From: Flavobacteriales bacterium
Lineage (GTDB): Bacteria > Bacteroidota > Bacteroidia > Flavobacteriales_D > Sanyastnellaceae
Assembly: GCA_029238785.1 (NCBI GenBank)
Contig: JAQWFN010000003.1
Coordinates: 1-64,000 of the forward strand
DNA length: 64,000 nucleotides
Direction of reading: 5' to 3'
In this document: one piece after another, positions 1 to 64,000 of the stretch
Numbering within the stretch: the first letter of the stretch is position 1
Layout: each line of letters begins with the position of its first letter
The notes under the pieces: model-generated
The model's input: only the letters and a program-made list of their open reading frames with translations
The model's database searches: none
Told to the model about the DNA's origin: nothing
Position numbers and translations under genes: made by a program

Positions 1-119
1 CCTCCATCACCCAGAAAACAAAAAACCATTCCCCAAAACCTCTTTCCTTTCATCACAATAAAAGCCATTTTTCAGGAATCATTCTTAACTTTCAGGCTCA
101 ATACTTGTTAAATCATCAC

Positions 120-320
120 ATGAAGGTAGAAAAAGACAGAAAACTTGCTTGGTCGATCTTATCGCTCATTATTGCAGGACTCATCTTTACGGCGTGCATT
201 ATTCTCGCCCTTCGCTCTGGTGGTCCGATAAGAATTTTAGCCCTCCTCTCCTCTCTTGGAGCGGGATATGCGATTTTTGAAATCATTAGAACTCTTCGAA
301 AACAAAGTAAAAACGCTTAG
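120..320 (+). CDS. Small two-helix membrane protein
   Basis: A 66-residue protein starting at the ATG at 120; a TTG at 105 could add five residues. Two hydrophobic segments are visible, about residues 12-33 and 38-55, with a basic charged N-terminus (MKVEKDRK) and a basic C-terminus (RTLRKQSKNA). I recognise no family. It ends 10 bases before the SPFH protein start, so the two are probably co-transcribed and the peptide may be a membrane partner of that protein. That link is inferred only from spacing. Confidence 0.55.
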   Translation: MKVEKDRKLAWSILSLIIAGLIFTACIILALRSGGPIRILALLSSLGAGYAIFEIIRTLRKQSKNA

Positions 321-330
321 CAGAATCACT

Positions 331-1170
331 ATGGAAAAAGGAAAAATTGGATTAATTGGATTGGCCGCGTTTGTGGTGATCTCCCTCTTGGTTGTTATCT
401 CTTCGTTCGAGAAGGTGCCGGCCGGACACGAAGGCTTTGAGTTTATTCAATATGGCGGAAATAAAGGGATTAATGAAGACATCGCTTATGGTGCGGGTAG
501 GCATTTTATCATGCCTTGGAACGACCTTATTGTGATGAGCATTCAGGAAAAATCACGGGCCTTTGCTTCTGAAGTACTCGACAAAAACGGTTTGGAAGTG
601 CGCATCGATTGTTCAGTAAACTACCACCTCCAAAAAGGTGCTGGTGGATGGATGTATGGAGAAAAAGGGGCTTCTTGGGAAGATAACATCGTGAACACCA
701 CGGCCCTAGGTGCCATTAAGGATGTAGCTGGTAAATACGATGCGGAAGAACTTTACTCCACCCAACGAGATCAAATGGAGGTGGAAATCGAAGAACTGAT
801 TTCTACGCGTTTGAACACCTACCGCGTGAACGTTACTTTCATTGAAATTGCTGATGTGGACTTGCCAGAGGTGATTAAGAAAGCCATTGAAGGCAAGCAA
901 GAGCAGGATCAAAAGAACCAACTGGCTCAGAAAAAAGAGCTGGAACAAACTTACTTGGCCAACGCTAAAATTCAAACTGCTCGAGGTGACTCTGCCTCAC
1001 AAGTTATTCAGGCAGCCGGTAGAGCGGAGGCTTACCGTTTGGAAACGCGTCAGTTGAACGACAACATCCTCAGAAAACTGGCCATCGATGCTTGGAGAGC
1101 CGGTGGATCACAAGTGCCGAAATACGTTGGTGAAGGAACATCGCCCATTCCCTTTCTTGAAGAGAAATAA
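331..1170 (+). CDS. SPFH/prohibitin-like membrane protein
   Basis: A 279-residue protein of the SPFH (stomatin/prohibitin/flotillin/HflK) superfamily. It has one N-terminal membrane helix (about residues 7-25), then the SPFH beta/alpha domain (about 27-185, including the VPAGHEGF and AGRHFIMPW stretches), then a charged alpha-helical tail rich in E, Q and K (about 185-250). Such proteins form large ring or cage oligomers on membranes and often influence membrane proteases. The ATG at 331 puts the membrane helix at the N-terminus; upstream in-frame codons overlap the preceding small gene. A strong terminator follows at 1200-1233. Family assignment is firm; the specific role is unknown. Confidence 0.88.
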   Translation: MEKGKIGLIGLAAFVVISLLVVISSFEKVPAGHEGFEFIQYGGNKGINEDIAYGAGRHFIMPWNDLIVMSIQEKSRAFASEVLDKNGLEVRIDCSVNYHLQKGAGGWMYGEKGASWEDNIVNTTALGAIKDVAGKYDAEELYSTQRDQMEVEIEELISTRLNTYRVNVTFIEIADVDLPEVIKKAIEGKQEQDQKNQLAQKKELEQTYLANAKIQTARGDSASQVIQAAGRAEAYRLETRQLNDNILRKLAIDAWRAGGSQVPKYVGEGTSPIPFLEEK

Positions 1171-1199
1171 GATCTTGGTGTAAACGCACTTCAATATCA

Positions 1200-1233
1200 A
1201 AAAGCAGAGTGTCTTTGAAGACACTCTGCTTTT
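1200..1233 (+). terminator. Intrinsic terminator after the SPFH gene
   Basis: Perfect 16-bp inverted repeat (arms 1200-1215 and 1218-1233, core GCAGAGTGTCTT) ending in a run of T on the + strand, 30 bases after the SPFH stop codon. The arms begin with A and end with T, so it could work in both directions. Confidence 0.85.
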
Positions 1234-1639
1234 TGCTTTATAGTTGGATTCACAAAAGAAAACACTACAAGCACAAAGTTATTCCACTGCCATTGACGGG
1301 AAGACTTATTTTTAAACCGACTTGATCTATCGAGTGGGTAAGTGCTTCAGCAGCAGGTGTGGAAATGCAGTTTAAGCAGTGATTCGTGTAGTTTTAAGCG
1401 ACAAAAGAAACGTTTTTTGTTCAACTACAAAGCGAGGGTGTTCATCCACAAAGTTCCTTAAAAAGGACAAGAAAAAACCCCTAACTTCGAATTGCGGAGG
1501 AGGCGGGGGAGGGAGGGCCCGCCAGGGCTGTGTTCAATTTAGAACGGATTTCAAATTTCTTAAACATCTCTTACCAAGGAATAAACAAGGCCCTATTTAC
1601 CTTAAAAAGGTAAAAAAGCCCCCGCAAAGACTCCCTACC
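1234..1639. other. Non-coding stretch between SPFH gene and rnr
   Basis: About 400 bases without a convincing gene. The + strand frame open from 1379 runs into the reverse complement of rnr and has a low-complexity, Lys/Cys-rich translation, so I do not call it. The stretch holds a G-rich tract (1494-1530) and two small hairpins that share the 11-mer CCTTAAAAAGG (1456-1466 and 1600-1610); the second (arms TTTACCTT 1596-1603 and AAGGTAAA 1607-1614) lies just past the rnr stop and may help end rnr transcripts. I found no tRNA-like or other recognisable RNA structure. Confidence 0.6.
1494..1530. other. G-rich tract with GC hairpin
   Basis: An island of very high GC in AT-rich intergenic DNA. 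It contains the inverted repeat GGCGGG (1502-1507) and CCCGCC (1518-1523) enclosing the loop GGAGGGAGGG. The G-run pattern could also form a quadruplex on the + strand. Function unknown; it may be a copy of a dispersed repeat. Confidence 0.4.
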
Positions 1640-3793
1640 TCAGAACGTCATCATCTCCACAATCTCAAAATCCAAGTGCCGCTTAATCAAATCTGCACCA
1701 ATCACCTTCACATTCACTTGATCGCCCAACTGATAAGTCTGACCAGTTCTCCTGCCCTGCAATTCAAAGCGCTTCTCATCAAAAGAATAATGATCGTCGC
1801 GCATGCTCTCGATTGCCACTCGTCCCTCACACTTGTTACCGTCCAACTCAACATAAAGTCCTCGAGCATTCATTCCGCTGATGATTCCAGAGAAATTCTC
1901 TCCAACCTTAGCCAATAAAAACTCCACTTGCTTGTACTTGATGCTCGCTCGCTCAGCCTCAGAAGCCTTCTTTTCTTGGATGGAGCTGTGCTTGCACAAT
2001 TGCTCGTACGGACCAGGATTCACAGAACTTCCCTTATCTAAATAATACTGCAATAAACGGTGCGCCATCACATCAGGATACCTTCTAATGGGTGAAGTGA
2101 AGTGCGAGTAAAAAGGAAAACCTAGTCCGTAATGACCAATGTTATGCGTCGAATATTCCGCCTTGGCCATACTCCTAATGGCCATTACTTTTATCAGGTC
2201 TTCTTCTTGTTTTCCTTCTGAATCCACCAAAAGCTGTCGAATCAACTTATCGGTATTATCACCCGTAGGTTTGGGCAGTTTGTGTCCAAAACGAAGCGCA
2301 AACTCATGCAGTTGGAAAATCTTCTCGGGGTCGGGCTCGTCGTGAATTCGGTAAACAAAAGTCCTTGGCGTACCTGATTTCGGATTGCCAATAAACTCCG
2401 CTACACGGGTGTTGGCCAAAAGCATGAAGTCTTCAATAAGTTTATTTGAATCTTTCATCACCTTCAAATAAACCCCAATTGGCCTTCCATCTTCATCCAA
2501 TTCAAACTTCACTTCTTCTGTGCTGAAATCAAATGCCCCCTTCTTCATCCTGCGCTCCCGCATGGACTTGGCCATTTTGTCCATCATCAAAATCTCTGCT
2601 TTGAACGGACCATCAACACCTTCAATAATTTCTTGAGCTTCTTCGTAAGTAAACCTGTGGTCTGAATGAATCAAGGTTCTTCCAAACCACTCGTTCTTCA
2701 AATTACCTTTTTCATCCAATTCAAAAACGGCAGAAAAACACAACTTATCTTCTTTGGGGCGAAGCGAACACAATTGGTTCGAAAGCACCTCTGGCAACAT
2801 GGGAATGGTTCTGTCAACCAAATAAACCGAGGTAGCTCTTTTCACCGCCTCCTTGTCTAATTCACTTCCTTCTCTCAAGTAATGAGAAACATCGGCAATA
2901 TGAACTCCCACTTCCCAATTTCCGTTTTCGAGCTTTTCAATCGAAAGGGCATCGTCAAAATCCTTGGCGTCGTGCGGGTCAATGGTGAAGGTCGTTGAAG
3001 CGCGCATGTCGCGGCGTTTCGCTATTTCTTCTTTGGTGATTGCTGTTGGTATTTGCTTCGCGATGGCTTCAATGTGATCAGGGAATTCATAGGGCAAACC
3101 GTATTCAACCATAATGGCATGCATCTCTACATCATTGTCACCCGGTTTTCCGAGTACCTTGCTCACACTTCCAACCGGACTGTCTTTCGGGTTGTTCCAA
3201 GCCAGCATGTCAACAATCACCTTGTCGCCGTTTTTTGCTCCATTCAACTCATCCATGGGAATGAAAAAGTCGATGTGTATTTTCTGATCCGAAGGCACAC
3301 AAAAGGCCAGGTTTTTATTGATTTCAATGATGCCAACAAACTGCTCGCGCGCGCGTTGAACCACCTCAATCACCTTCCCTGTGGGCTTTCTGGCATTTTT
3401 ATTCATGCTGATGCGAACCGTATCGCCCCACAAAGCCGTTCCGGTGTAACCTCTCGGCACTTGGATGTCGTTATCTCTTCCTTCAATCACCACAAATCCT
3501 CTTCCAAATCGGGTAATTTGAATCGTCCCTTCCATCGCTTGTTGCGGAACTTGGGTGAGGATGTACTTCCCACGGTCAACTTCTTTCAGGCTTTCCTTCT
3601 CCAGTTCTTCCTCAATCATGGCCTGAATGAGTTTGCGAATTCCCGGATCGTCAATCCCCATGAAACCTGCAATTTGTTTGTAATTCAGTGGTTTATTAGG
3701 CTGAAGTTCAAACACCCCAAATAATTCCTTTCGCAAGTTGCGTTTGAATTTATCTGCGTTGAATTTGCCTTTATGTTTTTTCTTTTTCGACAT
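1640..3793 (-). CDS. rnr: Ribonuclease R (RNB family 3'-5' exoribonuclease)
   Basis: A 717-residue exoribonuclease that degrades structured RNA processively from the 3' end. Order of domains: a lysine-rich N-terminus (SKKKKHKGK), a winged-helix region (about 20-80), cold-shock-type OB folds (about 85-250), the RNB catalytic domain (about 255-590) and an S1 domain (about 630-715). The RNB metal site IDPHDAKDFDDA is at residues 271-282, giving aspartates 272, 278, 280 and 281. Length is normal for the family. It is transcribed alone, away from the methyltransferase gene that starts about 100 bases beyond it. Cytoplasmic. Confidence 0.96.
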   Translation of the reverse strand: MSKKKKHKGKFNADKFKRNLRKELFGVFELQPNKPLNYKQIAGFMGIDDPGIRKLIQAMIEEELEKESLKEVDRGKYILTQVPQQAMEGTIQITRFGRGFVVIEGRDNDIQVPRGYTGTALWGDTVRISMNKNARKPTGKVIEVVQRAREQFVGIIEINKNLAFCVPSDQKIHIDFFIPMDELNGAKNGDKVIVDMLAWNNPKDSPVGSVSKVLGKPGDNDVEMHAIMVEYGLPYEFPDHIEAIAKQIPTAITKEEIAKRRDMRASTTFTIDPHDAKDFDDALSIEKLENGNWEVGVHIADVSHYLREGSELDKEAVKRATSVYLVDRTIPMLPEVLSNQLCSLRPKEDKLCFSAVFELDEKGNLKNEWFGRTLIHSDHRFTYEEAQEIIEGVDGPFKAEILMMDKMAKSMRERRMKKGAFDFSTEEVKFELDEDGRPIGVYLKVMKDSNKLIEDFMLLANTRVAEFIGNPKSGTPRTFVYRIHDEPDPEKIFQLHEFALRFGHKLPKPTGDNTDKLIRQLLVDSEGKQEEDLIKVMAIRSMAKAEYSTHNIGHYGLGFPFYSHFTSPIRRYPDVMAHRLLQYYLDKGSSVNPGPYEQLCKHSSIQEKKASEAERASIKYKQVEFLLAKVGENFSGIISGMNARGLYVELDGNKCEGRVAIESMRDDHYSFDEKRFELQGRRTGQTYQLGDQVNVKVIGADLIKRHLDFEIVEMMTF

Positions 3794-3894
3794 GTGTTAA
3801 AGATGATGATTGTTTTTAGTTCTCCGTTCCTCGTTATGCTGATTTAATGATGATTTCATCAAAATACTGATGGCTGATTTCGTTTCTTTGTCCC

Positions 3895-4773
3895 ATGAAA
3901 TGGGAAAGATGGTCGCCTACACGTTGGAAAGAATACGAATTGATTGATTCTGGTGAGGGCGAAAAACTGGAACGTTTTGGCGAAGTTACACTTATTCGAC
4001 CAGAACCCTTAGCGAAGTGGAATAAATCGCTCAAAGAGAAGCAATGGAAAGAACTTGCTCATGCACGCTTCGAGCAGTCAGGTGCCACTTCTGGAAAATG
4101 GGTGAGCTATAAAAAACATCCTGAAATATGGGAAATTGCCTATCCTTCCATCAAAGGCGCCTTTTTCTTTGAGTTGAGGCTCACGCAATTTAAGCATGTG
4201 GGCATCTTCCCAGAACAGGCCAGCAATTGGGACTTCATTCAAAAATCCTGTTCTAAATTTGTTGAGCAACAAGCGGAGGCCAAGGTGCTAAATCTCTTTG
4301 CATACACCGGTGGCGCGAGCATGGCTGCGGCAAAGGCAGGAGCCGAGGTTACCCACCTTGACTCAATAAAGCAAGTGCTGCAATGGACCCAGCAGAACAT
4401 CGAAATCAGTGAAATCAGTGGTGTGAAATGGCTTTTGGATGATGCCCTAAAGTTTGCCCAACGCGAGGCGCGAAGGGGAAATAAATACCAAGGCATTATT
4501 ATGGACCCGCCGGCTTGGGGACGAGGCCCGAAAGGTGAACGCTGGAAATTGGAACAAAAGCTTGATGAATTGCTCACTGCAGCAAGTGAGATTTTGGCTG
4601 ATGACGGCTTCCTGGTGCTCAATACCTATTCGGGCATTTCTTTAAGTACGCTCAATGAACTGGTAGAAAAATACTTCCCCAGCTTTCGTAAGGAGATTGG
4701 CTTGTTGGCGCTGCAAGACAGTAAGCATAAAATCGACACCGGTTGTGTGGTGCGCTTGAACGGACAAGTTTAA
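3895..4773 (+). CDS. Class I SAM-dependent methyltransferase, RlmI-like
   Basis: A 292-residue methyltransferase related to the RlmI/RlmK group that modify 23S rRNA. The N-terminus has the conserved run ELIDSGEGEKLERFG followed by LIRPEPLAKW. The Rossmann fold begins with the SAM-binding loop VLNLFAYTGGAS (from residue 131), followed by the acidic loop HLDSIKQVLQW, and the catalytic-type motif DPPAWGRGPKG starts at residue 204. It is about 100 residues shorter than RlmI and lacks the N-terminal PUA domain, so the exact RNA target should not be assumed. It ends 17 bases before miaE, and both genes probably belong to one RNA-modification transcript. Confidence 0.82.
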   Translation: MKWERWSPTRWKEYELIDSGEGEKLERFGEVTLIRPEPLAKWNKSLKEKQWKELAHARFEQSGATSGKWVSYKKHPEIWEIAYPSIKGAFFFELRLTQFKHVGIFPEQASNWDFIQKSCSKFVEQQAEAKVLNLFAYTGGASMAAAKAGAEVTHLDSIKQVLQWTQQNIEISEISGVKWLLDDALKFAQREARRGNKYQGIIMDPPAWGRGPKGERWKLEQKLDELLTAASEILADDGFLVLNTYSGISLSTLNELVEKYFPSFRKEIGLLALQDSKHKIDTGCVVRLNGQV

Positions 4774-4790
4774 TGATGTAATTTTATCGC

Positions 4791-5393
4791 ATGGAAAAGC
4801 AAGAAAAAGTAATGTTAGGACTTAAAATGGCTACCGACCCGCGTTGGGTAAATGTGGTGGAGAAAAACATTGCTGAGATCTTAACTGATCACGCGTGGTG
4901 TGAGCAAAAAGCAGCTACCAATGCCATTACGAACATCGTTAAATTTTCAGAGTTTCCTGATGTGGTAGACACCATGACGCGCATCGCCCTAGAAGAAATG
5001 GAGCACTTCCAAATGGTGTGTGAACGCATTAAAGAACGAAACTTAGTGCTTGGACCAGAGCGAAGAGACCCTTACGTTCGCGACTTGGCCAAATTCATCA
5101 AAACAGGAGGGAACCACAAATATCAACTGGTGAGCGCCTTGCTTTTTGCCGCCATGATTGAAGCCCGCAGCTGTGAGCGATTTAGAATACTTTCAGAAAA
5201 CATCAAAGACGAAAGCCTGAAAGAATTCTACTACGAATTGATGGTTTCCGAAGCAGGACACTACACCGCTTTCATCAAATTGGCCAAAAAACACGGAGAA
5301 GGTATTGACGTGGATAAAAAGTGGCAAGAGTTCCTCGATTACGAAGCCAGCTTGATGGAGAAGTATGGCAAAGAGGAAAGCATCCACGGGTAA
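4791..5393 (+). CDS. miaE: tRNA-(ms2io6A) hydroxylase
   Basis: A 200-residue ferritin-like four-helix-bundle di-iron monooxygenase. It hydroxylates the isopentenyl side chain of 2-methylthio-N6-isopentenyl-adenosine at position 37 of tRNAs reading UNN codons. The metal ligands follow the ferritin pattern: E38, E69-x-x-H72 (EEMEH), E124 (MIEARSCERF) and E154-x-x-H157 (SEAGHY). Length matches the family. It lies directly downstream of an rRNA-type methyltransferase, consistent with an RNA-modification unit. Confidence 0.93.
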   Translation: MEKQEKVMLGLKMATDPRWVNVVEKNIAEILTDHAWCEQKAATNAITNIVKFSEFPDVVDTMTRIALEEMEHFQMVCERIKERNLVLGPERRDPYVRDLAKFIKTGGNHKYQLVSALLFAAMIEARSCERFRILSENIKDESLKEFYYELMVSEAGHYTAFIKLAKKHGEGIDVDKKWQEFLDYEASLMEKYGKEESIHG

Positions 5394-5414
5394 AAATAAA
5401 TTTGTGTTTTTTCA

Positions 5415-5422
5415 TATATTTG
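5415..5422 (+). promoter_or_regulatory. Candidate Bacteroidota -7 element
   Basis: TATATTTG, an exact match to the Bacteroidota sigma-A -7 consensus TAnnTTTG, 50 bases upstream of the start at 5473. A second match (TAAATTTG) lies at 5397-5404. No clear -33 TTTG element at the usual spacing. Confidence 0.35.
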
Positions 5423-5472
5423 ACATGCTACCAAACAGCCTTCTTGAGTTCGCTTAAGACGGCCCTTTAACC

Positions 5473-6360
5473 ATGCTAGTTATGTCAACATTATTTTCAA
5501 ATTACATTCCCTTAGCAGCAATCATTTGCTCGCTTTTTTTCCATCTTGAACTTAAAGCTCAAGAACAAATCTCCGGCTGCACAGACCCCGTTGCGTGCAA
5601 CTACAACTTTGAAGCACAAATTGATGATGGTTCTTGCATCGAAAGAAGCTTTGTTTCTTATTGTCACGGAGATAATGAAGACCAAGAAATATTTGTCTTT
5701 GGACCCGAAGTGCCAGGTGAATACTTTGCCATTCAATTCATCTCTGCAGACCTAGAAGGAATTGGTGATGATTATATGAATGTCTTTTCTGGTGACGGAT
5801 CTGGTACATCGTTGCAATCTGGACCATTAGGCAACTCTGGAACCCTTGTCTATGGTCTTGACTACATTTCTGTTCAGCTTTATTCTGACGGCATGTTTTC
5901 TTGTCAAAGTGGGCACTCCGACCCCTTCATTATTGCCTATTGTGGAACTTTAGACTACGCAGCCCTCAATGTTTTTGTTGAAACATCTAATACCATCTGT
6001 GAAGGAGGTGGGCGCGGTATTGCACAAGCAGTGATTTACGGAGGAGCTGAACCCATCGAGATTGATTGGCAAGGAGAAGACCCAAGAAACCTCAACGCAG
6101 GAACTTATGAGATGATTGCAACAGATGCAAACGCCGTTTCAAAAACAATCAGCTATTCCGTTAAAGAAGGCTTTGCAAATTGTGGCTGCACCTATGAACA
6201 AGCCGACAATTATGATCCCGATGCTGAAGTGAATGATGACTCTTGCATCTTTAGCTATGTGGGTCCGGGGTTCTGTCCGGGTGACTTCAATGCAGATGGT
6301 GCAATTGGAAGTGGTGACCTACTTTTTTTCCTCGCTTACTACGGTGGCTCCTGTAACTAA
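5473..6360 (+). CDS. Secreted CTDP-repeat protein with dockerin-like C-terminus
   Basis: A 295-residue exported protein. A signal peptide ends near residue 29 (LELKAQ). Two copies of the cysteine-bracketed repeat common in Flavobacteriales follow or bracket the core: GCTDPVACNY...DDGSC (about 35-55) and GCTYEQADNYDP...NDDSC (about 237-257). A beta-rich region of unknown family lies between them. The C-terminus (CPGDFNADGAIGSGDLLFFL) looks like a single dockerin/EF-hand calcium loop with a hydrophobic helix, and there is no usual T9SS sorting domain. Met1 or Met4 may be the start. It is followed by a terminator. Function unknown; likely cell-surface or secreted. Confidence 0.75.
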   Translation: MLVMSTLFSNYIPLAAIICSLFFHLELKAQEQISGCTDPVACNYNFEAQIDDGSCIERSFVSYCHGDNEDQEIFVFGPEVPGEYFAIQFISADLEGIGDDYMNVFSGDGSGTSLQSGPLGNSGTLVYGLDYISVQLYSDGMFSCQSGHSDPFIIAYCGTLDYAALNVFVETSNTICEGGGRGIAQAVIYGGAEPIEIDWQGEDPRNLNAGTYEMIATDANAVSKTISYSVKEGFANCGCTYEQADNYDPDAEVNDDSCIFSYVGPGFCPGDFNADGAIGSGDLLFFLAYYGGSCN

Positions 6361-6364
6361 CTAA

Positions 6365-6392
6365 AAAACTCCCGCCAACCAGCGGGAGTTTT
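6365..6392. terminator. Terminator between convergent genes
   Basis: Inverted repeat with 11-bp arms AAAACTCCCGC (6365-6375) and GCGGGAGTTTT (6382-6392) around a 6-base loop, followed by T-rich sequence. It sits between two converging genes and can serve both strands. Confidence 0.85.
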
Positions 6393-6422
6393 GTTTTTCA
6401 GTTCAAGTCGATAATCAAAGGC

Positions 6423-7238
6423 TCATTTGCTCGACTTAATGCTATCTGCATTGCGCTTTAAACGATCAATGCGTTCTGCCTGCTTGGCCACTTTTGCCGA
6501 CACCTCTTCGGCTTCCTTTGTGTTGGTCTCTTTTTCTTTTTTCAGTTGTTCAATCTCTTTTCGGTAATTCTCAATGTCCGCCTTCAACTGCTCAATTTTC
6601 ACTTGTGAATCAGCTATGAGTTTTTCTGTTTTGGTGATGTTTTCTTCTGCTTTAACAATATCGGCTTCCTTCCCTTCGGTGTTCTTTGCCAGTTTTTCAC
6701 CTTCTTTTACCAGCTTGTCCATTGACTTGGTAAGTTTCTCTTGCTCTTTGCGTTGATCCTCGATCACCTCGTCGTATTGAGTGACATAGAAACCGTGCAA
6801 AAATGTGCGCATCATTTTTTGGATATTCCCTGCCTCAGTAGGAAAGGTATTCGATGTAACAAACTTATCGCCAATACTCATCAGCACATCCATTCTTGCC
6901 CCTTTTTCATCCGTTTCAATCAAGGTAAAAAAGTTCACGGTAAATTCTGAAATACCTGGCATTTGCACCGCTTCACCAGTAAGTGCGCCTTTACTCTTCT
7001 TTAAATCAACTCCGTATTTGTGAGAAACAAAGCTTTTCCAAGCCTTCTCTACATCGTCTGAGCTAGACTTAACATAAGCCGTAAACGCCGTCGTTGAATT
7101 CTTTTGGAATTTAATATTACTCTGCTCTACGCTCATTTGAGGAGCTGTTTCAAGAGCGGTGATGACCGCATCATCTTGGGCAATGCTAAGTGTTGAGCCA
7201 AACAATAGGGCACTGAGAAGTAGTAGTTTCGTTTTCAT
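6423..7238 (-). CDS. Secreted coiled-coil protein, paralogue A beside mscS
   Basis: A 271-residue exported protein with a signal peptide ending at about residue 20 (LSIAQ). A globular N-terminal half (about 30-160) contains KAWKSFVSHKYG and ends in MMRTFLHGFYVTQYDEVIEDQR. It is followed by a long heptad-rich coiled coil (about 160-268) made largely of E, K and Q. The architecture and several aligned segments match the protein at 8365-9090 on the other side of the MscS gene, so the two look like diverged paralogues. I know no named family. It is on the same strand as mscS, 66 bases downstream, so the two may share a transcript. Probably periplasmic. Confidence 0.72.
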   Translation of the reverse strand: MKTKLLLLSALLFGSTLSIAQDDAVITALETAPQMSVEQSNIKFQKNSTTAFTAYVKSSSDDVEKAWKSFVSHKYGVDLKKSKGALTGEAVQMPGISEFTVNFFTLIETDEKGARMDVLMSIGDKFVTSNTFPTEAGNIQKMMRTFLHGFYVTQYDEVIEDQRKEQEKLTKSMDKLVKEGEKLAKNTEGKEADIVKAEENITKTEKLIADSQVKIEQLKADIENYRKEIEQLKKEKETNTKEAEEVSAKVAKQAERIDRLKRNADSIKSSK

Positions 7239-7304
7239 AATGTCGTTTCTTGGTTTTATGACGGATGTTAGAACAGAAAGTCACTAACCCACCAGCATTT
7301 CAAG

Positions 7305-8177
7305 TTAAGCTTTCTTTTCGGTTTGAAGCGGCGTGTTAAAATGAATGGTGCGCTGAGGATAAGGAATACTGATCCCTTCTTGAGGAAAGCGGATCTTAAT
7401 TCGCTCGAGAACATCACAATTCAAATCAAAGGCAGCCGCAGTATCTCCAGCCCAGGCCCAAGCACGTAAGTTGACACTTGAATCTGCTAAAGCAACAACT
7501 TTCACTGTTACAATATCGTGGTTCGGGTCTGCCTTTTCTTCTGGAGTTCTTCTATCAAGCCAATTGGGGTGCTTCATAATCTCCTCCGCCAAAATCTTTT
7601 TCGCCAAAACAACATCGCTCTCATAAGAAATTCCCACTTCAACAAACTTGCAAATGAGGTCTTCACCAAAATCAGAATTCACAATGATTTCGCTGCTCAT
7701 TAATGAGTTTGGGATAACGATTCTCCTGTTTTCAAAGTTGCGAATTACCGTATGACGGAGGGTAATGTCTTCAACTATTCCAGCATAAAAGTTATCTTTG
7801 ATTTGAACGCGATCATTGATCCGAAAAGGCTTAAAAATCACAATAAACACCCCGGCAATCACATTCGCCAAGGCTTGCTGTGAGGCAAAACCAACCACAA
7901 CAGCCAAAATACCAGCCCCAGCTAACATCGAGGTGGCCATCACACGAAGCGTAGGTATGGTATAAACCGCCCAACTAAAACCGACGATATAGATTAAAGC
8001 ACTGAGGGTATGCTTTAAAAACTTATAATTGGTAGGGTCGTTATTTAAATCGTGACTTTTACGCTTGATGATACGTCGAAATACCGATTGAAATACCGCT
8101 GCCACGATAATGGTCCCAAAAATGATTAATAAGGGCTGATAAACTGTAGTAAAATGAAGCTTTATTTCTTCAAGCAT
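7305..8177 (-). CDS. mscS: Small-conductance mechanosensitive channel (MscS family)
   Basis: A 290-residue inner-membrane channel that opens under membrane tension to release solutes during osmotic downshock. Three hydrophobic segments are visible: about 13-32, 55-75 and 80-115. The last is the pore helix, rich in Gly/Ala (AGAGILAVVVGFASQQALAN), followed by the beta domain with FKPFRINDRVQIKD and a C-terminal alpha/beta domain. The length is close to that of E. coli MscS (286 residues). The symbol is family-level; it could be any short MscS-like channel. Confidence 0.92.
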   Translation of the reverse strand: MLEEIKLHFTTVYQPLLIIFGTIIVAAVFQSVFRRIIKRKSHDLNNDPTNYKFLKHTLSALIYIVGFSWAVYTIPTLRVMATSMLAGAGILAVVVGFASQQALANVIAGVFIVIFKPFRINDRVQIKDNFYAGIVEDITLRHTVIRNFENRRIVIPNSLMSSEIIVNSDFGEDLICKFVEVGISYESDVVLAKKILAEEIMKHPNWLDRRTPEEKADPNHDIVTVKVVALADSSVNLRAWAWAGDTAAAFDLNCDVLERIKIRFPQEGISIPYPQRTIHFNTPLQTEKKA

Positions 8178-8364
8178 AAGTATTTCCTTTTTTTCAATTT
8201 AGAGGCTAAGCCATGTTTCGCCTAATTGACAATAATTGCTCGCTTTTTTCATTAATCCTCGCTAAGTCTAAAGTAATTCTTAGAGAAGAAAAAACTGATT
8301 ATCAAACTACTAAATAACAATCAAATTAAGCTACGATGTTAGCACTAATTCAACTTAAAACGAC

Positions 8365-9090
8365 ATGAAAAACCAAATTTTAACGCTATTTCTTTTTTTA
8401 AATATTAGTGCCTTTGCCCAAGCCCCACTCACAGGAAGTGTGAGCTACGAAAATGAGCGCTACGATGCTGTATTAACAAGTTTCCCTGCATCCACCGATT
8501 ACATTAAAGAAGCATGGGAAGACTTTGCAAAAGATAACTTTGGAACAAAACCAAAAAGCCACGGATTCCTGAGCAATAAAGATGTTCTTCGAATTGAAGA
8601 AAAAGTTCTTGAAGGCCTAAGTACCGACCCTGCAAACCTTTACGCAATGATCATTACCAACGCCAGCGGAAGCACTGAGCTTCGCGTATTTATGTCTTTT
8701 GATGAAAAAAATAAGGTGAGTCCGAACAACAGCAATGATGCCTTATTCGAAAAAGTTAAAGCAGCAGTTGATCGTTTCGCCAAACAAACCAATACCACTT
8801 GGTATGCAGAAGTGCTCGATAACGAACGCGATGCGATCAAAGACGATGAAAAAGAACTAAAACGCACCACTCAAGACCTTGAAAAAGCCGAAAAGCAAGT
8901 AAGAAAGAACGAAAAAGACATCGTGAAAATGCAAGAAGAAATGCTCGAACTTGAAGAAGAAATACTAGAGCTCAACGGTACAATCGAGGAAAAACGAAAT
9001 GCGAAAACCGGACTCACCCAAAAACTGGAAGAGCGCAGAAGAAACCTTGAGCGCTTAATTCAAGAACGCGATAGAGCCACAGGAAACTAA
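8365..9090 (+). CDS. Secreted coiled-coil protein, paralogue B beside mscS
   Basis: A 241-residue exported protein with a signal peptide ending at about residue 19 (ISAFAQ). It has a globular domain (about 25-150, with IKEAWEDFAKDNFG and ELRVFMSFDE) and then a long coiled coil (about 150-240) rich in E, K, R and L. The pattern of the globular part, the junction (WYAEVLDNERDAIKDDEKEL) and the coil parallels the protein at 6423-7238. It is divergent from mscS across a 187-base intergenic region. Function unknown; likely periplasmic or envelope-associated. Confidence 0.72.
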   Translation: MKNQILTLFLFLNISAFAQAPLTGSVSYENERYDAVLTSFPASTDYIKEAWEDFAKDNFGTKPKSHGFLSNKDVLRIEEKVLEGLSTDPANLYAMIITNASGSTELRVFMSFDEKNKVSPNNSNDALFEKVKAAVDRFAKQTNTTWYAEVLDNERDAIKDDEKELKRTTQDLEKAEKQVRKNEKDIVKMQEEMLELEEEILELNGTIEEKRNAKTGLTQKLEERRRNLERLIQERDRATGN

Positions 9091-9106
9091 TCAGCCAACA
9101 AGCATA

Positions 9107-9144
9107 AAAAAAGCCCTTGAGCAATTCATCTCAAGGGCTTTTTT
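9107..9144. terminator. Bidirectional terminator
   Basis: Perfect 15-bp inverted repeat, arms AAAAAAGCCCTTGAG (9107-9121) and CTCAAGGGCTTTTTT (9130-9144) with an 8-base loop, between converging genes. The A-run and T-run flanks make it suitable for both strands. Confidence 0.9.
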
Positions 9145-9162
9145 GTGTCCATCTATTCTTAA

Positions 9163-9639
9163 TTAAATCTCATCAAGATTCTCATCTTCCTCATCTAAAG
9201 ATTTACTAATCAAAGGGAAAGTGAAATATTGAAAAATGTTGCTGTCTGCTCTAAATACACGAAGGTAGAATTCATTCAAATCGTGCATCAAATTTTTCGC
9301 GATGTGCTCGTCACTCAAGCCTTTCACCGCCCTTACAATCGCTCTGATTTTTTCCTCCAACAACTGATCACGCTCTTCTTCTCCTTGAGGAAGCATCTTG
9401 TTGAATGCATCAAATTTATCTTCAAAATGATCATCCACTACTTTGTAATAAGCGTGCAATGAATTTGGCGATGTGAAGGTTCTGAAGTGCGCCTGCTTAA
9501 TAGCTTCGGCTTTCTCTGCCTTATCGATCTCACCGTCATGACGATAAGATGCAAATAACGAAATCCAAACGGGAGCAGTGAAGATCAACTCTCTCTCCTC
9601 TCCTTGTAGCTCTTGTAATACCTTAGGAAGCGTTTCCAT
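9163..9639 (-). CDS. Conserved-looking helical hypothetical protein
   Basis: A 158-residue soluble protein, starting at the ATG at 9639 (METLPKVLQELQ); a TTG at 9648 could add three residues. It is acidic and mostly helical, with no signal peptide or membrane segment, and ends in an acidic tail (SLDEEDENLDEI). The segment SYRHDGEIDKAEKAEAIKQ resembles the metal-binding helix-loop region of TerB-like folds, but I cannot support that assignment. It is probably a monocistronic gene with its own promoter (9660-9667). Function unknown. Confidence 0.7.
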   Translation of the reverse strand: METLPKVLQELQGEERELIFTAPVWISLFASYRHDGEIDKAEKAEAIKQAHFRTFTSPNSLHAYYKVVDDHFEDKFDAFNKMLPQGEEERDQLLEEKIRAIVRAVKGLSDEHIAKNLMHDLNEFYLRVFRADSNIFQYFTFPLISKSLDEEDENLDEI

Positions 9640-9659
9640 GTCTGTCAATTTATCAGCGG

Positions 9660-9667
9660 CAAATGTA
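9660..9667 (-). promoter_or_regulatory. Candidate -7 element for the 9163-9639 gene
   Basis: On the minus strand this reads TACATTTG, an exact TAnnTTTG match, 20 bases upstream of the start at 9639. A matching -33 element is not obvious. Confidence 0.4.
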
Positions 9668-9822
9668 AGAAATTATCCTCCGCTTAATCGTTCCGCACAA
9701 GAACTTGACAAAGGCCTTGTAACAAGTTTCTGCCTTATTCGTATGTGAACTAGTAAGAAAAATTATTTTTTTACTGTTGCTATCTGTTTAACCTAAATTC
9801 TATCGAAAGCGTTTTTCAACTT

Positions 9823-11481
9823 TTGATTGATTTAACTAAATCTTTCTTCTCTGTGGAAAAGAAAACCAATCTATTGCAAAAAACCAAGGCAATTTACTTC
9901 TTGATTTTAGCCATCGTTGTGCTCAACTCATGCGATGTAGACAATCTCAAATACGATAATTGGAAACCCGTTATTGCTGTTCCTCTCGTGTACTCTGATT
10001 TCGATGTCTATGATATTCTCAATAGAACCGACTCGCTCAACGAGCTTTTGGTGGTAGATGAAGACGGACTCCTTGCCTTGAACTACAAAGGGGAATTGTT
10101 CTCTTTCACCCTTGAAGAACTCCTCTCAATTCCAGATCAAGACTACTCCAGAACACTTGATTTCACAGGTGTTATGGCCACAAGCATTGACGCAGATGCT
10201 GGGGCAAGTTTCAGCGATGTGGTAGACTTTCCACTAGAAATTGATCCGCAAGACGCTCGTGTAGATGACGTGGTTTTTATGAGTGGCGATGTGCTTTTCT
10301 CGTATACCATCATTCAAGATGAAGTATTTGAAGGGAACCTCACTTTCGAAAACCTTGTTGATCAGAACAATCAGCCCCTGTCGTTCTCCATCAACAGCAA
10401 TGGTGTTCTTTTGGGTGAAACGGTAACAGAAACTTTCGACCTGAGCGGTGCTCGATTGTCGCCCAACTTCGATGGCACAGACAACCAAATTACGCTCGAA
10501 TTCAGCATCAGTATTTCTAACAATAGCAATCATACCGCCACAGCAGACGAAGCCATTAATATCGGCGTCGATCTCTCGAACATTCAAATCGACTACATTA
10601 CGGGTTACTTTGGTCAGCTTTCCATCAACACAGATCAAGACTCCGTTCGAATCAAAATTTTCGACAACATCATCAACGGTACTTTCGCCCTTGAAGAAGC
10701 CTTTATTGATTTAACTGTAGAGAACAGTTTCGGACTTCCTGTTGATTTCTCTCTTGAAAACGTCACCAGCTTCAACCTGGAAACCGGCGAAGAAATTGAA
10801 CTCAGCTTCCCAACAGACCTCGGGCTTGATGGTCAGAGCACCCTCGGCGGGAGTCCAGAAGAAGTCACTTTCTCCTTTGACAATGGAAACACCAACGTTG
10901 TAGACCTCCTCGAGCCTACACCAAAGGTGATTTACTTTGCTTTGAATGCCACTTCAAACCCAAACGGACCGCCGCCACCGGGAGAGTTTAACTTCATTAC
11001 ACACGATAGTAGATTAGATGTTGGCATCGACGTCTTGCTCCCCCTCAAAGGCTACGCTCGCGACATCTTGTTGATTGACACGCTCAGTATTGACATCGAT
11101 TTTGATGAATATGAGGAAGTAGACAGCATTGAGTTTAAAATTCGAACCATGAACGGATTCCCTACCACAGGTGAGGTACAGATTGTGTTTTTGGATGAAC
11201 TCTTGAGTCCTCTAGACTCCCTCTTCGAAACCCCTTCACCAATCATCCAAAGCGGCACGGTTGGAAGCGATGGCATTGTCACAAGTTCAACCGAAACAAC
11301 ACAGCTAATCACCGTCAACAAAGTAAAGGCAGACAACTTGAGCAACACCAATAAGGTAGTGGTGATGGCCATTTTGAACACAAACAACTCCCAAAGCGAA
11401 GACATCGTTCGTTTTATGGACGATTACCGCCTCCAACTCAACCTCGGGGCTAAGATTTACGGAAACATCGAAGTAGAATGA
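9823..11481 (+). CDS. Putative surface or periplasmic lipoprotein
   Basis: An exported protein of up to 552 residues. There is no ATG near the N-terminus: the possible starts are the TTG at 9823 or the GTG at 9853, and the latter gives a typical short lipoprotein signal peptide ending in the lipobox VLNSC. The mature part is acidic and beta-strand-rich, full of repeated phrases such as FDLSGARLSPNFDG and LDVGIDVLLPLKG. No named domain is recognised. The stop overlaps the start of the DUF5723 gene by four bases, so the two are translationally coupled and probably act together at the outer membrane. Function unknown. Confidence 0.75.
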   Translation: MIDLTKSFFSVEKKTNLLQKTKAIYFLILAIVVLNSCDVDNLKYDNWKPVIAVPLVYSDFDVYDILNRTDSLNELLVVDEDGLLALNYKGELFSFTLEELLSIPDQDYSRTLDFTGVMATSIDADAGASFSDVVDFPLEIDPQDARVDDVVFMSGDVLFSYTIIQDEVFEGNLTFENLVDQNNQPLSFSINSNGVLLGETVTETFDLSGARLSPNFDGTDNQITLEFSISISNNSNHTATADEAINIGVDLSNIQIDYITGYFGQLSINTDQDSVRIKIFDNIINGTFALEEAFIDLTVENSFGLPVDFSLENVTSFNLETGEEIELSFPTDLGLDGQSTLGGSPEEVTFSFDNGNTNVVDLLEPTPKVIYFALNATSNPNGPPPPGEFNFITHDSRLDVGIDVLLPLKGYARDILLIDTLSIDIDFDEYEEVDSIEFKIRTMNGFPTTGEVQIVFLDELLSPLDSLFETPSPIIQSGTVGSDGIVTSSTETTQLITVNKVKADNLSNTNKVVVMAILNTNNSQSEDIVRFMDDYRLQLNLGAKIYGNIEVE

Positions 11482-12818
11482 AAAAGTACCTCATTATAAG
11501 TTTAAGCATCTTCTTCTTCACGAAGGGAGCTACAGCCCAAATCAACACGAATTACCTCTTTTCAGACGAAGCTCCTTCAATGTGGAACACCAACCCGGCT
11601 TCTTTGGGAAATGAGAAAGTATTTGTTGGACTACCCGTCTTGAGCGGTATCGACGCTAATGCCGTGCACAATGGCTTTACTTACGACGATGCCATTACCA
11701 ACGATCAAGTCAACATTGCTTCAACCATTGAGCAATTGCGCGATGAAAACGACATCATGTTCAACAGCTCATTTCAACTTTTGAACTTTGGCTTTCGCCT
11801 TGGTCAATGGCACTTCAGAGGCGGAGCACAACAGGTCATTAGCACACGCATTACTTACCCAAAGAGCTTTATGGAGTTGGCCTGGAAAGGAAACGGACAC
11901 CCAGACCTCATCGGAAGACGACTCGATTTCGGAGGGTTCGCAGTGAATGCAATGGCCTATACCGATTATTTTGCGGGATTCAGCAGGCAGCTCATGGACG
12001 AGCAGCTCACTGTTGGCGCCAACATCCATTACTTGCAAGGAGCAGATGTGGTATACACCGAACAAAGTTCATTTGGATTAACCACCGATGCTGACACCTA
12101 CGCCCTCACCGCAGATGGCGCTTTTATCTTGAGAACAACGGTTGACGAAGACGCACTAGACAGCATCTCTGCAGATCATTTCACACCCTTTAATGGCGCG
12201 AATTCTGGCTTTTCTTTCGACTTAGGGGCAAAATACCGCTTCTTAGAAAAATTCGAACTTCAAGCTTCGGCCATGAATGTTGGTGGGATCCGTTGGAATA
12301 GAAACGCTCAGTCTTACACCCTCGCCAATACATCATTTACCTACAATGGTGTGGATCTTGAGTCGCTTGTTGACAATCCAGACAGCACTACTTCGCAGTT
12401 AGAAGATGTGCTCGATTCTTTGGCCACCAGCTTTGAACCTGTAGAAGGTGTTGGAGCGTTTAATGCGCCTAGCAATGCCCGTTTTTACCTCGGATTTGGC
12501 TACGAAATCAATAAAAACAATCACCTCATGCTCACCGCGGCGCACTTGAGAAGCTTCAACAAAGGTTTTAACTCCGTTGCTGCCATGTATCGCCACCGAT
12601 TCGGAAGAATCCTTTGGGTTCGCACAGGTGCTCAACTCTTCCAGCTCGACCAATTCCTATGGCCTGTAGGACTCACCATCAACGCGGGTGCCGTTCAATT
12701 CGGCTTCGGTACAGACAACCTCATCGCGGCATTTGCCCCAACAAAAGCGGGTGTCTTCACCGGTCATTTTCAAATCGGACTGCGTTTTGGAAGAGATGGG
12801 AAGATTAAGAAGGAATGA
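11478..12818 (+). CDS. DUF5723-type outer-membrane protein
   Basis: A 446-residue exported protein with a signal peptide ending at about residue 20 (GATAQ). The mature start INTNYLFSDEAPSMWNTNPA and the later beta-strand-rich body with many aromatic-alternating segments match the DUF5723 family of Bacteroidota, predicted to be outer-membrane beta-barrels resembling PorV/FadL-type porins. The function of the family is not established. It overlaps the upstream lipoprotein gene by four bases. Downstream lies a REP-like intergenic block in place of a simple terminator. Confidence 0.75.
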   Translation: MKKYLIISLSIFFFTKGATAQINTNYLFSDEAPSMWNTNPASLGNEKVFVGLPVLSGIDANAVHNGFTYDDAITNDQVNIASTIEQLRDENDIMFNSSFQLLNFGFRLGQWHFRGGAQQVISTRITYPKSFMELAWKGNGHPDLIGRRLDFGGFAVNAMAYTDYFAGFSRQLMDEQLTVGANIHYLQGADVVYTEQSSFGLTTDADTYALTADGAFILRTTVDEDALDSISADHFTPFNGANSGFSFDLGAKYRFLEKFELQASAMNVGGIRWNRNAQSYTLANTSFTYNGVDLESLVDNPDSTTSQLEDVLDSLATSFEPVEGVGAFNAPSNARFYLGFGYEINKNNHLMLTAAHLRSFNKGFNSVAAMYRHRFGRILWVRTGAQLFQLDQFLWPVGLTINAGAVQFGFGTDNLIAAFAPTKAGVFTGHFQIGLRFGRDGKIKKE

Positions 12819-12820
12819 GG

Positions 12821-13012
12821 AATGTGTGAAATTTATTAATCACAACAGCACCTAAAAACCCAGATATCAACACCAGGTTTATGACCCCAGCGGGGTCACA
12901 TATAACTAGCCTTTGATGTCCAACATAAGGTTTCCGACCCCAGAGGGGTCGCATATTTATTTCAAACGGATATTAGAGGAGAATGCGGGAATGTGGCAAT
13001 TTATTAATCACA
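12821..13012. repeat. Intergenic block with two REP-like palindromes flanked by direct repeats
   Basis: Two related palindromes lie 39 bases apart: TGACCCCAGCGGGGTCA (12882-12898) and CGACCCCAGAGGGGTCG (12935-12951), each followed by CATAT-type sequence. The block is bounded by near-identical direct repeats, 24 bases at 12821-12844 and 23 bases at 12990-13012, both ending in AATTTATTAATCACA with different bases at three or four positions. GACCCC-type palindromes are common intergenic repeats in Bacteroidota. Between converging genes the hairpins may also act as terminators. Confidence 0.7.
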
Positions 13013-13018
13013 TTTCAA

Positions 13019-14308
13019 CTATGAGTTCATGATGTCCTCAATCTCCTCGGCCTCCAAAGGAATGTGTCCCATCAAATCTCGGTGTCCGTTTTCAAGAATC
13101 ACGATATCGTTTTCCAAACGAATGCCCAAATTCTCTTCTCTAATATAGATGCCAGGTTCAACAGTAAACACATTACCGGCTTGAATCGGTTCGTGCCACA
13201 AGCCAACGTCGTGCACATCCAAGCCTATGAAATGCGACGTTCCGTGCATGAAATACTTCTTGTATGCCGGCATCGCCTTCGATTGCTTTTCAACGTCATG
13301 CTTATCGAGCAGTCCAATGTTTAGCAGCTGCTCGGTCATCAATTCACCAACTTGCACGTGGTATTCAGCCAACATTACACCCGGTTTCAACAACTGAGTT
13401 GCTGATTTCATCACACTAAGCACCGCATTGTAAACTTGCTTTTGACGAGCGCTGAACTTCCCGTTTACAGGAACACATCTTGTCATGTCTGAGGCGTAAT
13501 TGCCATACTCCGCACCCACATCCATCAAAATAACATCGCCGTCTTTACACGTATCTTCATTTTCAATGTAATGAAGCACACATGCGTTAAAACCACTAGC
13601 AATAATGGGGGTGTAAGCAAAACCTCGAGAACCTCTGCTCAAAAACTCGTGCATGAATTCCGCTTCAATTTCATACTCCTTTACGCCGGGCTTCACCATT
13701 TTCAAAACGCGCTCAAAACCTGCCTTGGTGATATCACAAGCGTTCTGCATCTGCTCAATCTCTTCTGCATGCTTTACAGATCGAACTCGGTGCATGTGGG
13801 GGGCGCTTCTTTCAATAGACACATTTGGGTAAGTACTTCTAAACCATTTTCCAAAACGAATGTCGCGCGTTTCCACTTCAATCGACGCTCTAGTGTGTTC
13901 GTTGCTGTTGAGATAAACCCCTTGAGCTTCTGCAATCAAGGTTTTAAGAACTCGCTCAAAATCACTCAACCAGTAAATCGTTTTCACACCACTCAATGCC
14001 GTAGCTTGTTCTTTACTGAGCTTAGCGCCTTCCCAAATGGCAATTTCATCGTTCGTCTCTTTGAGAAACAACATCTCCTTGTGTGCAGCATTGCTTGCCC
14101 CAGGAAAAATCACCAAAATGCTTTCTTCTTGATCTACACCACTCAAGTGTAAAATATCTGTTGCTTGCTTAAATGGCAAGGTTCCATCTGCACTCGTAGG
14201 CATGATGTCGTTCGAGTTGAAAATGGCAAAGAAACCAGGTTTCAGCTCTTTTGAAAGTGCTTGACGATGTTGAATATATACCTCGGAAGAAAGTGGACGA
14301 TATCTCAT
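13019..14308 (-). CDS. pepP: Xaa-Pro aminopeptidase (aminopeptidase P)
   Basis: A 429-residue metallopeptidase of family M24B that releases the N-terminal residue next to proline. It has the N-terminal aminopeptidase-P domain (about 1-140) and the C-terminal pita-bread domain (about 165-425). The dinuclear metal ligands are all visible: D263 (DVGAEYG), D274 (SDMTR), H359 (HGTSHF), E384 (TVEPGIYI) and E399 (RLEND), with H366 in LDVHDVG. Length is normal. Probably monocistronic and cytoplasmic. Confidence 0.94.
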   Translation of the reverse strand: MRYRPLSSEVYIQHRQALSKELKPGFFAIFNSNDIMPTSADGTLPFKQATDILHLSGVDQEESILVIFPGASNAAHKEMLFLKETNDEIAIWEGAKLSKEQATALSGVKTIYWLSDFERVLKTLIAEAQGVYLNSNEHTRASIEVETRDIRFGKWFRSTYPNVSIERSAPHMHRVRSVKHAEEIEQMQNACDITKAGFERVLKMVKPGVKEYEIEAEFMHEFLSRGSRGFAYTPIIASGFNACVLHYIENEDTCKDGDVILMDVGAEYGNYASDMTRCVPVNGKFSARQKQVYNAVLSVMKSATQLLKPGVMLAEYHVQVGELMTEQLLNIGLLDKHDVEKQSKAMPAYKKYFMHGTSHFIGLDVHDVGLWHEPIQAGNVFTVEPGIYIREENLGIRLENDIVILENGHRDLMGHIPLEAEEIEDIMNS

Positions 14309-14394
14309 GCTTCAATTATTTTGAACGAAGGTAAGAAACGCCTCTTGGAAAGTGTAACTTTATCCGAAGCAGTTCTGTCAAAGAAAAGTGAATG

Positions 14395-14526
14395 TTAATG
14401 CGATTGTAGATCAAGACGTTTCCAGTATTCGGGATCTTGGGCCTTCATGCCATTAATAAAAAACCAACCGTGGCGCTGATTGAAAACGCGTTCTAATTCT
14501 CGAAGATGAGTAAAAATAGTATACAT
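14395..14526 (-). CDS. Possible 43-residue protein
   Basis: A short ORF in the gap between pepP and the gene starting at 14506. It starts with ATG inside the palindrome CATATG (14524-14529) and ends at the TAA at 14395-14397. The translation is MYTIFTHLRELERVFNQRHG, then WFFINGMKAQDPEYWKRLDL and QSH. The composition (aromatic and charged, an amphipathic first helix, WFFINGMKAQDPEYW) looks like a real small protein rather than noise. It overlaps the first codons of the gene on the opposite strand if that gene starts at 14506. No clear ribosome binding site. Confidence 0.45.
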   Translation of the reverse strand: MYTIFTHLRELERVFNQRHGWFFINGMKAQDPEYWKRLDLQSH

Positions 14527-15099
14527 ATGATAGGGTTTAATGCCATTCGGCTCAATGACTTACGCTGCTTCCCTAACTTATGTAGAAGAAAATCAACCTT
14601 TGTTTTTGTAGGGCTCTTCTTATCTTTCTTTTTTTTGGCCGATGATTGTCTTGCTCAGAAATACCTCAGCCTCAGGTCACAGCGCAAAGCAGAAAGAATC
14701 AATTTTAGCGTGGGCGATGAAATTTCCATCAAGATTGACGGAGAAAAAACCGTTTTTCAAGGGGAGATTACGGCCCTACGAGACAGCAGCATCGTTTTCA
14801 ATAAAACAGAACTACAACTAAACAGAATTGATGAAGTGATCGACTTTTCGAGCGGATCAGCTTTGAGAGCCGCAGGGAAAAGCCTGTGGGTGGCGGTGCC
14901 CATTACCTTCCTTTTTAACGGACTCAACCGCTGGATCAACACAAAAGAATCTCCTGTTATTGATAAGCCCACCCTCGAACTTGCAGCAGTATTTGCCGGA
15001 ACAGGAACTGCCCTCATGCTCGTTCCCCACAAACGCTACAAAACAAAAAAGAAGTGGCGACTATTGATTATCGACACCACATTTTATCCCTCCAACTAG
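14506..15099 (+). CDS. Exported hypothetical protein
   Basis: Up to 197 residues; the start may be the ATG at 14506 or 14527. A hydrophobic signal-like segment is at about residues 31-50 and ends in DDCLAQ, giving an unusually long N-region. The mature part has a short beta region (VGDEISIKIDGEKTVFQGEI) and a stretch with two weak hydrophobic helices (about 122-138 and 155-172), then a basic tail (HKRYKTKKKWR). I do not recognise a family. It may be a small envelope protein of the kind common in this phylum. Confidence 0.6.
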   Translation: MSKNSIHMIGFNAIRLNDLRCFPNLCRRKSTFVFVGLFLSFFFLADDCLAQKYLSLRSQRKAERINFSVGDEISIKIDGEKTVFQGEITALRDSSIVFNKTELQLNRIDEVIDFSSGSALRAAGKSLWVAVPITFLFNGLNRWINTKESPVIDKPTLELAAVFAGTGTALMLVPHKRYKTKKKWRLLIIDTTFYPSN

Positions 15100-15183
15100 A
15101 GCCCTTATCTTCGCCAAAACAAGTTCGCTCAAGAACAATTACTTCAAAAGGAAGTTAGATTTCAAACTCAGAAAAAGAAAATC

Positions 15184-15615
15184 ATGTCAGACAGAATCAG
15201 TACCAACGATGCACCAAAACCAGTAGGCCTTTATCCACACGCAAGAAAAGTAGGCAACTTGCTCTTCCTCTCTGGAGTAGGACCAAGAACTGCGGGTAGT
15301 GGTGTTCACGACAGCGGTGTTCCTGGTTTGGAACTCGACCACAACGGCAATTTCAAAGCCTTTGATTTCGAGGCGCAAGTACACAGTGTTTTTCAAAACG
15401 TAAAAAAAATCCTAGAAGCGAGCGGGTCGAGCTGGGAAGAATTGGTAGATGTTACTGTTTTTCTTGTTGATATGAAGCGCGACTTCCACACCTTCAACCG
15501 CATTTACGCCGAGTATTTCAAAGACAATCAACCGTGCAGAACCACTTGTGAGATCAACAGTTTGCCCACGCCAATTGCCATTGAACTGAAGTGTATTGCA
15601 ACGGTAAAAAGCTAA
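15184..15615 (+). CDS. RidA-family protein, 2-aminomuconate deaminase type
   Basis: A 143-residue protein of the RidA/YjgF/YER057c family. The N-terminal run APKPVGLYPHARKVG and LLFLSGVGPR resemble the 2-aminomuconate deaminase subgroup more than housekeeping RidA, and the C-terminal signature ELKCIATV follows the family pattern. The subgroup acts in the lower kynurenine (tryptophan) pathway, releasing ammonia from 2-aminomuconate. A tryptophan 2,3-dioxygenase gene lies about 2.5 kb downstream, which fits but is not an operon. It could also be a general enamine deaminase. A terminator follows. Confidence 0.8.
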   Translation: MSDRISTNDAPKPVGLYPHARKVGNLLFLSGVGPRTAGSGVHDSGVPGLELDHNGNFKAFDFEAQVHSVFQNVKKILEASGSSWEELVDVTVFLVDMKRDFHTFNRIYAEYFKDNQPCRTTCEINSLPTPIAIELKCIATVKS

Positions 15616-15660
15616 TTTTATGTGAGTTAGTAGGTTGATATTTGCTTAATACATATCTTT

Positions 15661-15687
15661 AAGAGCTGCCTCGGTGTGGCTCTTTTT
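15661..15687 (+). terminator. Short intrinsic terminator after the RidA gene
   Basis: Six-base arms AAGAGC (15661-15666) and GCTCTT (15679-15684), with further pairing possible inside (TGCC/GGC), followed by T residues. Located 46 bases after the stop codon. Confidence 0.6.
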
Positions 15688-15710
15688 GATTTAACCCTTT
15701 TCGCGATCAT

Positions 15711-17140
15711 ATGAAAACACTTTAACTCTGTCTTGCATGCACCTTTCTTTCGAGCACCATTTTTGCACAATTGGAACGTATCATACTGGAAGAACAATTC
15801 CCCGATTGGTGCGATGAGCCATATGCACCAGCACCCGTGGAAGGCCTAAAAGTGTACCATTTGTATGCTGAGCTAACGAGCGATCAATATGAGTTTGCCT
15901 CTATTGAAACCAAGGAAAGTTGCTCGCCGGTGGTCATTCAAACTTCTACAGATTTTTTCAATTCTCCTGTGGGAACAGTAACCAACAGCCCAAATTTCAA
16001 TGTATTCTGTGCTTTTGTACCTGAAATTGCATTTGATTCATTTATCAGTATTGGTACTTCCTCGGGATTCATTCCAAACATTTTCACAGATTTAAGTAGT
16101 CCAAACGAATTAGAGTCGTCATTATTTAAAACCCTGGTTCAGCTACGCTGTACTTTGATCACGGTTCCATTTTTGTTCTACCTGGAGAAGGTCAGGGCGT
16201 TCCTGACGAAAACCTGAGGTTATTCTTAGGGCAATTCAGCACTACAGGTGTTATCGATTATCAAATCAATGTAGGCATTTATGACACTCAAACAGGAATT
16301 GTCCACTATTACTACAACAGCGAATGCAGTGGCTTGTAGCCCTTGGAAACGCCTATCTATTACGAAGGAGTAGATGGCATCTACAACTTGACAGGAACCT
16401 CTTCCAATTGCACCGACCCGGAAGCTTGTAATTACAATCAAAACCTTAATCCCGAATTGGACGACCCCAGCACATGTAATTACACCACGTGCCTAAGGTG
16501 TACGGATGAAAATGCTTGCGACTATAGCCCATTTGCAAGTATTGATGATGGCTCGTGCAACACGACTTGCGAAGGATGCACTGACTCAGCGTATACCAAC
16601 TATGACCCCAACGCCGACATTGACGATGGGTCTTGTGCTAACATTGGCTGTGATTATCCGCTTGCGAGCAATTACAACCCTGAAGTAACTATAGTGGATG
16701 ACAGCTGCATCATCCTGGGCTGCACAGACCCATCCATCTGCAATTACAACTGGTTCTTAAACGGAGAAAGCATCTTCACTTATAATGAACCTTGCCTCCA
16801 CATAGTTGAAAGTGGAAACTATAGTTTATCCATTAACAGTGAAAATGGTTGTTCTGACTCGAGCGATGAAATCTTTGTGCAGTTTGTTGGTGTTGATGAA
16901 CAAAGCCTAGCGTTTAAGGCCTACCCGAATCCTTGTGATGAGCAACTCGAATTGCACTTGAACGAAACAGGAACTTGGAACCTTCGTGTTATGGATACCT
17001 TGGGCAGAATTATAGACGCCAATACTATTCAAGGAAACACCTACGTTCTGAATACCAAAGCCTTGAGCAATGGAACGTACACCTTGATGCTACACGGAAA
17101 TCAAGAGGTGAAGCACTTGAAATTTATAGTGCAGCACTAA
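15711..17140 (+). pseudogene. Broken secreted CTDP-repeat protein with T9SS sorting domain
   Basis: Remains of an exported T9SS protein. It starts at the ATG at 15711 (MKTL), but codon 5 is TAA (15723-15725), inside what is otherwise a normal signal peptide ending in STIFAQ. The frame continues to about 16128 and is then lost; adding one A to the run at 16128-16131 restores a reading LFKNPGSATLYFDHG that continues with VLPGEGQGVPDENLR. A third lesion is the TAG at 16337-16339. The last part (from 16340) keeps several CTDP...DDGSC repeats, a fragment of an Ig-like region and an intact type A sorting domain (YPNPCDEQLEL...). The join at CNYNWFLNGES (about 16750) suggests an internal deletion as well. 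Related in its repeats to the protein at 5473-6360. Confidence 0.85.
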
Positions 17141-17160
17141 GCACCTTTGGCCTTTGGCAT

Positions 17161-17168
17161 TAATTTTG
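17161..17168 (+). promoter_or_regulatory. Candidate -7 element for the DUF3108 gene
   Basis: TAATTTTG, an exact TAnnTTTG match, ending 13 bases before the ATG at 17182. It would give a very short leader. Confidence 0.45.
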
Positions 17169-17181
17169 ACTTTATAGCCAT

Positions 17182-18006
17182 ATGAAAAAGGCATTATACC
17201 TCCTCGCGGCCGTGTTGATCTCGGTGAGCAGCATCGCCCAGTCGCAAAAAGCAAGTCGTGTGAAAATGGACACACTTCCAGATTATGAGCTCCGTACTGC
17301 TCATGCGAATACCGCTTTTAAAGCGGGCGAAAAACTCACTTACCGCATTCACTACGGATTTGTAGATGCTGGGGAAGCGGTGATTGAAGTAAAAGACTCT
17401 CCTTATACCTTCGATGGACGCGAAGCCTTTCACATTGTGGGAATTGGAAGAAGTCTTGGAGCCTTCAATTGGGTCTTTAAAGTACGCGATCGCTATGAAA
17501 CTTATTTCGATAAAAACGGACTCTTTCCTCATCGCTTTCTTCGCGACGTTAATGAAGGCGGTTACACGATCTATCAAGATTATAAATTCAACCAGAAAAA
17601 AAGAGCGGTAAGAACACACAGCAAAAAGGAATTTGCCACGCCAGAATTTGTGCAAGACATGCTTTCTTCTTTTTACTATGCTCGAACGCTAGACTACAAC
17701 AATGCTAAAATTGGCGATGTCTTTACCATTATGACCTATTTAGACGATGAAATTTTTCCTCTCAAAATAAAGTACATGGGCAAAGAAGACGTGAAAATGA
17801 GACAAGGAACTTTCCGATGTTTGAAATTCGTTCCGGTAATTCAAGAAGGAAGAATCTTTAAAGATGAAGAAGACATGAAGGTGTGGATTACCGACGATAA
17901 AAATCACATTCCAATCATGGTTGAGTCTAAAATACTTGTTGGAAGCATTAAAATGGAAGTTGTGAGCTATGAAGGCCTGCGAAATCCAATCGCAAAAATC
18001 AATTGA
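17182..18006 (+). CDS. DUF3108 domain protein
   Basis: A 274-residue exported protein with a signal peptide ending at about residue 19 (SSIAQ). The rest matches DUF3108: FKAGEKLTYRIHYG near residue 46, GRSLGAFNWVFKVRDRYETY, and the closing KVWITDDKNHIPIMVESKI. Proteins of this family are predicted beta-sheet periplasmic proteins of unknown function. It has its own likely promoter (17161-17168) and a strong terminator (18051-18096), so it is probably a single-gene unit. Confidence 0.85.
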   Translation: MKKALYLLAAVLISVSSIAQSQKASRVKMDTLPDYELRTAHANTAFKAGEKLTYRIHYGFVDAGEAVIEVKDSPYTFDGREAFHIVGIGRSLGAFNWVFKVRDRYETYFDKNGLFPHRFLRDVNEGGYTIYQDYKFNQKKRAVRTHSKKEFATPEFVQDMLSSFYYARTLDYNNAKIGDVFTIMTYLDDEIFPLKIKYMGKEDVKMRQGTFRCLKFVPVIQEGRIFKDEEDMKVWITDDKNHIPIMVESKILVGSIKMEVVSYEGLRNPIAKIN

Positions 18007-18050
18007 TCTGAACATTCTCTCCTCAAATACTATGAGGATTGCTCGATTTT

Positions 18051-18096
18051 TCCGTATTTCACCTTGTAAAGTCTTGGGTGAAATACGGATTTTTTT
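18051..18096 (+). terminator. Terminator of the DUF3108 gene
   Basis: Perfect 13-bp arms TCCGTATTTCACC (18051-18063) and GGTGAAATACGGA (18077-18089), then seven T residues. It lies upstream of and in the same reading frame as the tryptophan dioxygenase gene, which shows that this gene cannot start before it. Confidence 0.9.
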
Positions 18097-18107
18097 CGCC
18101 CAGAAAA

Positions 18108-19091
18108 ATGAACGGCAAGATGGAGTTGAAACCAGAGATTATTGAGAAAGTAAAATTACTTGAGGAAAAGTACGCCTCCATGGGCCAAGACTTAGCTGCT
18201 TATCTAGACGGCTTGCTCTATGCAGATTACCTCACCTATTGGGATTATATCCATTTAGACACGCTGTTGAGCCTTCAGAGTCCGAAAACAAGCTTTCCAG
18301 ATGAGGAAATCTTCATCATGTACCATCAAATTACAGAACTTTACTTCAAACTCTGCCTTCACGAATACGAACAAATCGCCGCTAGAGAAAAGTTAGATGC
18401 TGCTTTTATGATTGAACGTATCGGCCGTATCAACCGCTATTTCGAAGCCCTAACTAAAAGTTTTGATATAATGGTTGATGGAATGGACCAAGGTCAGTTC
18501 CTGAAATACCGCATGTCGCTACTCCCTGCTAGTGGCTTCCAATCTGGACAATACCGAAAAATTGAAATCTGCTCTACTTCTTTCGATAAGCTCGTACACA
18601 AAGATTTTCGCGACCAGTACTCGGAAAATCACGAAGTAAGCGATATCAAAGAGATGTATGAAAACATCTATTGGAAACAAGGCGCCACAGAATTAGCTAC
18701 CGGAAAAAAGACACTCACTTTAGTCCAGTTCGAACAGAAATACAGCAAAGAATTTATCGAACTCGCAGAGCGTTTCCATGAAGGCAATCTTTGGAAAAAA
18801 TACCTCAGCCTTTCTAAAGAAGAACAAGCAAATCCAAAATTGATTAACGCACTGCAGTGGATCGATAACAATGTGAACATTAATTGGCCCTTAATGCACT
18901 TTAAATCAGCGGTGCGCTATCTACAAAGAAACCCAGAAGACATTAAAGCAACAGGTGGAACCAACTGGCAAAAATACTTGCCCCCACGTTTTCAAAAAAG
19001 AATTTTCTTCCCGGCACTTTGGACAGAACAAGAAAAAGAAGATTGGGGCAAGGCTTGGGTCGAAAAAACGATTTTCAACGTCGAACACTGA
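18108..19091 (+). CDS. Tryptophan 2,3-dioxygenase
   Basis: A 327-residue heme dioxygenase that opens the indole ring of L-tryptophan to N-formylkynurenine, the first step of kynurenine breakdown. Family segments seen: LTYWDYIHLDTLLSLQ, FIMYHQITELYFKLCLHE (distal-side histidine), LPASGFQSGQYRKIE, and near the C-terminus MHFKSAVRYL followed by ATGGTNWQKYLPP, the usual heme-ligand and substrate-loop region. It is more divergent than the proteobacterial enzyme. Start placed at the ATG at 18108 (or 18120) because the frame upstream encodes a terminator hairpin. A RidA protein of the 2-aminomuconate deaminase type is nearby. Confidence 0.88.
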   Translation: MNGKMELKPEIIEKVKLLEEKYASMGQDLAAYLDGLLYADYLTYWDYIHLDTLLSLQSPKTSFPDEEIFIMYHQITELYFKLCLHEYEQIAAREKLDAAFMIERIGRINRYFEALTKSFDIMVDGMDQGQFLKYRMSLLPASGFQSGQYRKIEICSTSFDKLVHKDFRDQYSENHEVSDIKEMYENIYWKQGATELATGKKTLTLVQFEQKYSKEFIELAERFHEGNLWKKYLSLSKEEQANPKLINALQWIDNNVNINWPLMHFKSAVRYLQRNPEDIKATGGTNWQKYLPPRFQKRIFFPALWTEQEKEDWGKAWVEKTIFNVEH

Positions 19092-19188
19092 ACAAGATTT
19101 AGCGCTTCTTAGAAAAGGCAATGGCTTTTGAATTAATTTCGGTTTTTAGGGCGTGAATTTGCCCCTCAACTCCTTTTTTAGCTCAACA

Positions 19189-20436
19189 ATGACAAAGCGT
19201 TTTCAAACCCATTTATCTATTTTCTCCTTGGCACTTGTTCTTGTTGCTTGCAGTTTAGGCTCCAACTCGAACGACCCAGCTCTTGGCCCAGTTCAGCAAA
19301 GTGCAGAAGAATTAGCGCCCGTCAACACGAAGTTTGGTTTTAATCTTGACGATTTTCACGTTCAAACCGGGCACATCGAAAAAAATCAAGTGCTTTCCCA
19401 AATACTCTCCCCCTTTGGGATTTCAGCCTTGCAAATGGATCTTATCGCGAACAACTCAAGAGAAGTCTTTGATGTACGTAGAATCAAGCCAAAAAAACAA
19501 TGGCACCTGCTTCAAGCTACAGACAGCAGTCATACTCCACAATTCTTCATCTACGAAAGCTCGCCGCGCGACTACTATGTTTTCCAATTGCAAGACAGCA
19601 TTTATTGCTGGAAAGGCCAACATCCTACTGAAAAAACACTTCGCTACATTGAAGGCGAAATTGATGGGAGCTTGTACCAAACCATTGCTGATCAAGGCGC
19701 CCCAACGCTTTTAACACTTCAGCTTGCCAACCTTTACGCATGGAGTATCGACTTTTACCGCATCCAAAAGGGCGACGCTGTGAGCATGCTTTACGAAATA
19801 GAGACTGTAGATAGTGTGGTGGTTGGTGCGCCCCGAATTTTAGCTTCAAACTTCAAGCATAAAGGTCGCGACTTCAATGCCTTTTGCTTTGAAAACGACG
19901 GTCGCTTAATGCACTACGACGAGGAAGGAAGAAGCATGAAAAAAGCCTTCCTCAAAGCTCCTGTGGAATACAGCCGGATTTCAAGCAAGTTCACCAAAAA
20001 ACGCTACCACCCCGTACTGAAAAGGTACAAAGCTCACTTAGGAACCGATTATGCGGCTCCAAGAGGAACACCCATTGTAGCTGTTGCCGACGGAACCGTA
20101 ACGAAGTCGTCTTATACCAGCGGAAACGGGAAGTTTGTAAAAATCAAACACAACAGCGTTTACGAGACCCAATACCTGCACATGAGCAAGAGAGCTGTGA
20201 ATGTGGGCGATTTTGTAAAGCAGGGCGATGTGATTGGCTACGTAGGAAGTACTGGACTAGCTACTGGTCCGCACGTTTGTTTCCGATTCTGGAAAAATGG
20301 AGAACAAGTTAATCCATTGACCGAAGAACTACCATCAGCCGAGCCTTTACAAGACAGTTTGATGCCCTCCTTCATACTCGAAAAAGACCGCTTAATTCAA
20401 CTACAAGATTCGCTGAAAAATGAACTCACTCTTTAA
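19189..20436 (+). CDS. M23 family peptidase-like lipoprotein
   Basis: A 415-residue lipoprotein; the lipobox LVLVAC puts the lipidated cysteine at residue 21 when the ATG at 19189 is used (a GTG at 19153 is less likely). The C-terminal LytM/M23 domain has the first zinc motif HLGTD (H283, D287) and GPHVCF with H362. Active M23 enzymes have H-x-H at this last place; here the second is C364. It could still bind zinc, or the domain may be a non-catalytic regulator. The N-terminal half (about 45-250) resembles the regulatory part of Bacteroidota cell-wall peptidases. It overlaps the next lipoprotein gene by 17 bases. Confidence 0.85.
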   Translation: MTKRFQTHLSIFSLALVLVACSLGSNSNDPALGPVQQSAEELAPVNTKFGFNLDDFHVQTGHIEKNQVLSQILSPFGISALQMDLIANNSREVFDVRRIKPKKQWHLLQATDSSHTPQFFIYESSPRDYYVFQLQDSIYCWKGQHPTEKTLRYIEGEIDGSLYQTIADQGAPTLLTLQLANLYAWSIDFYRIQKGDAVSMLYEIETVDSVVVGAPRILASNFKHKGRDFNAFCFENDGRLMHYDEEGRSMKKAFLKAPVEYSRISSKFTKKRYHPVLKRYKAHLGTDYAAPRGTPIVAVADGTVTKSSYTSGNGKFVKIKHNSVYETQYLHMSKRAVNVGDFVKQGDVIGYVGSTGLATGPHVCFRFWKNGEQVNPLTEELPSAEPLQDSLMPSFILEKDRLIQLQDSLKNELTL

Positions 20437-21007
20437 AGGTTTAAGCCTTCTTCTCGTCCTTACAATCACAGCTTGTAACACGCCTCCATCATTAGACCTG
20501 GAAGACTACTTTTCACCTCAAAGCAGAAACCATTACCTCATTTTTAAGCCAAAACAAGCTCTCTGGAAACTCAGTGAAAACAGTGCTTCTCAAAACGATG
20601 AAAAAGTATTATTGAACCTCCCGTTCAATTCAACAAAGAGCAGCACCGCAGTTTCCATCGCAGACTTGCTAGAGAGGGACCTCTCCTCAGATCAATCCAT
20701 TATGGTCGATCCTTGGTTGCTCAATGAGGAAGAACGAGAAATTTACCAGTCAAAGGTCTCATTTCAACGCGCTATCATCATCACAAAAAACGGGGAATTA
20801 TTCATTGCGCAAAGCAGCGAAGGCACCGAAGTTTCTGCGTATAGTTTTCGCGACGACTTTATTGAGTACGGCGCCAAAACCATTATTCCGCTTCCTCATA
20901 GAAACAGAAACATGGGTTGGTACAGATACGGGGGAGCGAGCATTGAAATCACCAGCGCCTTTGTTGGGCAAGATCAAGCAGATGCTTACTTAATTGTAAG
21001 TGAATAA
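20420..21007 (+). CDS. Hypothetical lipoprotein
   Basis: A 195-residue protein with a lipoprotein signal (LTITAC, cysteine at residue 19). No domain is recognised. The mature part has mixed alpha/beta character and ends in IEITSAFVGQDQADAYLIVSE. Its start lies inside the end of the M23 peptidase gene (17-base overlap), so it is translated with that protein and may assist it in the envelope. It converges with lysS with only nine bases between the stop codons. Confidence 0.7.
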   Translation: MNSLFKGLSLLLVLTITACNTPPSLDLEDYFSPQSRNHYLIFKPKQALWKLSENSASQNDEKVLLNLPFNSTKSSTAVSIADLLERDLSSDQSIMVDPWLLNEEEREIYQSKVSFQRAIIITKNGELFIAQSSEGTEVSAYSFRDDFIEYGAKTIIPLPHRNRNMGWYRYGGASIEITSAFVGQDQADAYLIVSE

Positions 21008-21016
21008 AAGGAAGCC

Positions 21017-22726
21017 CTACTCTCCAGTGTAATGCACCAAGAGCGCTGAATCTGTTTTCTCCACTTTCGTGAGGCCCAGTTTACCTAAGGCTTTAATTCC
21101 TTTGTCCCACTGCTTGTTTGACAAGTTAGCAGCTAGCTTCAGCTCATCAAGCGGCATGCTCATTTTGGCCTTCAAAAGATCAACAATCGCTTTTTCGCTT
21201 TCGTTCAATTCAATCTTTTTCTCGCCAAATTTCTCTGGTCTCATTTGTGGGAAGAAAAGCACTTCTTGAATGCTTTCGTTGTTGGTAAGCAACATTACCA
21301 AACGGTCGATTCCAATGCCCATTCCTGAACACGGAGGCATACCGTATTCCAAAGCGCGAAGGAAATCTTGATCGATAAACATCGCTTCGTCATCACCACG
21401 CTCGTTCAAAGCCAATTGCTCTTCAAAGCGAGCGCGCTGGTCGATAGGGTCGTTCAACTCAGAGTAGGCATTCGCGATCTCTTTTCCGTTCACCATCAAC
21501 TCAAATCGCTCAGTAAGTTCGGGGTTCTCGCGGTGTTTTTTACAGAGGGGCGACATCTCAATCGGGTAATCCGTAATGAAGGTGGGTTGAATGTAGTTTC
21601 CTTCACACTTTTCACCAAAAATTTCATCAATCAACTTGCCTTTACCCATTGAGGGATCAATGTCTATTTTCAAGTCCTTACAAACCTCGCGTAGCTCATC
21701 CTCATTCATCCCAGAAATATCATGACCCGTGAATTCTTTGATGGAATCGATCATGCTCACTCGTTTGAATGGGCGTTGAAAGTTGATCTCGTTTTTACCC
21801 ACCGTAATGCTGGTTTTACCATGCAATTCAAGGCAAACGCGTTCGATCATTTCTTCGGTGAAATCCATCATCCAATTGTAGTCTTTATAGGCTACGTAGA
21901 TCTCCATTACCGTAAACTCCGGGTTATGAGTACGGTCCATTCCTTCGTTTCTAAAGTCTTTCGCAAACTCATACACCCCTTCGAATCCACCAACAATTAG
22001 TCGCTTCAAGTAAAGCTCATTGGCAATTCTCAAATACAAAGGAACATCAAGGGCATTGTGATGAGTGATAAACGGCCGAGCACTCGCTCCACCTGGAATG
22101 GGCTGAAGGATTGGTGTTTCTACCTCCAAATAGTCTCTTTCATTGAAAAAGTTACGCATGCTTTGCATCACTTTACTTCTTGCAATGAAGGTTGATTTTA
22201 CGTTTTCGTTGACAATCAAGTCAACATAGCGCATTCTGTAGCGCAATTCTGGATCTGAAAACTTATCGTGAACATTCCCTTGATCATCGGTTTTCACCAC
22301 GGGAAGTGGTCGGATCGACTTGCCCAAAACCGTCAACTTTTTTACTAAAATCGATGGTTCTCCGGTTTGAGTGGTAAATGTTGTTCCTTCCACCCCAATA
22401 AAATCGCCAAAATCAAGTAATTTTTTGAATACCGTGTTGTAAGCTTCCTTGTCTTCTCCTGGGCACAATTCATCTCTATTGACATAAATTTGAACCCTAC
22501 CCGTGGAATCCAAAAGTTCGGCAAAACTGGCTTTCCCCATTACACGAACGCTCATTAATCGCCCAGCAAGTACCACTTCTTTACCTTCTTTGAAGTCCTC
22601 AAGCAATTCTTCCGCCTTATGGCTGGCTTTGAATTCGGCTGCAGGAAAAGGCTCAATGCCCATTGCTCTTAGCTGCTCTAGCGCATTAATGCGAACAAGT
22701 TCTTGCTCTGATCTGTTTACACTCAT
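21017..22726 (-). CDS. lysS: Lysyl-tRNA synthetase (class II)
   Basis: A 569-residue class II aminoacyl-tRNA synthetase that charges tRNA-Lys. N-terminal OB-fold anticodon-binding domain (about 55-150), then the catalytic core with motif 1 region (RNFFNERDYLEVETP), motif 2 (FRNEGMDRTHNPEFT) and motif 3 (GMGIGIDRLVMLL). It has about 70 residues beyond the E. coli enzyme, a C-terminal helical extension (about 500-569) that is commonly present in Bacteroidota. A likely promoter is at 22752-22759. Cytoplasmic. Confidence 0.97.
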   Translation of the reverse strand: MSVNRSEQELVRINALEQLRAMGIEPFPAAEFKASHKAEELLEDFKEGKEVVLAGRLMSVRVMGKASFAELLDSTGRVQIYVNRDELCPGEDKEAYNTVFKKLLDFGDFIGVEGTTFTTQTGEPSILVKKLTVLGKSIRPLPVVKTDDQGNVHDKFSDPELRYRMRYVDLIVNENVKSTFIARSKVMQSMRNFFNERDYLEVETPILQPIPGGASARPFITHHNALDVPLYLRIANELYLKRLIVGGFEGVYEFAKDFRNEGMDRTHNPEFTVMEIYVAYKDYNWMMDFTEEMIERVCLELHGKTSITVGKNEINFQRPFKRVSMIDSIKEFTGHDISGMNEDELREVCKDLKIDIDPSMGKGKLIDEIFGEKCEGNYIQPTFITDYPIEMSPLCKKHRENPELTERFELMVNGKEIANAYSELNDPIDQRARFEEQLALNERGDDEAMFIDQDFLRALEYGMPPCSGMGIGIDRLVMLLTNNESIQEVLFFPQMRPEKFGEKKIELNESEKAIVDLLKAKMSMPLDELKLAANLSNKQWDKGIKALGKLGLTKVEKTDSALLVHYTGE

Positions 22727-22751
22727 GTGTGATGGTTTTATTTCTAGTCGA

Positions 22752-22759
22752 CAAAATTA
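22752..22759 (-). promoter_or_regulatory. Candidate -7 element for lysS
   Basis: Reads TAATTTTG on the minus strand, an exact TAnnTTTG match, 25 bases upstream of the lysS ATG. Confidence 0.45.
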
Positions 22760-22932
22760 CAAGTATTTCTATCACTTGCATTATAAAGCGTGACCCATGC
22801 TAAAATCTTACGTCAAAACTTGGAGTGTTAATCTTCGTGTAGAAGCAACGCTTTGCTTTCCTGATACGTCTATTATGAAGAAGGGTTGCTTGTTTTTGCA
22901 GTCCTATCTTCATCGACCTTGATAACTAGCTA

Positions 22933-25900
22933 GTGCAACGCATATTAGTAGCCATATTGCTTATGATTCCTTTTGGAGGTTTCGCTCAACTGACGATTGA
23001 AGCGAACACCAATGCTGGATGCGCTCCTTTTGGGGTGATTTTAAGCGTTACTTCTCCAGCGCCTGCAAGCATCAACAACTATGCTTGGTCAGTGACTTAT
23101 CCAGATAATACAGTTGAAACCGCCACCTCTGCAGAGTACATCGATATCCTCTCGATTCCGGGAGATTATACCGTAAGTCTTTCAATAAACAATGGTTCTC
23201 AGAGTATTACAGAAACCAACTTCATTACGGTTTACGGTTTACCTGAAGTGAACTTCGAAGTTGATGTGCAAGAAGGCTGTTATCCACTCTGTATTGAATT
23301 TACCGACTTAACCACAACTCAAGGAAGTAACATTGTTGAATGGTCATGGGATTTTGGGAATGGAACTACAAGTGCGTTGCAAAACCCAAGTTATTGCTAT
23401 CAAGACAATGGCGTGTATTCGCCGATTATGTCTGTTGAAGATGAATTCGGTTGTTACAACGACATTTCTATTCCCGGATTGATAACGGTTTTAGACGCTT
23501 TTCCCGAAGTGGGTTTTTTGCCTTCCACTTTTGCTGATTGTAATCCTCCTGCGATTATTGAATTTGAAAACAGTTCTTCAGGAAATGGGGGCTTGACCAG
23601 CTCTTGGGATTTTGACGATGGTTTTACAACAACAACTGTTGACGCTTCAGACATCACCCATACTTTCACTGCTGTTGGGCTTTATGAAGTTTGTTTGCAT
23701 GTTGAAGAACCCAATGGTTGTGCCGCAGATTCTTGTGTATTAATTGATGTTTCCCCCGCACCAACACCTTCGTTCGACCTCTCTGAAAGCTTGGTTTGTG
23801 CTGGTACTGAAATCACATTTACCGACACAAGCACGCCTACCCCAAGTAGCGTTTCGTGGGACATTGATGGGGATGGCTTTACAGACAGCACCTCACCCTC
23901 ATTTAACTCAATTACCGATACTGAAGGTGTTTTTAACCCAACACTAACTGTTGTATACAGTCCGGGCTGCTCTGCAAGTTCTGATGGAACACAAAGCCTT
24001 GAAGTATTGCAAGAACTAGTAGCGAACTTCAGTGCAGACAATACGTTCGCATGTGAGAGCCCGATAGAAGTTAATTTCACCAACCTCAGCTCAGGTCCAG
24101 GTATTTTGAGTTATGAATGGATCATCAACGGTGTTTCTCAAAGCACTACCAGTGATTACACCCACACCTTCAATGCTCCCGGTAGCTACGATGTAACGCT
24201 GCAAGTAACAAACGACAGTGGTTGTGTGAGCGAATTGGCTTTTGCTGATTTCGTCAACATCAATTCACTCGACATCAATTTCAACCTTCCGGCAATTGTT
24301 TGCACTGAAGAAGTGGTGGAGTTATCCAACGTAAACGTGAATAGCTTCGACCCTATTCTTGAGCTTGAATGGGATTTCAATGAAGATGGAATTACCGATG
24401 TTACTGGCAACACCCCAAGTTACATCTATTCGCTTCCTGGAGAATACTTTGTGTCTGTTGTTGTAACAACAGTGAGCGGTTGTTTGGCAGAAGTAGAGAG
24501 TATGGCCACGATTCTAGTTCAACCAGATGCACAAGCGGAGATCCTGTCTGGCCCAATCATCGGTTGCCCAGGTGAGCCTGTTGAATTTTGTGTTGAAACG
24601 GTTGAAGGCCTGAATTACAACTGGAACTTTGGAGATAACACAGGGTGGAACCTTATTGGTTTCCCCGAAACTTGTGTTCAACACGATTATCAAGATACCG
24701 GTTATTTCGATATCAGCTTAAGCCTCTACAATCAAGGATGTGGGAATCTGTTGGTATTGGAAGACTACCTCTACATCAGTGGTCCTGTAGCGCTTTTTCA
24801 AGCAATTGAAGACTGCTCAGATATTACCAATATCAGTTTTGTAGACAACAGTATTAGTGCCGATGAAATTATTTGGGATTTTGGTGATGGAAGCCCACTT
24901 GTTTATAACGACCCCAACCCCCAGCACCAGTATGCCTCCGAAGGACAATACACCGTAACTTTAACGGCCAGCAATAATTTAATCGATTGCCCAGACATCA
25001 CCACCACAACCCTCAATCTGGTAACCGAAGACATTGGCTTGAATTTTTTCCCCAGCGAAGGTTGTCCCGGCATGAATGTGAACATGCTTACCCCAGACCA
25101 AACCGAATATGAAATTTGGAACATCGATTTTGGAAATGGAACGGTGCTCGATGCCCATTGGGATGAAGGTTTAAATCGCTGGCAAGTGTATATCACTACC
25201 AATGGCGTTACCACCTACAGTCAATTCTCTTTCTTTGCCGACTTTATTCCATTTATCAACTATTCTCAAGGCGGGTTTTTCGACATTACCATCAATGCCA
25301 TTGATTGGAGTGGATGCGCAACTACTACGGTTTATGAAGATGCCATTGAGGTCTATAACGACTTCCTTTTTGCTGATTTTGCCATTAATGTAATCGACGA
25401 CTGTGATGAGGTGCGCTTAGAATTTGTTCCTACAGGAAACTTCTTGGATACTTGGGAATGGGAGTTTACCGATGGTACTATAAGCACGGATTTAATATTG
25501 GAGCACGTTTTCACTGCTCCCTACGACACCACCTTTGGAGCTACATTCACAGCTGCGGATAATTTTGGTTGTGGATCAACCGTAAGTCATGTGCTCGACA
25601 TTGTACCCCCACCAATTCCATCGTTTAACGCACTAAATGATCCGCTTTGTTGGGGTGATGTGCTGAATCTAGAAAATACTTCAGTTGGAGAAAACCTCAC
25701 TTACTCTTGGGATTTTGGCGACCCAAATTCCGGGGCAGATAACACCAGTACACTTGAGAACCCGACCCACGAATACAACGAAAATGGAAGCTTCACCGTT
25801 TGTTTGAATGCTACAAATACCGCAGGTTGTACGCAATCAGTTTGCAGTGATAACCTCGTAAACATTCTCAACCCTGTTGCAGAAGCTAGCTATACCAGCA

Positions 25901-28590
25901 ACATCAACAATTGCCTTTATGGTGTTTCCCTATTTAATGAAACCCAAGGTGTTATTAGCAGCTCATTTTGGGATTATGGCGATAACCAAACCGGTGGAGG
26001 CTTGAACGTTTTTCATACCTACCCACTTGGTGTTTTTGATGTTGAACTCGTTGTTGTGAATGATTTGGGTTGCTCAGACACCCTTGTTCTTCCAGACATC
26101 TTGAATTTAGGAGCAGCTGTTGGTCAGTTCACCAGCACCCTAGACCCCATTTCTTGTGCTCCATTTCAAACCACCTTTGAAGCCTATAATGTCGCAGACA
26201 ACAGCTTCACCTATTTTTGGGAATTCGATGATGGCTCTGGAGACGGTTTGAACAATACGCAAACCAGCCATACCTACACCGAACAAGGCACCTACTGCCC
26301 TTCGCTCATCATGGAAGATCAAAACGGTTGTCCTTTGTTGATTCAATGCGAAACGCCTTTCACTGTTGAAGAATTTACCATCACTACATCTACACCAGAA
26401 ACAGTTTGCTTTGGACAAACCAGCTTTTTCGAGGCTAATGGAGCCACCTCTTACGCTTGGTCTGATAATACAAATGTGAATGAACTCACCAACAACACCT
26501 GGGAACTTGATTTAGAGTCATCACAAACACTTTCCCTCACCGGATTTTTTGAAGATTGTGAGAACACCGTTGATATTGATTTCACCATTTTAGACCTTCC
26601 TAATCCAAACTTATTATTGGCTAACGAGTACTGTTTTGACACTGGTGAATTCGACCTGCTTCTGAACTCAAGTAGTGATGTTTCTGGGGGTGAAAGCTTT
26701 ACTGTGAATGGACTTGAAAGCAGCATTTTTTCAAGTAACCAAACGCCAAATCAAAGCTATGAAGTCATCTATACCCTTGAAGATATTAATGGGTGCGTGA
26801 ATGCCGACACCCTCAACGTTTTCATCCATCCGCTGCCAATCGTCAACCTAGCCAACACGCCGGATTTTTGTGAAGGCGACCCTGTTGTTGCGCTGCAAGG
26901 CGGTATGCCTTTGGGAGGTAATTACACCGTAAATGATGATTTAGCCACCACTTTTGATCCTTCAATGGGAGCAGGAGCTTATCAAGTCAACTACATCTAC
27001 CTTGATCAAAACAACTGTGAAGCGCAAGACAGTGTGGCATTTGATGTGAATCCGCTACCGCTAATCGACTTTAGCAGCGACGATGTTTGTTTTGGAAATG
27101 ACGCTACTTTCATCAATAATTCCAGCATCTCTAGCGGCAGCATTGCGCAAGCTCAATGGGATTTTGGTAACGCCACCACAAGCAATGATTATGATCCTCA
27201 AGGTGTGTCCTATGCCAGCCCTGGAAATTACCAAGTAACACTATCCCTCACGTCAACTGAAAACTGTAGCGCCTCATTGAGTCAAGAAGTGAACGTTTTG
27301 ACTTCGCCTGAAGTTAATTTCAACTTTGAAGACGCTTGCCTCGATCAGCTTTTTAATTTTAGTGATGCCAGTGTGGTGCAAGCAGGAAGCGCTGTGGCTT
27401 GGGAATGGGATATCAATGGGATTCCAATTGCCATCAACCAGAACGTAAATAACTACCAGTTCCCAGAAGCGGGTAATTACAACTTAAGCCTTTTCGTGAC
27501 TTCGAATGAAGGCTGTGTTGACTCTCTTAGTCAGACGGTACAAGTGTTTAGTTTACCCGAGGTTGATTTTCTTAGCGATGAAGCTTGTGCTGGTGTTCCT
27601 ATAACTTTTATCAATACCTCTAGTGTTGAGGGCGCCACCATTACTGCATATGAATGGACAATTGATGGTGAAATCGTGTCAACAGACCAAAACTTTACAG
27701 GCAGTTTTAGCGAACCGGGAGATTTGAACTTGAACCTCGTCGTTTCAAGCGATCAGGCTTGTAGTGCCTCGTCAAACGATACCTTCAGCGTTTATGCTGC
27801 GCCTGAAATCTCCTTCACACAGAGCGCCGATGTAGGGTGTGAACTGGGCACTGTTCAATTTGAAGATATGTCTAGTGCTGAAGGAAGCATTGTGCTTACT
27901 TGGGCTTGGGAAATGAACGGTGTTTTTATTTCTGGCCTGAACACCGCCAGCTTTAACCCACAGAACCCGGGAGCCTATGACCTCGTGCTAACAGTAGGTA
28001 CTCCGCAAGGATGTTTCGCAGACACCTTGGTAGAAAGTGTTGTTGAACTGTTTCCTAGTCCGATTGCAACTTATTCGCTCTCTTCTGACAACGTGAGCAT
28101 GCTCAATCCTGAGCTTACCATCGTGAATGAAACTGAAGATAGTGTTGAGCAAATATTCACCTTACCCAATGGTCAAGAATTCAACACCCCAAGTATTGAT
28201 TACACCTTCCTTGAACCGGGAGATTATGAGTTCACGCTCTGGGTTGAAAACGAATTCGCTTGCGCAGATAGCGTCCTTATTAGTATTCCTGTAGAACAGG
28301 TGATTTTAGTGCACGTTCCTAATGCGTTCACTCCAGACAGTGATGGCGTGAATGAAGTATTTGTGCCTGTGATCAATAACATTGAAGTAGATGATTATCG
28401 TTTTGAAATTTTTAATCGATGGGGAGAAATGATCTTCGCTTCGGAGACGCCCGGTGAAGGATGGAACGGTAACGTCAAAGGAGGTGAACACTATGCCATG
28501 GATGGGGTGTACACCTATCGCCTGGCCCTTCGTGAAATCACCACGAACGAGAAGCGCGAATTCTTTGGGCACGTGACCCTCATTCGCTGA
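22933..28590 (+). CDS. Giant PKD-repeat protein with T9SS type B sorting domain
   Basis: An 1885-residue exported protein. The start is a GTG directly after in-frame stop TAG (22927-22929), with a signal peptide ending at residue 18 (GGFAQ). The body is a chain of about 16 PKD or PKD-like beta-sandwich repeats, marked by motifs such as WDFGNG, WDFDDG, WDYGDN and WEFDDG, with many cysteines. The C-terminal 95 residues (VPNAFTPDSDGVNEVFVP, FNRWGEMIF, YTYRLALREI) are the gliding-motility-associated CTD typical of T9SS type B cargo. It is likely an extracellular adhesin or surface-layer protein, not attached through a lipid anchor. It is preceded by lysS on the other strand. Confidence 0.92.
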   Translation: MQRILVAILLMIPFGGFAQLTIEANTNAGCAPFGVILSVTSPAPASINNYAWSVTYPDNTVETATSAEYIDILSIPGDYTVSLSINNGSQSITETNFITVYGLPEVNFEVDVQEGCYPLCIEFTDLTTTQGSNIVEWSWDFGNGTTSALQNPSYCYQDNGVYSPIMSVEDEFGCYNDISIPGLITVLDAFPEVGFLPSTFADCNPPAIIEFENSSSGNGGLTSSWDFDDGFTTTTVDASDITHTFTAVGLYEVCLHVEEPNGCAADSCVLIDVSPAPTPSFDLSESLVCAGTEITFTDTSTPTPSSVSWDIDGDGFTDSTSPSFNSITDTEGVFNPTLTVVYSPGCSASSDGTQSLEVLQELVANFSADNTFACESPIEVNFTNLSSGPGILSYEWIINGVSQSTTSDYTHTFNAPGSYDVTLQVTNDSGCVSELAFADFVNINSLDINFNLPAIVCTEEVVELSNVNVNSFDPILELEWDFNEDGITDVTGNTPSYIYSLPGEYFVSVVVTTVSGCLAEVESMATILVQPDAQAEILSGPIIGCPGEPVEFCVETVEGLNYNWNFGDNTGWNLIGFPETCVQHDYQDTGYFDISLSLYNQGCGNLLVLEDYLYISGPVALFQAIEDCSDITNISFVDNSISADEIIWDFGDGSPLVYNDPNPQHQYASEGQYTVTLTASNNLIDCPDITTTTLNLVTEDIGLNFFPSEGCPGMNVNMLTPDQTEYEIWNIDFGNGTVLDAHWDEGLNRWQVYITTNGVTTYSQFSFFADFIPFINYSQGGFFDITINAIDWSGCATTTVYEDAIEVYNDFLFADFAINVIDDCDEVRLEFVPTGNFLDTWEWEFTDGTISTDLILEHVFTAPYDTTFGATFTAADNFGCGSTVSHVLDIVPPPIPSFNALNDPLCWGDVLNLENTSVGENLTYSWDFGDPNSGADNTSTLENPTHEYNENGSFTVCLNATNTAGCTQSVCSDNLVNILNPVAEASYTSNINNCLYGVSLFNETQGVISSSFWDYGDNQTGGGLNVFHTYPLGVFDVELVVVNDLGCSDTLVLPDILNLGAAVGQFTSTLDPISCAPFQTTFEAYNVADNSFTYFWEFDDGSGDGLNNTQTSHTYTEQGTYCPSLIMEDQNGCPLLIQCETPFTVEEFTITTSTPETVCFGQTSFFEANGATSYAWSDNTNVNELTNNTWELDLESSQTLSLTGFFEDCENTVDIDFTILDLPNPNLLLANEYCFDTGEFDLLLNSSSDVSGGESFTVNGLESSIFSSNQTPNQSYEVIYTLEDINGCVNADTLNVFIHPLPIVNLANTPDFCEGDPVVALQGGMPLGGNYTVNDDLATTFDPSMGAGAYQVNYIYLDQNNCEAQDSVAFDVNPLPLIDFSSDDVCFGNDATFINNSSISSGSIAQAQWDFGNATTSNDYDPQGVSYASPGNYQVTLSLTSTENCSASLSQEVNVLTSPEVNFNFEDACLDQLFNFSDASVVQAGSAVAWEWDINGIPIAINQNVNNYQFPEAGNYNLSLFVTSNEGCVDSLSQTVQVFSLPEVDFLSDEACAGVPITFINTSSVEGATITAYEWTIDGEIVSTDQNFTGSFSEPGDLNLNLVVSSDQACSASSNDTFSVYAAPEISFTQSADVGCELGTVQFEDMSSAEGSIVLTWAWEMNGVFISGLNTASFNPQNPGAYDLVLTVGTPQGCFADTLVESVVELFPSPIATYSLSSDNVSMLNPELTIVNETEDSVEQIFTLPNGQEFNTPSIDYTFLEPGDYEFTLWVENEFACADSVLISIPVEQVILVHVPNAFTPDSDGVNEVFVPVINNIEVDDYRFEIFNRWGEMIFASETPGEGWNGNVKGGEHYAMDGVYTYRLALREITTNEKREFFGHVTLIR

Positions 28591-28653
28591 TGTTTTCTCT
28601 TTCTGCATTCTTCCGAAAGGCCTAACTTAGCAGTCAAACTTATACTGTCTGTT

Positions 28654-29640
28654 ATGATGCGTCAGCTCATCGAAAACTTTCCTCAACAATTAGCAGATGC
28701 TTTTAGCATCGGTAAAAACGCTATTCTTTCTACAAGGAATCAGGAGATTAGAAATGTTCTTATAACAGGCTTAGGTGGTTCTGGAATAGGTGGAAAAGTG
28801 GTTGCCCAATTGGTAGAAGATGAAGCAAATGTTCCTTTCTACATCAATAACGATTACGTCCTCCCAAATTTCGTTGACGAGCACACACTCGTTATTGTAA
28901 GCAGCTACTCTGGAAATACAGAAGAAACACTTGCGGCTATGGACTGTGCGCTAAAAGCAGGGGCTCAAGTTGCGGCCATCACTTCTGGAGGTGCTGTTCT
29001 TGATCTGTGCAAAAAGTACGAGCTCACCCATATCATTATTCCCGGCGGAAAGCCACCACGTTCTCAATTTGGCTACTCCTTTGTTCAACAATTGTTTTTG
29101 TTGTGCCACTACGGAATTATTGATGCTCAGTGGATTGAAAAGCTCAGTGGAGTAAGCTCGTTCCTTGAAAGCAAGCAAACAGAAATTATTGCATTAGCAC
29201 AAGAACTTTGCGCTGAAAACGAAAATCGAATTCCAATAATTTATACCGAACGCGCTTTTGAAGGAGTTGCCATCAGATGGCGTCAACAGCTCAATGAGAA
29301 CAGTAAATTACTTTGCTGGCACCAGGTATTTCCTGAGCTCAACCACAACGAAATGGTGGGTTGGGATGCTGGAAGCAACTGCTATCATGTGATGATGCTT
29401 CAAACAAGCTTTGATCACCCAAGAAGCCGCATGCGTATGGAAATTAGCAAGCCCTGGATTGAGCAAAAAGGTGCCCTTGTAAGCATCGTTTCAGCCCTTG
29501 GAGAAAACCGTTTAGAGCAAGTGATCAGCCTTATTAATTTGGGCGACTGGCTCTCTTTACTCCTCGCAGAGAAAAACAATACCGACCCTGTCATCATTGA
29601 AGCAATTGATCATCTTAAAGGAGAGTTAGCCAAAAGATGA
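28654..29640 (+). CDS. Phosphoglucose/phosphomannose isomerase (archaeal-type SIS enzyme)
   Basis: A 328-residue sugar isomerase related to the bifunctional phosphoglucose/phosphomannose isomerase of archaea. The SIS domain carries GLGGSGIGGK (near residue 38) and SSYSGNTEET, and the second half holds GGKPPRSQFGYS and ELNHNEMVGW, where H and E act in proton transfer. It interconverts glucose-6-P or mannose-6-P with fructose-6-P. It overlaps lipB by four bases (ATGA). Start could be the second ATG at 28657. Whether it is truly bifunctional cannot be told from sequence. Confidence 0.88.
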   Translation: MMRQLIENFPQQLADAFSIGKNAILSTRNQEIRNVLITGLGGSGIGGKVVAQLVEDEANVPFYINNDYVLPNFVDEHTLVIVSSYSGNTEETLAAMDCALKAGAQVAAITSGGAVLDLCKKYELTHIIIPGGKPPRSQFGYSFVQQLFLLCHYGIIDAQWIEKLSGVSSFLESKQTEIIALAQELCAENENRIPIIYTERAFEGVAIRWRQQLNENSKLLCWHQVFPELNHNEMVGWDAGSNCYHVMMLQTSFDHPRSRMRMEISKPWIEQKGALVSIVSALGENRLEQVISLINLGDWLSLLLAEKNNTDPVIIEAIDHLKGELAKR

Positions 29641-30341
29641 ACACGCCCACAGTAAAATACCGCGATCTTGGCCGCATTGATTATAAGGAGTGTTGGGATT
29701 ACCAAGAGCAGCTCTTTAAAGAAATTGTAGATCAAAAGATCTTCAACAGAAACCACCCGGAAGCTGCTAAAATTACTGAAAACGTCCTGCTTTTTGTGGA
29801 GCACACCCCGGTGTTTACCCTTGGGAAAAGTGGTGTTGAAACTAACCTTCTCGCTAGTGATGAAGAATTGAATCATCGAGGCGCGAGCTATTACAAAATC
29901 AACCGGGGCGGTGATATTACCTACCACGGTCCGGGACAAGTTGTAGGATATCCCATATTTGATCTCGACCACTTTTTTACCGACATCCACAAATACCTTC
30001 GCTACCTCGAAGAAGCCATTATTCTGACCATTGCCGATTACGGAATTGCAGGTGAGCGTGTAGATGGATTAACCGGAGTTTGGGTAGATGGTCAGCACCC
30101 CGAGAAGGCAAGAAAAATTGCTGCTCTTGGTGTAAAGTGCAGCCGTTGGGTAACCATGCACGGTTTTGCCCTAAACGTGAATACAGATTTAAGCTTTTTC
30201 GACCTCATCGTTCCTTGTGGAATTGATGATAAGGCCGTTACCTCCATTGAAAAAGAACTTGGTGCTCCGGTAGATGAGGCTGAAGTGAAAGCAAAACTCT
30301 TGCTCAACCTTCAGAATGTTTTTGATTTCGAAATTGCCTAA
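29637..30341 (+). CDS. lipB: Octanoyltransferase LipB
   Basis: A 234-residue enzyme that moves octanoyl groups from acyl-carrier protein to the lipoyl domains of 2-oxoacid dehydrogenases and the glycine cleavage system. Signature RGGDITYHGPG is at residues 90-100, the catalytic lysine is K167 (GVKCSR) and the catalytic cysteine C194 (VPCGI). Length is normal. Translationally coupled to the upstream isomerase, although no functional link between the two is known. Confidence 0.96.
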   Translation: MNTPTVKYRDLGRIDYKECWDYQEQLFKEIVDQKIFNRNHPEAAKITENVLLFVEHTPVFTLGKSGVETNLLASDEELNHRGASYYKINRGGDITYHGPGQVVGYPIFDLDHFFTDIHKYLRYLEEAIILTIADYGIAGERVDGLTGVWVDGQHPEKARKIAALGVKCSRWVTMHGFALNVNTDLSFFDLIVPCGIDDKAVTSIEKELGAPVDEAEVKAKLLLNLQNVFDFEIA

Positions 30342-30354
30342 AACAGCACGTCTT

Positions 30355-31188
30355 CTAGAAAGAAACCGTTGTCTTTCTGCGAACCATTCGTTTTGTTCCT
30401 TTCACACAAACCTGTAGCACTTGTTCTGCTGCGTAGTTGTCGCCCAGCAATTCAGATTTTTTCCAAAACTCACAGGCTTCTTCTTGTTGATGTAAAGCAA
30501 ACTTCGTATTCCCTAAGTAGAACAATGCCTCTGCCAACAGCTCGTCTTCCTTTTGAACGATTTCAGTTAGTAGCTCTTCCGCTGCTTCATAATGAAACAT
30601 TTCGTATTGTGCGATGGCGATGTTCAGTTTACTCCGCGTAAAGTCTGGCTTAAGATCAAGGCAATGCTCAAAGGTTTCAAGCGCCGAAATCATTTTATTC
30701 TGCTCCAGGTAAACTGCAGCTTTCAGGTAGTGCGCCTCCATGTATCGAGGGTCGATTTCAATGGCTTTATTTAAATGAAATAGTGCCTCTCGGAGGTTAT
30801 TGTCGATGTAATCCACAGCGGCCAAGTAATAATGCACCTTCTTGTCGTCAGGCTCAAGCGTGTAGTAGCGCAAAAGATCGTCTTCTGCTCCCATGGTAAT
30901 TTCCAAAGTAGTGAGGCAAATTCCCCGGTGAAGAAATAAATTGGCTTCATCATAACCCGCATCTTCAGCCGCATAATAATACGTTAAGGCTGAATCGAGC
31001 ATGTCCAATTTGTGATAACAATCGGCCAAAAGCATTAAGTTTTCAGGCAGCTCTCGTTCGTTAATGGCACGCATGGCTTGGCGGTATTCGCCTTCTTCGT
31101 AGAGGATTCGGGCATCATCAGATGCACCTTGAGCATTGGCCAAAGAAATAAAGCCAAAAAATAAAGCAAGAGTTAGGTACAATTTCAT
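30355..31188 (-). CDS. Secreted TPR-repeat protein
   Basis: A 277-residue exported protein with a signal peptide ending at about residue 19 (SLANAQ). It is made of about six tetratricopeptide-like helical repeats (for example YMEAHYLKAAVYLEQNKMIS and EALFYLGNTKFALHQQEEAC), with a basic C-terminus (KRMVRRKT). TPR proteins are protein-interaction scaffolds; partner unknown. It converges with lipB with 13 bases between stops. Confidence 0.85.
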   Translation of the reverse strand: MKLYLTLALFFGFISLANAQGASDDARILYEEGEYRQAMRAINERELPENLMLLADCYHKLDMLDSALTYYYAAEDAGYDEANLFLHRGICLTTLEITMGAEDDLLRYYTLEPDDKKVHYYLAAVDYIDNNLREALFHLNKAIEIDPRYMEAHYLKAAVYLEQNKMISALETFEHCLDLKPDFTRSKLNIAIAQYEMFHYEAAEELLTEIVQKEDELLAEALFYLGNTKFALHQQEEACEFWKKSELLGDNYAAEQVLQVCVKGTKRMVRRKTTVSF

Positions 31189-31235
31189 ACTTACTTATAC
31201 TCAAAAATCGATAAAAGGTTTCTTAATTTAAGGCC

Positions 31236-32390
31236 ATGAAGCGACTCCAACGCACCTTTTTTTTCGTCCTCCTCATTCTCCTTGTGATATACGCCTCACT
31301 GGCCTTGACGGGTAACGGACATATTCTCGAGGGGATCCCTCAAACGTATTTTCGCGGGGTAAACAAACCCGATATTGATGACTTGCCCTTCAGTGATGTG
31401 CGAGAAATTCCAGTTGGTGAAGCACAAGCCTGGCCCAAGAGCAGTGCTTACAATCGTTTTAAGCTAAGTGATGAGCTCCTCGAAAAGCACGAGAAATATG
31501 AAAGCACTGCCTTCCTCATTATTGAAAACGACAGCCTCTTATTTGAGCAATATTGGGGACAAGGAGGCGTGGATGTTTTAAGCAATTCATTCAGTATGGC
31601 GAAAAGCTTCACAGCCATGTCGATTGGAGTGGCGGTGGATCAAGGTCTGCTTAAAACGAGCGACCCGGTGGGCAATTATTTGCCTCGTTTTAAACAAGGA
31701 CTTAACGCCGAATTGAGCATCAAAGAACTGCTTCAAATGTCGAGTGGAATTAACTTTGGTGAGAGTTACACAAATCCTTTTGGATATCAGGCCAAGTCGT
31801 ATTACAACGACGATTTAATTGGACTAACGAAAGATTATTTGGTGAGCAAAACTCCGGGCACATTTTGGGAATACCAGGGGGGCAATACCGTCATTCTGAG
31901 TGAACTTTTAGAAAAGGAAACCGGTGTTCGTTTGAGTCACTATTTTGGGGAAAACATCTGGAGTAAAATTGGGGCCGAGCACGCGGCCTATTGGGGATTG
32001 GATGATGCCGACGGAATGGAAAAAGCATTTTCTGCCGTTTACGCTACCGCAAGAGACTTTGCGCGAATTGGTCAGTTGTATCTGAATGATGGCCAGTGGA
32101 AGGGAACTCAAATCTTATCACCCGCTTTTATTCAAGAAAGCATACAGCCATGTGACGCACCAGACAAAGATGGCCTTCCTGCAAACCACTATGGCTATCA
32201 ATGGTGGCTGGGTGAATTTGAAGGTGACAAAATATTTATGTGTATTGGCATGCGCGGACAGTACATTATTTGTCAGCCCAGCAAAAGTCGGGTTGTTGTT
32301 CGCCTTGGTCATACCCGACCTGAAACTAAAGTGGATCGTTTACCTGAAGATTTATTTTGGTGGCTTGGGGCTGAGTTGACTCCGCAATAA
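31236..32390 (+). CDS. Serine hydrolase of the beta-lactamase/class C PBP family
   Basis: A 384-residue protein with an N-terminal membrane segment or uncleaved signal (about 7-25). The active-site S-x-x-K is S120-M-A-K123 (SFSMAKSFTAMS), followed by the tyrosine motif EYQGGN and a C-terminal RLGHT segment in the place of HTG. This is the esterase/peptidase-like group often called beta-lactamase family protein; substrate unknown, and it should not be read as antibiotic resistance. It is monocistronic. Confidence 0.87.
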   Translation: MKRLQRTFFFVLLILLVIYASLALTGNGHILEGIPQTYFRGVNKPDIDDLPFSDVREIPVGEAQAWPKSSAYNRFKLSDELLEKHEKYESTAFLIIENDSLLFEQYWGQGGVDVLSNSFSMAKSFTAMSIGVAVDQGLLKTSDPVGNYLPRFKQGLNAELSIKELLQMSSGINFGESYTNPFGYQAKSYYNDDLIGLTKDYLVSKTPGTFWEYQGGNTVILSELLEKETGVRLSHYFGENIWSKIGAEHAAYWGLDDADGMEKAFSAVYATARDFARIGQLYLNDGQWKGTQILSPAFIQESIQPCDAPDKDGLPANHYGYQWWLGEFEGDKIFMCIGMRGQYIICQPSKSRVVVRLGHTRPETKVDRLPEDLFWWLGAELTPQ

Positions 32391-32452
32391 GTACTTATTT
32401 TTTGTTCTCCCTGAAGCTTGACCTTTAAGCTAAGTGCTTTCGAATCTTCTCT

Positions 32453-32460
32453 TAAATTTG
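32453..32460 (+). promoter_or_regulatory. Candidate -7 element for the 32465 gene
   Basis: TAAATTTG, an exact TAnnTTTG match ending four bases before the ATG at 32465, which would give an almost leaderless transcript. Confidence 0.4.
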
Positions 32461-32464
32461 CAGC

Positions 32465-32869
32465 ATGAAGAAAGACATTAATCCGCCAGCGGTAAAAGAC
32501 ATTGCCATGGCCGTTGTTCCTGAGCTGAACGAATTGAACGAAACCGTTTACAACGTGTATTTCATCAACCTAAAAGATGATGATCTTGAGGGGGTATTGG
32601 TGAGCAGCAGGGGTTATGGAGAGATTAAAGGAGAGAAAGTAAACACCTCAGAGCTTCGTCATTTCCTCGATGTTGTTCCGGCCAAAAGCTACCGAAAGAT
32701 TGAACCAATTATTGAAGATGTTTTTGTTTTGAGCAATCAATACTGGGTGAGTTTTTATGAGAACAAGGTGATGTCTGACAAGAAATACGTTTTTGTTGCC
32801 GGCAGCATTGACCAGAAAAACTTTACAGATGTGCCTTTGATTGGCATACCTGGAGTCGTGATCTCTTGA
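32465..32869 (+). CDS. Conserved-looking hypothetical protein
   Basis: A 134-residue soluble protein without signal peptide or membrane helices. The pattern is alternating beta and alpha (DIAMAVVPELNE, VYNVYFINLKDDDLEGVLV, VFVLSNQYWVSFYENKV), with LIGIPGVVIS at the C-terminus. I do not recognise a family. Followed by a bidirectional terminator. Function unknown. Confidence 0.7.
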   Translation: MKKDINPPAVKDIAMAVVPELNELNETVYNVYFINLKDDDLEGVLVSSRGYGEIKGEKVNTSELRHFLDVVPAKSYRKIEPIIEDVFVLSNQYWVSFYENKVMSDKKYVFVAGSIDQKNFTDVPLIGIPGVVIS

Positions 32870-32906
32870 GTGCCGATTTAAGTCTGTCAACTAAAAAAGA
32901 TGAAAC

Positions 32907-32939
32907 AAAAAGCCCCTCACCAGAAGTGAAGGGCTTTTT
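32907..32939. terminator. Bidirectional terminator
   Basis: Arms AAAAAGCCC (32907-32915) and GGGCTTTTT (32931-32939), extended by TCAC/GTGA with one mismatch, between the hypothetical gene and the converging thioredoxin block. Confidence 0.85.
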
Positions 32940-32957
32940 AATGATTGAGAAGAACTT

Positions 32958-33215
32958 TTACTTGTCGATAGAACCCACCACCCGTTTCATAAAGGCGTTC
33001 ATGGCCTCTTTTTTAGGTGTGCCATTAGCGATTTCTTTCTGTACTTCAAGTGCTCCATACATGTTGGAAAGCAACTCTCCGATGACATCAAGTTCTTCGT
33101 CTTTTAGCGACTCCAATTCAGTGAGGTGCTCGAGCACATCGATGGCTTCTACTAGGTAGTCCTCATCGGTTTTCTCAATGAATTCTTGCAGGTGTTTAAT
33201 TACTGGTAACCTCAT
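32958..33215 (-). CDS. Small helical protein of the thioredoxin block (DUF6952-like)
   Basis: An 85-residue acidic helical protein from the ATG at 33215 (MRLPVIKHLQEFIEK); the TTG further upstream is unlikely. It contains DEELDVIGELLSNMYGALEV and resembles what I recall as DUF6952, a Bacteroidota family found next to thioredoxin and peroxiredoxin; that name is from memory. It overlaps the thioredoxin gene by 20 bases. Probably in the same oxidative-stress transcript; role unknown. Confidence 0.75.
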   Translation of the reverse strand: MRLPVIKHLQEFIEKTDEDYLVEAIDVLEHLTELESLKDEELDVIGELLSNMYGALEVQKEIANGTPKKEAMNAFMKRVVGSIDK

Positions 33216-33510
33216 CAACAAATGATTTTAAGACTTCAGCCTTGTTGGTTTGAATTTGTTTCGCAAGCGCTCCGTTGCTGAATGCAGCGAAGGTTGGTAG
33301 GTTGTCAACGTTCGCTAACTGACGAGAGTTTGGAAATTTCTCTGCGTCAACAACAACGAAAACAACATCGCCGTGCTCACTGGCCATTTTCTTGAATTTC
33401 GGCTTCATAATTCTGCAGTTTCCACACCATCCGGCGCTGTACTGAACAATTACTTTTCCGTTTTCTTGAACCAACTGACTCAAATTGTCTTGATCTAGTT
33501 CTTGCAACAT
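33196..33510 (-). CDS. Thioredoxin-family protein with WCGNC site
   Basis: A 104-residue thioredoxin fold with the active site W28-C29-G30-N31-C32 and the cis-proline P72 (LPTF). The second position is Asn in place of the classical Pro, which tends to shift the redox potential and suggests a dedicated role. It lies 12 bases downstream of peroxiredoxin, so it is probably the reductant for that enzyme (inference). Cytoplasmic, as no signal peptide is present. Confidence 0.92.
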   Translation of the reverse strand: MLQELDQDNLSQLVQENGKVIVQYSAGWCGNCRIMKPKFKKMASEHGDVVFVVVDAEKFPNSRQLANVDNLPTFAAFSNGALAKQIQTNKAEVLKSFVDEVTSN

Positions 33511-33522
33511 AATTTCTGTTTT

Positions 33523-34158
33523 TTAGTGTGAAGCCAAGTAGCTCGCTACACCATCGCGGTTCGCAGACATAGCGTCTTTGCCTTCTTCCCAGTTTGCTGG
33601 ACAAACCTCACCGTGTGTTTGAACGTGAGTGTATGCATCAATCAAACGAAGAAATTCGTTTACGTTTCTTCCAAGAGGCATGTGGTTAATTCCTTCGTGG
33701 AATACGGTTCCTGTTTCATCAATCAAGTAAGTAGCACGATAAGTGACATAATCACCATGGATGATGTCTGCATTCAACTCCTCGTTGTACTCCACTGCGC
33801 TAACGTCAAGAATATTCAAAATCGACGCTAGGTTGCGGTTGCTATCTGCAATCAAGTTATAGGTAACACCTTCAATTCCACCGTTGTCTTTTGCCGTGTT
33901 CAACCAAGCGAAGTGTACTTCTGCTGTATCGCAAGATGCACCAATAACAATGGTGTTTCTTTTATCGAATTCACCCAAAGCTTCTTGGAATGCGTGAAGC
34001 TCAGTAGGACAAACAAAAGTGAAGTCTTTTGGGTACCAAAAAAGCAATACTTTCTTTTTGTTCTTTACTGCTTCTTCGAGAACGTTAATTTTAATGGTAT
34101 CTCCCATTTCATTCATGGCCGATACTTCCAAGTTAGGGAATTTCTTTCCTGTGAACAT
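33523..34158 (-). CDS. Typical 2-Cys peroxiredoxin (AhpC/Prx1 type)
   Basis: A 211-residue peroxidase that reduces hydrogen peroxide and organic hydroperoxides. The peroxidatic cysteine is C50 in DFTFVCPTE, and the resolving cysteine is C186 in GEVCPANW. R142 lies in the active-site region RATYLID. First gene of the peroxiredoxin-thioredoxin-helical protein unit, divergent from an OxyR-type regulator with about 110 bases between the two starts. Confidence 0.95.
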   Translation of the reverse strand: MFTGKKFPNLEVSAMNEMGDTIKINVLEEAVKNKKKVLLFWYPKDFTFVCPTELHAFQEALGEFDKRNTIVIGASCDTAEVHFAWLNTAKDNGGIEGVTYNLIADSNRNLASILNILDVSAVEYNEELNADIIHGDYVTYRATYLIDETGTVFHEGINHMPLGRNVNEFLRLIDAYTHVQTHGEVCPANWEEGKDAMSANRDGVASYLASH

Positions 34159-34198
34159 GTTCGTTGTTTTTTTGCGTGTTTAACTTACAATGATGACA

Positions 34199-34206
34199 CA
34201 AAATTA
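34199..34206 (-). promoter_or_regulatory. Candidate -7 element for the peroxiredoxin operon
   Basis: Reads TAATTTTG on the minus strand, an exact TAnnTTTG match, 40 bases upstream of the peroxiredoxin start. Confidence 0.4.
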
Positions 34207-34228
34207 CACGACTTGTTTCATAGAACCT

Positions 34229-34265
34229 AATTATACTATTTATACCTTTGTTAGATATTATCTAT
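34229..34265. promoter_or_regulatory. Candidate OxyR/LysR operator and -7 element
   Basis: Four half-sites at the OxyR spacing (ATAG-N7-CTAT-N7-ATAG-N7-CTAT): AATT at 34229, TTAT at 34240, TTAG at 34251 and CTAT at 34262, 11 of 16 bases matching. The right part contains the perfect palindrome AGATATTATCT (34253-34263). A TAnnTTTG element (TACCTTTG, 34243-34250) lies inside it, so binding would affect the regulator's own promoter. No footprint data; inferred from pattern. Confidence 0.4.
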
Positions 34266-34268
34266 GAG

Positions 34269-35207
34269 ATGAATCTAAACCAATTGAAATATGTTATGGC
34301 GGTGCATGAACACCGTCATTTTGGTAGGGCCGCTGAGCACTGTGATGTTACGCAGGCCACGCTTAGCGCAATGATCAAGAAGTTGGAAGAAGAGCTGGGG
34401 CTTGTTTTGTTTGACCGTGATAAGCAACCCACAGTAATTACAGAAGCTGGACTACAGGTGGTAAAAATTGCCAAAGACATGCTTGCCAAGCAACAAGAAC
34501 TGCTCGATTTGAGCAAAAACACGAGCACGAACTTAAAAGGAACATTCAAATTGGGCATTATTCCCACAGTGGCGAACGCTCTCCTTCCGCTGATTTTGCC
34601 TTCGCTGCTCGAACAGCACCCTGAACTTGAACTCACCATTGCGGAAATCACGACGGAAGAAATCATCCACCGACTAAAAGAAGACCGCATCGACCTTGGA
34701 ATATTGGCCACACCGCTTGAAGAAGAGGAATTGGAGGAAAACATTCTCTACTATGAAACCATGATGGTTTACGGAGTGAGTGATCCAAAGAAAAAATTCA
34801 TCGCCCCAAAAGATGTTCAGGATGAAAAAGTTTGGCTTTTAGAAGAAGGAAATTGTTTCAGAAACCAAAGCATGACCATTTGCGACATCCAAGAAAAGAG
34901 CAACTACCCCAACAAGCTTCACTTTGAAGGAAGCTCCTTTGATACCCTTCTCAATCTCAGTGATCATTTTGGGGGCATCACCCTGGTGCCCGAGCTCTAC
35001 TACAATTTAATGTCTGAAAGCAAGCAAGAGCGAACCCGAATGTTCAAAGCGCCCTATCCTGTTCGAGAGATTAGTGCAGTTTATTATCGGCCCTTTGCAA
35101 AAAAGAACAGCATTGACCTTTTGTCTGAACACATCAAAAAGCTCATTACGCCGCGATTAATAAGCACTACCCTACCTAAAAAGGACTTGTCTATCATTGG
35201 AATTTGA
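34269..35207 (+). CDS. oxyR: OxyR-type hydrogen peroxide sensor (LysR family)
   Basis: A 312-residue LysR regulator from the ATG at 34269 (MNLNQLKYVMAVHEHRHFG). N-terminal winged helix (about 1-60), then the effector domain. The diagnostic feature is the pair C196 and C205 in GNCFRNQSMTICD, matching the C-x8-C of E. coli OxyR C199 and C208, which form a disulfide on oxidation by peroxide. It is divergent from a peroxiredoxin/thioredoxin unit, the expected target. A candidate operator lies at 34229-34265. Confidence 0.93.
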   Translation: MNLNQLKYVMAVHEHRHFGRAAEHCDVTQATLSAMIKKLEEELGLVLFDRDKQPTVITEAGLQVVKIAKDMLAKQQELLDLSKNTSTNLKGTFKLGIIPTVANALLPLILPSLLEQHPELELTIAEITTEEIIHRLKEDRIDLGILATPLEEEELEENILYYETMMVYGVSDPKKKFIAPKDVQDEKVWLLEEGNCFRNQSMTICDIQEKSNYPNKLHFEGSSFDTLLNLSDHFGGITLVPELYYNLMSESKQERTRMFKAPYPVREISAVYYRPFAKKNSIDLLSEHIKKLITPRLISTTLPKKDLSIIGI

Positions 35208-35275
35208 GCCCCTTTTAATTTCGGAATAAATCTGTGAGAAATGGTTGGTACAATTTGTTCATCTTTGGATTCTGA

Positions 35276-35971
35276 ATGAAGACCAGCGAAACTGCCATAT
35301 TGTTTTTCAGCCGAAGCGTAGGCGCGGAAGCTAAAGCCAAGTTGTGGATTAAATCCAAGAAATCTGCGCTCATCAACCGCAGCATTTCTAGAACGCTCAT
35401 CAAGCACACCAAGTCTGTTCTTGACGGCAGCGGCTTGACGGTTTTTCATTTTGATGAGCACCAACAAATTGGTGATTCTTTTGGCGAACGCTTTGCCCAT
35501 GCCTTCCAAGCAATTTTTGACTTGGGTTACAGCAATGTAATCGCACTTGGTAACGACACGCCAAACTTGGAACACTTGTCTTGGAAAGCACTTCAAAACG
35601 AGCTCCAGAAAAACAAAACGATTCTTGGTCCGAACGAAAGAGGTGGCGCTTATCTCATTGGTCTAAACAAAGCCCTTTTCGATTTCAAAACCTTTTGTTC
35701 CTTGCCTTGGCAATGCGAACAGCTCTTTGAGACCCTTCAAGGCTATTTTGGAGCAGACATCCACGTGCTCAGCGAACAGATCGACCTCAACACCAAACAA
35801 GATTTATTGGCTGTACTCAGCCGTTTGAAGTCGGGTATTGGCTTGTTGCACACCTTGCGCTTGGCCCTAGGATTGGTGCTTCATCACGGTCAAAACACCC
35901 AAGACCTTTCGCTTTCATTGAGTCTTCCAAAAAGCGACCATCACCGTGGTCCGCCCATTGTTATTTGCTAA
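35276..35971 (+). CDS. DUF2064 glycosyltransferase-A-like protein
   Basis: A 231-residue protein of the DUF2064 family (GT-A fold; some homologues are annotated as arsenosugar glycosyltransferases). Recognisable: GDSFGERFAHAFQ, NVIALGNDTPNL and ILGPNERGGAYLIGL, and the PWQ near position 143. The C-terminal extension of about 45 residues (RLALGLVLHHGQNTQDLS...KSDHHRGPP) is His-rich and ends in Cys, and I do not know it from the family. It precedes the TonB/ABC/radical SAM operon by 80 bases and may belong to it. The reaction it catalyses here is unknown. Confidence 0.78.
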   Translation: MKTSETAILFFSRSVGAEAKAKLWIKSKKSALINRSISRTLIKHTKSVLDGSGLTVFHFDEHQQIGDSFGERFAHAFQAIFDLGYSNVIALGNDTPNLEHLSWKALQNELQKNKTILGPNERGGAYLIGLNKALFDFKTFCSLPWQCEQLFETLQGYFGADIHVLSEQIDLNTKQDLLAVLSRLKSGIGLLHTLRLALGLVLHHGQNTQDLSLSLSLPKSDHHRGPPIVIC

Positions 35972-36051
35972 GGCAAACCCTCGATTAATCCCAAATCAAC
36001 ATCAACTTACACTTCGGTCGGGCGCATGCTCTGGCCTTTAATTCATTTTAC

Positions 36052-39042
36052 ATGAAACGCATTCTTTTTGCATTTCTCGCGCTTATTGCTGCGAATTTTT
36101 TGAGCGCTCAGGCTTCTTTAGATATCGTCTTGCTCGACCAAAACAAAAAAGAAATTCCCTTCCAAGGAATTCAAGTGAGCAACACGGCCATTGGATACCA
36201 AAAGCAAGTTGCCACCAACGAAAACGGTAAAGTTCAGTTATACGGACTCTCCACTTCTGGTAAATACAGCATTGAAGTATTGGAGAGTGCATTTTATCAC
36301 CCCTTAACACAAGAGAACATTGTATTGATTTCTGGAAAAGCCACCTCTGTTACCCTCACTTTGACAGAAAAAACCCAGGCTTTGGATGTGGCCACTGTTT
36401 CGGGCGATAATTATGTGAGCATCAACGCTGTTAACGCTGAAGTTGCTTCGAGTTTAGACGCCAGAGAAATCAACACCCTTCCTGTTGAAGGGCGAGACAT
36501 CACCCGTGTTTTATACCGCTTGCCCAACATTACGCAAGCCACTGGTTTTTATCCTGAAGCCCCAAACATTGCCATCAACGGAGCAAATTCCTTGTATACC
36601 AATTATCAAATCGATGGTATGGACAACAACGAGAACTTTCTTGGTGGTCAGCGTTTTGCCATGCCCATTGGTTTCACCCAAAGCATCACAGCTTTAACCA
36701 ACAACTTCAGTGCAGAACACGGATTAAGCTCCAACGGCATCATCAACATCACCACAAAATCTGGAACCAACGAAACTGCGGGTGAAGTGTTTTACATGAC
36801 GCGCCCCGGTGCAGTTATTGATTCGCCCAGTGAATTTGCCTTGCGTGATTTGTCTGGAAACCAAGTGAAAGACGGTTTTCAGAGACACCAAGTTGGTTTT
36901 GGATTGGGAGGCGCAATCACCCAGAATAAAACATTTTACTACCTCAATGTAGAACACACCTTAGACATCAAAGACAACCTCCTGAACGTACCACAATTGG
37001 GCATTAACGAAACTGTTCAAGGGAGAAATACCTTCACATACTTGTCTGGAAAGCTCGATCACAACTGGGGAGAACGCTTTCAAACCTCATTGCGCGTGAA
37101 CACGGGTTTGAGCAATATTGAACGTCAAGGTGGTGGTTTAGAAGGTGGAGTGAACTTCCCTTCGGCGGGAAACACCCAAGCGCGAAATGCTATGAACATC
37201 GCCCTGAAAAATACGGTGCGAAGAACCAACTTCATTTACGAAGGAAATTTTCTTTACGGCCGCTTTCGCTGGAACTACGCCACGCCAGAAGATGAAGGGA
37301 GTCCGAACGTTACCGTACTCGACCCACAAGGCTTGACAATGGCGGTACTTGGTCATCCAGGCTATGTCTTTGACGTTACCGAAAACACCCAAGTGATTCA
37401 ACAAAAGCTCACTTTCTTGCGCGACAAGCACACCATTAAAGCTGGTGCACAATACAAGCGATCGAACTTTGCGCTATTTGGTGGAGGAAACCCCAACGGA
37501 AGTTATACCGTGCAATTGAATGAAGATCAACTTGCCGCTTTACAAACCAACAACCCGGGAATTGGCTTAGTGCCGCAAGATCTACCCGGAGACGTGAGCG
37601 TTTTGAATTATGGCGTAGAACTTCACCCAAACGCTTTTGAAGCCAATCAGAACATCTTCAGTATTTATATCGAAGACCAATGGGCCATTGCTCCGCGATT
37701 GAACGCGAATATTGGCTTGCGTTATGATTATGACGACTTGTCGAAGGGTGGAAACGACACCGGAGACCTCAACAACATTGCACCTCGTTTGAGCTTAAAT
37801 TATACCATCAACGAGCAAAGCAGTGTGCGCCTTGGCTATGGCATGTATTACGACAAAATCCTCTATGCTTTGTATAGCGATGCCTTGCAATTCAACTCCA
37901 ACAGCGAGGGCTACAAAGCGCAATTACAAGCTTTGATTGACCAAGGAGTTTTGCCTGAAGGAAGTAACATTGAGGCCCTCACCAACGAAGGAAACCTCAC
38001 GGCAAACGATCCAAATGCGGCCTACTTACAAGGTCCGCTTGCCGCCGATCTTCAAAATCAAAGAAATGAGGTGTTTCAAAACGAACTGCGCATCCTCAAC
38101 CCCAATGGTTATGACAACCCTTACAGCCATCAATTCATGGTGGGCTACCAGCGAAAAATAGATGAGGAATTATCCTTCTATGTTGATGTGATGCACAACC
38201 GTTCGTTCAACTTGTTCCGACTCCGCAACCTGAACGCACCTGCCGCTTATCAGATCGATCCAGACAATGTGGTGGTGCAATCTCAAGCAGATGCTGATGC
38301 GAGTAGACCCGTTCCCATCTTCACAGATGAGCAAGGAAACTATGCTTTGATCAATGGCGACACCTTGAGAAACGTTTCGAGAAATGTGGTGATGACCGAA
38401 AGCGAGGGGAGATCTAATTACTATGCTTTGAACTTCACCCTTCAGAAAGAGCGCGGCGACGATAACTATGCTTTCCGCTTTATGTACACCTTGTCTTACT
38501 TGGAAAACAACACCGAAGACATCAACTTCAGGGCCATGGACGGGAATGATTTCGAAGCAGAATGGGGTCCGTCTATTAACGACCGTACCCACCTCATCAA
38601 CAGCATCTTCACCTACTACCCAACGAAAAACTTAAGCCTTAATCTAAGCGCATTGTTGCAGAGCGGACAGCCCATCAACCGCATTCCTGATGCCGGCATT
38701 TACGGCACAACAGATTTGAACGGCGATGGTAGAGCTTTTGGTGATGCTTACGTTGGCAACAGCGACCGTTCTCCGGGTGAAGAGCGCAACAGCGATCGTT
38801 TACCTTGGTCGAACACCTTTGACTTGAGCATGTTCTACACCATTCCTTTCGGTGAGCAATCCAAAATGGAGATTGGTGCGTACGTATTCAACATCTTCAA
38901 TGCAGAGAACTTCAGTGGTTATTCGAACAACGCCACTCAGAGCAACCAAATTCAAGTTGGTCCAGCAAGCTCGGGTGTTTTTGTACAACGAAATGCAGCT
39001 CCTCCTCGTCAATTTCAATTCTCTGCCAGATTTTTGTTTTAA
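36052..39042 (+). CDS. TonB-dependent outer-membrane receptor
   Basis: A 996-residue receptor. Signal peptide (ends near residue 20, LSAQ), an N-terminal carboxypeptidase-like regulatory domain (about 21-110), a plug (about 120-270, with LPVEGRDITRVLYRLPN and IAINGANSLYTNYQIDGMDN) and a 22-strand-type barrel ending in the aromatic residues FSARFLF. It resembles Oar-like receptors rather than SusC. No SusD is nearby. Two bases separate it from the solute-binding lipoprotein gene, so it probably imports the substrate of that ABC transporter across the outer membrane. Confidence 0.9.
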   Translation: MKRILFAFLALIAANFLSAQASLDIVLLDQNKKEIPFQGIQVSNTAIGYQKQVATNENGKVQLYGLSTSGKYSIEVLESAFYHPLTQENIVLISGKATSVTLTLTEKTQALDVATVSGDNYVSINAVNAEVASSLDAREINTLPVEGRDITRVLYRLPNITQATGFYPEAPNIAINGANSLYTNYQIDGMDNNENFLGGQRFAMPIGFTQSITALTNNFSAEHGLSSNGIINITTKSGTNETAGEVFYMTRPGAVIDSPSEFALRDLSGNQVKDGFQRHQVGFGLGGAITQNKTFYYLNVEHTLDIKDNLLNVPQLGINETVQGRNTFTYLSGKLDHNWGERFQTSLRVNTGLSNIERQGGGLEGGVNFPSAGNTQARNAMNIALKNTVRRTNFIYEGNFLYGRFRWNYATPEDEGSPNVTVLDPQGLTMAVLGHPGYVFDVTENTQVIQQKLTFLRDKHTIKAGAQYKRSNFALFGGGNPNGSYTVQLNEDQLAALQTNNPGIGLVPQDLPGDVSVLNYGVELHPNAFEANQNIFSIYIEDQWAIAPRLNANIGLRYDYDDLSKGGNDTGDLNNIAPRLSLNYTINEQSSVRLGYGMYYDKILYALYSDALQFNSNSEGYKAQLQALIDQGVLPEGSNIEALTNEGNLTANDPNAAYLQGPLAADLQNQRNEVFQNELRILNPNGYDNPYSHQFMVGYQRKIDEELSFYVDVMHNRSFNLFRLRNLNAPAAYQIDPDNVVVQSQADADASRPVPIFTDEQGNYALINGDTLRNVSRNVVMTESEGRSNYYALNFTLQKERGDDNYAFRFMYTLSYLENNTEDINFRAMDGNDFEAEWGPSINDRTHLINSIFTYYPTKNLSLNLSALLQSGQPINRIPDAGIYGTTDLNGDGRAFGDAYVGNSDRSPGEERNSDRLPWSNTFDLSMFYTIPFGEQSKMEIGAYVFNIFNAENFSGYSNNATQSNQIQVGPASSGVFVQRNAAPPRQFQFSARFLF

Positions 39043-39044
39043 GC

Positions 39045-40259
39045 ATGAAAAAACTCCGCTATCTCATTTTACTTGTTCTTTTAAGCGCTTGCGGAACAAG
39101 TCCCGAAAGCGAACCTTCATCTGATGCTGCTTCCATGACTTGGGAAGAGCAGCTGGAGGCAGCGCGTGGCCAAGAAATCACCTTGATGATGTGGCCTGGT
39201 GATCCGCTCATCAACGCTTACATGAAAAGCTACGTGAAGCCAGAAGTGAAACAGCGTTTCGACATTGACTTGAACATTGTTCCAGGGCAAGGCAATCAAA
39301 TTGTGAGCAGCTTGATGACCGAGCTAGAAGCTGGAAAGGAAAGCAGTGAGGTGGACATGGTTTGGATCAATGGGGAAACCTTTTACCAGCTCCGCCAGAT
39401 CAAGGCTTTGCACGGTCCGTTTGCCAAATCGCTGCCCAACGCTGAATTTATCAATTGGGAGAGCGCATTTATCGGGACCGATTTTCAGCAGCCTGTCAAT
39501 GGTTTTGAGTGTCCGTGGGGCAACGTTCAAATGACCCTAATTTACGACAGCCTGAAGGTGAGCACTCCGCCCATGACTTTGGATGAACTTGGACTTTGGG
39601 TGAAGGCCAATCCGGGTAAATTCACCTTGGGGAACAACTTCACCGGTATGACCCTTTTGAAGGCATGGTTGATTGATTTTGCTGGAGGAGGAAAGTCATT
39701 AAACGGAGATTTTGACGAAGCCAAATACCTCGAAGCCAGCACAAAGCTCTGGGAGTTCATCAATACCCATAAGGCCTATTTTTGGAATGAAGGGAAAAGT
39801 TTTCCAAAAGACTTGGCCGAGCAGCACCGCTTGTTTGCCAATGGAGAATTGGCCTTCACCATGAGCAATAACGACAGTGAGGTGGACAACAAGATTGCTC
39901 AAGGACTTTTCCCAGAGAGCGCTCGTGCCTATGTTCCCGATTACGGCAGCATTCAAAACTCGCACTACATGGGCATTACATCGCTCAGTGAAAACAAGAA
40001 GGCTGTTGAGGTGGTGATCAACTTTCTGATTTCACCGGAAGCGCAATTGAAAAAAATGGACCCTCGGGTTTGGGGAGACGGAACAGTTCTGGATGTGAAC
40101 AAACTCAGCGTGGAATGGCAGCAAAAGTTTCAAAATGTTCCCGGGCGAGTGCATGCTCCTGAGCGTTCAGAAATAGCAGCAAAAGCGCTGATGGAACCGG
40201 CCCCAGAATACATGATGCGTTTGTTTGAAGACTTCAGATTAAAGGTAATTGAAGGGTGA
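39045..40259 (+). CDS. YnjB-like solute-binding lipoprotein of an ABC importer
   Basis: A 404-residue lipoprotein with lipobox LLSAC (Cys16). The mature part has the features of COG4134/YnjB: EITLMMWPGDPLINAYM, DLNIVPGQGNQIVSSL, VDMVWINGETFYQLR, FTMSNNDSEVDNK and ISPEAQLKKMDP. YnjB belongs to the solute-binding fold that also includes thiamine- and iron-binding proteins; its ligand is unproven. The TGA overlaps the GTG start of the first permease by four bases. Confidence 0.88.
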   Translation: MKKLRYLILLVLLSACGTSPESEPSSDAASMTWEEQLEAARGQEITLMMWPGDPLINAYMKSYVKPEVKQRFDIDLNIVPGQGNQIVSSLMTELEAGKESSEVDMVWINGETFYQLRQIKALHGPFAKSLPNAEFINWESAFIGTDFQQPVNGFECPWGNVQMTLIYDSLKVSTPPMTLDELGLWVKANPGKFTLGNNFTGMTLLKAWLIDFAGGGKSLNGDFDEAKYLEASTKLWEFINTHKAYFWNEGKSFPKDLAEQHRLFANGELAFTMSNNDSEVDNKIAQGLFPESARAYVPDYGSIQNSHYMGITSLSENKKAVEVVINFLISPEAQLKKMDPRVWGDGTVLDVNKLSVEWQQKFQNVPGRVHAPERSEIAAKALMEPAPEYMMRLFEDFRLKVIEG

Positions 40260-41104
40260 TTCTTGGGCGAAAAAATATCGTTCTCACCGCATTTGTGCTC
40301 ATTTGTTTGCTCCCTTTGCTCATGGGCTTTGTCTATTCTTTGGGCTACAGCTTAGGAGTTTTTGGATTGATGAATGAGGGCTTTACACTCGACCATTGGC
40401 TGCGTTTGTTTGCGTCAAAAGATGCCTGGAGCAGCTTGATTTACACCTTCCTGCTCACCCTGGTTTCAATCACACTCGTGATTGTTTTCGCGGGGCTGCT
40501 TTCTCGCGCATTTGTGTCAAAGCCTGAGCGCTCTTTCACCCAAAAACTACTTTTACTACCGCTGCTTTTTGCACCTGTTGCCGCTGGTTTTGCGTGGTAC
40601 TACGTGCTTAGTCCCGCCGGAATCTTAAGCCGCATCAGTCATGCTTTAGGCCTCACAGAAGACATCACCTCCTTCCCCAGGATGGTGAATGACGACTGGA
40701 GCATCGGTATTTTGCTTGTTCATGTCTTTTTGGTCTTGCCCATTTTTACATTTCTGTTCACCGCTCAGGCCAAAAGCATGAACTTGTTGGAGATGAACAA
40801 GCTCGCTACAAGTTTAGGAAGCTCGCGCCTTCAGTGTTTCACTAAGCTTTGGTTGCCCGCTTTGGTGAAGCGCTTTAAATTGCTCATTGTGCTCTACGCC
40901 GTGTTCTTTATGGGGACGTATGAAGTGCCTTTGATTTTAGGACAGAGTTCGCCCCGTGTTTTGACCGTTTTTATTAGTGAAAAGCTCACCATGTTTAGCT
41001 TAGACGACATTCCTTTGGGTCATTGCATGGCGGTTTTTTACAGTGCCTGCATCTTTATTGTGCTCAGCTTTTTCCTTTATCGCCAAAAAAGCACCGCCTC
41101 ATGA
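40256..41104 (+). CDS. ABC importer permease (YnjC N-terminal half-like)
   Basis: A 282-residue inner-membrane permease with six predicted helices, starting at a GTG that overlaps the end of the lipoprotein gene. The cytoplasmic EAA-type loop is near MNLLEMNKLATSLGSSRLQC. In E. coli, YnjC is a single protein of about 500 residues containing two permease halves; here the first half is encoded by its own gene. Overlaps the second permease by four bases (ATGA). Confidence 0.88.
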   Translation: MILGRKNIVLTAFVLICLLPLLMGFVYSLGYSLGVFGLMNEGFTLDHWLRLFASKDAWSSLIYTFLLTLVSITLVIVFAGLLSRAFVSKPERSFTQKLLLLPLLFAPVAAGFAWYYVLSPAGILSRISHALGLTEDITSFPRMVNDDWSIGILLVHVFLVLPIFTFLFTAQAKSMNLLEMNKLATSLGSSRLQCFTKLWLPALVKRFKLLIVLYAVFFMGTYEVPLILGQSSPRVLTVFISEKLTMFSLDDIPLGHCMAVFYSACIFIVLSFFLYRQKSTAS

Positions 41105-41925
41105 TGAAACTAGGAAAAAGTACCCTCGCGCTCTTTGTGCTTTTGCCGCTCCTCTGCGTTATTTATCTCAGTGTGGTGAGCGCATGGACCTACCCGCTTT
41201 TGTTCGATGCTGAATTCAGCTTAAAGCATTACCTCGTGCTCTTTTCTGGTGAAAGTGAACTCGCTTGGAGCTTTGTTCAAAGTGTTCTCCTCAGCCTCGT
41301 GATGGCCACTTTAGGACTCCTATTCGGCTTTTTCGTTGCAAAAGAAATTGCCTTTTCAAAGTACGGATCTCGTCTTTTAAAACTGGCCTTTTACCCTTAT
41401 ATGATTGCACCCGTAGTTTTGGGTTCGATGCTGCAGTTTTATTTTGTTCGTTGGGGTTTGAGCGCCTCTTTTTTCGGGGTGATGCTGGCTCAGTCTTTAT
41501 TCATTCTGCCCTATGCCGTGCTGATCATGAGTAGTTTTTGGTCGGAAAACATCTTACAGCTTTTCAAACTTGGACAGAGTCTTGGTGGCGATGCTAAAAC
41601 CGTCAAGCGCACCTTGCTCTACCCTTTAGCCAAACCATGGATGCTCCTCACCTTTGCACAGTGCTTTTTGATCTCGTGGTTTGAATATGGTATAACTCAA
41701 GTGCTCGGCATTGGAAAAGTCAAAACCCTCAGCGTAATCAGCATGCAGTTCTTAAAAGAGGCCAATCCGCACCCCGCAGCAGTGGCCGCTGTGCTCATGA
41801 TTGTGCCCGTACTGCTTACTTTCATTATTTTGTACCGCTGGCAAAACAAAGCACAAGGAAATTGGTCGGCCATCGCCCCCATCAACAATAGTTTAAGCCA
41901 TCACCCTAAAAAAGTAGGCGCATGA
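41101..41925 (+). CDS. ABC importer permease (YnjC C-terminal half-like)
   Basis: A 274-residue permease with six predicted helices; the ATG at 41101 is in the overlap with the previous gene, and the frame upstream of it is only a shadow of that gene. EAA-type loop: ILQLFKLGQSLGGDAKTVKR. It would pair with the permease encoded upstream as a heterodimer. Overlaps the ATPase gene by four bases. Confidence 0.88.
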   Translation: MMKLGKSTLALFVLLPLLCVIYLSVVSAWTYPLLFDAEFSLKHYLVLFSGESELAWSFVQSVLLSLVMATLGLLFGFFVAKEIAFSKYGSRLLKLAFYPYMIAPVVLGSMLQFYFVRWGLSASFFGVMLAQSLFILPYAVLIMSSFWSENILQLFKLGQSLGGDAKTVKRTLLYPLAKPWMLLTFAQCFLISWFEYGITQVLGIGKVKTLSVISMQFLKEANPHPAAVAAVLMIVPVLLTFIILYRWQNKAQGNWSAIAPINNSLSHHPKKVGA

Positions 41926-42665
41926 TAGAGGTTCGTCAATGGCAAAAAAAATATGCTGAGCTTGAAGTGTTGAAATCGCTCAACTTCCAAATGGAGGAAG
42001 GCAAAACCCTGGCGGTTTTGGGTGAAAGCGGTTGCGGGAAAAGTACCCTGCTAAAAACCTTGGCCGGCTTTGACGTACCAGACGGTGGAAGTTTTTTATT
42101 CAATGGGCAAAATATCAATGCACTGCCCGTTCATCAGCGAGGCATCGTTTACATGAGCCAAGAAGCCCTTTTGTTTCCCCACCTCAATGTGTTTGATAAC
42201 TTGGCTTACGGACTAAATATCCGCAAGGTATCGAAAGCAACACAGCGAGAAAAAGTAATGGTGCTAGCTCAAGAGTTGGGCATTGAAGACCAGCTTGAAA
42301 AAATGCCTTCGGAATTGTCTGGCGGACAAAAACAGCGGGTAAATTTTGGAAGGGCTTTGATTACTCAACCCAGAATGTTGCTTTTAGACGAACCCTTTGC
42401 CAGTTTAGACAGCGGCACCCGAATGAAAATGCAAAAGCTCTTCATTGAAAGCGCCGAAAAATGGAAACTGAGCACAATTTTCGTCACCCACGACATCAAA
42501 GAAGCCTTGATTATGGGCTCGCTTTGGGGAACGATGAGCAATGGAAGCCTGGAGCTCTTTGAAAGTAAGCAGGCATTTATCGCAGCAGAACAATCTGGCG
42601 CAAAAGAAGAAATGGCCTTTTGGCAAACTATTCAAAGTGAAAATGGAAGAAAAGATGATGAATAA
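41922..42665 (+). CDS. ABC importer ATPase (YnjD-like)
   Basis: A 247-residue ATP-binding protein. Walker A GESGCGKST (near residue 34), Q-loop MSQEALLF, signature LSGGQKQR, Walker B LLLDEPFAS and the switch histidine THDIKEA. It resembles YnjD and energises the two preceding permeases. It overlaps the radical SAM gene by about 11 bases, so expression of the transporter and the enzyme is coupled. Confidence 0.93.
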   Translation: MIEVRQWQKKYAELEVLKSLNFQMEEGKTLAVLGESGCGKSTLLKTLAGFDVPDGGSFLFNGQNINALPVHQRGIVYMSQEALLFPHLNVFDNLAYGLNIRKVSKATQREKVMVLAQELGIEDQLEKMPSELSGGQKQRVNFGRALITQPRMLLLDEPFASLDSGTRMKMQKLFIESAEKWKLSTIFVTHDIKEALIMGSLWGTMSNGSLELFESKQAFIAAEQSGAKEEMAFWQTIQSENGRKDDE

Positions 42666-43584
42666 GTTTGATCATATCGAATCGGTGTATTGGGTGTTTA
42701 CCCAATTGTGTAACGATAAGTGCGACCACTGCTACAACCTCAGTGGTCCGCAAGGAAGCAGAATGAGCGAAGAGGAATGTTTGGCCATCATCGAAAACCT
42801 TCCCCGCAAAGTCGACCGCATTATTTTGAGTGGTGGTGAACCCATCGCTGAGAAGAAAAAACTCTATTTGATTTTAGACCATTTAAAAGAAAAATACGGC
42901 AGCGAAACACAAATCATGCTGCAAACCAACGGCGATTTGCTCACCGAAGAAATACTCGACATCCTCATTGAGAAAGGGGTTACTCGTTTTGACATTGCCA
43001 GTATTGATCGCTACCACAAAAAGGCCGGTGGCCGACTCATGGAATTGGCTGATTTGTTTGATTCGCGCGGTGTGAATGGTGATGAAAAAGACCCTTTGGT
43101 GAAGAAAGACAACTACCTTCATGCTTATCCTTTGAGTTGGGGATATTGGGGGGCGAGTGAAGAGATATGGCTCGGTGGAAACTGGCCTAGAGGAAGGGCT
43201 TTTCAGAAGAACATCTGGCTCAAAAACCCCGATCATAATTTTTGCTCCATCCTCTCGGGTGGGATTGGTTTTTTGAGTGGTGGCGACGAAATTCCACAAG
43301 AGATCTCCATTCAGCTTTGGAAAATCAACCCTTGTTGCCCGGGCACCAAAGAAGCCCTTGGCGATGCGCGTAGCGAAAAGGTAGCCGAGGTGCTCGCGCG
43401 CTTGGCCGGCAATCCCGTTTTCGAAAAAATCAACTTGGGCGATCCCATCAGCATGGGGGAAAGCATTGGGGTGAGCACAGAACACGCCAAAAAACGCTGT
43501 GGTGAATTGAAAAGCGTGTGCCTCTGGTGCGATGAATTTTTCGACAAGCATTTCGACATCAAAACACTTGCTGCCAAACAATAA
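42655..43584 (+). CDS. Radical SAM protein with extra cysteine motifs
   Basis: About 309 residues from the ATG at 42655 (an ATG at 42643 is also possible). The iron-sulfur motif C19-x3-C23-x2-C26 (CNDKCDHCYN) and the SAM-binding GGEP (60-63) are standard. Six further cysteines in the C-terminal half (FCSILS, NPCCPG, KRCGELKSVCLWCDEFF) could hold an auxiliary iron-sulfur cluster, as in SPASM/twitch proteins. The conserved-looking SIDRYHKKAGG and GGNWPRGRA segments are unusual. Substrate unknown; the gene overlaps the ABC ATPase gene. Confidence 0.85.
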   Translation: MMNKFDHIESVYWVFTQLCNDKCDHCYNLSGPQGSRMSEEECLAIIENLPRKVDRIILSGGEPIAEKKKLYLILDHLKEKYGSETQIMLQTNGDLLTEEILDILIEKGVTRFDIASIDRYHKKAGGRLMELADLFDSRGVNGDEKDPLVKKDNYLHAYPLSWGYWGASEEIWLGGNWPRGRAFQKNIWLKNPDHNFCSILSGGIGFLSGGDEIPQEISIQLWKINPCCPGTKEALGDARSEKVAEVLARLAGNPVFEKINLGDPISMGESIGVSTEHAKKRCGELKSVCLWCDEFFDKHFDIKTLAAKQ

Positions 43585-43608
43585 GCCATCACCCCATCAC
43601 CCAAAAAA

Positions 43609-43968
43609 ATGCTTTACTTCATCTACAACGCAGACGCCGGCAAATGGAACGGATACATGGACATGCTCCACAAAATCGTTTCGCCCAAAACCTATCCTTG
43701 TCACTTGTGCGACATCACCTACGGCGTGTTTAAAATTCGACCAGAGTGGGACGCCTTCTTAAAGTCACAAAGCGATGAGCTCGTTTTCCTGCACCGCGAT
43801 GAATGGCAAAAAGATGCCGCATTTGTGGAAGAACAACTGCCTGCAATTTTCGAGGTGAGGGAAGGAAAAAGCAGCGTGGCCTTGTCTGCTCAAGACATGA
43901 GCGAGATGGATTTGGCTGAGCTCATGGCTTGGGTTGAAGGTAGGCGAAAAAGCAATGAAGCGCGCTGA
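43609..43968 (+). CDS. Small CxxC protein of the transport operon
   Basis: A 119-residue soluble protein with FIYNADAGKWNGYMDMLHKIV near the N-terminus and a YPCHLCDITYG site (cysteines at about 28 and 31). Homologues are, as far as I recall, sometimes annotated as GTPase, but no nucleotide-binding motif is present and I do not use that name. The CxxC suggests a redox or metal site. It follows the radical SAM gene by 24 bases and closes the TonB/ABC operon. Function unknown. Confidence 0.72.
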   Translation: MLYFIYNADAGKWNGYMDMLHKIVSPKTYPCHLCDITYGVFKIRPEWDAFLKSQSDELVFLHRDEWQKDAAFVEEQLPAIFEVREGKSSVALSAQDMSEMDLAELMAWVEGRRKSNEAR

Positions 43969-44079
43969 AGATCAGGGTTTAAGTTAAAACACGCCTTTCC
44001 ACAGCACAATGTGTACTACTTCACACACTATCAACAAAGCGGTTCCGTTTTTGATATACCTTCATTTGTTCGGAAAGCC

Positions 44080-46737
44080 ATGTGGAAAGTCCTCAGAAAT
44101 ATCGTCTTCTATTGCAGCATCTTCGTGCTCATTGCCTTGGGTGCAGCGGTGTATTATGCCAATACGCATGAAGAAGAGATCAAGGCCTATGCACTTGAAG
44201 CCATTCAGGAACACCTTGTAAGCGATGTGGACGTTCAAAACATCGAGCTTTCCCTCATTCAGCATTTCCCAGCAGCAGCACTCACTTGTGAAAACGTGTT
44301 GATTTACGACACCTTTGAAGATAGAGACACCCTTATTTTCGCCAAAGAGCTCGCTTTGGAGTTCAATATTATTGAGTTAATTCAGGGTAAATACGAAGTT
44401 CAAGGAGTGAGTATTGATGAGGCTTTGGTGAAACTCAAGCGCAGAAAAAACGGCGAAGTCAACTACACCTTTTGGAAGGCCAGCGAAGCTCAAGACAGCA
44501 GCCAATTTCGTTTTGCTTTGGAAGGAGCGAACTTCAGCTCAACTCGCTTACTGCTTCACGACGAGCCCGCAGACTTGAACATGGACCTTCAGTTTGACGA
44601 GCTCTTGGCCGATGGGGATTTTGACGAAACAAAGATGCGTTTGGATTTGGAAATGGATGCACCGCTTGCTTGGATTGAAGTAGACGGAACATCATGGCTT
44701 AATCGCGTGCCCATCGATGGAAAAGCCGATTTAGAAGTGCTTCTAGACGATGAGAAGTACATCATTCACAGCAGCGCTTTAAGTGTGAACGGCAATGATA
44801 TTGAAGGCAGCGGCAGTTTTCAAAACACGGCAGAACATGTGCTTTGTGCCTTCAGAGCACAGGGCAACAAGCTCAATCTTGCTAAGGTGCTTCAAAGCTT
44901 GCCCCCTCGTGTTCAGGAAAGCTTAATGCCCTACGAGATCTCGGGCAACGCACAATTGTCTTGCGAAATTAGCGGTGCAGCCGGCGGTTCAGAAAAACCA
45001 TTGGTGCAATTAAAAGGAAGCGTGAACAAGGGGAAATTCACCCATAAGGCGGAAGACATCGACCTCGAAGACATACAGTCCACCTTCGCCTATACCTTCG
45101 GGGAAAAAGAAACGCTCGACATTCAAGAGCTCAGCGCAGAACTCGATGGTGGGCGTTGGAATCTAAGTGGCTCCTTTGAAAATTTATCTGATCCTTGGGT
45201 GAATGTCAAAATCACCGGAAACAGCGATTTAGGTGAGCTTCTAGGTTTTCTGGACGTGGCGCAAATCGCCAGTGCGAGCGGCAAGATAAGCCTTGAAGGC
45301 GAGCTCTCTGGAAAGTTACCAAAATGGCGTTACGACGAGGGCTTAAGTAAGATCAATGCTCGTGCACTTTTTAAAGATGTTAGCATTGTTTTTCTGGGTG
45401 ATGCCTCCCCTTACGAAAAGCTCAACGGAGAAATTGCCCTCGTGAATGGCGATGCTAACGTAAAGCAATTGAGTGGTAAATACCAAGACAGCGACTTTTT
45501 GATTGAAGCTTCCTTGAAAGGACTGATGAACCACATCAGCAAAGACCAACTTTTGTTTGTAGATGGAAGTGTGCTCGCTCAGAAAATCAACCTGAACAAC
45601 TGGATTCCCAAAGACCAAGACGCATCGGCCCAAAAAGAAAAAAGCCCTTTCAGCCTACCAAAAAACATCAAGGCGCAAGTGAGTGTGAAGGTGAATGAAA
45701 TCCGTTATGATGATGCCCTTGGGAGAGAGCTGACATCCACTTGGGGCTATACCGAAGGCGAAATTTCGTGCAAACAAGTGTCGCTATTTCTGGCCGATGG
45801 AAAACTTCAATCTTCAGGGAAATTGCGCGAATCATCGCAGCGTTTTACTTATACCGGCGAGGCGCAGTTCCAAGGCGTGAACATTCAAAAACTTTTTGCC
45901 GACTTCGATAACTTTGACCAGAAAACCATCTTGGCCGAGAACATCAAAGGAAAGTGCGATCTCAACACCAGCCTCACGCTAGAATTCGACCGCATGTGGA
46001 ACTTCTTGAGCGATCGGCTTTTGGTGGAGGCCGACATCAACATGAACGAAGGCGAACTCATTGGCTTGAGCAGTTTAATGGAAGTTCCGGGTTACCTCAG
46101 AGAGAACAAGGTGGTGGCCCCTTTTGTAGACATCAACGCGCTTGAAAAAGAGTTGAAGCACATCTACTTTTCAAGCTTGAGCAACCACATTAGCGTTGCC
46201 AATTCCATCATCACCATTCCAAAAATGAACATCAGCTCATCGGTGATGGACCTCAGTATTGAAGGAACACACAGCTTTGAGCAAGCCATCAATTACAGCC
46301 TTGGCTTCTACCTCCGCGATTTGTTGATTGATAAAAGCAGCACGGATTACGGTAAAGTGGAAGACGACGGTTTAGGAAATTGGTTCTTTTTGTCGATGAG
46401 CGGAACTACCGATGACCCGTCTTTTGGCTACGACCGCCTGGCGCATAAGAAACAACGAAAGGAAGACTTTCAGGAAGAGAAACAAACCTTGAAAGAAATC
46501 ATCAAAGAAGACCTCAACCCCTTCAAGAAAAACGATAAAAAAGGCGACGACAACTTGGGCAGCAAGGAAGACAAAGGTGAGGGCATTAGCATTAGTGTGA
46601 ACAGCAGTGACGCTAGTGATGAAGATGATAACGGCGGCTTAAAATCCTTGTTCAAGAGTAAAAACGGCGAACGTAAAAAGAAAACAGCTGATAAATCAGA
46701 CAACAAGGAGACCCCCCCTGATGACGACGACTTCTAA
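44080..46737 (+). CDS. AsmA-like envelope protein
   Basis: An 885-residue protein from the ATG at 44080 (MWKVLRNIVFYC); an in-frame GTG at 44011 would place 23 residues before the membrane anchor and is less likely. A single N-terminal membrane helix (about 6-25) is followed by a long beta-rich body with AsmA-family features (NIELSLIQHFPAAALTCENV at the start, LNINEGELIGL-like region near the end). The final about 120 residues are highly charged (E, K, D). AsmA-like proteins are long bridge-like lipid-transport proteins between the membranes. It overlaps the next gene by 17 bases. Confidence 0.8.
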   Translation: MWKVLRNIVFYCSIFVLIALGAAVYYANTHEEEIKAYALEAIQEHLVSDVDVQNIELSLIQHFPAAALTCENVLIYDTFEDRDTLIFAKELALEFNIIELIQGKYEVQGVSIDEALVKLKRRKNGEVNYTFWKASEAQDSSQFRFALEGANFSSTRLLLHDEPADLNMDLQFDELLADGDFDETKMRLDLEMDAPLAWIEVDGTSWLNRVPIDGKADLEVLLDDEKYIIHSSALSVNGNDIEGSGSFQNTAEHVLCAFRAQGNKLNLAKVLQSLPPRVQESLMPYEISGNAQLSCEISGAAGGSEKPLVQLKGSVNKGKFTHKAEDIDLEDIQSTFAYTFGEKETLDIQELSAELDGGRWNLSGSFENLSDPWVNVKITGNSDLGELLGFLDVAQIASASGKISLEGELSGKLPKWRYDEGLSKINARALFKDVSIVFLGDASPYEKLNGEIALVNGDANVKQLSGKYQDSDFLIEASLKGLMNHISKDQLLFVDGSVLAQKINLNNWIPKDQDASAQKEKSPFSLPKNIKAQVSVKVNEIRYDDALGRELTSTWGYTEGEISCKQVSLFLADGKLQSSGKLRESSQRFTYTGEAQFQGVNIQKLFADFDNFDQKTILAENIKGKCDLNTSLTLEFDRMWNFLSDRLLVEADINMNEGELIGLSSLMEVPGYLRENKVVAPFVDINALEKELKHIYFSSLSNHISVANSIITIPKMNISSSVMDLSIEGTHSFEQAINYSLGFYLRDLLIDKSSTDYGKVEDDGLGNWFFLSMSGTTDDPSFGYDRLAHKKQRKEDFQEEKQTLKEIIKEDLNPFKKNDKKGDDNLGSKEDKGEGISISVNSSDASDEDDNGGLKSLFKSKNGERKKKTADKSDNKETPPDDDDF

Positions 46738-48064
46738 ACTTCCCGAAGCCTTTCTAAAGCGCATTGAAAAACAATTTCCGGCGCATTTTGAAGCCATTCT
46801 TAAAGGTTTTAATAGCAACTTAACAACCGCCATTCAGCACAACTTTTATACCGGGAAAACAAGCCGTGTTCTCCCCGGAAACCCTTTTGGTGAAGTGTTA
46901 GAAGAACGCCCCAACTTTGCTCACGACCCGCATTGGCATGCCGGTACGTATTATGTTCAGGAGGCCAGTTCTCAGCACCTTTATGCGCTCGTAAAACAAG
47001 CAATTGCTCATCTTGATGAACCGCTCGTTGCCGATTTTTGTGCTGCCCCTGGTGGAAAAAGCTTGACTGCACTCAATGCCATGGAGGGCCGGGGCGTGCT
47101 TTGGAGCAATGAAATCATTTCCAGCCGAGCGAATGTTTTGAGGGAGAACATCAGTAAGTGGGGGCACGGCAATAGCATTGTGAGTTCTTGTTCTACTGAA
47201 GACCTTGCTGAAATGGGCGCGCAATTTGACCTTATTTTGGTTGATGCTCCTTGCTCTGGCGAAGGCATGTTTCGAAGAGATCAGATTGCTATTGATGAAT
47301 GGAAGCCAGAATTACCGCTCCTTTGTGCGGAGCGACAAGAAAGCATTCTCGACAATGCCGTGGCTTGCCTGAGACCCGGAGCATACCTGCTTTATAGCAC
47401 TTGCACCATGGCGCAAGAAGAGAACCAAGACCAAGTGCGTCGCTTAGTGCATCGCTACGGAATGAACGTAATTTCGTTAGAGGACCAAAATTGGGGTGTC
47501 TTTCAACTGAGCGAAGGCGCGCTTTTCACTCCGGGTGCGCAGCGCGGTGAGGGTTTATTTTTCTGTTTGATGCAAAAACCCGAGGGGAACGAAATGGGCC
47601 TTCATGTGGCTCAAAAAAAAGGCATTGCTTTAATGTCGAAAAAAGCCAAATTGGAGGTACAAGCTCATCTTCCTCAAGTCAACTTAGAGGGCCATGAACT
47701 GTTTGAAAGCAGCGCTCATGTTCGAGCTATACCCGAGCACATGCTTCCGCTTTTGAGCATCGCTAAGCAGCTCCGCATTCCCATTTTACAAGCCGGTTTT
47801 GCCCTTGGTGTGGAAAAGTCTGGGAAGTGGATTCCCGCTCACGAACTGGCCATTTTAAAAGCCCAAAAAGCCGATCTGCCCGAAGTAGCGCTTGATTACG
47901 AGCAAGCCATCACTTACCTCATGTTAAACGACCCAAAAGTAGAAGGCAAGGGCTGGACCATTGCCACTTTTGAAGGCAGCCGTTTGGGCTGGCTTAAATG
48001 TATCGGCAATCGAAACAACAACTACTATCCCAAGCAATGGAAGCTCAGGAAGGGGATTGAATGA
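46721..48064 (+). CDS. 16S rRNA m5C methyltransferase, RsmF/NOL1-NOP2-Sun family
   Basis: A 447-residue SAM-dependent RNA cytosine-5 methyltransferase. SAM site DFCAAPGGKS (near residue 107), catalytic cysteine pair C178 (APCSGEGMF) and C228 (YSTCTM), and a C-terminal region (about 290-445) resembling the RsmF C-terminal domain including a PUA-like fold. E. coli RsmF modifies C1407 of 16S rRNA; the exact position here is inferred. Its start lies in the end of the AsmA-like gene. Confidence 0.9.
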   Translation: MTTTSKLPEAFLKRIEKQFPAHFEAILKGFNSNLTTAIQHNFYTGKTSRVLPGNPFGEVLEERPNFAHDPHWHAGTYYVQEASSQHLYALVKQAIAHLDEPLVADFCAAPGGKSLTALNAMEGRGVLWSNEIISSRANVLRENISKWGHGNSIVSSCSTEDLAEMGAQFDLILVDAPCSGEGMFRRDQIAIDEWKPELPLLCAERQESILDNAVACLRPGAYLLYSTCTMAQEENQDQVRRLVHRYGMNVISLEDQNWGVFQLSEGALFTPGAQRGEGLFFCLMQKPEGNEMGLHVAQKKGIALMSKKAKLEVQAHLPQVNLEGHELFESSAHVRAIPEHMLPLLSIAKQLRIPILQAGFALGVEKSGKWIPAHELAILKAQKADLPEVALDYEQAITYLMLNDPKVEGKGWTIATFEGSRLGWLKCIGNRNNNYYPKQWKLRKGIE

Positions 48065-48264
48065 AAAAAGGCTAAGGTAATTTGCGAATATTAAGAAGGT
48101 ATATAAGGTAAAAAACATGACAAAACAGTCCTTAAACGAACCTTCTCTAACAAATTCAACAAGGCACAAAGCAACCTTAATCAAGCACGTACCTTGACGG
48201 AAAACAATCAAAAATACCTTCTAATTGTAGCAAGTTTGTACTTTACACTCCTAAATTTAAACTC

Positions 48265-49317
48265 ATGAGGTTCATTTTAAGCGCTTTTGCTCTTTTCGTG
48301 TTGCATAGTCAAGTTCTTGCTCAAAGCACCATGGAGCTGGTTCACGACGGACTCACACGAACTTACATTCAATACATCCCGAGCAATGTTCAGAGTCCGG
48401 CACCCGTGGTATTAAACCTTCACGGTTATACCAACAATGCCGATTTCCAAATGGGCTATTCTGGGATGAATGCGGTGGCTGATGAGCATGGTTTTATTGT
48501 TGTTTACCCTCAGGGAACTCCCGACGCTTTGGGCATCAACCATTGGAATGCTTGGTTGGCCGAAGACGATGTTAACGACATGGGTTTTCTTTTGGCGATT
48601 TTGGATGACTTGGAGGCAAATTACGATGCAGACCCCACTCGCATGTACAGTTGTGGTTTTTCTAACGGCGGAATCATGAGTTATACTCTGGCCTGCAGGC
48701 AGTCTGAACGCTTCGCAGCTGTGGCTTCTGTGGCGGGAACCATGAATCCCGACATCTACGATACCTGTGTTCCTTCGCGTGCGTTTCCTGTAATGCACGT
48801 GCACGGCAGCCTTGATTTAATTGTGCCTGTTAACGGAACAGCCTTGGGTGAATTGACCGATTTTGGGGCGTTAAAAAGCGTTGATGAAACACTTGATTTC
48901 TGGACGAATATCAACGGTGAATGTGAGAATGAAACAAGTACCGACCTTGCAAACCCTTCTTTTCTCGACTTGTGCAGTGTAAGCAAAACCGTTTATTCTT
49001 CTTGTAATGATGATGTGTTTTGCTGGCGCTATGATGTCAACGGGGGCGGGCATTCTTGGCCTGGAGCATTTCCTTTAATTGTAGTTGGAAATACCAATCA
49101 AGATATTGATGCCAGTAGTGAAATTTGGGACTTTTTCAGCCTACATACCTTAGCCCTTCCTCAATCGGTTCAGCCTGTAGACATCAATTCAGAAAAGTTA
49201 CCCCGATGTTATCTCGACTTGCGTGGAGTGGAAGTGGTGCTTGACGCGTATTTAGCACAGGGCATTTACGTGGCTGTATATGATGATGGAAGCACAAGCT
49301 TGTACTTCCATCATTAA
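48265..49317 (+). CDS. Secreted CE1/LpqC-type esterase
   Basis: A 350-residue alpha/beta hydrolase with a signal peptide ending at about residue 19 (QVLAQ). It belongs to the polyhydroxybutyrate depolymerase/feruloyl esterase group (COG3509). Catalytic triad: S133 in GFSNGG, D184 in HGSLDLIVP and H263 in GGGHSW. The C-terminal 60 residues (about 290-350) are extra and not clearly a sorting domain. Many cysteines suggest disulfides. Substrate (ferulate esters, acetylated polysaccharide or a polyester) cannot be told. Confidence 0.85.
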   Translation: MRFILSAFALFVLHSQVLAQSTMELVHDGLTRTYIQYIPSNVQSPAPVVLNLHGYTNNADFQMGYSGMNAVADEHGFIVVYPQGTPDALGINHWNAWLAEDDVNDMGFLLAILDDLEANYDADPTRMYSCGFSNGGIMSYTLACRQSERFAAVASVAGTMNPDIYDTCVPSRAFPVMHVHGSLDLIVPVNGTALGELTDFGALKSVDETLDFWTNINGECENETSTDLANPSFLDLCSVSKTVYSSCNDDVFCWRYDVNGGGHSWPGAFPLIVVGNTNQDIDASSEIWDFFSLHTLALPQSVQPVDINSEKLPRCYLDLRGVEVVLDAYLAQGIYVAVYDDGSTSLYFHH

Positions 49318-49339
49318 AAGCGGGTGATAAGGTGAGGGC

Positions 49340-49648
49340 TTAATCTTCGTCCTCTTCTTCTTCTGCAGACTCACTTCCAGATTCGAACTCGTAGTTATCA
49401 GACTCCGAGAAAGCATCTAGATCGTAATCGTCATCTGTAAATTCGTCAATTGCCTCCAACATTTTAGTGTTGATCTTGAACAGGTAAATCACCTCTTCCG
49501 TTTTGATCTCCAAACCTTTGAATGTTTCCTTGTTAGGAATATTGAACTCTTTAAGGTCTGAAATAGCGAACCCTTCTGGGTATTCTCTAGCGATCAGCTG
49601 AAGTTGCTCCTTGGTGATCGATTTGTAGTCTTTGAAGACACGTTTCAT
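49340..49648 (-). CDS. Small acidic hypothetical protein
   Basis: A 102-residue soluble protein with a basic start (MKRVFKDYKSITKEQLQLIA) and an extremely acidic C-terminus (SAEEEEDED). The middle (YPEGFAISDLKEFNIPNKE, EVIYLFKINTKMLEAID) looks like a small alpha/beta fold. I do not recognise a family. A TAnnTTTG element at 49681-49688 may drive it independently of the polyamine operon upstream. Confidence 0.7.
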   Translation of the reverse strand: MKRVFKDYKSITKEQLQLIAREYPEGFAISDLKEFNIPNKETFKGLEIKTEEVIYLFKINTKMLEAIDEFTDDDYDLDAFSESDNYEFESGSESAEEEEDED

Positions 49649-49660
49649 GCTGTTGTTTTT

Positions 49661-50629
49661 TTATTGATTCAAGATCCACGCAAATATAAGCGGGGCGACG
49701 ATAGTAGCATCAGATTCTACAATAAACTTTGGAGTATCTATACCTAGTTTACCCCAAGTAATTTTTTCATTCGGTACGGCTCCAGAATAAGATCCGTAGC
49801 TGGTGGTGCTGTCTGAAATCTGACAGAAATAAGCCCAGAGTGGTGTTGAAATTTCCAAATCTTGTTCGAGCATCGGCACCACACAAATAGGGAAATCACC
49901 TGCGATTCCTCCTCCAATTTGGAAGAAACCAATGCCTTCTCCGGCTGAATTTTTCTGATACCAATCTGCCAACCAAACCATGTACTCTATACCTGATTTT
50001 ACGGTAGAAGGTTTTACTTCTCCGCGAATACATCTTCCAGCAAAGATATTTCCCAAAGTGCTGTCTTCCCACCCAGGAACAACTATAGGAATGCCTTTTT
50101 CTGCCGCAGCTACCATCCAAGAATCTTTTGGATCAATTTCATAGTATTGTTCCAAAACACCAGACGTGATGGCCTGAAAAAAGTACTCGTGCGGGAAATA
50201 GCGTTCTCCTGCTTTTTCGGCCTTCACCCATAGATCAACCATATGGCTTTCTAGACGACGAAACGCTTCTTCTTCCGGAATACAGGTGTCTGTAACACGG
50301 TTCAAGTGGCGATCGAGTAATTCTTGTTCTTGCTCTGCTGTTAGATCACGGTAATGCGGTATGCGCTCGTAATGAGAGTGAGCAACAAGGTTCATTACAT
50401 CTTCCTCTAGGTTGGCGCCCGTGCAAGAAATAATGGCCACTTTGTCTTGGCGAATCATTTCTGCTAAACTCTTCCCTAGCTCTGCTGTACTCATGGCTCC
50501 CGCTAGGGTAACCATCATTTTTCCTCCTTTGTTGATATGATTCTCATATCCTACTGCTGCATCTTTAAGCACTGCGGCATTAAAATGGAGGTAATTGCGT
50601 TCAATAAAATCTCTGATTGGTGTATTCAT
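49661..50629 (-). CDS. Deoxyhypusine synthase-like enzyme (polyamine)
   Basis: A 322-residue member of the deoxyhypusine synthase superfamily. The catalytic lysine region is kept: K294 in ITWGKLG (equivalent to K329 in human DHS, SWGKI), with SYGSYSGAVPNEK before it and GGGIAGDFPICV as the NAD-binding glycine region. Bacteria lack eIF5A, the usual target, and relatives such as plant homospermidine synthase act on free polyamines. The neighbours are agmatinase and arginine decarboxylase, so the enzyme probably transfers an aminobutyl group to make homospermidine or a related polyamine (inference). Four bases or fewer separate it from speB. Confidence 0.85.
   Translation of the reverse strand: MNTPIRDFIERNYLHFNAAVLKDAAVGYENHINKGGKMMVTLAGAMSTAELGKSLAEMIRQDKVAIISCTGANLEEDVMNLVAHSHYERIPHYRDLTAEQEQELLDRHLNRVTDTCIPEEEAFRRLESHMVDLWVKAEKAGERYFPHEYFFQAITSGVLEQYYEIDPKDSWMVAAAEKGIPIVVPGWEDSTLGNIFAGRCIRGEVKPSTVKSGIEYMVWLADWYQKNSAGEGIGFFQIGGGIAGDFPICVVPMLEQDLEISTPLWAYFCQISDSTTSYGSYSGAVPNEKITWGKLGIDTPKFIVESDATIVAPLIFAWILNQ
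49681..49688 (-). promoter_or_regulatory. Candidate -7 element for the acidic protein
   Basis: Reads TATATTTG on the minus strand, an exact TAnnTTTG match, 32 bases upstream of the start at 49648 and inside the end of the deoxyhypusine synthase-like gene. Confidence 0.3.
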
Positions 50630-50632
50630 GCC

Positions 50633-51496
50633 TTAAAGGTGGGGATTGAAATGATAGCTCAATATTTTATAATACAACTTTGAAGCTACAAAGTCGGATG
50701 CTTTTTCTTCTGGGTTTGGTGCAAGTTCAACAATATCAAAACCTACTAACCTTCTTTTTTCGATAACGCTTTTCAGTAATCTCAAGGTTTGATACCAATG
50801 AAGTCCACCCGGCTCTGGTGTGCCTGTTGAGGGAAGTACTGAAGGGTCGAAACCATCAAGATCAATGGTAATGTAAACATCTTCTGTACAAAGTTCCAAA
50901 ACTCGGTCCATCCATTCTTGGTCGTCTTGTTCATGACAGGTTTGCGCGAAAAAGGTTTTCCCATAATCCATGTGTTCCTTTTCGCTGATGTCCATGCTTC
51001 TAATTCCCACTTGAATTAAGTTGGTGTTTTTAGAAGCCCAGTGGAGGGCACAAGCGTGATTGCACTCACTTCCATGATAAGATGGTCTGAGGTCGGCATG
51101 GGCATCAATTTGAAGCACGGTTAAATTTGGGAAGGCCTCTTTATGGGCTTGAATGGACCCAATGCTGATACTGTGTTCTCCTCCAAAAAGACTCACCAAT
51201 TTTTCGTCTTGAATGCCTTTACTCACTGCTGCTTTCACGGCGGCGGTCATGCTTTCCGGACTAGCATTTTCCAAAACAGGATCAGCCAAGAAAACACCTT
51301 GCTCGTACACTTCACTGTCTGTTTCAATGTCGTAAAGCTCCATGTTTTCTGCAGCATTAAGGAATGCTTCTGGTCCTTTATCGGCTCCTTTTACCCAGGT
51401 ACTTGTTCCGTCGTAAGGCACAGGTATGAGAACGACTTTAGCCTTATCATACCCTCCAAACGCTTCTGGAACTCCCGCGAAAACTCTTTTTTCCAT
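50633..51496 (-). CDS. speB: Agmatinase
   Basis: A 287-residue manganese ureohydrolase that turns agmatine into putrescine and urea. Metal ligands: H108 (GGEHSIS), D131, H133 and D135 (DAHADLR), D212 and D214 (IDLDGFDP). The active-site region GTPEPGGLHW fits agmatinase/arginase-type enzymes. It lies between arginine decarboxylase (upstream) and the deoxyhypusine synthase-like gene (downstream), which favours agmatinase over arginase. Confidence 0.92.
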   Translation of the reverse strand: MEKRVFAGVPEAFGGYDKAKVVLIPVPYDGTSTWVKGADKGPEAFLNAAENMELYDIETDSEVYEQGVFLADPVLENASPESMTAAVKAAVSKGIQDEKLVSLFGGEHSISIGSIQAHKEAFPNLTVLQIDAHADLRPSYHGSECNHACALHWASKNTNLIQVGIRSMDISEKEHMDYGKTFFAQTCHEQDDQEWMDRVLELCTEDVYITIDLDGFDPSVLPSTGTPEPGGLHWYQTLRLLKSVIEKRRLVGFDIVELAPNPEEKASDFVASKLYYKILSYHFNPHL

Positions 51497-51501
51497 GATG
51501 A

Positions 51502-52899
51502 TTACTTTTTGTAGCCCAACAAGTCGAGCATGTCTTCTGATTTTTGTTCTTCGGTGAAGATTTCAATTTCTAGCTCACCTTTTTCGTTTCGGTCAATTAA
51601 AATATGCCTTGGCCCAGGGAGCAAGCAATGGTGAATTCCACCAAATCCGCCTAAGCTATCTTGATACGCCCCTGTGTTGAAGAAGCCAATGTATAAAGGA
51701 TCTTCTTTATCATACTGGGGTAAGTAAATGGCATTAATGTGTTGTTCAGAATTGTAATAATCATCACTATCACAAGTTAAACCACCCAAAAATACGCGCT
51801 CATAATCATCATCCCAATTATTCAACGGAAGCATAATAAAACGCTTGTTTATCGACCAGCTATCTGGCAAAGTGGTCATGAAAGATGAATCAATCAAATT
51901 CCAACGCTCTTTGTCGTTTTGCTTCTTTTGGTGAACCACTTTAAATAAGGTGGCGCCGCTTTCGCCCACAGTGAACGAACCAAATTCGGTATAGATATGC
52001 GGCACAGGAATGCCTTGTTCGTCACAAGAAGCCTTGATTTGCTCAATAATGGCATCCACCATATATTCATAATCGTAGCTGAACGCCAAAGAGTTTTTCA
52101 CCGGGAAACCGCCACCAATATTCAGCGAGTCGAGTTCTGGACACACCTTTTTCAAGTCGCAATAAACGCGCATACACTTGTTCAACTCGTTCCAGTAGTA
52201 AGCGTTATCATTGATTCCAGTGTTCACAAAGAAGTGAAGCATCTTTAGGTTGAAATTCGGGTTGGGTTTAATTCGTCGCTCGTAGCAATCAACGATGTCG
52301 CGGTAACCAATGCCCAAGCGCGAGGTGTAGAACTCAAACTTTGGTTCCTCTTCAGAAGCAATACGAATGCCCACATCAATTTTTGTTGTGAGGTTCTTTT
52401 CAATGAGGTCCAACTCAAATTCATTATCAATCACCGGAAGAACGTTTTCGAAGCCTTCTGCTGCCATAGAAGCTATTCGCTCTACGTAGCCTTCACGTTT
52501 GAAGCCGTTGCACAAAATGCGGTGTTGCTTGTTCATCACCCCGTCTTTTTCCAAAGAACGAACGATGTCTAAATCAAAAGCTGAAGAGGTTTCAATGTGC
52601 GCTCCATTTTTGATCGCTTCCTCCAAAACAAAACGGAAGTGGCTCGATTTGGTGACATAGCAATAGTGGTAATCACCATCGTAATTGTGCTTCTTTTGAG
52701 CATCGGCAAACCACTTGCGCGCACGGTGGATGTTTTCTCCAATTTTAGGGAGGTAGGAAACACGCAAAGGTGATCCGTACTTCTCCACAAGGTCCATCAT
52801 AGGAACATCATGAAAAGTCAATTGCTTGTTTTCAAGGTGAAATTCCTCTTGGGGCCAGTCGAACGTTTGCTCAACCAGGTCAATATATTTAATCTTCAT
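51502..52899 (-). CDS. speA: Arginine decarboxylase (Bacteroidota short type)
   Basis: A 465-residue PLP-dependent fold type III decarboxylase, starting at the ATG at 52899 (MKIKYIDLVEQTF); a further-upstream start is not needed. The PLP lysine lies in YCYVTKSSHFRF near residue 84, the glycine-rich phosphate site in LNIGGGFPVKN, and TEFGSFTVGESG is the GExGR-like loop. The short group differs from the 650-residue biosynthetic SpeA of E. coli but is annotated as arginine decarboxylase in this phylum. The linked agmatinase gene supports arginine as the substrate. First gene of the polyamine operon. Confidence 0.9.
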   Translation of the reverse strand: MKIKYIDLVEQTFDWPQEEFHLENKQLTFHDVPMMDLVEKYGSPLRVSYLPKIGENIHRARKWFADAQKKHNYDGDYHYCYVTKSSHFRFVLEEAIKNGAHIETSSAFDLDIVRSLEKDGVMNKQHRILCNGFKREGYVERIASMAAEGFENVLPVIDNEFELDLIEKNLTTKIDVGIRIASEEEPKFEFYTSRLGIGYRDIVDCYERRIKPNPNFNLKMLHFFVNTGINDNAYYWNELNKCMRVYCDLKKVCPELDSLNIGGGFPVKNSLAFSYDYEYMVDAIIEQIKASCDEQGIPVPHIYTEFGSFTVGESGATLFKVVHQKKQNDKERWNLIDSSFMTTLPDSWSINKRFIMLPLNNWDDDYERVFLGGLTCDSDDYYNSEQHINAIYLPQYDKEDPLYIGFFNTGAYQDSLGGFGGIHHCLLPGPRHILIDRNEKGELEIEIFTEEQKSEDMLDLLGYKK

Positions 52900-53409
52900 G
52901 TGATGTATTAAAGGCGTGCTGATGCACAAAAACAAATAAGGATTCTTAAAAAAATAAAATCACTCACTGTCTTATTGGAAAAGACGAACGCCTCTTCCTA
53001 GAAAATAGTTGTGCTTCTAAGGCTAACATAAGCGCCCTTAAGCCGGTGAATTGAAGGTCTTTCAATGCATCTAAATTTTGTGCAATTCTAACTAATTTTT
53101 TTAATCCTACGAACAAGTGAATATGAAGTTTTTTTTTGTGCGTTTTTGGGGGTTATCTTGTTTATTTTCAGATGATTAAGTTTATATAGGGATTCCTTTT
53201 TAATGCCCTATTTCTATACTTTCGCTTAACATCAGTGTTCATTTCAATCAAAATGTCCTCGGTTTCTGTTGAATTAAATCCCATCCTTTCCCTTAGCACT
53301 GCACCCTTGATTGACTATTCCTAAATGCGGCTGCTTTAATCACAATGGGCGTTTTCTTTTCCTTATTAAAGTCGTACTTTTGTGGCTCAATTTTCTTGGG
53401 AAACCTCTT
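52900..53409. other. Divergent intergenic region between speA and the purF-like gene
   Basis: About 510 bases of AT-rich DNA separating two divergent genes. No convincing small ORF: the ATG at 53122 opens only about 16 codons. A TAnnTTTG element sits at 53375-53382. No clear purine-type riboswitch or other structured leader was recognised. The rest probably holds the two promoters. Confidence 0.5.
53375..53382 (+). promoter_or_regulatory. Candidate -7 element for the purF-like gene
   Basis: TACTTTTG, an exact TAnnTTTG match, ending 27 bases before the ATG at 53410, and supporting that start rather than an upstream one. Confidence 0.45.
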
Positions 53410-55308
53410 ATGAGTGATGCAATCAAGCACGAGTGCGGAATAGCACTTCTCCGATTGAAGCAACCGCTTCAATATTACCTCGACAAATACGGGACATCTT
53501 TTTACGGCCTTTCAAAAATGTACCTCCTGATGGAGAAACAACACAACCGCGGTCAAGATGGGGTTGGTTTGGCCAACATCAAACTCGATATCCCTGCTGG
53601 AAGAAGATACATTTCTCGAGTGCGATCGGTTGATGAAAAGCCCATTCAAGACGTTTTTGCCAAAGTAAACCAGCGTTTTGACGAAATTCAAGATCGTCCA
53701 GACTTGCTGAACGATGTGGAGTACCTCAAAAAAAACTACGCTTTCACCGGTGAATTGTTTCTCGGACACTTGCGCTACGGAACCTACGGGAAAAACGAAA
53801 TAGAAAATTGTCACCCCTTCCTTCGTCAAAACAACTGGAAAACAAGAAACTTGGTGGTTGCAGGAAACTTCAACCTCACCAATGTAGACGAGCTCTTCGG
53901 TTTGTTGGTTGAACTGGGCCAGCATCCGAAAGAAAAAGCCGACACCGTAACGGTGCTTGAAAAAATCGGACACTTTCTCGACGAAGCCAATGAGGAACTT
54001 TTTCAGCGCTTCAAAATGCAGGGTTATAACAATGCTCAAATAACTGAACTCATTGCTAAAAACCTGAATATCGCCGAAATCTTAAAGGCCTCTGCTGCTT
54101 CTTGGGATGGCGGTTATGCCATGGCCGGTCTCGTTGGTCATGGAGACGCCTTCGTTTTACGCGATCCAAGTGGAATTAGACCGGCTTATCATTATGAAGA
54201 TGACGAGGTGGTGGTGGTTGCTTCTGAGCGACCAGTAATCCAGACCGCCTTTAACGTACCTTTTGAAGAGGTGCATGAATTAAAGCCCGGACATGCCATC
54301 ATCATCAAAAAAGATGGAAAAGTTAGCATTGAACAAGTAAGAGAGCCGCTCGAAAGAAAAGCCTGCTCCTTTGAACGCATTTACTTCTCTCGTGGAAACG
54401 ATAAAGACATCTACAACGAGCGAAAAAAACTAGGAAACTTGATTGTTCCGCGCGTGCTTGACTTTATTGACCACGACTTAAGAAACTCCGTGTTCTCTTT
54501 CATCCCAAATACCGCAGAAACCTCCTTTCTAGGCATGGTGAAAGGGCTTGAAGATTACTTGAACGAAGTGAAATTCCGCAAAATTCAAGCTTTGGGAAGT
54601 AATCCCGGTGAAGCTGAATTAAGAGATATTCTAAGCATTCGTCCGCGAGTAGAAAAAATCGCCCTGAAAGACGCTAAGCTGAGAACCTTCATTACTCAAG
54701 ATAGTGCTCGAGACGACATGGTTGCTCATGTTTACGACATCACCTATGGCACCGTCAATCGCGGTACAGATAACTTGGTGATGATCGACGACAGTATTGT
54801 TCGCGGTACAACCTTGAAGAAATCAATCATTCGAATTCTCGATCGTCTTGGCCCTAAACGAATTGTTGTTGTTTCCTCTGCCCCTCAAATTCGTTTTCCT
54901 GACTGTTACGGTATTGACATGGCCAAAATGGGCGACTTTATTGCTTTCCAAGCCGCGGTAGCTCTTTTGAAAGAACGTGGTGAAGAGGAAAAACTGAACA
55001 TCATCTACAGAAAATGTAAAGACCAAGAACACTTGCCCAAGGAACAAGTGAAGAACTATGTGAAAGAGGTTTATGAGACTTTGAAGTATGAAGATGTTTC
55101 TCAGAAAATTTCAGAGCTTTTAACACCACCGGGAATTCATGCGGAAGTTCGTGTGATATACCAAACGGTAGAAGACCTACACAAAGCTTGTCCTGAAAAC
55201 CCTGGAGACTGGTACTTCACCGGAAATTATCCAACCGCAGGAGGTAATAAGGTTGTGAACAAGGCTTTCATGAACTACATGGAGGGCAAAAACGAGCGTG
55301 CATACTAA
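53410..55308 (+). CDS. Amidophosphoribosyltransferase (long Bacteroidota form)
   Basis: A 632-residue class II glutamine amidotransferase with a phosphoribosyltransferase domain. The nucleophile is C9 (HECGIALL), which would be exposed by cleavage of an eight-residue propeptide. The amidotransferase half (9-300) includes RGQDGVG, LGHLRYGTYG and a large insertion, and the PRTase half has VMIDDSIVRGTT as the PRPP loop. Glutamine and PRPP give phosphoribosylamine, the first step of purine synthesis. Bacteroidota carry such a long form besides the usual purF, so it may be the second copy; symbol not assigned. Confidence 0.9.
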   Translation: MSDAIKHECGIALLRLKQPLQYYLDKYGTSFYGLSKMYLLMEKQHNRGQDGVGLANIKLDIPAGRRYISRVRSVDEKPIQDVFAKVNQRFDEIQDRPDLLNDVEYLKKNYAFTGELFLGHLRYGTYGKNEIENCHPFLRQNNWKTRNLVVAGNFNLTNVDELFGLLVELGQHPKEKADTVTVLEKIGHFLDEANEELFQRFKMQGYNNAQITELIAKNLNIAEILKASAASWDGGYAMAGLVGHGDAFVLRDPSGIRPAYHYEDDEVVVVASERPVIQTAFNVPFEEVHELKPGHAIIIKKDGKVSIEQVREPLERKACSFERIYFSRGNDKDIYNERKKLGNLIVPRVLDFIDHDLRNSVFSFIPNTAETSFLGMVKGLEDYLNEVKFRKIQALGSNPGEAELRDILSIRPRVEKIALKDAKLRTFITQDSARDDMVAHVYDITYGTVNRGTDNLVMIDDSIVRGTTLKKSIIRILDRLGPKRIVVVSSAPQIRFPDCYGIDMAKMGDFIAFQAAVALLKERGEEEKLNIIYRKCKDQEHLPKEQVKNYVKEVYETLKYEDVSQKISELLTPPGIHAEVRVIYQTVEDLHKACPENPGDWYFTGNYPTAGGNKVVNKAFMNYMEGKNERAY

Positions 55309-55389
55309 GCATTGAACTGCAATATTTACTGCGCTTTTTGTTTTTTTTGGTGATGAAAAAAACTCATTTTTGTTGTCTAACGGCAGGAA

Positions 55390-58311
55390 ATGAGAAAATT
55401 ACTTTTGTACTTTTTTTTCATCATCTCTACTTCTTTTTGCGCTGCTCAAAGTGTGCGTATCAACGAAGTGCAAGCTTCTAATGCTACAAGTTTTCTAGAT
55501 AACGCAGGTGATTTCGACGATTGGATAGAACTCTACAACGCCAGCGACGAAGAAATTTACCTCAACGGCTGGCACCTTTCTGACGACCCGAATAACCTCA
55601 CAAAATGGATCTTTCCAGATGAACCTGAGATAGAACTTGAACCTGGTGAATTCCTTATTCTTATTGCTGATGGCGAAGAAGATGAAGGTGTTTTTCATCT
55701 CAACTTCTCACTCAGTCAAACAGGAGAACAACTCTTTCTCTCTCAACAAATAGGTACTCCCGTTCATCAAGTTCTCTATGAATTTAATTGGCAAGATTAT
55801 TCTTGGGGTTACGACGAAAATAATAATTGGGGGCTCTTGGAGCAAGCTAGTCCAGATAACCAAAACATAGGTGTTTCTCTGAACGGTAGCGCAAACTCAG
55901 CAGTATATAGTCAGGTCGGCGCTTTGCTCTCGTCACCATTTGAGCTTAGCCTTAGCGCTGCGCCCGGAGCCAATATTTACTATACAACAGACGGAACAAT
56001 TCCAGACGAGTCTAGCGCCCTGTATAGCACTCCTATTCCTATTTCTGAAAACACCACCGTTAGAAGCAGGGTTTTTGAAGCAGGAAAACACCCCTCGAAA
56101 ATGGCCGCCCAAAGTTATCTTTTCGAAAACAACATCAATAACCCCATAATTCATTTGGCCTGCGACCCTGCAATGTTTAACGGACCAGAAGGCATTGATA
56201 ACAACGCCTTTTCTAATACTGAAATAATGGTAGACGCCGCGTTTTTTGATGAACTCGGAATTCAAAGTCACCAACAAATGATGGGGCTCAAAGTACACGC
56301 TGCTGATTTTAGAGATCAACGCAGTTTCCGACTTTATGCTCGGGGTGAATATGGTGAAAGTGTGCTCAACATGCCCGTTTTCAACGATCGAGATTACAAC
56401 GATTACAAACGTTTAATCCTCAGAAATTCAGGAAACGACGGCATTGAAATCGCCGGAGCTGGACTTCGAGATGTGCTCATTCATGATTTGTACAGAAGCA
56501 TTGACGATACCTACGGCGTTTCAGCGTCTAAGGCCGTAAATCTCTTCGTCAATGGTGAGTTCTGGGGCTTGTATAACCTTCGTGAACGTCAAGACCGCCA
56601 TTGGCTGCGGAGCGTCTACGGTATTGAAGAAGATGAAGTTGATTTCTTGGAAAGAACCGCAGGAGAACCCGACACGAGAGACGAACTTGCGGGAGATTGG
56701 GACGACTTTGATCTTTTCGAACAATCGGCCATTGATCTCGATTTGAGTGATGATGAAAACTACAACTCCTTCATCCAACAAATGAACTTGAGAAACTTCA
56801 TCGACTATCAAGCTTTGGAGATTTACATCGTTAACCAAGACTGGCTGAGCAACAACATGAAGTTCCACAAAACCCACGACCCTGAGGGAAAATGGAATTG
56901 GGTAATTTGGGATACCGATTGGGGCTTTGGTACCTACTACCCCGCCTACCCTCACGGTTTTCCTACATGGAATGCACTTAATTTTGCCACGTCCATTTGG
57001 GGCGGATGGACCACCGATGTAGAAACCGAATTGCTCCAAAACCTCATCGAGAACGAATCCTTCGTTGCTGATTTCAGCACAAGAAGTGCCGATCTCATGA
57101 ACAGTTATTTAAAGCCTGAACGGGTCATCAATCAACTGCTTGTTCGAAAGGAAATCATAGAAGCTGATGTCCCTCGCCAATTAGAACAATGGGGAGGAAC
57201 CATGAGTAACTGGGAGGCTGAAACAGAATACATGGCCAGTTTTATTGCAGACCGAGCCTTCAATAACCGCCAACACTACGCAGAAAAGTTTGGTCTTGGC
57301 GAAATTCTAGAAATCACGCTCAATGACATGCCTCAAAACGCGGGTTATATTGAAGTGAATACCATCGAAACAGATGAAATGCCTTGGTCGGGATACTACT
57401 TCCAAAACCTTCCGGTTCGCCTAAAAGCAATGCCATTCCCTGGTTTCATCTTCGACCATTGGGAAGGCGATAACATTTCAAATCCCTTGAATAGTGAGAT
57501 CATCATCAACATAGAAGAAAGCCCTAATCTCACGGCTGTTTATTTGATCAATGAAGATGAAGTCAACCCCATCATCAACGAAATCAAACACGCTTCTGGA
57601 GGCATAAATAACCCCGGAGATTGGGTTGAACTGTATAACCCTTCAAACACCCCTTTAGACATCAGCGCTTGGGTTTTTTGCGCAAATAACGACTGCTTTG
57701 AACTCCCAGAAGAAAGCGTCATTCCAGCCCAGAGCTTCATCATCCTTGCTCAAAACTTGGCAGATTTTCAAAGCCAATATCCTGGAGTCGCTGTTTTAAA
57801 CACTCAATTCGAATTTGGTTTAAGTCAAAATGAAGAACTGCTCACCTTAAGTGATGATCAAGGTTTTTTAAGAGACGTGGTCGATTATGAAACGGTAAGT
57901 CCTTGGCCTTCTCCTGTGCTTCAAAACCACAGCATCGAACTTATTGATCCCGTATTAGATAATTCCTTAGGAGAAAACTGGATGACACAAGCTAAGCTGC
58001 CTTTCGGCTCACCAGGTGTGGAAAATGTACTTATTCCTATAAACGTGGAAAACCTTGATGCACAAGCCATAAAGGTGTTTCCCAATCCCTTTTCTGATTT
58101 TCTCTCACTTCAGCTACGTGATCTTCCAAAAGGCAATTACGAGCTTTCTGTGCGTGATTTATTGGGGCAAACTGTTCATCAATTAGCACAATACATTGGT
58201 GGAGATGAGCTCATTATCCTTAGAGATTTGGACAACTTAAGTCCCGGGGTTTACCTCCTTGAAATAAGCAATGGTACAAGCAGTTTTCAGGTGAAGGTCT
58301 TAAAAAGATAG
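55390..58311 (+). CDS. CotH-kinase-type secreted protein with lamin-tail domains and T9SS sorting domain
   Basis: A 973-residue exported protein. Signal peptide (ends near residue 19, FCAAQ), lamin-tail domain 1 (about 22-130, RINEVQASNATS...), chitobiase-like C-terminal beta domain (about 180-240, ANIYYTTDGTIPD), CotH kinase-like domain (about 265-600, with LRNSGNDGIEIAG, GEFWGLYNLRERQDRHW and WVIWDTDWGFGTY), lamin-tail domain 2 (about 715-820) and a type A T9SS sorting domain (VFPNPFSDFLSLQL...). CotH-like domains can phosphorylate secreted proteins, but activity here is unknown. Surface-exposed or secreted. Confidence 0.9.
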   Translation: MRKLLLYFFFIISTSFCAAQSVRINEVQASNATSFLDNAGDFDDWIELYNASDEEIYLNGWHLSDDPNNLTKWIFPDEPEIELEPGEFLILIADGEEDEGVFHLNFSLSQTGEQLFLSQQIGTPVHQVLYEFNWQDYSWGYDENNNWGLLEQASPDNQNIGVSLNGSANSAVYSQVGALLSSPFELSLSAAPGANIYYTTDGTIPDESSALYSTPIPISENTTVRSRVFEAGKHPSKMAAQSYLFENNINNPIIHLACDPAMFNGPEGIDNNAFSNTEIMVDAAFFDELGIQSHQQMMGLKVHAADFRDQRSFRLYARGEYGESVLNMPVFNDRDYNDYKRLILRNSGNDGIEIAGAGLRDVLIHDLYRSIDDTYGVSASKAVNLFVNGEFWGLYNLRERQDRHWLRSVYGIEEDEVDFLERTAGEPDTRDELAGDWDDFDLFEQSAIDLDLSDDENYNSFIQQMNLRNFIDYQALEIYIVNQDWLSNNMKFHKTHDPEGKWNWVIWDTDWGFGTYYPAYPHGFPTWNALNFATSIWGGWTTDVETELLQNLIENESFVADFSTRSADLMNSYLKPERVINQLLVRKEIIEADVPRQLEQWGGTMSNWEAETEYMASFIADRAFNNRQHYAEKFGLGEILEITLNDMPQNAGYIEVNTIETDEMPWSGYYFQNLPVRLKAMPFPGFIFDHWEGDNISNPLNSEIIINIEESPNLTAVYLINEDEVNPIINEIKHASGGINNPGDWVELYNPSNTPLDISAWVFCANNDCFELPEESVIPAQSFIILAQNLADFQSQYPGVAVLNTQFEFGLSQNEELLTLSDDQGFLRDVVDYETVSPWPSPVLQNHSIELIDPVLDNSLGENWMTQAKLPFGSPGVENVLIPINVENLDAQAIKVFPNPFSDFLSLQLRDLPKGNYELSVRDLLGQTVHQLAQYIGGDELIILRDLDNLSPGVYLLEISNGTSSFQVKVLKR

Positions 58312-58471
58312 CACTTGCCGTTCTGCTTTTTGTGGCCAGAGAACCCTATTGCCCGATGAAAAGAAATGCTTTTCAAAGCGCAAAAGCCCTTAGCTTCCCA
58401 AGAGCACTCTTCTTCACGCCTCGAAACGAATACAAAAAAGCCTTAATTTTAGACATCAAACGCCATTTCTC

Positions 58472-60886
58472 ATGAGAATTACGCTACTTCTGTTCTTTAC
58501 CTTTTGTTTGAGTTTAACGGGCCTCACCCAAAACGAACGATATGGATGTCATTTCTTTAAGAATGTCCACGCTCATCCAAAACCAAAAAAGCTCACTCCA
58601 GCACAACTAAAGGATTTGGAAAACAGCATTGCACGGAGCGATACCTTCAATATTGTGAAGTACACCATTGAGCTTGATGTTACCGATTATCAAGGCCAAT
58701 ACATTGAAGGAAACACGCAAGTGGCCTTCGAAGCGCTTTTCCCTAACCGTACAAACATCACTTTTGATCTTAAATCGCTTTCGGTAGATAGTGTGCTGTA
58801 CGAAGGGCAAACATTGGCCTTTTCGCAATTCGACGATCTGCTCCGTGTTGTTTTTCCTGAAGCCCTCCCGCAAAATGAAGAAAAATCGGTCCAAGTATTC
58901 TACCAGGGCATCCCTTATCAAGATCCCACTTGGGGCGGATTCTATCATGAGCAAGAATACATTTATAACCTCGGAATTGGACTTACCACCATCCCTCCCA
59001 ACTTCGGTAAGGTTTGGTACCCGTGTTTCGACACCTTTGTTGAACGCGCTACTTATGAATACCTCATCACCTCGGCAAATGGAATGCGTGCTTTCTGCCA
59101 AGGCGATTTAGTTGAAGAAAACCTATTAGAAGGCGACACCATTCAACGTCGCTTCGTTTTCGATCACATTATACCAACGCACCTGAGTGCTATAGCTGTA
59201 GCCAATTACCAAACTGATTTTTCCATTCACTCTGGTTTGGAGCAAGACCTCGACGTAACCCTTACCTCAAAGCCTTCTCAAGCAGAAAACATGCAGGCCA
59301 GTTTCAGCGAATTGCCACAAGCCATTGATGCCCTCGAGTGGTGGTGGGGTCCTTACGTTTGGGATCGTGTGGGCTATGTGATTACCACTGATGGAGCGCT
59401 AGAAATTCCACAAAACATCGCGTACCCAGAAAACATGCTCACCGCAGGACAGTTGAGCAATCGTCGTTTGTTAAGCCACGAACTCGGACACCATTGGTGG
59501 GGCGATTTAACCGTAATGCGCTCACACAACGACATGTGGATGAAAGAAGGTCCGGCAGAATACAGTGCCCACCTTGTAACAGAGTGGATTGACGGAAGAG
59601 AAGCGTTTATCGAAGAAGTGAAAGACAATCACCTTTTTGTATTGGAAACTGCGCACAGAGCAGATAACGGTTTTCAGGTACTTTCTCCTATCATTGATGA
59701 AGAGATTTATGGCCGACACACCTACAACAAAGGAGCTAGCGTGATGCACAACCTCCGCGCTTATTTGGGTGATTCTTTGTACCGAAGTGGTTTGAGAAGT
59801 GTTTTAGATACCTATCCCTACGACAACATCACCCCACAACAAATGCGCGACCAATTGACGGCATCCACGGGTGTCGATTGTGGTCCTTTCTTCGAAGCCT
59901 GGGTTTTTCAAGCAGGTTTCTCCGATTTTGTTATCGACTCTGTGAATACCGTTTACTTGCCAGAAGGCATTTATGAACATACCGTTTTCATTCAGCAAAA
60001 ATTAAGAGCAGCAGACAACTTCCACGAAGCTGTTCCGCTCGAAATCTCTGCATATAACTCAGATTTTAGTAAGTTCAACGTGCTGCGAGAAGTCAGCGGA
60101 CAATACAGCCAAGTGAGTTTTACAACGGAATTTAACCCTTTGTACATCGGACTCAATACCAACGGTCTTCTCAACCAAGCTCGAATGGATTACGAGTATT
60201 TTGTAAGTGAACCTTCTGGTGTTCAAAACCTTCCCTATGTAGATTTCCGCGTGGGCGTGAATAACATTACTGATTCTGCACTTGTTCGAATAGAACATCA
60301 TTGGGTAGCACCAGATAACAACAACTTAGCGCCTTACATTGATCTCATCTCTGATGCCCACTACTGGGAAGTAGACGGTGTTTGGAGTCCTGAACTCAAT
60401 CTCGACGCCAGAATTTCTTACATCGCCAACGACGAGTTGGACCTCGACTGGAACATCTCCGGCCAGAATGAAAACAACATGATGTTGGTTTGGCGAGATA
60501 GTCCTGCCGATCCGTGGATCAACTATTACGATTATGAAATGCAAAGCGGTAACCTCTTTAACGGAGGAGGAACAGTGAAAATAGAATTGCTTAGAAAAGG
60601 TCAATATGCCCTAGCAAAAGGCGATTTGGCTGCCGCTTTGGACGAACAAAACGCAGCTTTGGATGTGAGTATTTTCCCAAACCCAAGTTCAAATCGAATT
60701 CAAGTTAAAGGAGCTCCACTTAACGCAAGGTGGAACATTGTGAGCGTTCAAGGACAAAGGGTGATGAATGGAAACGTTCAAAGCGCTGTTCAAAGTATCA
60801 ACATTCAAGACCTGGCTAAAGGAACTTACTTTTTACAAATCATTCAAAACGAAACAAGCAGTACTCATAAATTTGAAGTGATCTGA
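58472..60886 (+). CDS. Secreted M1 family aminopeptidase with T9SS sorting domain
   Basis: An 804-residue zinc metallopeptidase. Signal peptide ending near residue 19 (LTGLTQ), N-terminal beta saddle domain (about 40-220), and the catalytic domain with the substrate-anchor run GALEIPQNIAY (near residue 309) and zinc motif H336-E-L-G-H340, plus E359 (KEGPAEY). After a region of unknown role (about 480-720), the C-terminus has a type A sorting domain (VSIFPNPSSNRIQVKG...), so the enzyme is exported by T9SS. It probably trims extracellular peptides. Confidence 0.93.
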   Translation: MRITLLLFFTFCLSLTGLTQNERYGCHFFKNVHAHPKPKKLTPAQLKDLENSIARSDTFNIVKYTIELDVTDYQGQYIEGNTQVAFEALFPNRTNITFDLKSLSVDSVLYEGQTLAFSQFDDLLRVVFPEALPQNEEKSVQVFYQGIPYQDPTWGGFYHEQEYIYNLGIGLTTIPPNFGKVWYPCFDTFVERATYEYLITSANGMRAFCQGDLVEENLLEGDTIQRRFVFDHIIPTHLSAIAVANYQTDFSIHSGLEQDLDVTLTSKPSQAENMQASFSELPQAIDALEWWWGPYVWDRVGYVITTDGALEIPQNIAYPENMLTAGQLSNRRLLSHELGHHWWGDLTVMRSHNDMWMKEGPAEYSAHLVTEWIDGREAFIEEVKDNHLFVLETAHRADNGFQVLSPIIDEEIYGRHTYNKGASVMHNLRAYLGDSLYRSGLRSVLDTYPYDNITPQQMRDQLTASTGVDCGPFFEAWVFQAGFSDFVIDSVNTVYLPEGIYEHTVFIQQKLRAADNFHEAVPLEISAYNSDFSKFNVLREVSGQYSQVSFTTEFNPLYIGLNTNGLLNQARMDYEYFVSEPSGVQNLPYVDFRVGVNNITDSALVRIEHHWVAPDNNNLAPYIDLISDAHYWEVDGVWSPELNLDARISYIANDELDLDWNISGQNENNMMLVWRDSPADPWINYYDYEMQSGNLFNGGGTVKIELLRKGQYALAKGDLAAALDEQNAALDVSIFPNPSSNRIQVKGAPLNARWNIVSVQGQRVMNGNVQSAVQSINIQDLAKGTYFLQIIQNETSSTHKFEVI

Positions 60887-60977
60887 TCGCATATTTTTAT
60901 GCTGACCCCTGAATTAAAATCTTCGAAAATCAACATTCGTTAATCCTTGTTCGATATTCTTTGCCATCGCAAACGGC

Positions 60978-62003
60978 TCATTCCCCTGCTATAAAACGAA
61001 TCGTCTTAATAATCGCCTCCACCTCTCTAATATATTCTCGTTTATTGAAGTAGGGTGCATAAGCGTAGCCGTCTATTGTAACCAACTCATTGGTGTTGGG
61101 ATTAAGCAGTGAAATGCTGTAAAACGGACCGCCCATAAACTCCCCATCCATTTTCCAAAGACCGCGCACCTCAGAAGCAAATTCTTTGTTGAAAGACACC
61201 TCTTCGTAGGTAGGATAAAATAGGTATTCAGTAGTCATGTAGCTTCCTTCGATGGATCCCGGAACATGAGCTTTAAGCATGGAGTCGCGACGAGAAAGAA
61301 TATAACTTTGAGAGAACAGGGTATCAGACACGTAAGGTGTTTTGTAAACAAAGAAACCCTGTTGCACATCGTGATTACGCCCGCCCTTCAGTCGTGTCAT
61401 TTGCCTGTCAATCCACAAAAAGTCTTCCGTATCTACCTTAATCTCGCAATCCTTGGGAATCGCCATGTACATCTTGTGTTTTGTTTCAAGTGCACGCACA
61501 ATAGGTTCAGACTGGTAGCGCTTGTTCAGGGCACCCAAGCGGTTCAGTTCAGCTTGTTTAAAAGCAGCCAACATGAACTCCCCCTTCTCTTTAACCGCCT
61601 CAATAAAGGCGGCTTCATCTCTCGCAAATACGTGAACAAACACCTGGTCTTTTGCATATTTATTTTGTAGCACTTTCACGCTCGGTTCTTGCGTGTCTAT
61701 CCTTAATTCAATGTCGCCTAAAATCACATTTCTATGGGGCTTCCAGAATCGGTCAAACTGACTAGGATCCACGTGTACTAAATCGAATTCCGTCTCCGCT
61801 TGTGGTAAAAGTGCATAGGACTTGTAAAAGATTTCGCGAAGGGCATCACCGGCTGCTCCGTCAAAATCAGCCTTACTCATGACAACAATAATTTCTCCAG
61901 ATGCTCCAACAAAACCAGGAAGGTATGCCTCGTTAGATGCTTTCTCGTTGCAAGAAAACAGGAGGATTGCTAAGGAAATAATCAGTAAAATTGGCTTTTT
62001 CAT
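60978..62003 (-). CDS. DUF4837 lipoprotein
   Basis: A 341-residue lipoprotein with lipobox LLFSC (Cys18). The mature part matches DUF4837 of Bacteroidota: LPGFVGASGEIIVVM near the start, FKQAELNRLGALNKRYQ in the middle, and FMGGPFYSISLLNPNTNE. The function of the family is unknown. Its ATG overlaps the stop of the MltD-like gene by four bases, suggesting a role in the envelope near peptidoglycan enzymes. Converges with the M1 peptidase gene. Confidence 0.88.
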   Translation of the reverse strand: MKKPILLIISLAILLFSCNEKASNEAYLPGFVGASGEIIVVMSKADFDGAAGDALREIFYKSYALLPQAETEFDLVHVDPSQFDRFWKPHRNVILGDIELRIDTQEPSVKVLQNKYAKDQVFVHVFARDEAAFIEAVKEKGEFMLAAFKQAELNRLGALNKRYQSEPIVRALETKHKMYMAIPKDCEIKVDTEDFLWIDRQMTRLKGGRNHDVQQGFFVYKTPYVSDTLFSQSYILSRRDSMLKAHVPGSIEGSYMTTEYLFYPTYEEVSFNKEFASEVRGLWKMDGEFMGGPFYSISLLNPNTNELVTIDGYAYAPYFNKREYIREVEAIIKTIRFIAGE

Positions 62004-63454
62004 GAGCTTCTCTTTTGAATCTTTAGTTTCTGACCCAATTTCAAGTTCTTACTATTCACTCCGGGGTTGAGTCGTTCGATATCGCTGGAGGATACTCCTG
62101 GGTAAAGCTTGGCAATGTCCCAAAGCGTATCTCCTCTTCTTACCGTATGATAAATATAATCACCTGTTCCATTATCACTAGTCTTCGAATTGATTTTTGG
62201 CGCCTCTTTTGTCGAATTCTTAGCACCGTAAAGCACCAATTTTTGACCCGGCCTTATCATATTTCCACGGAGATTATTCCATGCTCGTAAATCACTCACG
62301 CTAACGCCATTTCGCTGAGCAATAACACCAAGCACATCGCCGCTCCTTACGGTGTAATAAGACTGGCTACCTTTTGCCGCAACACGCTCCTCAATGTATT
62401 CTTCAATGAGCTCTGGTTTATAGTTCAGCATGCTGTCTTTGTAGCTGATGAAGTTCTTGCATTCATCGCGATATAAGCGCAGCACCATAGGCCCTTGATT
62501 TCCCGGAATAACCTTCTTTGTGTAGAGTGGGTTTAACCACACCAACTCTTCTTCGCTCATGTTGGTGTAGGCTGCAATTTGATCAAATCGCAATTTTTCC
62601 CGAACCATAATGGTGTCGCTTTCAAAAAGTCCTATCGACATTCCATCAGGGTAAATGTTGTGTTCTGTGGCGAAGGTCATCGCGTAGTTCACTGCAATAA
62701 AGGCAGGCACATAACCGCGCGTTTCTTTGGGTAAAAAAGGACGAATTCCCCAATAGGTCGTTTTACCTCCGCTTCTTCGAATCGCCTTGTTAACGTTTCC
62801 TGGTCCGGCATTATAAGCTGCCAATGCCAAGAGCCAATCATCGTAGAGCGAGTGGAGTTTTTTGAGATAACGGCAAGCGGCTTCTGTTGCCAAAAGCGGG
62901 TCTGTTCGCTCATCGTAATAAGAATTGACTTCCAAACCATAAGCTTTACCCGTGGCATACATGAATTGCCAGAGTCCAGTAGCTCCAACACGAGATCTTG
63001 CGTGCGGATTGAGGGCAGACTCAACCACAGCCAGGTACTTTAATTCTAAAGGAATGTTGTGTTTGGCTAAATGCTCTTCGAACATTGGGAAGTAGAATTG
63101 CGACACATCGAGCATTCGGCTCATCTGTTTTCTTCTTTTACCCGTATAAAACTGAATGTAGCTCTCTAGTTCAGGACGGTACGCCATATCAATAGGCGTT
63201 TCCATGTCTAGTGCATTTAAGCGATGAACGAGTGTAAGCGAATCCACCGTGGGCACTTCGTCCCAGTCGTATTCATAGACATTAAGGAAACAGGAGTCGA
63301 GTGAAACACAGTTCACAGCAGCGGCCGACTCAAGAAGGAGGCGGTCGATTTCCTCTAAATAGAGTTCAGTACTGTCTGTTACAGCACTTGTTTGCGCGTG
63401 AATCACAGACGAACCCAAAATCAAAGAAAAGAAACACAGAATAGGGATTCTCAT
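62000..63454 (-). CDS. MltD-like lytic transglycosylase with two LysM domains
   Basis: A 484-residue exported muramidase from the ATG at 63454 (MRIPILCFF...); signal peptide ends near residue 21 (HAQ). The SLT domain (about 120-290) has the catalytic E145 in VVESALNP followed by GATGLWQFM. Two LysM peptidoglycan-binding domains lie at the C-terminus (about 380-425, YTVRSGDVLGVIA; and about 440-482, HTVRRGDTLWDIA). It cleaves the glycan chain with formation of 1,6-anhydro-MurNAc. Confidence 0.92.
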   Translation of the reverse strand: MRIPILCFFSLILGSSVIHAQTSAVTDSTELYLEEIDRLLLESAAAVNCVSLDSCFLNVYEYDWDEVPTVDSLTLVHRLNALDMETPIDMAYRPELESYIQFYTGKRRKQMSRMLDVSQFYFPMFEEHLAKHNIPLELKYLAVVESALNPHARSRVGATGLWQFMYATGKAYGLEVNSYYDERTDPLLATEAACRYLKKLHSLYDDWLLALAAYNAGPGNVNKAIRRSGGKTTYWGIRPFLPKETRGYVPAFIAVNYAMTFATEHNIYPDGMSIGLFESDTIMVREKLRFDQIAAYTNMSEEELVWLNPLYTKKVIPGNQGPMVLRLYRDECKNFISYKDSMLNYKPELIEEYIEERVAAKGSQSYYTVRSGDVLGVIAQRNGVSVSDLRAWNNLRGNMIRPGQKLVLYGAKNSTKEAPKINSKTSDNGTGDYIYHTVRRGDTLWDIAKLYPGVSSSDIERLNPGVNSKNLKLGQKLKIQKRSS

Positions 63455-63481
63455 GAAATGACAACGCGGTAAACGCACTAT

Positions 63482-63652
63482 TTATTTATCTTTTTTCTCT
63501 TCCTCTTCGCCCTTGGTAGCGTCTTTGAATTCTTTCATTCCTTGGCCTAGTCCTTTCATCATTTCAGGGATTTTCTTTCCACCGAAAAGCAAAACAATTA
63601 CCAGAATGATCAGAATCATTGGCCAAACACCGATGTTTTGTACAAATAACAT
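63482..63652 (-). CDS. tatA: Sec-independent translocase subunit TatA
   Basis: A 56-residue protein found by reading the gap between the MltD-like gene and panC. One N-terminal membrane helix (about 10-23, [14 protein letters not shown]) is followed by the TatA hinge and amphipathic helix ([20 protein letters not shown]) and an acidic/basic tail ([10 protein letters not shown]). This is the pore-forming subunit of twin-arginine transport. A TAnnTTTG element is at 63670-63677. No tatC is in the window. Confidence 0.92.
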
Positions 63653-63661
63653 ATGCTTCGT

Positions 63662-64000
63662 TTATAAAGCAAAGATAGCGGTTTTAGCTGTCTTCTTCAC
63701 TTCATCATCCACAATAAACTCCATGTTGTCAATGAGCCTTACACCGCCTACAAAAGCAGCAACTAAGGCCATCGGTGAATTGAAGCGCTCCCACTCCTTT
63801 GGCTGTTCAAAATTTCTTCCGTCGAGCACCTCGAGGTACTCCAATTCAACATAAGGGTTTTCCTTGAGTTGCTTTCTTCCCCAAGCCTCCAATTCCTCAG
63901 GAGATTGCTCCAGGTATCTATCTTTCATGGCGCGCAAGGTATTTACCAATGCGAGGGCGTGCCGCTTACTTTCTTGAGACAGGAGCATGTTTCTCGAACT
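63662..64000 (-). CDS. panC: Pantothenate synthetase, C-terminal part (runs off the window)
   Basis: The last 112 residues of PanC, which joins pantoate and beta-alanine with ATP. The window edge cuts the gene: the frame is open from 64000 (SSRNMLLSQE), containing the SSRN motif of the ATP site, and continues with LEYLEVLDGRNF and ALVAAFVGGVRLIDN, the typical C-terminal domain. It ends ten bases before tatA. Confidence 0.93.
   Translation of the reverse strand, partial: SSRNMLLSQESKRHALALVNTLRAMKDRYLEQSPEELEAWGRKQLKENPYVELEYLEVLDGRNFEQPKEWERFNSPMALVAAFVGGVRLIDNMEFIVDDEVKKTAKTAIFAL
63670..63677 (-). promoter_or_regulatory. Candidate -7 element for tatA
   Basis: Reads TATCTTTG on the minus strand, an exact TAnnTTTG match, 17 bases upstream of the tatA start and inside the last codons of panC. 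Confidence 0.35.

Follow-up and report, generated by a model that had tools for sequence, protein, structure and literature searches.

Eight genes, all read from the + strand between positions 35276 and 43968 of the 64-kb window (the whole stretch of DNA that we analysed), form an operon that probably imports and breaks down a nucleoside-like compound by an undescribed route. Its radical SAM enzyme occupies the place that a kinase and an enzyme like nucleoside phosphorylases hold in sister operons, and it is this substitution that makes a nucleoside-like cargo probable. We give about an even chance to the proposal that the operon provides a single route of entry for a nucleoside-like riboside, in which the radical SAM enzyme stands in for the phosphorylase and kinase. 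An earlier, sequence-only reading of the window claimed that no operon of such make-up is known, and in the literature we searched we found no published description of an operon with these genes.

The operon begins with a DUF2064 gene (35276-35971), followed after an 80-nt gap by a TonB-dependent receptor with an Oar-like barrel (36052-39042) and, 2 nt further on, by a YnjB-type solute-binding lipoprotein (39045-40259). From the lipoprotein onwards the genes overlap. Permease A, which resembles the N-terminal half of YnjC and has a GTG start (40256-41104), permease B, which resembles the C-terminal half (41101-41925), and a YnjD-like ABC ATPase (41922-42665) each overlap the preceding gene by 4 nt; the radical SAM gene (42658-43584) overlaps the ATPase by 8 nt, or by 11 nt with an alternative ATG start at 42655. 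A small CxxC protein (43609-43968) follows after a 24-nt gap. The tight, same-direction arrangement from receptor to radical SAM gene that the sequence-only reading reported is thus confirmed. A terminator-like hairpin (36016-36036, + strand), a consensus match only, lies in the gap between the DUF2064 and receptor genes, where attenuation is possible; the region has four such hairpins, against 1.3 expected.

Of 79 loci with a member of the radical SAM family, 77 entered the neighbourhood analysis, and at 58 of those 77 the ABC ATPase gene is directly upstream. The order receptor, YnjB, permease, permease, ATPase, radical SAM recurs across Bacteroidota, and the enzyme also sits beside the transporter in a few metagenome-assembled genomes of other phyla. 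Because this order is kept in many families, at loci down to about 55% radical SAM identity, the linkage is beyond chance. Permease A is conserved in 63 loci, permease B in 62, a receptor orthologue is present in 52, and DUF2064 holds the same position in about 45. A radical SAM gene usually found away from the transporter would have spoken against the earlier claim of a dedicated outer-to-inner-membrane importer tied to that enzyme; the comparison shows the two mostly adjoining, and the claim is supported. There are counter-cases: the radical SAM gene is alone at L020 and in a Saprospiraceae clade (L063, L065, L083), and it is accompanied by DUF2064 and the receptor only at L012, L016, L056, L096 and L097. 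No plasmid-borne relatives of the enzyme were found. Two further families (GAT6 and GAT7, 27 and 25 loci) look amidotransferase- or ThuA-like by eye, but this assignment was dropped, as it had no Pfam, NCBIfam or PDB support.

The CxxC gene, on the other hand, does not belong to the core unit in which it had been placed. It is a local add-on outside the core operon, with close relatives only (8 loci, across which C31-x2-C34 and FLH.DEW are conserved), and one homologue elsewhere sits without a radical SAM gene or transporter. The protein matched no family in a Pfam and NCBIfam profile search.

Many bacteria, E. coli among them, have the orphan transporter YnjBCD, of which we found no functional account in the literature. 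The lipoprotein in the window scores 367 bits against the curated YnjB-type profile NF008633 (PRK11622; cut-off 203, E-value 8.3e-110), matches the solute-binding family PF13416 as well, has a lipobox cysteine (C16) that is conserved in the alignments, and is modelled by AF2 as a solute-binding fold with pLDDT 92. Together with its permeases and an ATPase (PF00005, 7e-35) in one operon, it makes up a YnjB-type importer. The permeases have no family assigned by the Pfam and NCBIfam profile search, which gave PhnU/ModB-type matches that are weak at most (ModB/CysT-type for A, PhnU/PhnV/PotC-type for B). The receptor has both Plug and barrel domains above cut-off (PF00593; PF25183, 3.3e-55). What is shared with E. 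coli YnjBCD is the binding protein above the curated cut-off, the separate or fused permeases and the single ATPase; in contrast, the Bacteroidota operons add the receptor, DUF2064 and a processing module, and their YnjB proteins form a separate clade (100% branch), about 32% identical to the rest of those in the comparison. YnjB genes in other phyla have as neighbours a CDP-alcohol phosphatidyltransferase, an FAD oxidoreductase and a rhodanese, the first two of which do not suggest nucleosides. In Peptoclostridium a nucleoside hydrolase immediately precedes YnjB.

The main evidence on the cargo comes from what accompanies YnjB in 393 genomes of the phylum. YnjB is present in 21, and every one of the 21 carries exactly one of three modules: the radical SAM enzyme (module A, 7 genomes); an MTAP-like phosphorylase that is mostly accompanied by an MTR-kinase-like kinase (module B, 10 genomes); or both a nucleoside hydrolase and an MTR-kinase-like kinase (module C, 4 genomes). 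YnjB genomes without the radical SAM enzyme have the enzymes of modules B or C after the same transporter or elsewhere in the genome, while radical SAM genomes have no strong match to those enzymes genome-wide. YnjB is present in 7 of 9 radical SAM genomes (hypergeometric 1.4e-8, uncorrected for relatedness). The YnjB trees interleave modules A and B, with 8 label changes in all, and among 126 conserved columns the YnjB proteins of the two modules differ at just one. At locus L081 the nucleoside hydrolase, the kinase and the radical SAM enzyme occur together in one operon. As a counter-case, five genomes with MTAP-like proteins, all of one genus, lack YnjB.

The module enzymes fall far short of even half the curated cut-off scores for MTAP and MTRK, so that the term nucleoside rests on superfamily membership; moreover, a simple nucleoside would not need both a phosphorylase and an MTR-type kinase, which counts against the nucleoside reading. 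MTAP and MTRK are nevertheless the closest relatives of these enzymes, and modules B and C could be the ordinary MTA phosphorylase and MTR kinase of methylthioadenosine or 5'-deoxyadenosine salvage (MTAP, or MTAN with MtnK). Besides the low scores, every module member compared has GHKY where MTAP has its adenine-binding Asp pair (TDYD), and MtnA-type genes were not recognised nearby; the window, unlike the sister modules, has no MTAP-like, nucleoside hydrolase or MTR-kinase-like protein. With the adenine pocket lost in module B, we rejected this salvage, which is highly unlikely.

Known queuosine salvage uses a nucleoside hydrolase or a radical SAM lyase (PMC11130926), and the modules could be read likewise, as a QueK-like hydrolase with kinase or a QueL-like lyase behind an importer. 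QueC is missing from 19 of 27 operon genomes, the window's family included, but it is found in the other 8, and its absence tracks class-level phylogeny (103 of 198 genomes of the phylum are above cut-off, almost none of them in the window's class). QueL is not named among the radical SAM profile or fold matches, the MTAP-like proteins have no visible 6-oxopurine carboxylate, and no TGT or QueA gene was seen by eye near the inspected loci. Since the QueC signal proved to be class-level, queuosine or queuine salvage was set aside as quite improbable.

Import of 5-substituted ribosides such as arsenosugars, with the modules processing the arsenical ribose, is rather unlikely, even though one locus speaks strongly for it. 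At L054, in Aquimarina, the whole operon is embedded among the genes of a curated arsenosugar cluster: TIGR04169, ArsS, rhodanese NF045521, TIGR04282, PNP, AsSugarArsM, TIGR04283 and DUF547. L059 has a rhodanese, a DUF2064/TIGR04282-like gene and a PNP behind the radical SAM gene, L098 has TIGR04283 and DUF547, L013 and L050 have ArsM-like genes, and MTR-kinase-like enzymes would fit a 5-substituted ribose. However, ArsS is present in 151 of the 393 genomes and in none of the 21 with YnjB, it is absent from the window's own genome, and arsenic genes are missing from the surroundings of most operons; arsenosugar synthesis was therefore rejected as a general function. The DUF2064 protein, although related to TIGR04282 and above cut-off for PF09837 (2.5e-15), is a divergent relative: we rejected its identification as the arsenosugar transferase TIGR04282 because it scores 63 bits against a cut-off of 134 and is without the GKxKTRL motif that true members have at the N terminus (alignment A3, with the solved homologue 3cgx). 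We found no functional account of DUF2064 in the literature; it and the CxxC protein may take part in the system.

TonB receptors usually serve scarce cofactors, and the YnjB fold is like those of polyamine, iron and other general binding proteins. Both points favour the earlier suggestion that a metal chelate, a thiamine-like compound or another cofactor is taken up and converted by the radical SAM enzyme. This cargo is not supported, because the 64-kb window has no riboswitch and the evidence of the sister operons favours a nucleoside or riboside; in addition, no cofactor pathway gene was recognised at the loci inspected. We hold it to be very doubtful.

The radical SAM enzyme itself is a superfamily member (PF04055, 62 bits against 29.5, E-value 1e-16) with the CxxxCxxC motif of the SAM cluster, C18-x3-C22-x2-C25, each cysteine at least 90% conserved (alignment A1, n = 51). 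In the same alignment C196, C226, C227, C288 and C291 are invariant, and the cysteines of auxiliary-cluster type include PCC and CxxC. The best score against curated NCBIfam equivalogs (NirJ, W_rSAM, viperin, MoaA and others) is 42 bits, below a cut-off of 500, and ArsS (TIGR04167) gives 23 bits against 300. The AF2 model (pLDDT 89.8) is closest to the twitch enzymes EpeE/YydG, BtrN and SpeY, also the closest profile matches, which likewise have auxiliary-cluster type cysteines; identity is about 20% and TM at most 0.6. With its related fold and invariant cysteines the enzyme may be of EpeE type, having a second [4Fe-4S] cluster and a catalytic Cys. Among solved structures the epipeptide epimerase EpeE/YydG comes nearest in fold (TM 0.58). 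This match, the PCC cysteines and the catalytic Cys223 would be expected if the enzyme modified a peptide and the transporter imported a peptide or siderophore-like ligand. But no precursor-peptide gene is conserved, BtrN and SpeY, with aminocyclitol substrates, are also near in fold, and the same transporter carries phosphorylase and kinase modules elsewhere. Unlike these enzymes, ours has neither peptide nor aminocyclitol genes beside it, and its operon partner is an importer. A peptide epimerase is very unlikely.

For the nucleoside-like riboside, we infer the substrate class and the reaction as follows. The receptor would carry the predicted riboside over the outer membrane, and the YnjB lipoprotein would pass it to the importer of two permeases and one ATPase. 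Once in the cytoplasm, it would be converted by the radical SAM enzyme, which would fill the role of the MTAP-like phosphorylase and the APH/MTR-kinase-like kinase behind the same transporter. The enzyme's fold, of the twitch type, and its pairs of invariant cysteines (PCC, CxxC) suggest that it removes a hydrogen from either the ribose or the aglycone. The compound would thereby be dehydrogenated, epimerised or cleaved, which may make it usable by, or harmless to, the cell.

The operon brings to light a radical SAM family without prior characterisation, and its interchangeable modules narrow the Bacteroidota YnjBCD branch to a few candidate ligands. More tentatively, the family may be a new class of riboside-processing enzymes that replaces a glycosidic-bond phosphorylase and kinase acting on the same ligand, a radical chemistry for salvaging a nutrient or a toxin behind a TonB/ABC importer. 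If the module swap is functional, this would be a rare radical chemistry in place of ordinary nucleoside cleavage.

All eight open reading frames described in the sequence-only reading are present on the + strand of the window at 35276-43968, from a DUF2064 gene through a TonB-dependent receptor (TBDR), a YnjB solute-binding lipoprotein, two permeases, an ATPase and a radical SAM enzyme (rSAM) to a small CxxC protein. Family searches of the window proteins bore out its gene names, except for the permeases and the CxxC protein, which matched no Pfam family. Going from TBDR to rSAM, a 2-nt gap comes first, then three overlaps of 4 nt and one of 8 nt; this last one (ATPase/rSAM) becomes 11 nt if the rSAM starts at the ATG at 42655. 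The DUF2064 stop is 80 nt from the TBDR, with a terminator-like hairpin in between, and 24 nt separate the rSAM stop from the CxxC start. An Rfam search found no riboswitches within the window. Just upstream (33196-35207) lie genes that we read by eye as peroxiredoxin, thioredoxin and OxyR-like regulator; of the relatives, only the nearest (L008) has a regulator gene of equal length 5′ of DUF2064.

The operon is a real, conserved uptake system. Among 79 loci retrieved from public genomes using the window rSAM as query, the order DUF2064-TBDR-YnjB-permease-permease-ATPase-rSAM, proposed as one unit in that earlier reading, recurs at many, in Flavobacteriales, Saprospiraceae, Cytophagales (Hymenobacter, Pontibacter, Fulvivirga, Fibrisoma), Pedobacter and others, and in single MAGs labelled Gammaproteobacteria, Armatimonadetes, Chthoniobacterales and Chlorobiota. 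An ABC ATPase is the gene directly 5′ of the rSAM in 58/77 loci, and where the sequence extends 8 kb or more upstream (59 loci), 49 have YnjB, permease and ATPase. The exceptions have rSAM, DUF2064 and TBDR only (L012, L016, L056, L096, L097) or rSAM alone (L020 and one Saprospiraceae clade). The CxxC protein is accessory: it occurs at only 8 loci, usually right 3′ of the rSAM, and near a homologue carried by a Thiodictyon plasmid there is no rSAM and no transporter. At L099:9085-13868 and L100, a distant rSAM (~30%) sits beside YnjB, a fused permease and an ATPase, without TBDR or DUF2064. Two conserved ~215-aa families, with no relative in Pfam, NCBIfam or PDB, adjoin the rSAM or ATPase (L044:8533-9186, L047:10993-11640); they are present at 25-27 loci, mostly Hymenobacter.

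The strongest new fact is that the modules behind the one transporter are interchangeable and mutually exclusive. Of 393 Bacteroidota genomes sampled, 21 have YnjB (NF008633) and 9 the rSAM family, 7 of the latter also having YnjB (hypergeometric 1.4e-8, uncorrected for relatedness). We call the rSAM module A, and retrieved the neighbourhoods of YnjB in the genomes that lack it. In module B, the order from DUF2064 to ATPase continues with genes for an MTAP-like phosphorylase and an MTR-kinase-like kinase (L119, L120, L123, L129), or YnjB, permease(s) and ATPase accompany the MTAP-like gene with the kinase nearby or absent from the vicinity (L118, L124, L130, L131), or the MTAP-like gene is apart from YnjB (G147, G422). 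Module C (L125-L128) has a nucleoside hydrolase and an MTR-kinase-like kinase, the latter elsewhere in L125, and sometimes SusC/SusD instead of the TonB receptor. Genome-wide searches found the MTAP-like protein in 10/10 type B genomes and the PF01156 hydrolase in the 4 type C genomes only; in the 14 rSAM genomes tested, they found no MTAP-like protein, apart from weak partial matches in two, and neither MTR-kinase-like protein nor PF01156 hydrolase. Therefore, 21/21 YnjB genomes have exactly one module, G422 having been searched for the MTAP-like protein only. Outside this sample, L081 has hydrolase, kinase and rSAM together.

Do the modules share a ligand? All Bacteroidota-type operons form one YnjB clade (100% SH-aLRT) in which A and B interleave, several inner branches being weak; the module label changes 8 times vs 21.4 in shuffles (minimum 3). 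YnjB proteins of A and of B are on average 54% identical to each other, those within A 55%. At the 126 columns conserved in A, B departs at one (T200) and C at 24, with differences clustered around 53, 153-161, 274-282, 307 and 342-345. From the tree, identities and columns, we infer that A and B probably have a common ligand, and that the ligand of C is probably related to it.

The YnjB proteins of other phyla lie outside the Bacteroidota clade and may bind another ligand. On annotated plasmids, YnjB lies alongside genes for CDP-alcohol phosphatidyltransferase, TVP38/FAD oxidoreductase and rhodanese; a Pseudoalteromonas plasmid (L137:629-10918) has TBDR, TVP38/FAD oxidoreductase, DUF547, YnjB, permease, ATPase and CDP-alcohol phosphatidyltransferase in a single array.

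An arsenosugar or other organoarsenical is an unlikely cargo. The whole operon does lie within a full arsenosugar biosynthesis cluster, by curated models, in Aquimarina aggregata (L054:375-19959), and L013, L015, L017, L050, L059 and L098 likewise have ars-type genes, yet ArsS, present in 151/393 genomes, is in 0/21 YnjB genomes (2.7e-5, uncorrected for phylogeny). That the two never occur together in this sample could reflect makers versus users, or phylogeny. At L098:2128-3687, a second radical SAM, weakly TrsS-like, lies by TIGR04283 and DUF547 and adjoins the rSAM-DUF2064 pair. Queuosine/queuine salvage seems more doubtful still: the 27 operon genomes include 8 with QueC and 19 without, and the lack of the gene mostly follows class membership.

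The module enzymes suggest, by sequence comparison, a putative nucleoside-like riboside with a base other than adenine, because of the phosphorylase, kinase and hydrolase taken together. The phosphorylases of module B match PF01048. They resemble MTAP most, but score 85-107 bits vs a cut-off of 275, and have GHKY where MTAP has the adenine-binding TDYD; the kinases score 48-114 bits against MTRK (cut-off 275), and the PF01156 hydrolase of module C is nearest to RihA/RihC-type enzymes. On a Peptoclostridium acidaminophilum plasmid (L136:4936-7122), a nucleoside hydrolase gene is immediately 5′ of YnjB, a pair that independently hints at nucleosides.

The rSAM itself has the canonical motif and five more invariant cysteines (C196, C226, C227, C288, C291). 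The folds nearest to its AF2 model (pLDDT 89.8) are EpeE/YydG, BtrN and SpeY, all of them two-cluster enzymes of the twitch type. This likeness, the proposal of EpeE Cys223 as hydrogen donor (PMC8326336), and a weak profile alignment of the window rSAM PCC region with YydG lead us to propose that the enzyme standing in place of phosphorylase and kinase would abstract a hydrogen, with dehydrogenation, epimerisation or cleavage to follow.

Follow-up and report, generated by a model that had tools for sequence, protein, structure and literature searches.

Results

A radical SAM enzyme gene in an importer operon

The window, i.e., the whole 64,000-nucleotide stretch of the Flavobacteriales bacterium contig that we analyzed, contains an operon with the gene order DUF2064, TonB receptor, YnjB-type binding protein, two permeases, ATPase, radical SAM enzyme (hereafter RSAM) and CxxC protein (Table 1). 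The operon is tight, with RSAM near its end: the DUF2064 gene ends 80 bases upstream of the TonB receptor gene, the start of permease 2 was set at the ATG at 41101, which gives a 4-base overlap with permease 1 (searches used the frame from 41092), and the last 11 bases of the ATPase gene overlap the start of RSAM. The DUF2064 protein scores 63.4 bits against TIGR04282 ("arsenosugar biosynthesis glycosyltransferase"), under the cut-off of 134, and a full TIGR04282 member (201 bits) is encoded elsewhere in the host genome. The binding protein, which matches NF008633 (a model that we take to be that of the YnjB family), carries a lipoprotein-type cysteine, Cys16, which 95% or more of 65 aligned sequences retain. 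In the mature part of the 65 aligned YnjB-type proteins no cysteine is conserved at the 95% level, and thus we see no thiol site that could serve trivalent arsenic. When the binding protein was searched against PDB sequences, two antibody chains came up (E 0.8-1.0). In searches of open-access literature, nothing pointed to a known YnjBCD substrate, and we recognised no paper on the RSAM family or on arsenosugar import.

Table 1. Genes of the operon, with positions in the window and the matches that identify them
Feature	Position	Strand	Evidence
DUF2064 protein, divergent TIGR04282 relative	35276..35971	+	PF09837 56.8 (cut-off 25.8)
TonB-dependent outer-membrane receptor	36052..39042	+	PF25183 188 bits; PF07715 plug 24.4 versus 23.9
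Periplasmic binding protein, YnjB family	39045..40259	+	NF008633 367 bits (cut-off 203)
ABC permease 1	40256..41104	+	Weak molybdate/sulfate-type permease matches, all under cut-off
ABC permease 2	41101..41925	+	Weak PhnV/PotC-type permease matches, all under cut-off
ABC ATPase	41922..42665	+	PF00005 121 bits
Radical SAM enzyme (RSAM)	42655..43584	+	PF04055 62 bits (cut-off 29.5)
Small CHLC (CxxC) protein, 119 aa	43609..43968	+	No Pfam or NCBIfam match

Conserved cysteines of RSAM

The RSAM open reading frame, from ATG to TAA, encodes 309 aa, with cysteines at positions 19, 23, 26, 42, 197, 227, 228, 282, 289 and 292. Its PF04055 match and its C-x3-C-x2-C motif (residues 19/23/26) place it in the radical SAM superfamily. 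The first-pass annotation had described this motif together with GGEP and six further C-terminal cysteines, and all of these are present: GGEP occupies residues 60-63, and the translation holds exactly six C-terminal cysteines, in FC(197)SILS, NPC(227)C(228)PG and C(282)GELKSVC(289)LWC(292). Across 89 RSAM homologues, C197, C227 and C228 are each cysteine in all 89, and C289 and C292 in 88, with the exception (locus L077) having a C-terminus unlike the others, whereas C282 is cysteine in only 18. The 78 representatives of a non-redundant set (<95% identity) give the same pattern, with 78 for C197, C227 and C228, 77 for C289 and C292, and 18 for C282. As judged from these alignments, conservation of the C-terminal cysteines is far above chance, though not for all six; the annotation had held that its reading would fall if these residues were not conserved in homologues, which is the case for C282 and not for the other five. 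C42, absent from the annotation's list, is cysteine in 83 of 89 homologues and 72 of 78 representatives, and C-x3-C-x2-C is present in 88 of 89, the remaining sequence being truncated.

Family assignment and predicted fold

Profile searches fit RSAM to no named subgroup, in that the best NCBIfam score is 42 bits among the best 25 of 51 matches, which have cut-offs of at least 126 bits and all end by residue 129. The same families recurred when 52 members of the RSAM family were searched (best E 1.6e-13; scores and ranges refer to the first of these members). The lists are headed by names such as NirJ, tungsten maturase and viperin, which cover only the first ~130 residues of RSAM and were dropped. 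Individual scores were 23.3 bits for TIGR04167 (the arsenosugar radical SAM enzyme ArsS; cut-off 300), with no DUF3641 match, 30.1 for TIGR04078 (YydG/EpeE; cut-off 300), 40.1 for NF038283 (viperin; cut-off 180) and 33.8 for TIGR02666 (MoaA; cut-off 284), and the PADLOC pVip model gave 44 bits over residues 11-128 only. Matches in a PDB sequence search were likewise confined to the core. The SPASM domain is defined by a seven-cysteine pattern that serves two auxiliary clusters. With only five conserved C-terminal cysteines RSAM does not show this pattern, as the annotation had concluded from the cysteine spacing, and the SPASM-type NCBIfam models among the matches listed cover only the core, ending by residue 129.

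The AlphaFold model of RSAM (pLDDT 88, pTM 0.90) matched EpeE with Z 18.2 (rmsd 3.5, 254 aligned, residues 4-309), BtrN with Z 16.0 (rmsd 3.5, 217 aligned, residues 2-293), SpeY with Z 12.6 (residues 1-287) and MoaA with Z 12.4 (residues 2-284). We take BtrN and MoaA to be twitch enzymes, and the SpeY entry is titled as one. The matches to the predicted fold include radical SAM enzymes with auxiliary clusters, and families missing from the structural lists may match as well. In the model, the C-terminal layout of RSAM is twitch-like, not SPASM, and the sequence offers four candidate ligands for a putative auxiliary [4Fe-4S] cluster.

Importer and other neighbours of RSAM in other genomes

We compared RSAM loci from other genomes (the best 80 of 130), six of them from the host family (L013, L016, L029, L031, L040 and L042); some locus labels, such as Thalassovita (L014) and Armatimonadetes (L072), possibly reflect wrong MAG bins. 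In 64 of the 80 loci, from several phyla, genes for the binding protein, both permeases and the ATPase precede RSAM on its own strand, and 48 of the 80 have a TonB receptor in addition to the full ABC importer. Where a same-strand ATPase lies upstream, its stop falls at most 17 bases inside RSAM or 170 bases ahead of it in 60 of 69 loci. A distant relative (126 bits) also heads a run of enzyme, binding protein, long permease and ATPase, and four loci (L036, L039, L045 and L077) have RSAM without an importer nearby.

Neighbour genes were counted in 83 loci, i.e., the best 80 of 130 plus L097-L099, some of which are shortened by contig ends. The CxxC neighbour that the annotation pointed to is indeed encoded behind RSAM in the window, but this CHLC protein occurs near RSAM in only 12 of the 83 loci, and in 3 of 7 relatives with RSAM as well as in 6 relatives without RSAM, and it was dropped as a partner on these grounds. 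The natural partner of RSAM is the upstream TonB/ABC importer, not the CxxC protein. Within the RSAM run, 6 of the 83 loci contain a nucleoside hydrolase (PF01156, 99 bits versus 34) together with a protein resembling methylthioribose kinase (TIGR01767, 108 bits, short of the cut-off of 275). Two genomes without RSAM or ArsS have the same pair adjoining an importer of the same type (G074) or a receptor (G081), and these were the only positives when 100 relatives were searched for the kinase. The imported molecule therefore seems to be already ribose-bearing.

Two further neighbours, GA5 and GA6, occur in 24 of the 83 loci, with GA6 having a fold of the class I amidotransferase/ThuA type (many entries lie within 2 Z of each other). 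A SemiSWEET gene (PF03083, 33.5 versus 23.7) is present in 3 of the 83, and a purine nucleoside phosphorylase (PNP) is clearly present in 3 of the 83, a count that omits L085 (39.5 bits at 6 kb). The L092 PNP sits on the strand opposite RSAM, and L028 has RSAM, SemiSWEET and PNP in this order on one strand. L070 and L072 contain the same-strand run ATPase, RSAM, GA5, GA6, AhpD, one gene and ArsS. The "arsenosugar" label of neighbour genes is NCBI naming. ArsM-like genes are found in 4 of the 83 loci, directly before RSAM in L018, behind GA6 in L076, and on the opposite strand at a distance of 2-6 kb in L025, which also contains an ACR3 arsenite exporter, and L037. A TIGR04283 gene lies two genes upstream in G377. 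At two ArsS loci (L120 and L121) a DUF2064 gene adjoins one for a binding protein from a different family (PF00496; 256 bits in L120), and thus ArsS too may have import partners.

Distribution of RSAM, ArsS, TIGR04282 and ArsM

Among 100 relatives, 11 match RSAM, 7 strongly (E <1e-150) and 4 weakly (1e-8 to 1e-4), and only the strong matches were counted as RSAM. TIGR04282 is over cut-off in 21 of the 61 host-family genomes; 14 of these contain ArsS, 6 contain RSAM, none contains both, and 1 has ArsS in pieces. The two-by-two counts of TIGR04282 against "ArsS or RSAM" are 20/2/1/38, where G025 has only a TIGR04282 fragment (106 bits), and G052 and G095 have a fragmented ArsS that was not counted. 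In the tree, six host-family RSAM copies form two separated groups, all in ArsS-free genomes. G012 contains the run AhpD-ArsS-rhodanese-TIGR04282-PNP, and G031, of the same genus, which carries the RSAM operon, has rhodanese-TIGR04282-PNP with the same flanks as judged by eye, with AhpD-ArsS missing at this syntenic locus.

For the wider comparison, 50 RSAM genomes were hand-picked from the best 80 of 130 loci, with the host family and many near-duplicates, e.g., Hymenobacter, excluded. TIGR04282 is over cut-off in 46 of these 50 genomes versus 230 of the 395 genomes sampled from the phylum, counts that, like all our genome co-occurrence counts, are not independent of descent. ArsS is over cut-off in 15 of the 50, and beyond the host family the two enzymes therefore do not exclude each other. 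Of the 230 genomes with TIGR04282 in the phylum sample, 68 or more contain neither ArsS nor a close RSAM; TIGR04282 does not require either of them. Of the 7 RSAM genomes in the host family, 6 lack ArsM, but ArsM-like genes (1e-20 or better) are present in 28 of the 50 genomes of the wider set, over cut-off in 20, and absence of ArsM is therefore no general rule.

Discussion

Our preferred reading, to which we give a joint probability of roughly 40%, is that RSAM is the founder of an uncharacterised radical SAM family with a twitch-like C-terminal domain, and that it serves an arsenosugar-type pathway by remodelling a sugar- or nucleoside-like molecule taken up by the cell. The receptor and the ABC importer would bring in a small molecule, most likely sugar-, riboside- or nucleoside-like, and RSAM would act on this molecule, i.e., its substrate would be imported by its own operon and is probably ribose-like. 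The product would feed the rhodanese, the TIGR04282 transferase and PNP, which are the genes fed by ArsS in close relatives, so that the RSAM operon would form the import or salvage branch, and ArsM with ArsS the de novo branch, of a pathway that may involve arsenic. In close relatives of the host, RSAM takes the place of ArsS in gene content, which suggests a route for uptake and remodelling of a rare sugar-like, perhaps arsenic-bearing molecule.

The chemistry is the weakest step of this explanation. C197, one of C227/C228, C289 and C292 may hold the auxiliary [4Fe-4S] cluster, the 5'-deoxyadenosyl radical would abstract a hydrogen from the sugar, and the second cysteine of the invariant CC pair would return one, as has been proposed for Cys223 of EpeE, with epimerisation or other redox-neutral remodelling as the net change. 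The RSAM CC pair and the PCC of EpeE align only within an insignificant stretch (-3.8 bits), and their putative correspondence also rests on an inferred numbering offset.

A second reading, which we consider unlikely, takes RSAM as a functional equivalent of ArsS that couples 5'-deoxyadenosyl to an imported methylated arsenical, e.g., dimethylarsinate, with PNP, or the nucleoside hydrolase and kinase, then removing adenine. The host-family exclusion from ArsS, the same-genus swap between G012 and G031, the common rhodanese-TIGR04282-PNP run, the C ... C ... CxxC end common to both enzymes, the ACR3 exporter of L025, and the ArsM-like genes near RSAM in four genomes without ArsS over cut-off are consistent with it. 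Against this stand the single run with both enzymes in L070 and L072, a profile similarity between RSAM and ArsS that is limited to 72 core columns, and the importer or receptor with nucleoside hydrolase and kinase where neither enzyme exists. A strict replacement of ArsS by RSAM, which had been considered, was demoted to this rival by that run and by the 15 of 50 genomes with both.

Radical SAM enzymes shed 5'-deoxyadenosine, and a third reading without arsenic, which we regard as improbable, would have RSAM act on a common compound, sugar- or vitamin-like, that the cell imports, with PNP, hydrolase and kinase only recycling this by-product. A methylthioribose-kinase-like protein suits deoxyribose recycling, and the ThuA-like and SemiSWEET neighbours and the TIGR04282 genomes with neither ArsS nor close RSAM also favour it; against it, the hydrolase and kinase accompany an importer or receptor where both enzymes are absent, ArsS, ArsM, AhpD and TIGR04283 recur beside RSAM, and ArsS and RSAM are swapped within one genus. 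That RSAM is a QueL-like lyase in the salvage of queuine or another modified purine is very improbable. Transporter, nucleoside hydrolase and lyase form the same type of set there (PMC11130926), but among the neighbours inspected we recognised no queuosine gene. We give hardly any credit to the view that RSAM modifies peptides or proteins in the manner of SPASM enzymes or EpeE, for which the near folds of the peptide epimerase EpeE, SkfB, SuiB and anSME speak, but not the TIGR04078 score, the tight link of RSAM to the importer or the neighbour clusters (frames of at least 70 codons), which contain no recurrent small peptide gene; nothing seen indicates a peptide substrate, in line with the annotation's remark that the CxxC neighbour is not a typical one.

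A conserved enzyme family that spans several phyla and falls outside the curated models searched is now tied to a specific importer, and its substrate can therefore be found via the ligands of the binding protein. Should the link to arsenosugars prove right, it becomes possible to test why bacteria make these compounds, as a cell that imports one must put it to use. It is conceivable, though doubtful, that Bacteroidota and relatives combine high-affinity uptake with radical-based salvage of an arsenosugar- or arsenonucleoside-like organoarsenical, exchangeable with synthesis by ArsM and ArsS; if so, such compounds would be metabolites of value, akin to cofactors, rather than just waste from detoxification.

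Several known systems resemble parts of this operon. One is the E. coli ABC transporter YnjBCD, to whose YnjB family the binding protein in the window belongs by its NF008633 score, but the importer here goes together with a TonB receptor and with RSAM. EpeE (YydG) and the twitch dehydrogenase BtrN match the predicted RSAM fold along the chain, and EpeE also has a PCC motif, whereas identity in the structural alignments with EpeE and BtrN is just 18-19%, and RSAM has an importer operon and no peptide partner seen. Clostridioides difficile salvages queuine with QueK and QueL, the latter a radical SAM enzyme. In the available text of PMC11130926, QueK, QueL and transporters carry out this salvage, and import, nucleoside hydrolase and lyase feed a pathway for which other organisms rely on de novo synthesis, much as we envisage for the RSAM operon, which differs in its transporter types and in the lack of recognised queuosine genes among the neighbours inspected. 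ArsS has the same place as RSAM in the gene content of the host family and the same C ... C ... CxxC tail, with a single cysteine where RSAM has the invariant CC pair, and the two enzymes share one gene run in L070 and L072, the only loci where we saw a YnjB-type importer beside ArsS.

A conserved radical SAM family with a predicted twitch-like tail

The radical SAM enzyme of the window (RSAM, used here also for its homologue family) matches the Pfam Radical_SAM model at 62 bits (cut-off 29.5) and contains 10 cysteines, i.e., the triad at residues 19, 23 and 26, C42, and the C-terminal residues 197, 227, 228, 282, 289 and 292. All six further C-terminal cysteines reported in the first-pass annotation are thus present, and five of them are a conserved family trait, with C197, C227 and C228 invariant in 89 of 89 homologues, and C289 and C292 found in 88 of 89 (the exception, L077, has a C-terminus unlike the others); C282 is not, being a cysteine in just 18 of 89. 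With near-copies removed, these counts become 78/78 for each of C197, C227 and C228, 77/78 for each of C289 and C292, and 18/78 for C282.

NCBIfam returned many weak matches to the window RSAM. The best scored 42 bits where 500 are required, and no match among those listed came near its cut-off, so none of these named subgroups fits. The 25 listed of 51 matches all stop by residue 129, and therefore the C-terminal half of the protein lies in none of these models. The same families, with a best E of 1.6e-13, were returned for 52 aligned members, where scores and ranges refer to the first member only. The suspicion that the spacing is not that of SPASM also proved sound, since five conserved C-terminal cysteines cannot fill the full SPASM pattern; judged by sequence, they can supply four candidate ligands, enough for one cluster. 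Membership tests ruled out RSAM as a SPASM, ArsS (the arsenosugar radical SAM enzyme, TIGR04167), YydG, viperin or MoaA family member.

The AlphaFold model (52 sequences) has a mean pLDDT of 88.0 and a pTM of 0.90, with a weak stretch at residues 173-176. Its top structural match is EpeE (Z 18.2, rmsd 3.5, 254 aligned), followed by BtrN (Z 16.0, rmsd 3.5, 217 aligned), viperins (Z ~15), SkfB, SuiB and anSME, with SpeY and MoaA lower. Most of these carry one or two auxiliary clusters; viperin is not known to carry any. EpeE has two clusters in all, according to a review (PMC8326336). RSAM is a radical SAM superfamily member with, on the predicted fold, a twitch-like tail. We recognized no published work on it in the open-access literature searched; it is a real, conserved family without a name that is linked to an importer and, partly, to genes for arsenosugars.

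RSAM belongs with an importer

Features of the RSAM operon and the genes adjoining it
Feature	Position	Strand	Remarks
Thioredoxin	33196-33510	-	
AhpC-type peroxiredoxin	33523-34158	-	
OxyR-like LysR regulator	34248-35207	+	197 bits, below OxyR cut-off of 329
DUF2064 protein	35276-35971	+	upstream of RSAM, same strand
TonB-dependent receptor	36052-39042	+	upstream of RSAM, same strand
Binding protein	39045-40259	+	NF008633 (YnjB-type), 367 bits, cut-off 203
Two ABC permeases	between binding protein and ATPase	+	upstream of RSAM, same strand
ABC ATPase	41922-42665	+	directly before RSAM, 11-base overlap
RSAM	42655-43584	+	open frame ATG to stop, 309 residues
CHLC protein (small, CxxC)	43609-43968	+	24 bases after RSAM

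From the DUF2064 gene to RSAM, the successive gaps are 80, 2, -4, -13, -4 and -11 bases, and the -13 between the permeases becomes -4 if the ATG at 41101 is taken. The first three genes of the table, just upstream of the DUF2064 gene, form a peroxide-response-like set (33196-35207).

Among the best 80 of 130 loci, by title from Bacteroidota, Chlorobiota, Ignavibacteriota, Acidobacteriota and one Gammaproteobacterium, 64 have the binding protein, both permeases and the ATPase upstream on the RSAM strand, and 48 the receptor too. For a far more distant relative (126 bits, two genomes), the genes that immediately follow encode a binding protein, a long permease and an ATPase; together these findings argue that RSAM and the importer have belonged together over a long span. 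The neighbour count (83 loci) gave the ATPase at 71, the binding protein at 65 and the receptor at 54, with no importer nearby in L036, L039, L045 and L077. At L017, a short frame (6736-6969) between the TonB receptor and RSAM looks, by eye, like the tail of an ABC ATPase, which would fit loss of the importer at this locus. Three loci (L022, L024 and L027) have a second, larger ABC ATPase-like gene after RSAM on the same strand.

Other neighbours at the 83 loci were the families GA5 (24), GA6 (24; fold resembling ThuA and class I amidotransferases), DUF2064 (21) and the CHLC protein (12), a nucleoside hydrolase (PF01156, 99 bits) with a kinase (108 bits to TIGR01767, methylthioribose kinase, below cut-off) at 6, purine nucleoside phosphorylase (PNP) at 4 (one of these weak and distant, another on the opposite strand), an ArsM-like gene at 4, SemiSWEET at 3 (PF03083 and PF04193 over cut-off in both copies scanned), and ArsS with AhpD at 2. 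For example, L070 and L072 read ATPase - RSAM - GA5 - GA6 - AhpD - one gene - ArsS on one strand, L028 reads RSAM - SemiSWEET - PNP, also on one strand, and an ArsM-like gene overlaps the RSAM start at L018. In genome G377, RSAM comes after a further radical SAM protein and a TIGR04283 glycosyltransferase.

Near RSAM we observed a second, adjoining radical SAM protein (L129, 2128-3687(-)), nearest TrsS (87 bits, below cut-off) and tetraether lipid synthase models, and two sets of arsenic-resistance-like genes: an ACR3 exporter (456 bits) with an ArsM-like gene (L025, 13217-14934(-)), and two ArsM-like genes with, by eye, an ArsR regulator and an aquaporin (L076, 9258-12970(+)).

Exchange with ArsS and its limits

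According to a review (PMC12159101), the role of ArsS in making arsenosugars is to attach an adenosyl group to arsenic. In 100 relatives, TIGR04282 ('arsenosugar biosynthesis glycosyltransferase') was over cut-off in 48 and ArsS in 36, RSAM was strong in 7 (with weak, unrelated-looking matches in 4 more), and ArsS over cut-off occurred together with RSAM in none. TIGR04282 is over cut-off in 21 of 61 genomes of the host's family, Sanyastnellaceae: 14 with ArsS, 6 with RSAM, none with both, and one (G052) with ArsS in pieces. Outside this set stand an ArsS genome (G044) and an RSAM genome with a TIGR04282 fragment (G025). At these margins, zero overlap has a chance of ~1.3e-4, treating genomes as independent of descent. 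The G052 ArsS (C2:26233-27119), broken by several stops, reflects a decaying gene or assembly errors.

Where surroundings were read, TIGR04282 lies in a rhodanese - TIGR04282 - PNP run, preceded by DUF547 in 5 of 7 runs (L146, L147, L148, L149 and L151; not L145 or L150). For the host itself, the run is divided between two contig ends (L131 on C100, L132 on C48). Each end carries TIGR04282, complete on one and partial on the other; the longest stretch in which they are identical is 51 bases, which may stem from strain variation or an assembled tandem copy. AhpD and ArsS precede the run in G012; in G031, of the same genus and with the same flanking genes by eye, the run lacks them and the RSAM operon lies elsewhere. 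In the RSAM tree, whose forks are not all well supported, six host-family copies, all from genomes without ArsS over cut-off, fall into two groups, near Fulvivirga and near Saprospiraceae/Chitinophagales, which suggests that the family acquired RSAM more than once.

In the RSAM genomes of 50 of the 80 loci, picked by hand outside the host family and with few near-duplicates, ArsS was over cut-off in 15, TIGR04282 in 46 and ArsM-like in 20 (28 at 1e-20 or better). In a phylum sample (n = 395), 155 genomes contained ArsS and 230 TIGR04282; close RSAM was present in 7, with TIGR04282 in 7/7 of these and ArsS in 0/7. At least 68 genomes of the sample had TIGR04282 with neither ArsS nor close RSAM. 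Given these 68 and the 15 of 50, the association amounts to an enrichment that is strong in one family, not to a law. Separate import partners may exist for ArsS, since a binding protein of a different family (family 5) adjoins divergent DUF2064 at L120 (3427-5112(-); PF00496, 256 bits), where AhpD and ArsS follow, and, by eye, at L121 (648-2270(-)).

A proposed salvage role

By analogy with the known methylthioadenosine routes, PNP, or a hydrolase plus a kinase, would convert a 5'-substituted adenosine to the ribose 1-phosphate. Two genomes without RSAM or ArsS have hydrolase and kinase with DUF2064 and either the ABC importer (G074) or the receptor (G081), and because these enzymes accompany importer or receptor there, ribose is probably already part of the molecule when it is imported. 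We therefore prefer salvage to a plain substitution for ArsS as the role of RSAM. L116 and L117, also without RSAM, show divergent DUF2064, then a SusC-type receptor and SusD (by Pfam for L117), and weakly sodium/solute symporter-like and phosphodiesterase-like genes.

The strongest hint to the chemistry comes from the invariant CC pair. EpeE likewise has PCC (chain positions 244-251), but aligned in a -3.8 bit stretch only; its second cysteine is Cys223, the hydrogen donor proposed in PMC8326336, if the chain numbering offset is 25, as observed residue ranges suggest. With such a donor, RSAM would be, on our hypothesis by analogy, an epimerase-like, redox-neutral catalyst, whose substrate is now easy to look for. 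Compared with QueK/QueL, as described in PMC11130926, RSAM would work most like a salvage enzyme in that sense, but its importer, neighbours and pathway are others.
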